7,166 bases of DNA from Sulfurimonas sp. (GTDB lineage Bacteria; Campylobacterota; Campylobacteria; Campylobacterales; Sulfurimonadaceae): the NCBI GenBank assembly GCA_024762745.1, contig JANTGV010000053.1, positions 1-7,166 on the forward strand, in the 5' to 3' direction. Positions 1-7,166 of this stretch are shown here, in pieces; the stretch's first letter is position 1, and each line of letters begins with the position of its first letter. A program made the position numbers and the translations under genes. The notes beneath the pieces were generated by a model that made no database searches, was not told the origin of the DNA, and saw only the letters and a list, made by a program, of their open reading frames with translations.

Positions 1-2358
1 AATCCGGATATAGAGTATAAAAATACACATAGAATGCGGCATAAAGATGGACATTGGGTCTGGATACTTGATCGTGGACAGGTGGTATTTGACAGTAGTG
101 GCAAAGCTGTAAGAATGGTCGGTTTTCATACAGATATCACTGAGATAAAAGAGCTTGAAACGCAGCTAAGAGAGAATGAAGAGATATATTATGACTTTTT
201 TGAACATACGAAAAGTGCAAATATTATGTATGAAACAGATGATGATGGAAAAACATTTAAAATAAAAAACTTGAATTATCTTGTTGAAAAACTGGAAAAT
301 GTTAAAAGAGAAGATATTGTAGGCAGACGGGTTGATGAAGTTTTTTCTGGTGTTGAAGAGTTTGGACTACTGGATATTTTTAGAGATGTATACAAGAGCG
401 GTAAACCGTTTAGTATGCCGATGAGTTTGTATGAAGATGACAAAAGGGTTGTATGGAGAGAGAACTATATTTTTAGACTATCAAATGGAGATATAGTTGC
501 TTCCTATGAAGATAGAACGAAAGAGAGAGAACTTGAACTTCTTTTAAATAATATTATAAACTCGATAGAAAATATTATTTTTGTTAAGGATAAAAATTTT
601 AAATTTATTGAGTGTAATAATGCTTTTGAGAAGTTTATGCAGAAACCAAGAGAAGAGTTTATAGGGAAAAGTGACTATGACTTTTTTGATAAAGAGTTTG
701 CCGATGGTTTTAGGATGAGTGACAAAAAGGTTATTGAGTCTGGAGAGATACAATCAAATTATGAGTGGATAGTGCAAGAAGATGGAAGTGAGGTCTACTT
801 GCTAACTGTAAAAGCACCTCTGCGTGATAGTTTAGGAAAAGTTTTTGGACTCGTTGGAAACTCTGTTGATATGACAGCTCAAAAACGACTAGAAGATGAG
901 TTACGAAGATCAAAACAGGAGTTTGATCTATTTATGGAGTATGTGCCTGCGAGTATATTTATCAAAGATGAAGGGAAGCATTTCATTTATGCAAATGAAA
1001 CAGGGAGAGACTTTTTTAATCACACGGATATTATCGGTCTTAAAGCTGAAGAGTTACTCTCTGATGAGGAAATAGAGTACTCAAATAAAATTGATGAAAC
1101 AATTTTACAAAACGGTTACTATGAAGAGATTCAGGAATTTACAAACTATGATAGTGAAAAACGTATCTATAGGTTAATGGGCTTTAAGATAGAGGATGAG
1201 AATCAAGCAAAAATAGGTACTGTAATAATTGACATTACAGATGAGTTCAAAGCACAATATGAAGTCAATAAATTAAAATCGGCACTCGATAGAAGTCCTG
1301 TGTCTGTTATGATGACGGACGTCGATGGGAATATAGAGTATATCAATCCAAACTACACTCGAATGAGCGGGTATACCTTAGAAGAGATTAGGGGAAAAAA
1401 TCCAAGAATAGTACAATCGGGTTTTACGAGTGATGCAGCATATGAAGAGATGTGGCAGCAGATAAGTTCAGGACATATATGGACATCCGATGTGAAAAAT
1501 ATCGCTAAAGACGGCACCGAGTTCTGGGAGGACTCTACTATAATTCCATCTTTTGATGAAAATGATAAAGTCAATGGGTATATCGCCTTTAAACTTGAGA
1601 TAACAGAGAAGATACATCTTCAAAAAGAGTTACATGATAAAGAGGAGCTTATGATAGCACAGTCTCGCCACGCTGCAATGGGGGAGATGATAAGCATGAT
1701 AGCTCACCAGTGGAGACAGCCTATAAGTGTAATAGCAATGGATGCTAATAATATCTTAGCAGATATAGAACTTGAAATGCTTGAAGAGGGGAGTCTAAAA
1801 AGTACTTCAAAGGATATAATCAAACAAACGCAGGAGCTCTCAAATACTATAGATGATTTTAGAAATTTCTTTAGGCCTGAAAAAGAGGCTCAGGAAGTGA
1901 GAGTTCAAGAGCTTTTTGATGATGCTTTAGCTGTTATAGGAAAGTCTCTGGAGAGTTCTCAGGTCGAGTTTAAGTTAGAAATAGATGAGAGTAAAAAAAT
2001 CACGACATTTAGTAGAGAGTTAATGCAGGTTTTTATAAATATAATCAAAAACGCAAAAGAGGCTCTCATTGAAAATGAGATTGAGAACAAAAAAATATCT
2101 GTCTATACTCAAAGTGATGATACGTTTTATGAGTTAAAGATTTGTGATAATGCTGGTGGTGTAAAGCTTGAGGATATGCAAAGCATATTTGATCCATACT
2201 TTACAACTAAAGGTCAAAAAAATGGTACCGGCTTGGGTCTCTATATGAGTAAAACAATAGTTGAGAAGCATCTACAAGGTTTCTTAAGTATAGAGAATGA
2301 TGAAGAGGGTGCTTGTTTTATAATTCAAATTCCGCATCAGCTTGATAGTAAGGAGTAG
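1..2358 (+). CDS. Multi-PAS sensor histidine kinase (5' partial)
   Basis: This is a cytosolic sensor kinase that should autophosphorylate on His and pass the phosphate to a receiver. The frame is open from base 1, and the codons before the ATG at 34 already read as the end of a PAS domain (Y-x-N-T-H-R-M-R-H-K-D-G), so that ATG is internal and the true start is upstream. Numbering from the ATG at 34: tail of a PAS/PAC to about 40, then PAS-like domains at roughly 46-166, 170-289, 292-408 and 412-530. A short signalling helix leads to the dimerisation domain with phospho-acceptor His558 (I-A-H-Q-W-R-Q-P), followed by the ATPase domain with N-box Asn673, D705-N-A-G-G, F719-D-P-Y-F and G731-T-G-L-G. 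All catalytic boxes look intact. No membrane segment is seen in the visible part, and there is no C-terminal receiver. The diiron protein gene follows after 3 bp. The kinase call is firm; the ligand is unknown. Confidence 0.95.
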   Translation, partial: NPDIEYKNTHRMRHKDGHWVWILDRGQVVFDSSGKAVRMVGFHTDITEIKELETQLRENEEIYYDFFEHTKSANIMYETDDDGKTFKIKNLNYLVEKLENVKREDIVGRRVDEVFSGVEEFGLLDIFRDVYKSGKPFSMPMSLYEDDKRVVWRENYIFRLSNGDIVASYEDRTKERELELLLNNIINSIENIIFVKDKNFKFIECNNAFEKFMQKPREEFIGKSDYDFFDKEFADGFRMSDKKVIESGEIQSNYEWIVQEDGSEVYLLTVKAPLRDSLGKVFGLVGNSVDMTAQKRLEDELRRSKQEFDLFMEYVPASIFIKDEGKHFIYANETGRDFFNHTDIIGLKAEELLSDEEIEYSNKIDETILQNGYYEEIQEFTNYDSEKRIYRLMGFKIEDENQAKIGTVIIDITDEFKAQYEVNKLKSALDRSPVSVMMTDVDGNIEYINPNYTRMSGYTLEEIRGKNPRIVQSGFTSDAAYEEMWQQISSGHIWTSDVKNIAKDGTEFWEDSTIIPSFDENDKVNGYIAFKLEITEKIHLQKELHDKEELMIAQSRHAAMGEMISMIAHQWRQPISVIAMDANNILADIELEMLEEGSLKSTSKDIIKQTQELSNTIDDFRNFFRPEKEAQEVRVQELFDDALAVIGKSLESSQVEFKLEIDESKKITTFSRELMQVFINIIKNAKEALIENEIENKKISVYTQSDDTFYELKICDNAGGVKLEDMQSIFDPYFTTKGQKNGTGLGLYMSKTIVEKHLQGFLSIENDEEGACFIIQIPHQLDSKE
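2350..2355 (+). promoter_or_regulatory. Ribosome binding site of the diiron protein gene
   Basis: AAGGAG lies 6 nt before the ATG at 2362 and overlaps the last codons of the upstream kinase gene (stop 2356-2358). It fixes the start and suggests coupled translation. Confidence 0.7.
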
Positions 2359-2361
2359 GAA

Positions 2362-3099
2362 ATGAGTTTAGACTATGATAATGCTGTAACAATATTACGT
2401 GATATCTACTGGGTGGGATTTGAAGAGCGAGATACTAATCTACACTGTAACTCCTATGTACTCATAGATGATGATGAGGTGGTCTTTTTTGATACCGGTT
2501 CCATTCCTGATTTTCCTATTATTATGCGAAAAGTTTTAGAGGTAGTAGACTTTAAAACTGTTGGGGTAATTGTCGCATCACATCAAGACCCCGATGTATG
2601 TGGCAATATGGCGATTGTAGAAGATGTCATCGAGAATCCTGAACTCAAAATTGCAGTTCACTCAAATACTGCTAGACTAGTGAGGCACTATGGACTTAAG
2701 TCTGATATATACATTGTTGATGAACATGAATACAAGATAACTTTAAAGAGTGGCAGAGAGTTAGAGTTTATATATGCTCCATACTTACACTCACCGGGTG
2801 CGATTGTCACTTATGATAAAAAGACAAAAAGTTTGTTTAGCGGTGATATTTTTGGTGGCGTTTCTAAGGAGTGGAATCTTTTTGAAGATGAGAATCTCTT
2901 AGAAAATATGAAAGCTTTTCATCAGCTTTACATGCCAAGTAACAAGATACTCTGTAACTTTTTAAATAAGCTAGACTCTTATGAGATAGATAGAATCTTA
3001 CCTCAACATGGAAGTGTTATAGAGGGAGATAGTGTTCAAAAAGCTATAGAGTATTTAAAAACAGTAGAGTGTGGGATTGACCTTTTAGAGGAGGTGTGA
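2362..3099 (+). CDS. ODP-like oxygen-binding diiron protein (MBL fold)
   Basis: This 245-residue protein has a single metallo-beta-lactamase-fold domain and no signal peptide, flavodoxin or rubredoxin domain. Candidate metal ligands are His74, Asp76 and Asp78 (S-H-Q-D-P-D-V-C-G), His143 (Y-L-H-S-P-G), Asp162 (F-S-G-D-I-F-G-G) and His216 (L-P-Q-H-G). Their order and spacing match the diiron site of flavodiiron proteins (H-x-E-x-D, H, D, H), with Asp replacing Glu at the second position. They do not match the zinc-hydrolase motif H-x-H-x-D-H. Stand-alone diiron domains of this kind are known as ODPs; the Treponema denticola ODP binds O2 and regulates the chemotaxis kinase CheA. Here the gene sits between two histidine kinases, 3 bp after one and 1 bp before the other, so a sensor role for a kinase is inferred. 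Alternatives are an O2 or NO reductase needing an external electron donor, or a generic MBL enzyme. The fold is very likely, the ODP call likely, and kinase partnership inferred. Confidence 0.85.
   Translation: MSLDYDNAVTILRDIYWVGFEERDTNLHCNSYVLIDDDEVVFFDTGSIPDFPIIMRKVLEVVDFKTVGVIVASHQDPDVCGNMAIVEDVIENPELKIAVHSNTARLVRHYGLKSDIYIVDEHEYKITLKSGRELEFIYAPYLHSPGAIVTYDKKTKSLFSGDIFGGVSKEWNLFEDENLLENMKAFHQLYMPSNKILCNFLNKLDSYEIDRILPQHGSVIEGDSVQKAIEYLKTVECGIDLLEEV
3087..3094 (+). promoter_or_regulatory. Strong ribosome binding site of the second kinase gene
   Basis: AGAGGAGG lies 6 nt before the ATG at 3101 and inside the last codons of the diiron protein gene (stop 3097-3099). The match to the anti-Shine-Dalgarno sequence is nearly complete, suggesting efficient and coupled translation of the kinase. 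Confidence 0.75.
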
Positions 3100-3100
3100 C

Positions 3101-4027
3101 ATGACTTACGATAAAGATTTAGTAACAGAATCATCACAGCAGTTAAACGAAACACTTCTTTCAAATAGAAAAATGACAGAAAACTCCCTTCGTATGAGAG
3201 CTATGGCGTATTTGGCTCAGGCTAAAGCAAATCTGTTGACTGAGACTATCTTTGAGGTTGAGAGCAGTAGAAAGCATATGCAAGAGGAGTTGATTTATAA
3301 AGATGAGATGATGCTAGCACAATCTCGTAATGCTGCTATGGGTGAGATGATTAGTATGATAGCACATCAGTGGAGGCAACCTATAAGTGTAATAGCTATG
3401 GGTGCCAATAATATTATAGCCGATATTGAACTGGGTGATATTCAAGAGAATAGATTAAGAAAGTACACTACAGATATATTGGAGAAAGTAAAAGAACTCT
3501 CAAAAACTATAGATGATTTTAAAAACTTTTTTCGTCCTGATAAAGAACTTTCAAATGTTTTGATTACAGATGTATTTGATGATGTATTTTCGGTTGTTGG
3601 AGAGTCTTTAAGAAACGCAGGTATAGAGGTTAAAACAGAGTATTATAATGACAGAGTCTTTACTACATACTCTAGAGAATTGATGCAGGTACTTATCAAT
3701 ATCCTTAAAAATGCAAAAGAGGCTATTGGGCAATCTGATAAAATACAAAAGAGAATCTTAATAGTTACATATGAAGCAAAAGATGCTATAGGAATTAAGA
3801 TATGTGATAGTGGAGAAGGAATAGATGAAGAGATAATTAATAAAATTTTTGATCCCTATTTTAGCACAAAAAGTCAAAATGTAGGAACAGGGCTTGGACT
3901 GTATATGAGTAAAACAATTATAGAAAAGCATTTAAATGGTATAATAGTCGCATATAATATAAAAAGTGGTGCCTGTTTCGAGATAGAATTGCCGTATAAC
4001 TTACGAGTGGAGAATCATAGTGAGTGA
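3101..4027 (+). CDS. Soluble histidine kinase without a sensor domain
   Basis: This 308-residue kinase has an N-terminal helical stretch (about 1-75), a dimerisation/phospho-acceptor domain with His89 (I-A-H-Q-W-R-Q-P) and an ATPase domain with N-box Asn204, D236-S-G-E-G, F250-D-P-Y-F and G262-T-G-L-G. It has no membrane segment, PAS, GAF or HAMP domain and no receiver. It is a close paralogue of the kinase at the start of the window: in the 41 residues beginning M-[IL]-A-Q-S-R, 37 are identical by eye. The likeness extends a little upstream into the signalling helix (E-L-x-x-K-x-E-x-M-x-A-Q-S-R). Since the protein has no input domain of its own, input from the diiron protein encoded 1 bp upstream is the natural inference, perhaps through the N-terminal helices. 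The gene overlaps the following receiver gene by 8 bp, making that receiver the likeliest phosphate acceptor. The kinase call is firm; input and partner are inferred. Confidence 0.93.
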   Translation: MTYDKDLVTESSQQLNETLLSNRKMTENSLRMRAMAYLAQAKANLLTETIFEVESSRKHMQEELIYKDEMMLAQSRNAAMGEMISMIAHQWRQPISVIAMGANNIIADIELGDIQENRLRKYTTDILEKVKELSKTIDDFKNFFRPDKELSNVLITDVFDDVFSVVGESLRNAGIEVKTEYYNDRVFTTYSRELMQVLINILKNAKEAIGQSDKIQKRILIVTYEAKDAIGIKICDSGEGIDEEIINKIFDPYFSTKSQNVGTGLGLYMSKTIIEKHLNGIIVAYNIKSGACFEIELPYNLRVENHSE

Positions 4028-4409
4028 CGTTAAAGCATTAAAAGAGAAAGTTAAAAATTTAAAAGTACTTTTTGTTGATGATGAAAAAGATGTTAGAAGT
4101 GGTACTGGTACGTTTTTAAGAAAATTTTTTGATGATGTTGTTGTCTGTGAAAATGGAAAAGAGGGTTTGGAAATATTTTCAGAAACTAGAGATTTCGATA
4201 TTGTTATAACAGATTTGTTAATGCCTGTCATGGATGGCCTTGAGATGAGCAGGGAGATTAGAAAGTTAAACCCAAATACGTTCATTATAGTCTTAACTGC
4301 GTCTAGAGGGACCAAGGATTTAGAAAAAGAAGTGAGTGATATTACACTGAAAAAACCTCTCTCCTTTGAAGATATGCTTGAACTTATGAGCAAGTTGGAG
4401 GAGAAATGA
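4020..4409 (+). CDS. Single-domain (CheY-like) response regulator
   Basis: This 129-residue receiver has no output domain. The start is a GTG at 4020, inside the end of the kinase gene, with GAGTGGAG at 4005-4012 as its ribosome binding site. Acidic residues Asp20/Asp21 (F-V-D-D-E), phospho-acceptor Asp65 (I-T-D-L-L-M-P), Thr93 (L-T-A-S) and Lys112 (K-K-P-L) form the usual active site. The stretch from Thr93 to Lys112 is 19 residues, compared with 22 in the next receiver, and lacks the customary G-x-D-G-Y/F segment, so the alpha4-beta5 face is unusual. The sequence resembles the receiver of the following protein from the leading V-K-x-L-K onward, which suggests a duplicated pair. It could be a phosphate shuttle or sink, or act by binding a partner. 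It overlaps the next gene by 4 bp (ATGA). Confidence 0.93.
   Translation: MSDVKALKEKVKNLKVLFVDDEKDVRSGTGTFLRKFFDDVVVCENGKEGLEIFSETRDFDIVITDLLMPVMDGLEMSREIRKLNPNTFIIVLTASRGTKDLEKEVSDITLKKPLSFEDMLELMSKLEEK
4397..4403 (+). promoter_or_regulatory. Ribosome binding site of the HD-GYP gene
   Basis: GGAGGAG precedes the ATG at 4406 and lies in the final codons of the receiver gene. Start and stop overlap as ATGA (4406-4409), a classic arrangement for translational coupling. Confidence 0.65.
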
Positions 4410-5923
4410 TTAATGTAAAAGAGTTAAAAGAGTTAAGTCAGCACTTTAAACTACTTTATGTAGAGGATGATAGCTCTATTAGGGGAGTTATGTGTGAGTA
4501 CTTAAAGAAATTCTTTCAAACAGTCACAGTGGCGAATGATGGAGTAGAAGGCTTAGAAGCCTTTAAAAAAGACAAATTTGATATTGTTATTACAGATCTC
4601 TCCATGCCAAAAATGGGTGGATTGGAGATGCTCAAAGAGATAAAAGAGCTAAATGAAAATCAAGCTGTTTTGATAACAACAGCACATAATGAACCTGAAT
4701 ATATGGGTGGAGCGATAAAGTCGGGTGTTGATGGGTATATTTTGAAACCATTTGACTTTATACAGTTAAATCAGGAGCTCTATAAGCTTGTACAAAAACT
4801 TTCTAAATTCAAAGAGAATGAAGAGTATAAAAATTATTTAAAAGAGATGGTTGACAAAAAAACTTCTGAAGTTTCTCACTTAATGGATATTCAAAAAGAC
4901 AACTATGATAAGACTCTCTATCTTATGGTTGATATGATAGAACAGAGAGATACATACACTGCAGGGCATAGTAGAAGAGTTGCACTCTACTCTAAGCTAA
5001 TAGCACAAAATATGGGTTATTCTCAAGAAGAGTGTGATTTGATTCATAAAGCCGGTATACTTCATGATGTTGGTAAAATAGCTACTCCTGATGCTATTTT
5101 ACTTAACCCTAAAAGTCTAAACGATATAGAATATGCACTTATACAAGAGCATGTTGAAGTAAGTTATAAACTGCTGAAAAATGTACCAATGTTCAACAGT
5201 TTTGCAGAAATTGTATACTCGCATCATGAAAGGTATGATGGAGCAGGGTATCCGAGAGGACTTAAGGCTGATAACATTACTCCTCTTGCGCGTATAATGA
5301 TAGTTGCTGATGCATTTGATGCAATGACAACGAACCGTATATACAAGGCGAGAAAGAGTATAGATGAAGCACTCGAAGAGATTGAGAAATTAGCATATAT
5401 ACAGTTTCATCCAGAGGTTGCAAAAGTTGCAAGAGCAGCTCTTGAAGATATAAAAATAGATGAGGAAATAACGCAGTTACCAAACACCAAACTAGAAGAA
5501 GAGAGGTTTGCCTATTTCTATAAAGATACTCTAAGTAATGCTTTTAATCAAAACTACTTAGATGTTATACTTATGAAAAACAGCTATGATTTAGTATACA
5601 AGTACATGAATATTTTTTCATTGAAAGATTTTTCCCAGTTTAACAAAAAAAATGGGTGGAAAGAGGGCGATAGCTTGTTGGCTGGATTATCTAATTTACT
5701 CTCAAAAAGTGCTGGAGACTCTCTAGTGTTTAGAGTATTTGGAGATGACTTCGTAATATTGAGCAGGGAAGAGTCTGATATGCAGGCGCTAAAAGCTGTT
5801 GTCGAGAATTTTCTTGAAGAGTTTAGTGTTTACTTTACTTTTCAGAAAGTTGATTTAAGTAAAACAAAAATTAGTCAGGTTGCACAAATTGAGAAGGTGC
5901 AACATGGTGTTAATCAGCTTTAA
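4406..5923 (+). CDS. REC-HD-GYP response regulator with degenerate GGDEF tail
   Basis: This 505-residue protein is the only visible effector of the operon. The receiver (about 1-130) has Glu20/Asp21/Asp22, phospho-acceptor Asp64, Thr92 and Lys114. A helical linker (about 131-165) leads to an HD-GYP domain (about 168-350) with His189, H221-D222-x-G-K, His250, H274-H-E-R-Y-D-G-A-G-Y-P (274-284) and Asp303. All the usual metal-binding and signature residues are present, so it should hydrolyse c-di-GMP to pGpG or GMP. Residues about 369-490 look like a diverged GGDEF domain: Y-K-D-T-L-S-N-A-F-N-Q-N-Y-L corresponds to the D-x-L-T-x-x-x-N-R-x-x-L entry motif, L-K-D-F-S-Q-F-N to the metal/substrate Asp region, and F446-G-D-D-F to G-G-D-E-F. 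The altered signature suggests no cyclase activity, perhaps a GTP-binding or dimerisation role. Phosphorylation by either upstream kinase presumably controls phosphodiesterase activity (inference). Confidence 0.93.
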   Translation: MINVKELKELSQHFKLLYVEDDSSIRGVMCEYLKKFFQTVTVANDGVEGLEAFKKDKFDIVITDLSMPKMGGLEMLKEIKELNENQAVLITTAHNEPEYMGGAIKSGVDGYILKPFDFIQLNQELYKLVQKLSKFKENEEYKNYLKEMVDKKTSEVSHLMDIQKDNYDKTLYLMVDMIEQRDTYTAGHSRRVALYSKLIAQNMGYSQEECDLIHKAGILHDVGKIATPDAILLNPKSLNDIEYALIQEHVEVSYKLLKNVPMFNSFAEIVYSHHERYDGAGYPRGLKADNITPLARIMIVADAFDAMTTNRIYKARKSIDEALEEIEKLAYIQFHPEVAKVARAALEDIKIDEEITQLPNTKLEEERFAYFYKDTLSNAFNQNYLDVILMKNSYDLVYKYMNIFSLKDFSQFNKKNGWKEGDSLLAGLSNLLSKSAGDSLVFRVFGDDFVILSREESDMQALKAVVENFLEEFSVYFTFQKVDLSKTKISQVAQIEKVQHGVNQL

Positions 5924-5925
5924 AA

Positions 5926-7098
5926 CTACTTATACGCTTTTATATCTAACAGTAAGTTTTCGAGTGAAGTTCTATACTGCTCAAGTAGCGTCAAATAGCT
6001 TTTCTCAGTAGTATCACTGAGTGATGCCTTGATAACTTGCGAAATTTCATTGAGGTTATTTGCACCGATATTTGCCGTAACTCCAATAAGGTCAAGTAAC
6101 ATTTTATCTGCTTCGTCTAGTTTTCCACCTCTTAATAAGTCTCCAAGTTTCTGAGTGGAATCTCCATAATTAGAAACAAATTCATCCAAGATTTCATGAT
6201 AGAAGCCTTCATCTCCACCGCATATCTCTAGGCCTTGATCTCCATCTAACTCTTTTGTTACATAGACATTAACGAACTCTTCATCATTTTCTTCTTCAGC
6301 AGCATCCTCAGGAATTGAGTATGCATAAAGAATGTCATAGAGTGCTTCCATTCTCAATGGTTTTTCAAGATGTTCACTCATTCCTGCTTCACTCATTTTT
6401 TTAATATCATCAGCAGCCGTATCACCACTAAGAGCAACAACAAGTATATGTGCATAATCAGGATTTTCCCTAATAGCACGTGTAGCTTCAAAACCGTCTA
6501 TTCGAGGCATATGTGCATCCATGAGTATAAGTAGGAAATCACTATCTTTTTCTAAAATATCTAAACACTCTTGGCCATCATCAGCAATGCTAACCTCAAT
6601 CCCTGTATCTGCTAAAAGACCTTTGATAACTTTTTGGTTGATTATATTATCTTCTGCTACTAAAATTCTCGTTCCGGCAAACTCTTTAAAGTTCTCTTTT
6701 GTTATCTTGCCATGTTCTGGTACATCCCTTTTAGGGATTTTATGTTCCTGTTGGATAGGTTCTATATTGTCTTTATTTCTCTGTTTAGGAGTCTCTCCAA
6801 ATGAGCCTTCTTCTGCACCTTCAAAACTCTCTTCAGGTTTTTCTTCTATAGTTTCAGCTGCCTCTTGTTGTAGTGTATCTTCAGGTTCTACAGTCTCTGG
6901 AGTATCATACTCATCAACCAAAGTTTCTTGCGTTTCACTCTCTTTAGTCTCCTGTAGATCTTCTTCATTTTGCCCAGCTTGAGTCTCTTCTGGAGTCTCA
7001 TCTTGCTCGGGAGTTTTTTTGTTTGTCATCAGGTATATCAGTATAACCACTAAAACTGCCACAAGCGCAAAAAGCTCTGTTTGATACTGTTCCAACAT
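5926..7098 (-). CDS. Membrane-anchored receiver with His-less Hpt-like domain
   Basis: This 390-residue protein begins with a hydrophobic segment at about 9-24 followed by N-K-K, consistent with an N-out, C-in single-pass anchor. Residues about 28-130 are a low-complexity linker rich in Glu, Thr, Gln and Pro (28 acidic residues in 31-100). The receiver (about 143-262) has Glu149/Asp150 (V-A-E-D-N), phospho-acceptor Asp194 (I-L-M-D-A-H-M-P), Ser224 and Lys246 (E-K-P-L), and resembles the receiver of hybrid kinases. Residues about 285-390 resemble an Hpt helical bundle (G-D-E-G-F-Y-H-E-I-L, then L335-D-L-I-G-V-T-A-N-I-G-A). The usual H-x-x-K-G is replaced, with Leu335 where His belongs and Ile338 for Lys, so it should not relay phosphate. 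No kinase or DNA-binding domain is present. The ATG at 7098 is preceded by AGGAAA (7103-7108), and a start at Met24 would lose the anchor. The gene converges on the operon, and whether it works with it is unknown. Confidence 0.85.
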   Translation of the reverse strand: MLEQYQTELFALVAVLVVILIYLMTNKKTPEQDETPEETQAGQNEEDLQETKESETQETLVDEYDTPETVEPEDTLQQEAAETIEEKPEESFEGAEEGSFGETPKQRNKDNIEPIQQEHKIPKRDVPEHGKITKENFKEFAGTRILVAEDNIINQKVIKGLLADTGIEVSIADDGQECLDILEKDSDFLLILMDAHMPRIDGFEATRAIRENPDYAHILVVALSGDTAADDIKKMSEAGMSEHLEKPLRMEALYDILYAYSIPEDAAEEENDEEFVNVYVTKELDGDQGLEICGGDEGFYHEILDEFVSNYGDSTQKLGDLLRGGKLDEADKMLLDLIGVTANIGANNLNEISQVIKASLSDTTEKSYLTLLEQYRTSLENLLLDIKAYK

Positions 7099-7120
7099 CT
7101 AATTTCCTATTTTTTTCTTT

Positions 7121-7126
7121 ATGATA
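7121..7126 (-). promoter_or_regulatory. Candidate -10 box for the membrane-anchored receiver gene
   Basis: Read on the - strand this is TATCAT, five of six bases matching TATAAT. It lies 22 bp before the ATG at 7098, with AGGAAA (7103-7108) in between as ribosome binding site. No clear -35 box is seen, but Campylobacterota promoters often lack one. Low confidence because the whole region is AT-rich. Confidence 0.3.
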
Positions 7127-7159
7127 CCTCATAAAAAATTAAATTACACAAAATTTCTG

Positions 7160-7165
7160 TATAAT
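7160..7165 (+). promoter_or_regulatory. Candidate -10 box of a divergent promoter
   Basis: A perfect TATAAT at the right edge, preceded by AT-rich sequence with alternating A and T runs (7133-7156), as in Campylobacterota sigma-70 promoters. It would drive a rightward gene outside the window, making 7099-7166 a divergent intergenic region. A perfect hexamer in AT-rich DNA can arise by chance. Confidence 0.4.
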
Positions 7166-7166
7166 T

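What the first reader, a model, noticed from the sequence alone, without database searches (positions are those of the whole stretch)
2362..5923. Diiron O2-sensor candidate wired to a sensor-less kinase and an HD-GYP output
Sequence shows an ODP-like diiron protein, a kinase core with no input domain 1 bp later, a lone receiver overlapping it by 8 bp, and a REC-HD-GYP protein overlapping that by 4 bp. Established: the ODP of Treponema denticola senses O2/iron and regulates CheA in chemotaxis; HD-GYP proteins degrade c-di-GMP. Inference: here the same kind of diiron sensor appears adopted by an ordinary HisKA-type kinase to control c-di-GMP, with no transcription factor in the cluster. This would be an ODP-based oxygen-to-c-di-GMP two-component system.
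Basis: partly seen in the sequence, partly recalled or inferred. Interest (0 to 1): 0.72.

Follow-up and report, generated by a model that had tools for sequence, protein, structure and literature searches.

The report
Split diiron sensor for signalling enzymes
A small iron-containing sensor protein, probably for oxygen or a related gas, appears to plug into a conserved and so far unnamed segment at the front of a neighbouring signalling enzyme, and the same sensor-and-segment pair recurs in distantly related bacteria with different enzymes attached.

Summary
The gene order is real and the first gene is a genuine ODP-family protein with all six diiron ligands. Its first ~65 residues ("HKn", my label) are a conserved segment without a convincing Pfam, NCBIfam or PDB match. 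Of 41 named ODP loci, 38 carry HKn at the start of the next gene (one miss, one contig end, one unrelated ODP). Outputs differ: HK, hybrid HK, GGDEF, GGDEF-EAL. Searched by HKn alone (1,555 genome-searches), 33 of 34 strong places have ODP directly upstream; the 34th is at a contig edge. In 18 clade orthologues HKn is 72-100% identical while the ATPase domain is 42-53%. Other ODPs are fused straight to HK or GGDEF and lack HKn (25 fused frames held). One distant locus (L008) repeats the window's set: REC-HD-GYP, ODP, HKn-kinase, lone receiver. Best reading: ODP docks on HKn in trans and controls the kinase, which signals to the receiver and the HD-GYP phosphodiesterase. HKn is rare in sampled Campylobacteria (1 of 298), so synteny across Campylobacterota, as proposed, is not met.

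The parts
1..2358 (+). Multi-PAS histidine kinase (5' end outside the window), 3 bp upstream of ODP
   Evidence: (PAS domains, HATPase_c 4e-15; HisKA 24.8 bits, below its cut-off of 26.9); core 55% identical to the short kinase and in one 98/99-supported three-row group with it and the L001 core in a 17-row tree
2362..3099 (+). ODP-family diiron protein, putative trans-acting sensor
   Evidence: PF19583 E=2.1e-62; PDB 6qrq E=1.8e-41; H74 D76 D78 H143 D162 H216 invariant in 43 of 43 HKn-partnered full-length ODPs aligned
3101..3298 (+). HKn: N-terminal ~65-residue segment, proposed ODP-docking (input) domain
   Evidence: after ODP in 38 of 41 named loci; residues 21-60 are 72-100% identical in 18 clade orthologues; no convincing Pfam/NCBIfam/PDB match
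3299..4027 (+). HisKA + HATPase_c kinase core (AHQWRQP H-box)
   Evidence: HATPase_c 1.5e-17, HisKA 3.1e-6
4020..4409 (+). Stand-alone receiver (response regulator), GTG start, overlaps the kinase by 8 bp
   Evidence: Response_reg 1.4e-19
4406..5923 (+). REC - HD-GYP - degenerate GGDEF; predicted active c-di-GMP phosphodiesterase (HDVGK, HHERYDGAGYP), GGDEF signature reduced to GDDF
   Evidence: Response_reg 3e-25, HD_5 2.1e-39, GGDEF 2.6e-8; motifs

Best explanation
ODP and the ~65-residue HKn segment form a split, portable sensor. ODP (diiron MBL-fold protein) binds O2, or follows the iron/redox state of its diiron site, and docks on HKn at the N-terminus of the downstream enzyme, changing its activity in trans. 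In this window HKn sits on a HisKA kinase, so the signal would pass by phosphotransfer to the lone receiver (possible sink or relay) and to the REC-HD-GYP protein, which hydrolyses c-di-GMP; its GGDEF part is degraded and probably regulatory or inert. The neighbouring multi-PAS kinase, with a related core, may feed the same receivers. Shown by sequence: gene order, family of each part, the near-exclusive ODP-HKn linkage, swapping of outputs, natural ODP-HK and ODP-GGDEF fusions without HKn. Inferred: physical docking, the signal, direction of regulation, phosphotransfer, c-di-GMP effect.
For: ODP identity and ligands. Linkage from the ODP side: 38 of 41 named loci have HKn directly downstream. 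Linkage from the HKn side: 34 strong places (E<=1e-5) in 1,555 genome-searches; 33 have ODP directly upstream, 1 lies at a contig edge; 9 of the distinct pairs were not in the ODP-seeded set (with 40, 62, 69). Inside genomes: exactly one HKn match in 13 of 14 source genomes, and it is the ODP-linked one. Output swapping: of 28 HKn proteins scanned, 18 HK, 8 GGDEF (2 with EAL), 2 without an output domain. Inverted conservation: HKn residues 21-60 are 72-100% identical to the window in 18 clade orthologues, HATPase 42-53%. Fusions that would make HKn unnecessary: ODP-HK and ODP-GGDEF; no HKn in the 25 fused frames held. c-di-GMP: intact HD-GYP motifs here; L008 has a REC-HD-GYP gene 88 bp upstream of ODP and a lone receiver after the HKn kinase; fused ODP-HK L144 is preceded by REC-GGDEF and a lone receiver. 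Precedent for trans action: ODP is described as an auxiliary subunit that interacts with its cognate chemoreceptors (PMC6978683, one passage; PMC7666581, passages).
Against: One close relative, L001 (Sulfurimonas MAG, ODP 86% identical), has no HKn gene after ODP and no HKn match in its 1.5-Mb genome. The HKn model was itself built from ODP-linked rows, so unlinked, more divergent HKn forms could be missed; three weak matches (E 1e-3 to 1e-5) have no ODP nearby. Most loci are MAG contigs, and several are near-copies (L006/L010/L011/L023, L033/L035). Distance correlation ODP-HKn (r=0.62, 0 of 2000 permutations) can come from shared ancestry. The full gene set with HD-GYP on the same strand next to the pair was seen only here and in L008; L012, L022 and L025 have HD-GYP genes nearby on the opposite strand. 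Signal not tested; some fused relatives lie beside heme-d1 type genes, which points to NO as well as O2.
Confidence: 0.62

Rival explanations
1. Same split sensor, but the physiological ligand is NO (or nitrosative state), not O2: ODP is a single-domain relative of flavodiiron NO/O2 reductases and would work like the H-NOX and NosP systems.
For: NCBIfam's best hits for ODP are flavorubredoxin NO reductases (48.9 bits, cut-off 635), and for the HD-GYP protein the NosR family (188.9 bits, cut-off 400), both below cut-off. Seven of eleven fetched fused ODP-HK loci show one upstream gene-length pattern; in the one scanned, L133, these are cytochrome c, radical SAM/SPASM, cytochrome D1 and tetrapyrrole methylase genes, as for heme d1 of nitrite reductase.
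Against: The characterised ODP is described as an O2/iron sensor (PMC7666581 and PMC6978683 passages); nothing in the window points to denitrification; those neighbours belong to the fused group, not to the HKn-partnered ODPs.
Confidence: 0.2
2. ODP is an O2/NO-consuming or iron-handling enzyme that merely shares the operon; HKn is an ordinary dimerisation or signalling helix, and the real sensor is the multi-PAS kinase upstream.
For: The two kinase cores are related (55%) and could share receivers; HKn looks helical (0.25% Pro, 1.1% Gly in 40 core columns); L001 has the PAS kinase and ODP without HKn.
Against: HKn follows ODP across phyla with unrelated outputs and is not found elsewhere in the same genomes; relatives fuse ODP directly to HK or GGDEF. 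The window ODP lacks the flavodoxin domain of flavodiiron enzymes.
Confidence: 0.1
3. The kinase talks mainly to the lone receiver, which acts on something else (flagellar switch or a distant output); HD-GYP is served by the multi-PAS kinase, so the ODP branch does not control c-di-GMP here.
For: Two receivers and two kinases in one gene run; partner choice cannot be read from the sequence.
Against: Overlapping genes HK-REC-REC/HD-GYP (8 bp and 4 bp) suggest one unit; other HKn proteins carry GGDEF/EAL domains themselves; REC-HD-GYP stands beside the pair again in L008.
Confidence: 0.08

Closest known systems
Treponema denticola ODP (TDE2498) with MCP TDE2496
   Same: Same Pfam family; 6qrq is the top solved structure (its species is recalled). 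Sensor is a separate protein genetically coupled to a partner without sensing module (PMC7666581, passages) that it contacts directly (PMC6978683, one passage).
   Different: There the partner is a chemoreceptor acting on CheA; here it is a HisKA kinase with HKn, and no MCP or CheA is in the window. Whether TDE2496 has an HKn-like segment was not examined (sequence not fetched).
H-NOX (and NosP) trans-acting gas sensors with partner HK or DGC
   Same: Stand-alone gas sensor that regulates a separate c-di-GMP enzyme (PMC8846402, passages on H-NOX partner proteins); closest in how it works. NosP and kinase details are recalled.
   Different: Heme sensors of other folds (recalled); here a non-heme diiron MBL protein and a dedicated partner segment.
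[quoted passage not shown]
   Same: Diiron O2/redox control of c-di-GMP enzymes (PMC9388753 and PMC8846402, passages).
   Different: Hemerythrin domain covalently fused to the enzyme; no kinase relay, no separate sensor.
Campylobacterota ODP-HK and ODP-GGDEF fusions (found here)
   Same: ODP family joined to the same types of output; same AHQWRQP kinase type.
   Different: Single chain, no HKn, distinct ODP groups (SH-aLRT 97 and 98); in 11 of 11 fetched loci L133-L143 the HK gene is followed by a REC-bearing gene, in the one scanned (L133) REC-Trans_reg_C.

Membership tests
ODP (PF19583) | Match to the ODP profile above its cut-off | tested here: met
   210.9 bits against a cut-off of 27.2
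ODP (PF19583) | Six diiron ligands H-x-D-x-D, H, D, H in register with 6qrq | tested here: met
   Alignment; 43 of 43 HKn-partnered ODPs aligned keep all six. Which residues are ligands is recalled from the FDP/ODP literature
ODP (PF19583) | No flavodoxin domain (separates it from flavodiiron proteins) | tested here: met
   245 aa, only ODP/Lactamase_B matches; L041 shows the contrast, ODP plus Flavodoxin_1
ODP (PF19583) | Binds iron and forms an O2 adduct | not testable with these tools
   Needs purified protein
Treponema-type ODP chemotaxis system | Adjacent MCP partner / CheA | tested here: not met
   Partner is HKn-HisKA; no MCP domain among Pfam matches of six window proteins
H-NOX / NosP system | Heme-binding H-NOX or FIST sensor domain | tested here: not met
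   No such Pfam match in the six window proteins
H-NOX / NosP system | Separate sensor gene adjacent to HK or DGC | tested here: met
HisKA two-component kinase | HisKA H-box and HATPase_c | tested here: met
   Both above cut-off for the short kinase (HisKA narrowly, 27.6 against 26.9)
HD-GYP phosphodiesterase | HD and HHExxDGxGYP motifs | tested here: met
   HDVGK at 220, HHERYDGAGYP at 273
Active diguanylate cyclase | GG(D/E)EF signature | tested here: not met
   GDDF at 446
HKn (new segment) | Match to a known Pfam, NCBIfam or PDB family | tested here: not met
   29 rows: Pfam hits in at most 3 rows (best E 0.0022), NCBIfam in at most 2 rows (best E 0.0019), no agreement between rows; no PDB hit at E<=1

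The most novel reading that the evidence does not exclude
HKn is a dedicated docking socket for a diiron sensor: nature uses one ODP-HKn cassette as an interchangeable gas/redox input for kinases, hybrid kinases, GGDEF and GGDEF-EAL enzymes across seven named phyla, the same role that direct ODP fusion plays in Campylobacterota and Zetaproteobacteria.
Probability: 0.75. Interest if true: 0.8.

Novelty: new variant of a known kind. Interest (0 to 1): 0.72.

Why it matters
It would turn ODP from a chemotaxis oddity into a general non-heme trans-acting gas/redox sensor, and it explains a class of apparently sensor-less kinases and cyclases. HKn gives a sequence tag by which ODP-controlled enzymes can be recognised, and it defines a small, testable protein-protein interface that could link oxygen (or NO) to c-di-GMP.

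Tried and rejected
Structure of an ODP-HKn pair: an alignment was prepared, but the predictor was switched off. A region search for more HKn proteins gave one hit, the query's own protein. No whole genome is held for the window. L041 was rejected as a relative of the system: it is an ODP with a flavodoxin domain. The weak HKn hits L067, L068, L110 have no ODP in their flanks and are treated as chance or remote matches. Dropped: conserved synteny throughout Campylobacterota. Dropped on re-checking: that the window kinase is a local duplicate of its PAS-kinase neighbour; the two cores group together in a 17-row tree, but the protein search lists kinases without HKn that are as close or closer (P0161 62%, P0143 67%, P0141 69% over part of the length). 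ODP-HKn residue covariation was not attempted (43 full-length pairs are too few). Labels used in the 85-row tree: for L117, L120, L122-L124, L126-L128 'fused HK' was read from the sequence or from similarity, and for L077, L079, L130, L131, L147 'fused GGDEF' rests on similarity or clade, not on a Pfam scan. Ten of the 38 HKn proteins of the named loci were not scanned with Pfam (L005, L010, L011, L023, L027, L032, L034, L035, L038, L040).
Full report
WHAT IS THERE. The window holds, in one direction and almost without gaps, a multi-PAS kinase (5' open to 2358), an ODP-family protein (2362-3099), a short HisKA kinase (3101-4027), a lone receiver (4020-4409) and a REC-HD-GYP protein with a degraded C-terminal GGDEF domain (4406-5923). 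A sixth gene (5926-7098) runs the other way.

ODP. The protein matches PF19583 at 2.1e-62, and its best solved relatives are the oxygen-binding diiron proteins 6qrq and 6qnm. The six ligand positions H74, D76, D78, H143, D162, H216 align with identical residues of 6qrq and are invariant in 43 of 43 HKn-partnered ODPs and 24 of 24 fused ODPs aligned (one of 16 'other' ODPs has Tyr at 216). Which residues bind iron is recalled, not measured here.

THE KINASE HAS AN INPUT. Of 41 named loci fetched with an ODP alignment, 38 have, as the next gene on the same strand, a protein starting with the same ~65-residue segment, consensus NRxLxEKALxMRCLAYLSQVKAxLLTxTI. The remaining three are L001 (none), L031 (contig ends 74 bp after ODP) and L041 (a flavodoxin-bearing relative of another kind). 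In L005 the segment is split by a frame break, in L027 it is cut by the contig end, in L040 only the tail of ODP is held. Near-copies included, the 38 are 36 different pairs. I call the segment HKn. It has no convincing Pfam, NCBIfam or PDB relative, and 40 core columns contain 0.25% Pro and 1.1% Gly, so it is probably helical. It has no conserved His, which argues against metal binding by HKn itself.

HKN SITS ON DIFFERENT OUTPUTS. Of the 38, 28 HKn proteins were scanned with Pfam: 18 carry HATPase_c with a HisKA match (HisKA below its cut-off in L009, L014, L036; some with PAS, receivers or Hpt), 8 carry GGDEF (two, L006 and L021, also EAL), and 2 carry no output domain: L002 (135 aa, HKn alone, followed by a PAS-HK gene) and L029 (HKn-PAS, followed by a HATPase-receiver frame and so perhaps one split gene). 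HKn thus goes with ODP, not with one type of enzyme.

SPECIFICITY TESTED FROM THE HKN SIDE. HKn alone was searched in 14 source genomes (13 with exactly one match at E<=0.01, none in that of L001) and, at E<=0.001, in samples drawn around source genomes; the group names are inferred from the record titles: class of G002, Campylobacteria (1 of 298), class of G011, Gammaproteobacteria (3 of 369), phylum of G014 (2 of 198), class of G010, Zetaproteobacteria (9 of 78, two of them weak), class of G004 (5 of 75), class of G008 (3 of 48), phylum of G007 (6 of 24, one weak), phylum of G009 (3 of 52), order of G013 (2 of 399). That is 1,555 genome-searches, a few genomes counted twice. They give 34 distinct strong places (E<=1e-5); 33 have ODP directly upstream (in two only the tail of ODP is held) and one, L103, ends at the contig edge. 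Its genome, G1003, is the only one with two matches, both at contig edges. Three weak places (L067, L068, L110) have no ODP in their flanks. After removing copies, 46 different ODP-HKn pairs remain including the window (47 rows, L005 counted twice); 9 were not in the ODP-seeded set (L059, L062, L064, L102, L104, L105, L106, L109, L112). These 9 are the more independent evidence, though the HKn model was built from ODP-linked rows.

CONSERVATION IS INVERTED. Of 7,013 relatives of the window's kinase the best 120 are listed; 20 of these carry HKn, two of them the window's own protein. In the other 18, residues 21-60 are 72-100% identical to the window's, HisKA 59-68%, and the ATPase domain only 42-53%. 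In an ordinary kinase the input usually changes fastest (recalled); here it is the part held most tightly, like ODP itself (78-89% in the 11 closest relatives). For five of those 11 ODPs a kinase hit has the same longest-contig length (64557, 66257, 7544, 8511, 10308), which suggests, but does not prove, shared contigs.

FUSIONS SAY THE SAME. In 248 genomes of the order of G001 (Campylobacterales), 47 hold an ODP at E<=1e-40; 45 of the 54 matches lie in open frames of 450 residues or more. Of eight such frames scanned, six are ODP with HATPase_c and a HisKA match (two with GAF or PAS between; HisKA below cut-off in L116 and L121) and two are ODP-GGDEF; four scanned Zetaproteobacteria frames are ODP-GGDEF. 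None of the 25 fused frames held has HKn. In a quick tree of 85 ODPs (SH-aLRT only) the fused-HK and fused-GGDEF groups each lie on one side of a branch (97, 98), and the HKn-partnered ODPs cluster (4 label changes, 28.8 in shuffles) without being one clean side; the tool warns of meeting long branches. The window's ODP lies with the HKn-partnered ones, apart from the fused ODPs common in Campylobacterales. Together with the rarity of HKn there this suggests lateral acquisition; that is inference.

ORIGIN OF THE KINASE. The window core groups with the neighbouring PAS-kinase core and that of L001 (98/99 in a 17-row tree, 55% identity), but kinases without HKn that are as close or closer are listed, so I claim only that HKn rides here on a Campylobacterota-type kinase core. 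L001, with PAS kinase and ODP but no HKn gene, is the one real exception.

SIMILAR CIRCUITS. L008 (Proteobacteria MAG) has, on one strand, REC-HD-GYP, ODP (with an internal stop), HKn-kinase, lone receiver and a REC-HK-REC protein. L012, L022 and L025 have an HD-GYP gene nearby on the other strand.

HOW IT WORKS. ODP, sensing O2 or iron/redox state, docks on HKn and sets kinase activity; the kinase phosphorylates the lone receiver and/or the REC of the HD-GYP protein. HD-GYP keeps HDVGK and HHERYDGAGYP, while GGDEF is reduced to GDDF, so the predicted effect is c-di-GMP breakdown. Steps from docking onward are inferred.

SIGNAL. T. denticola ODP is described as an O2 sensor coupled to an MCP without sensing module (PMC7666581, passages) and as an auxiliary subunit that contacts its receptors (PMC6978683, one passage). 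NO is a serious rival: seven of eleven fetched fused ODP-HK loci (L133-L135, L137, L139-L141) share an upstream gene-length pattern, which in L133, the one scanned, is cytochrome c, radical SAM/SPASM, cytochrome D1 and tetrapyrrole methylase.

LITERATURE. Searches listed no title or abstract on ODP with a HisKA kinase or GGDEF enzyme; listings only, apart from the passages cited. The 2019 PNAS paper on ODP is not held, so mention there cannot be excluded. The term ODP does not occur in two reviews of c-di-GMP sensing and hemerythrin sensors (searched by term, not read whole).

VERDICT.

Noticed in passing
window 5926-7098 (-): Protein with an N-terminal hydrophobic stretch, a receiver domain (Pfam 5.5e-21) and a C-terminal stretch that, read by eye, resembles an Hpt domain without its histidine.
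   Followed up: no
window 5525-5854 (+): GGDEF domain behind HD-GYP is degraded (GDDF), so only hydrolysis is expected from this protein.
   Followed up: partly
L133 530-6030; similar gene lengths in L134, L135, L137, L139, L140, L141: Fused ODP-HK plus a REC-Trans_reg_C regulator directly behind a cytochrome c, radical SAM, cytochrome D1 and tetrapyrrole methylase run (heme d1 type): hints at NO or nitrite respiration control. Only L133 was scanned.
   Followed up: partly
L136, L138, L142, L143: A second set of fused ODP-HK plus receiver loci lies beside a 569-572-aa divergent gene; in L138 and L143 it is a thiamine-pyrophosphate enzyme.
   Followed up: no
L145 4898-8505: A fused ODP-PAS-HK is followed by a second kinase whose core groups with it (100/99), a paired-kinase pattern as in the window.
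   Followed up: no
L093, L094, L095, L098: Another ODP clade in the Zetaproteobacteria sample sits next to a ~128-aa gene that in L093 is Roadblock/LC7; the neighbours in L094, L095 and L098 look alike by eye.
   Followed up: no
L044 3300-4645, L045 3300-4669: Distant ODPs on Pseudoalteromonas and Shewanella plasmids follow a ~205-aa gene, annotated 'chemotaxis protein' in L044, with no Pfam match in L045.
   Followed up: no
L042 4980-6499: Plasmid-borne ODP in Fusobacteria bacterium ZRK30 followed by two genes annotated GGDEF; the first has ~70 N-terminal residues without an HKn match.
   Followed up: partly
L001 2895-3498: In the closest named relative the gene after ODP is unrelated to HKn (reads like an ATPase by eye); a contig join error or an insertion cannot be told apart.
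   Followed up: no
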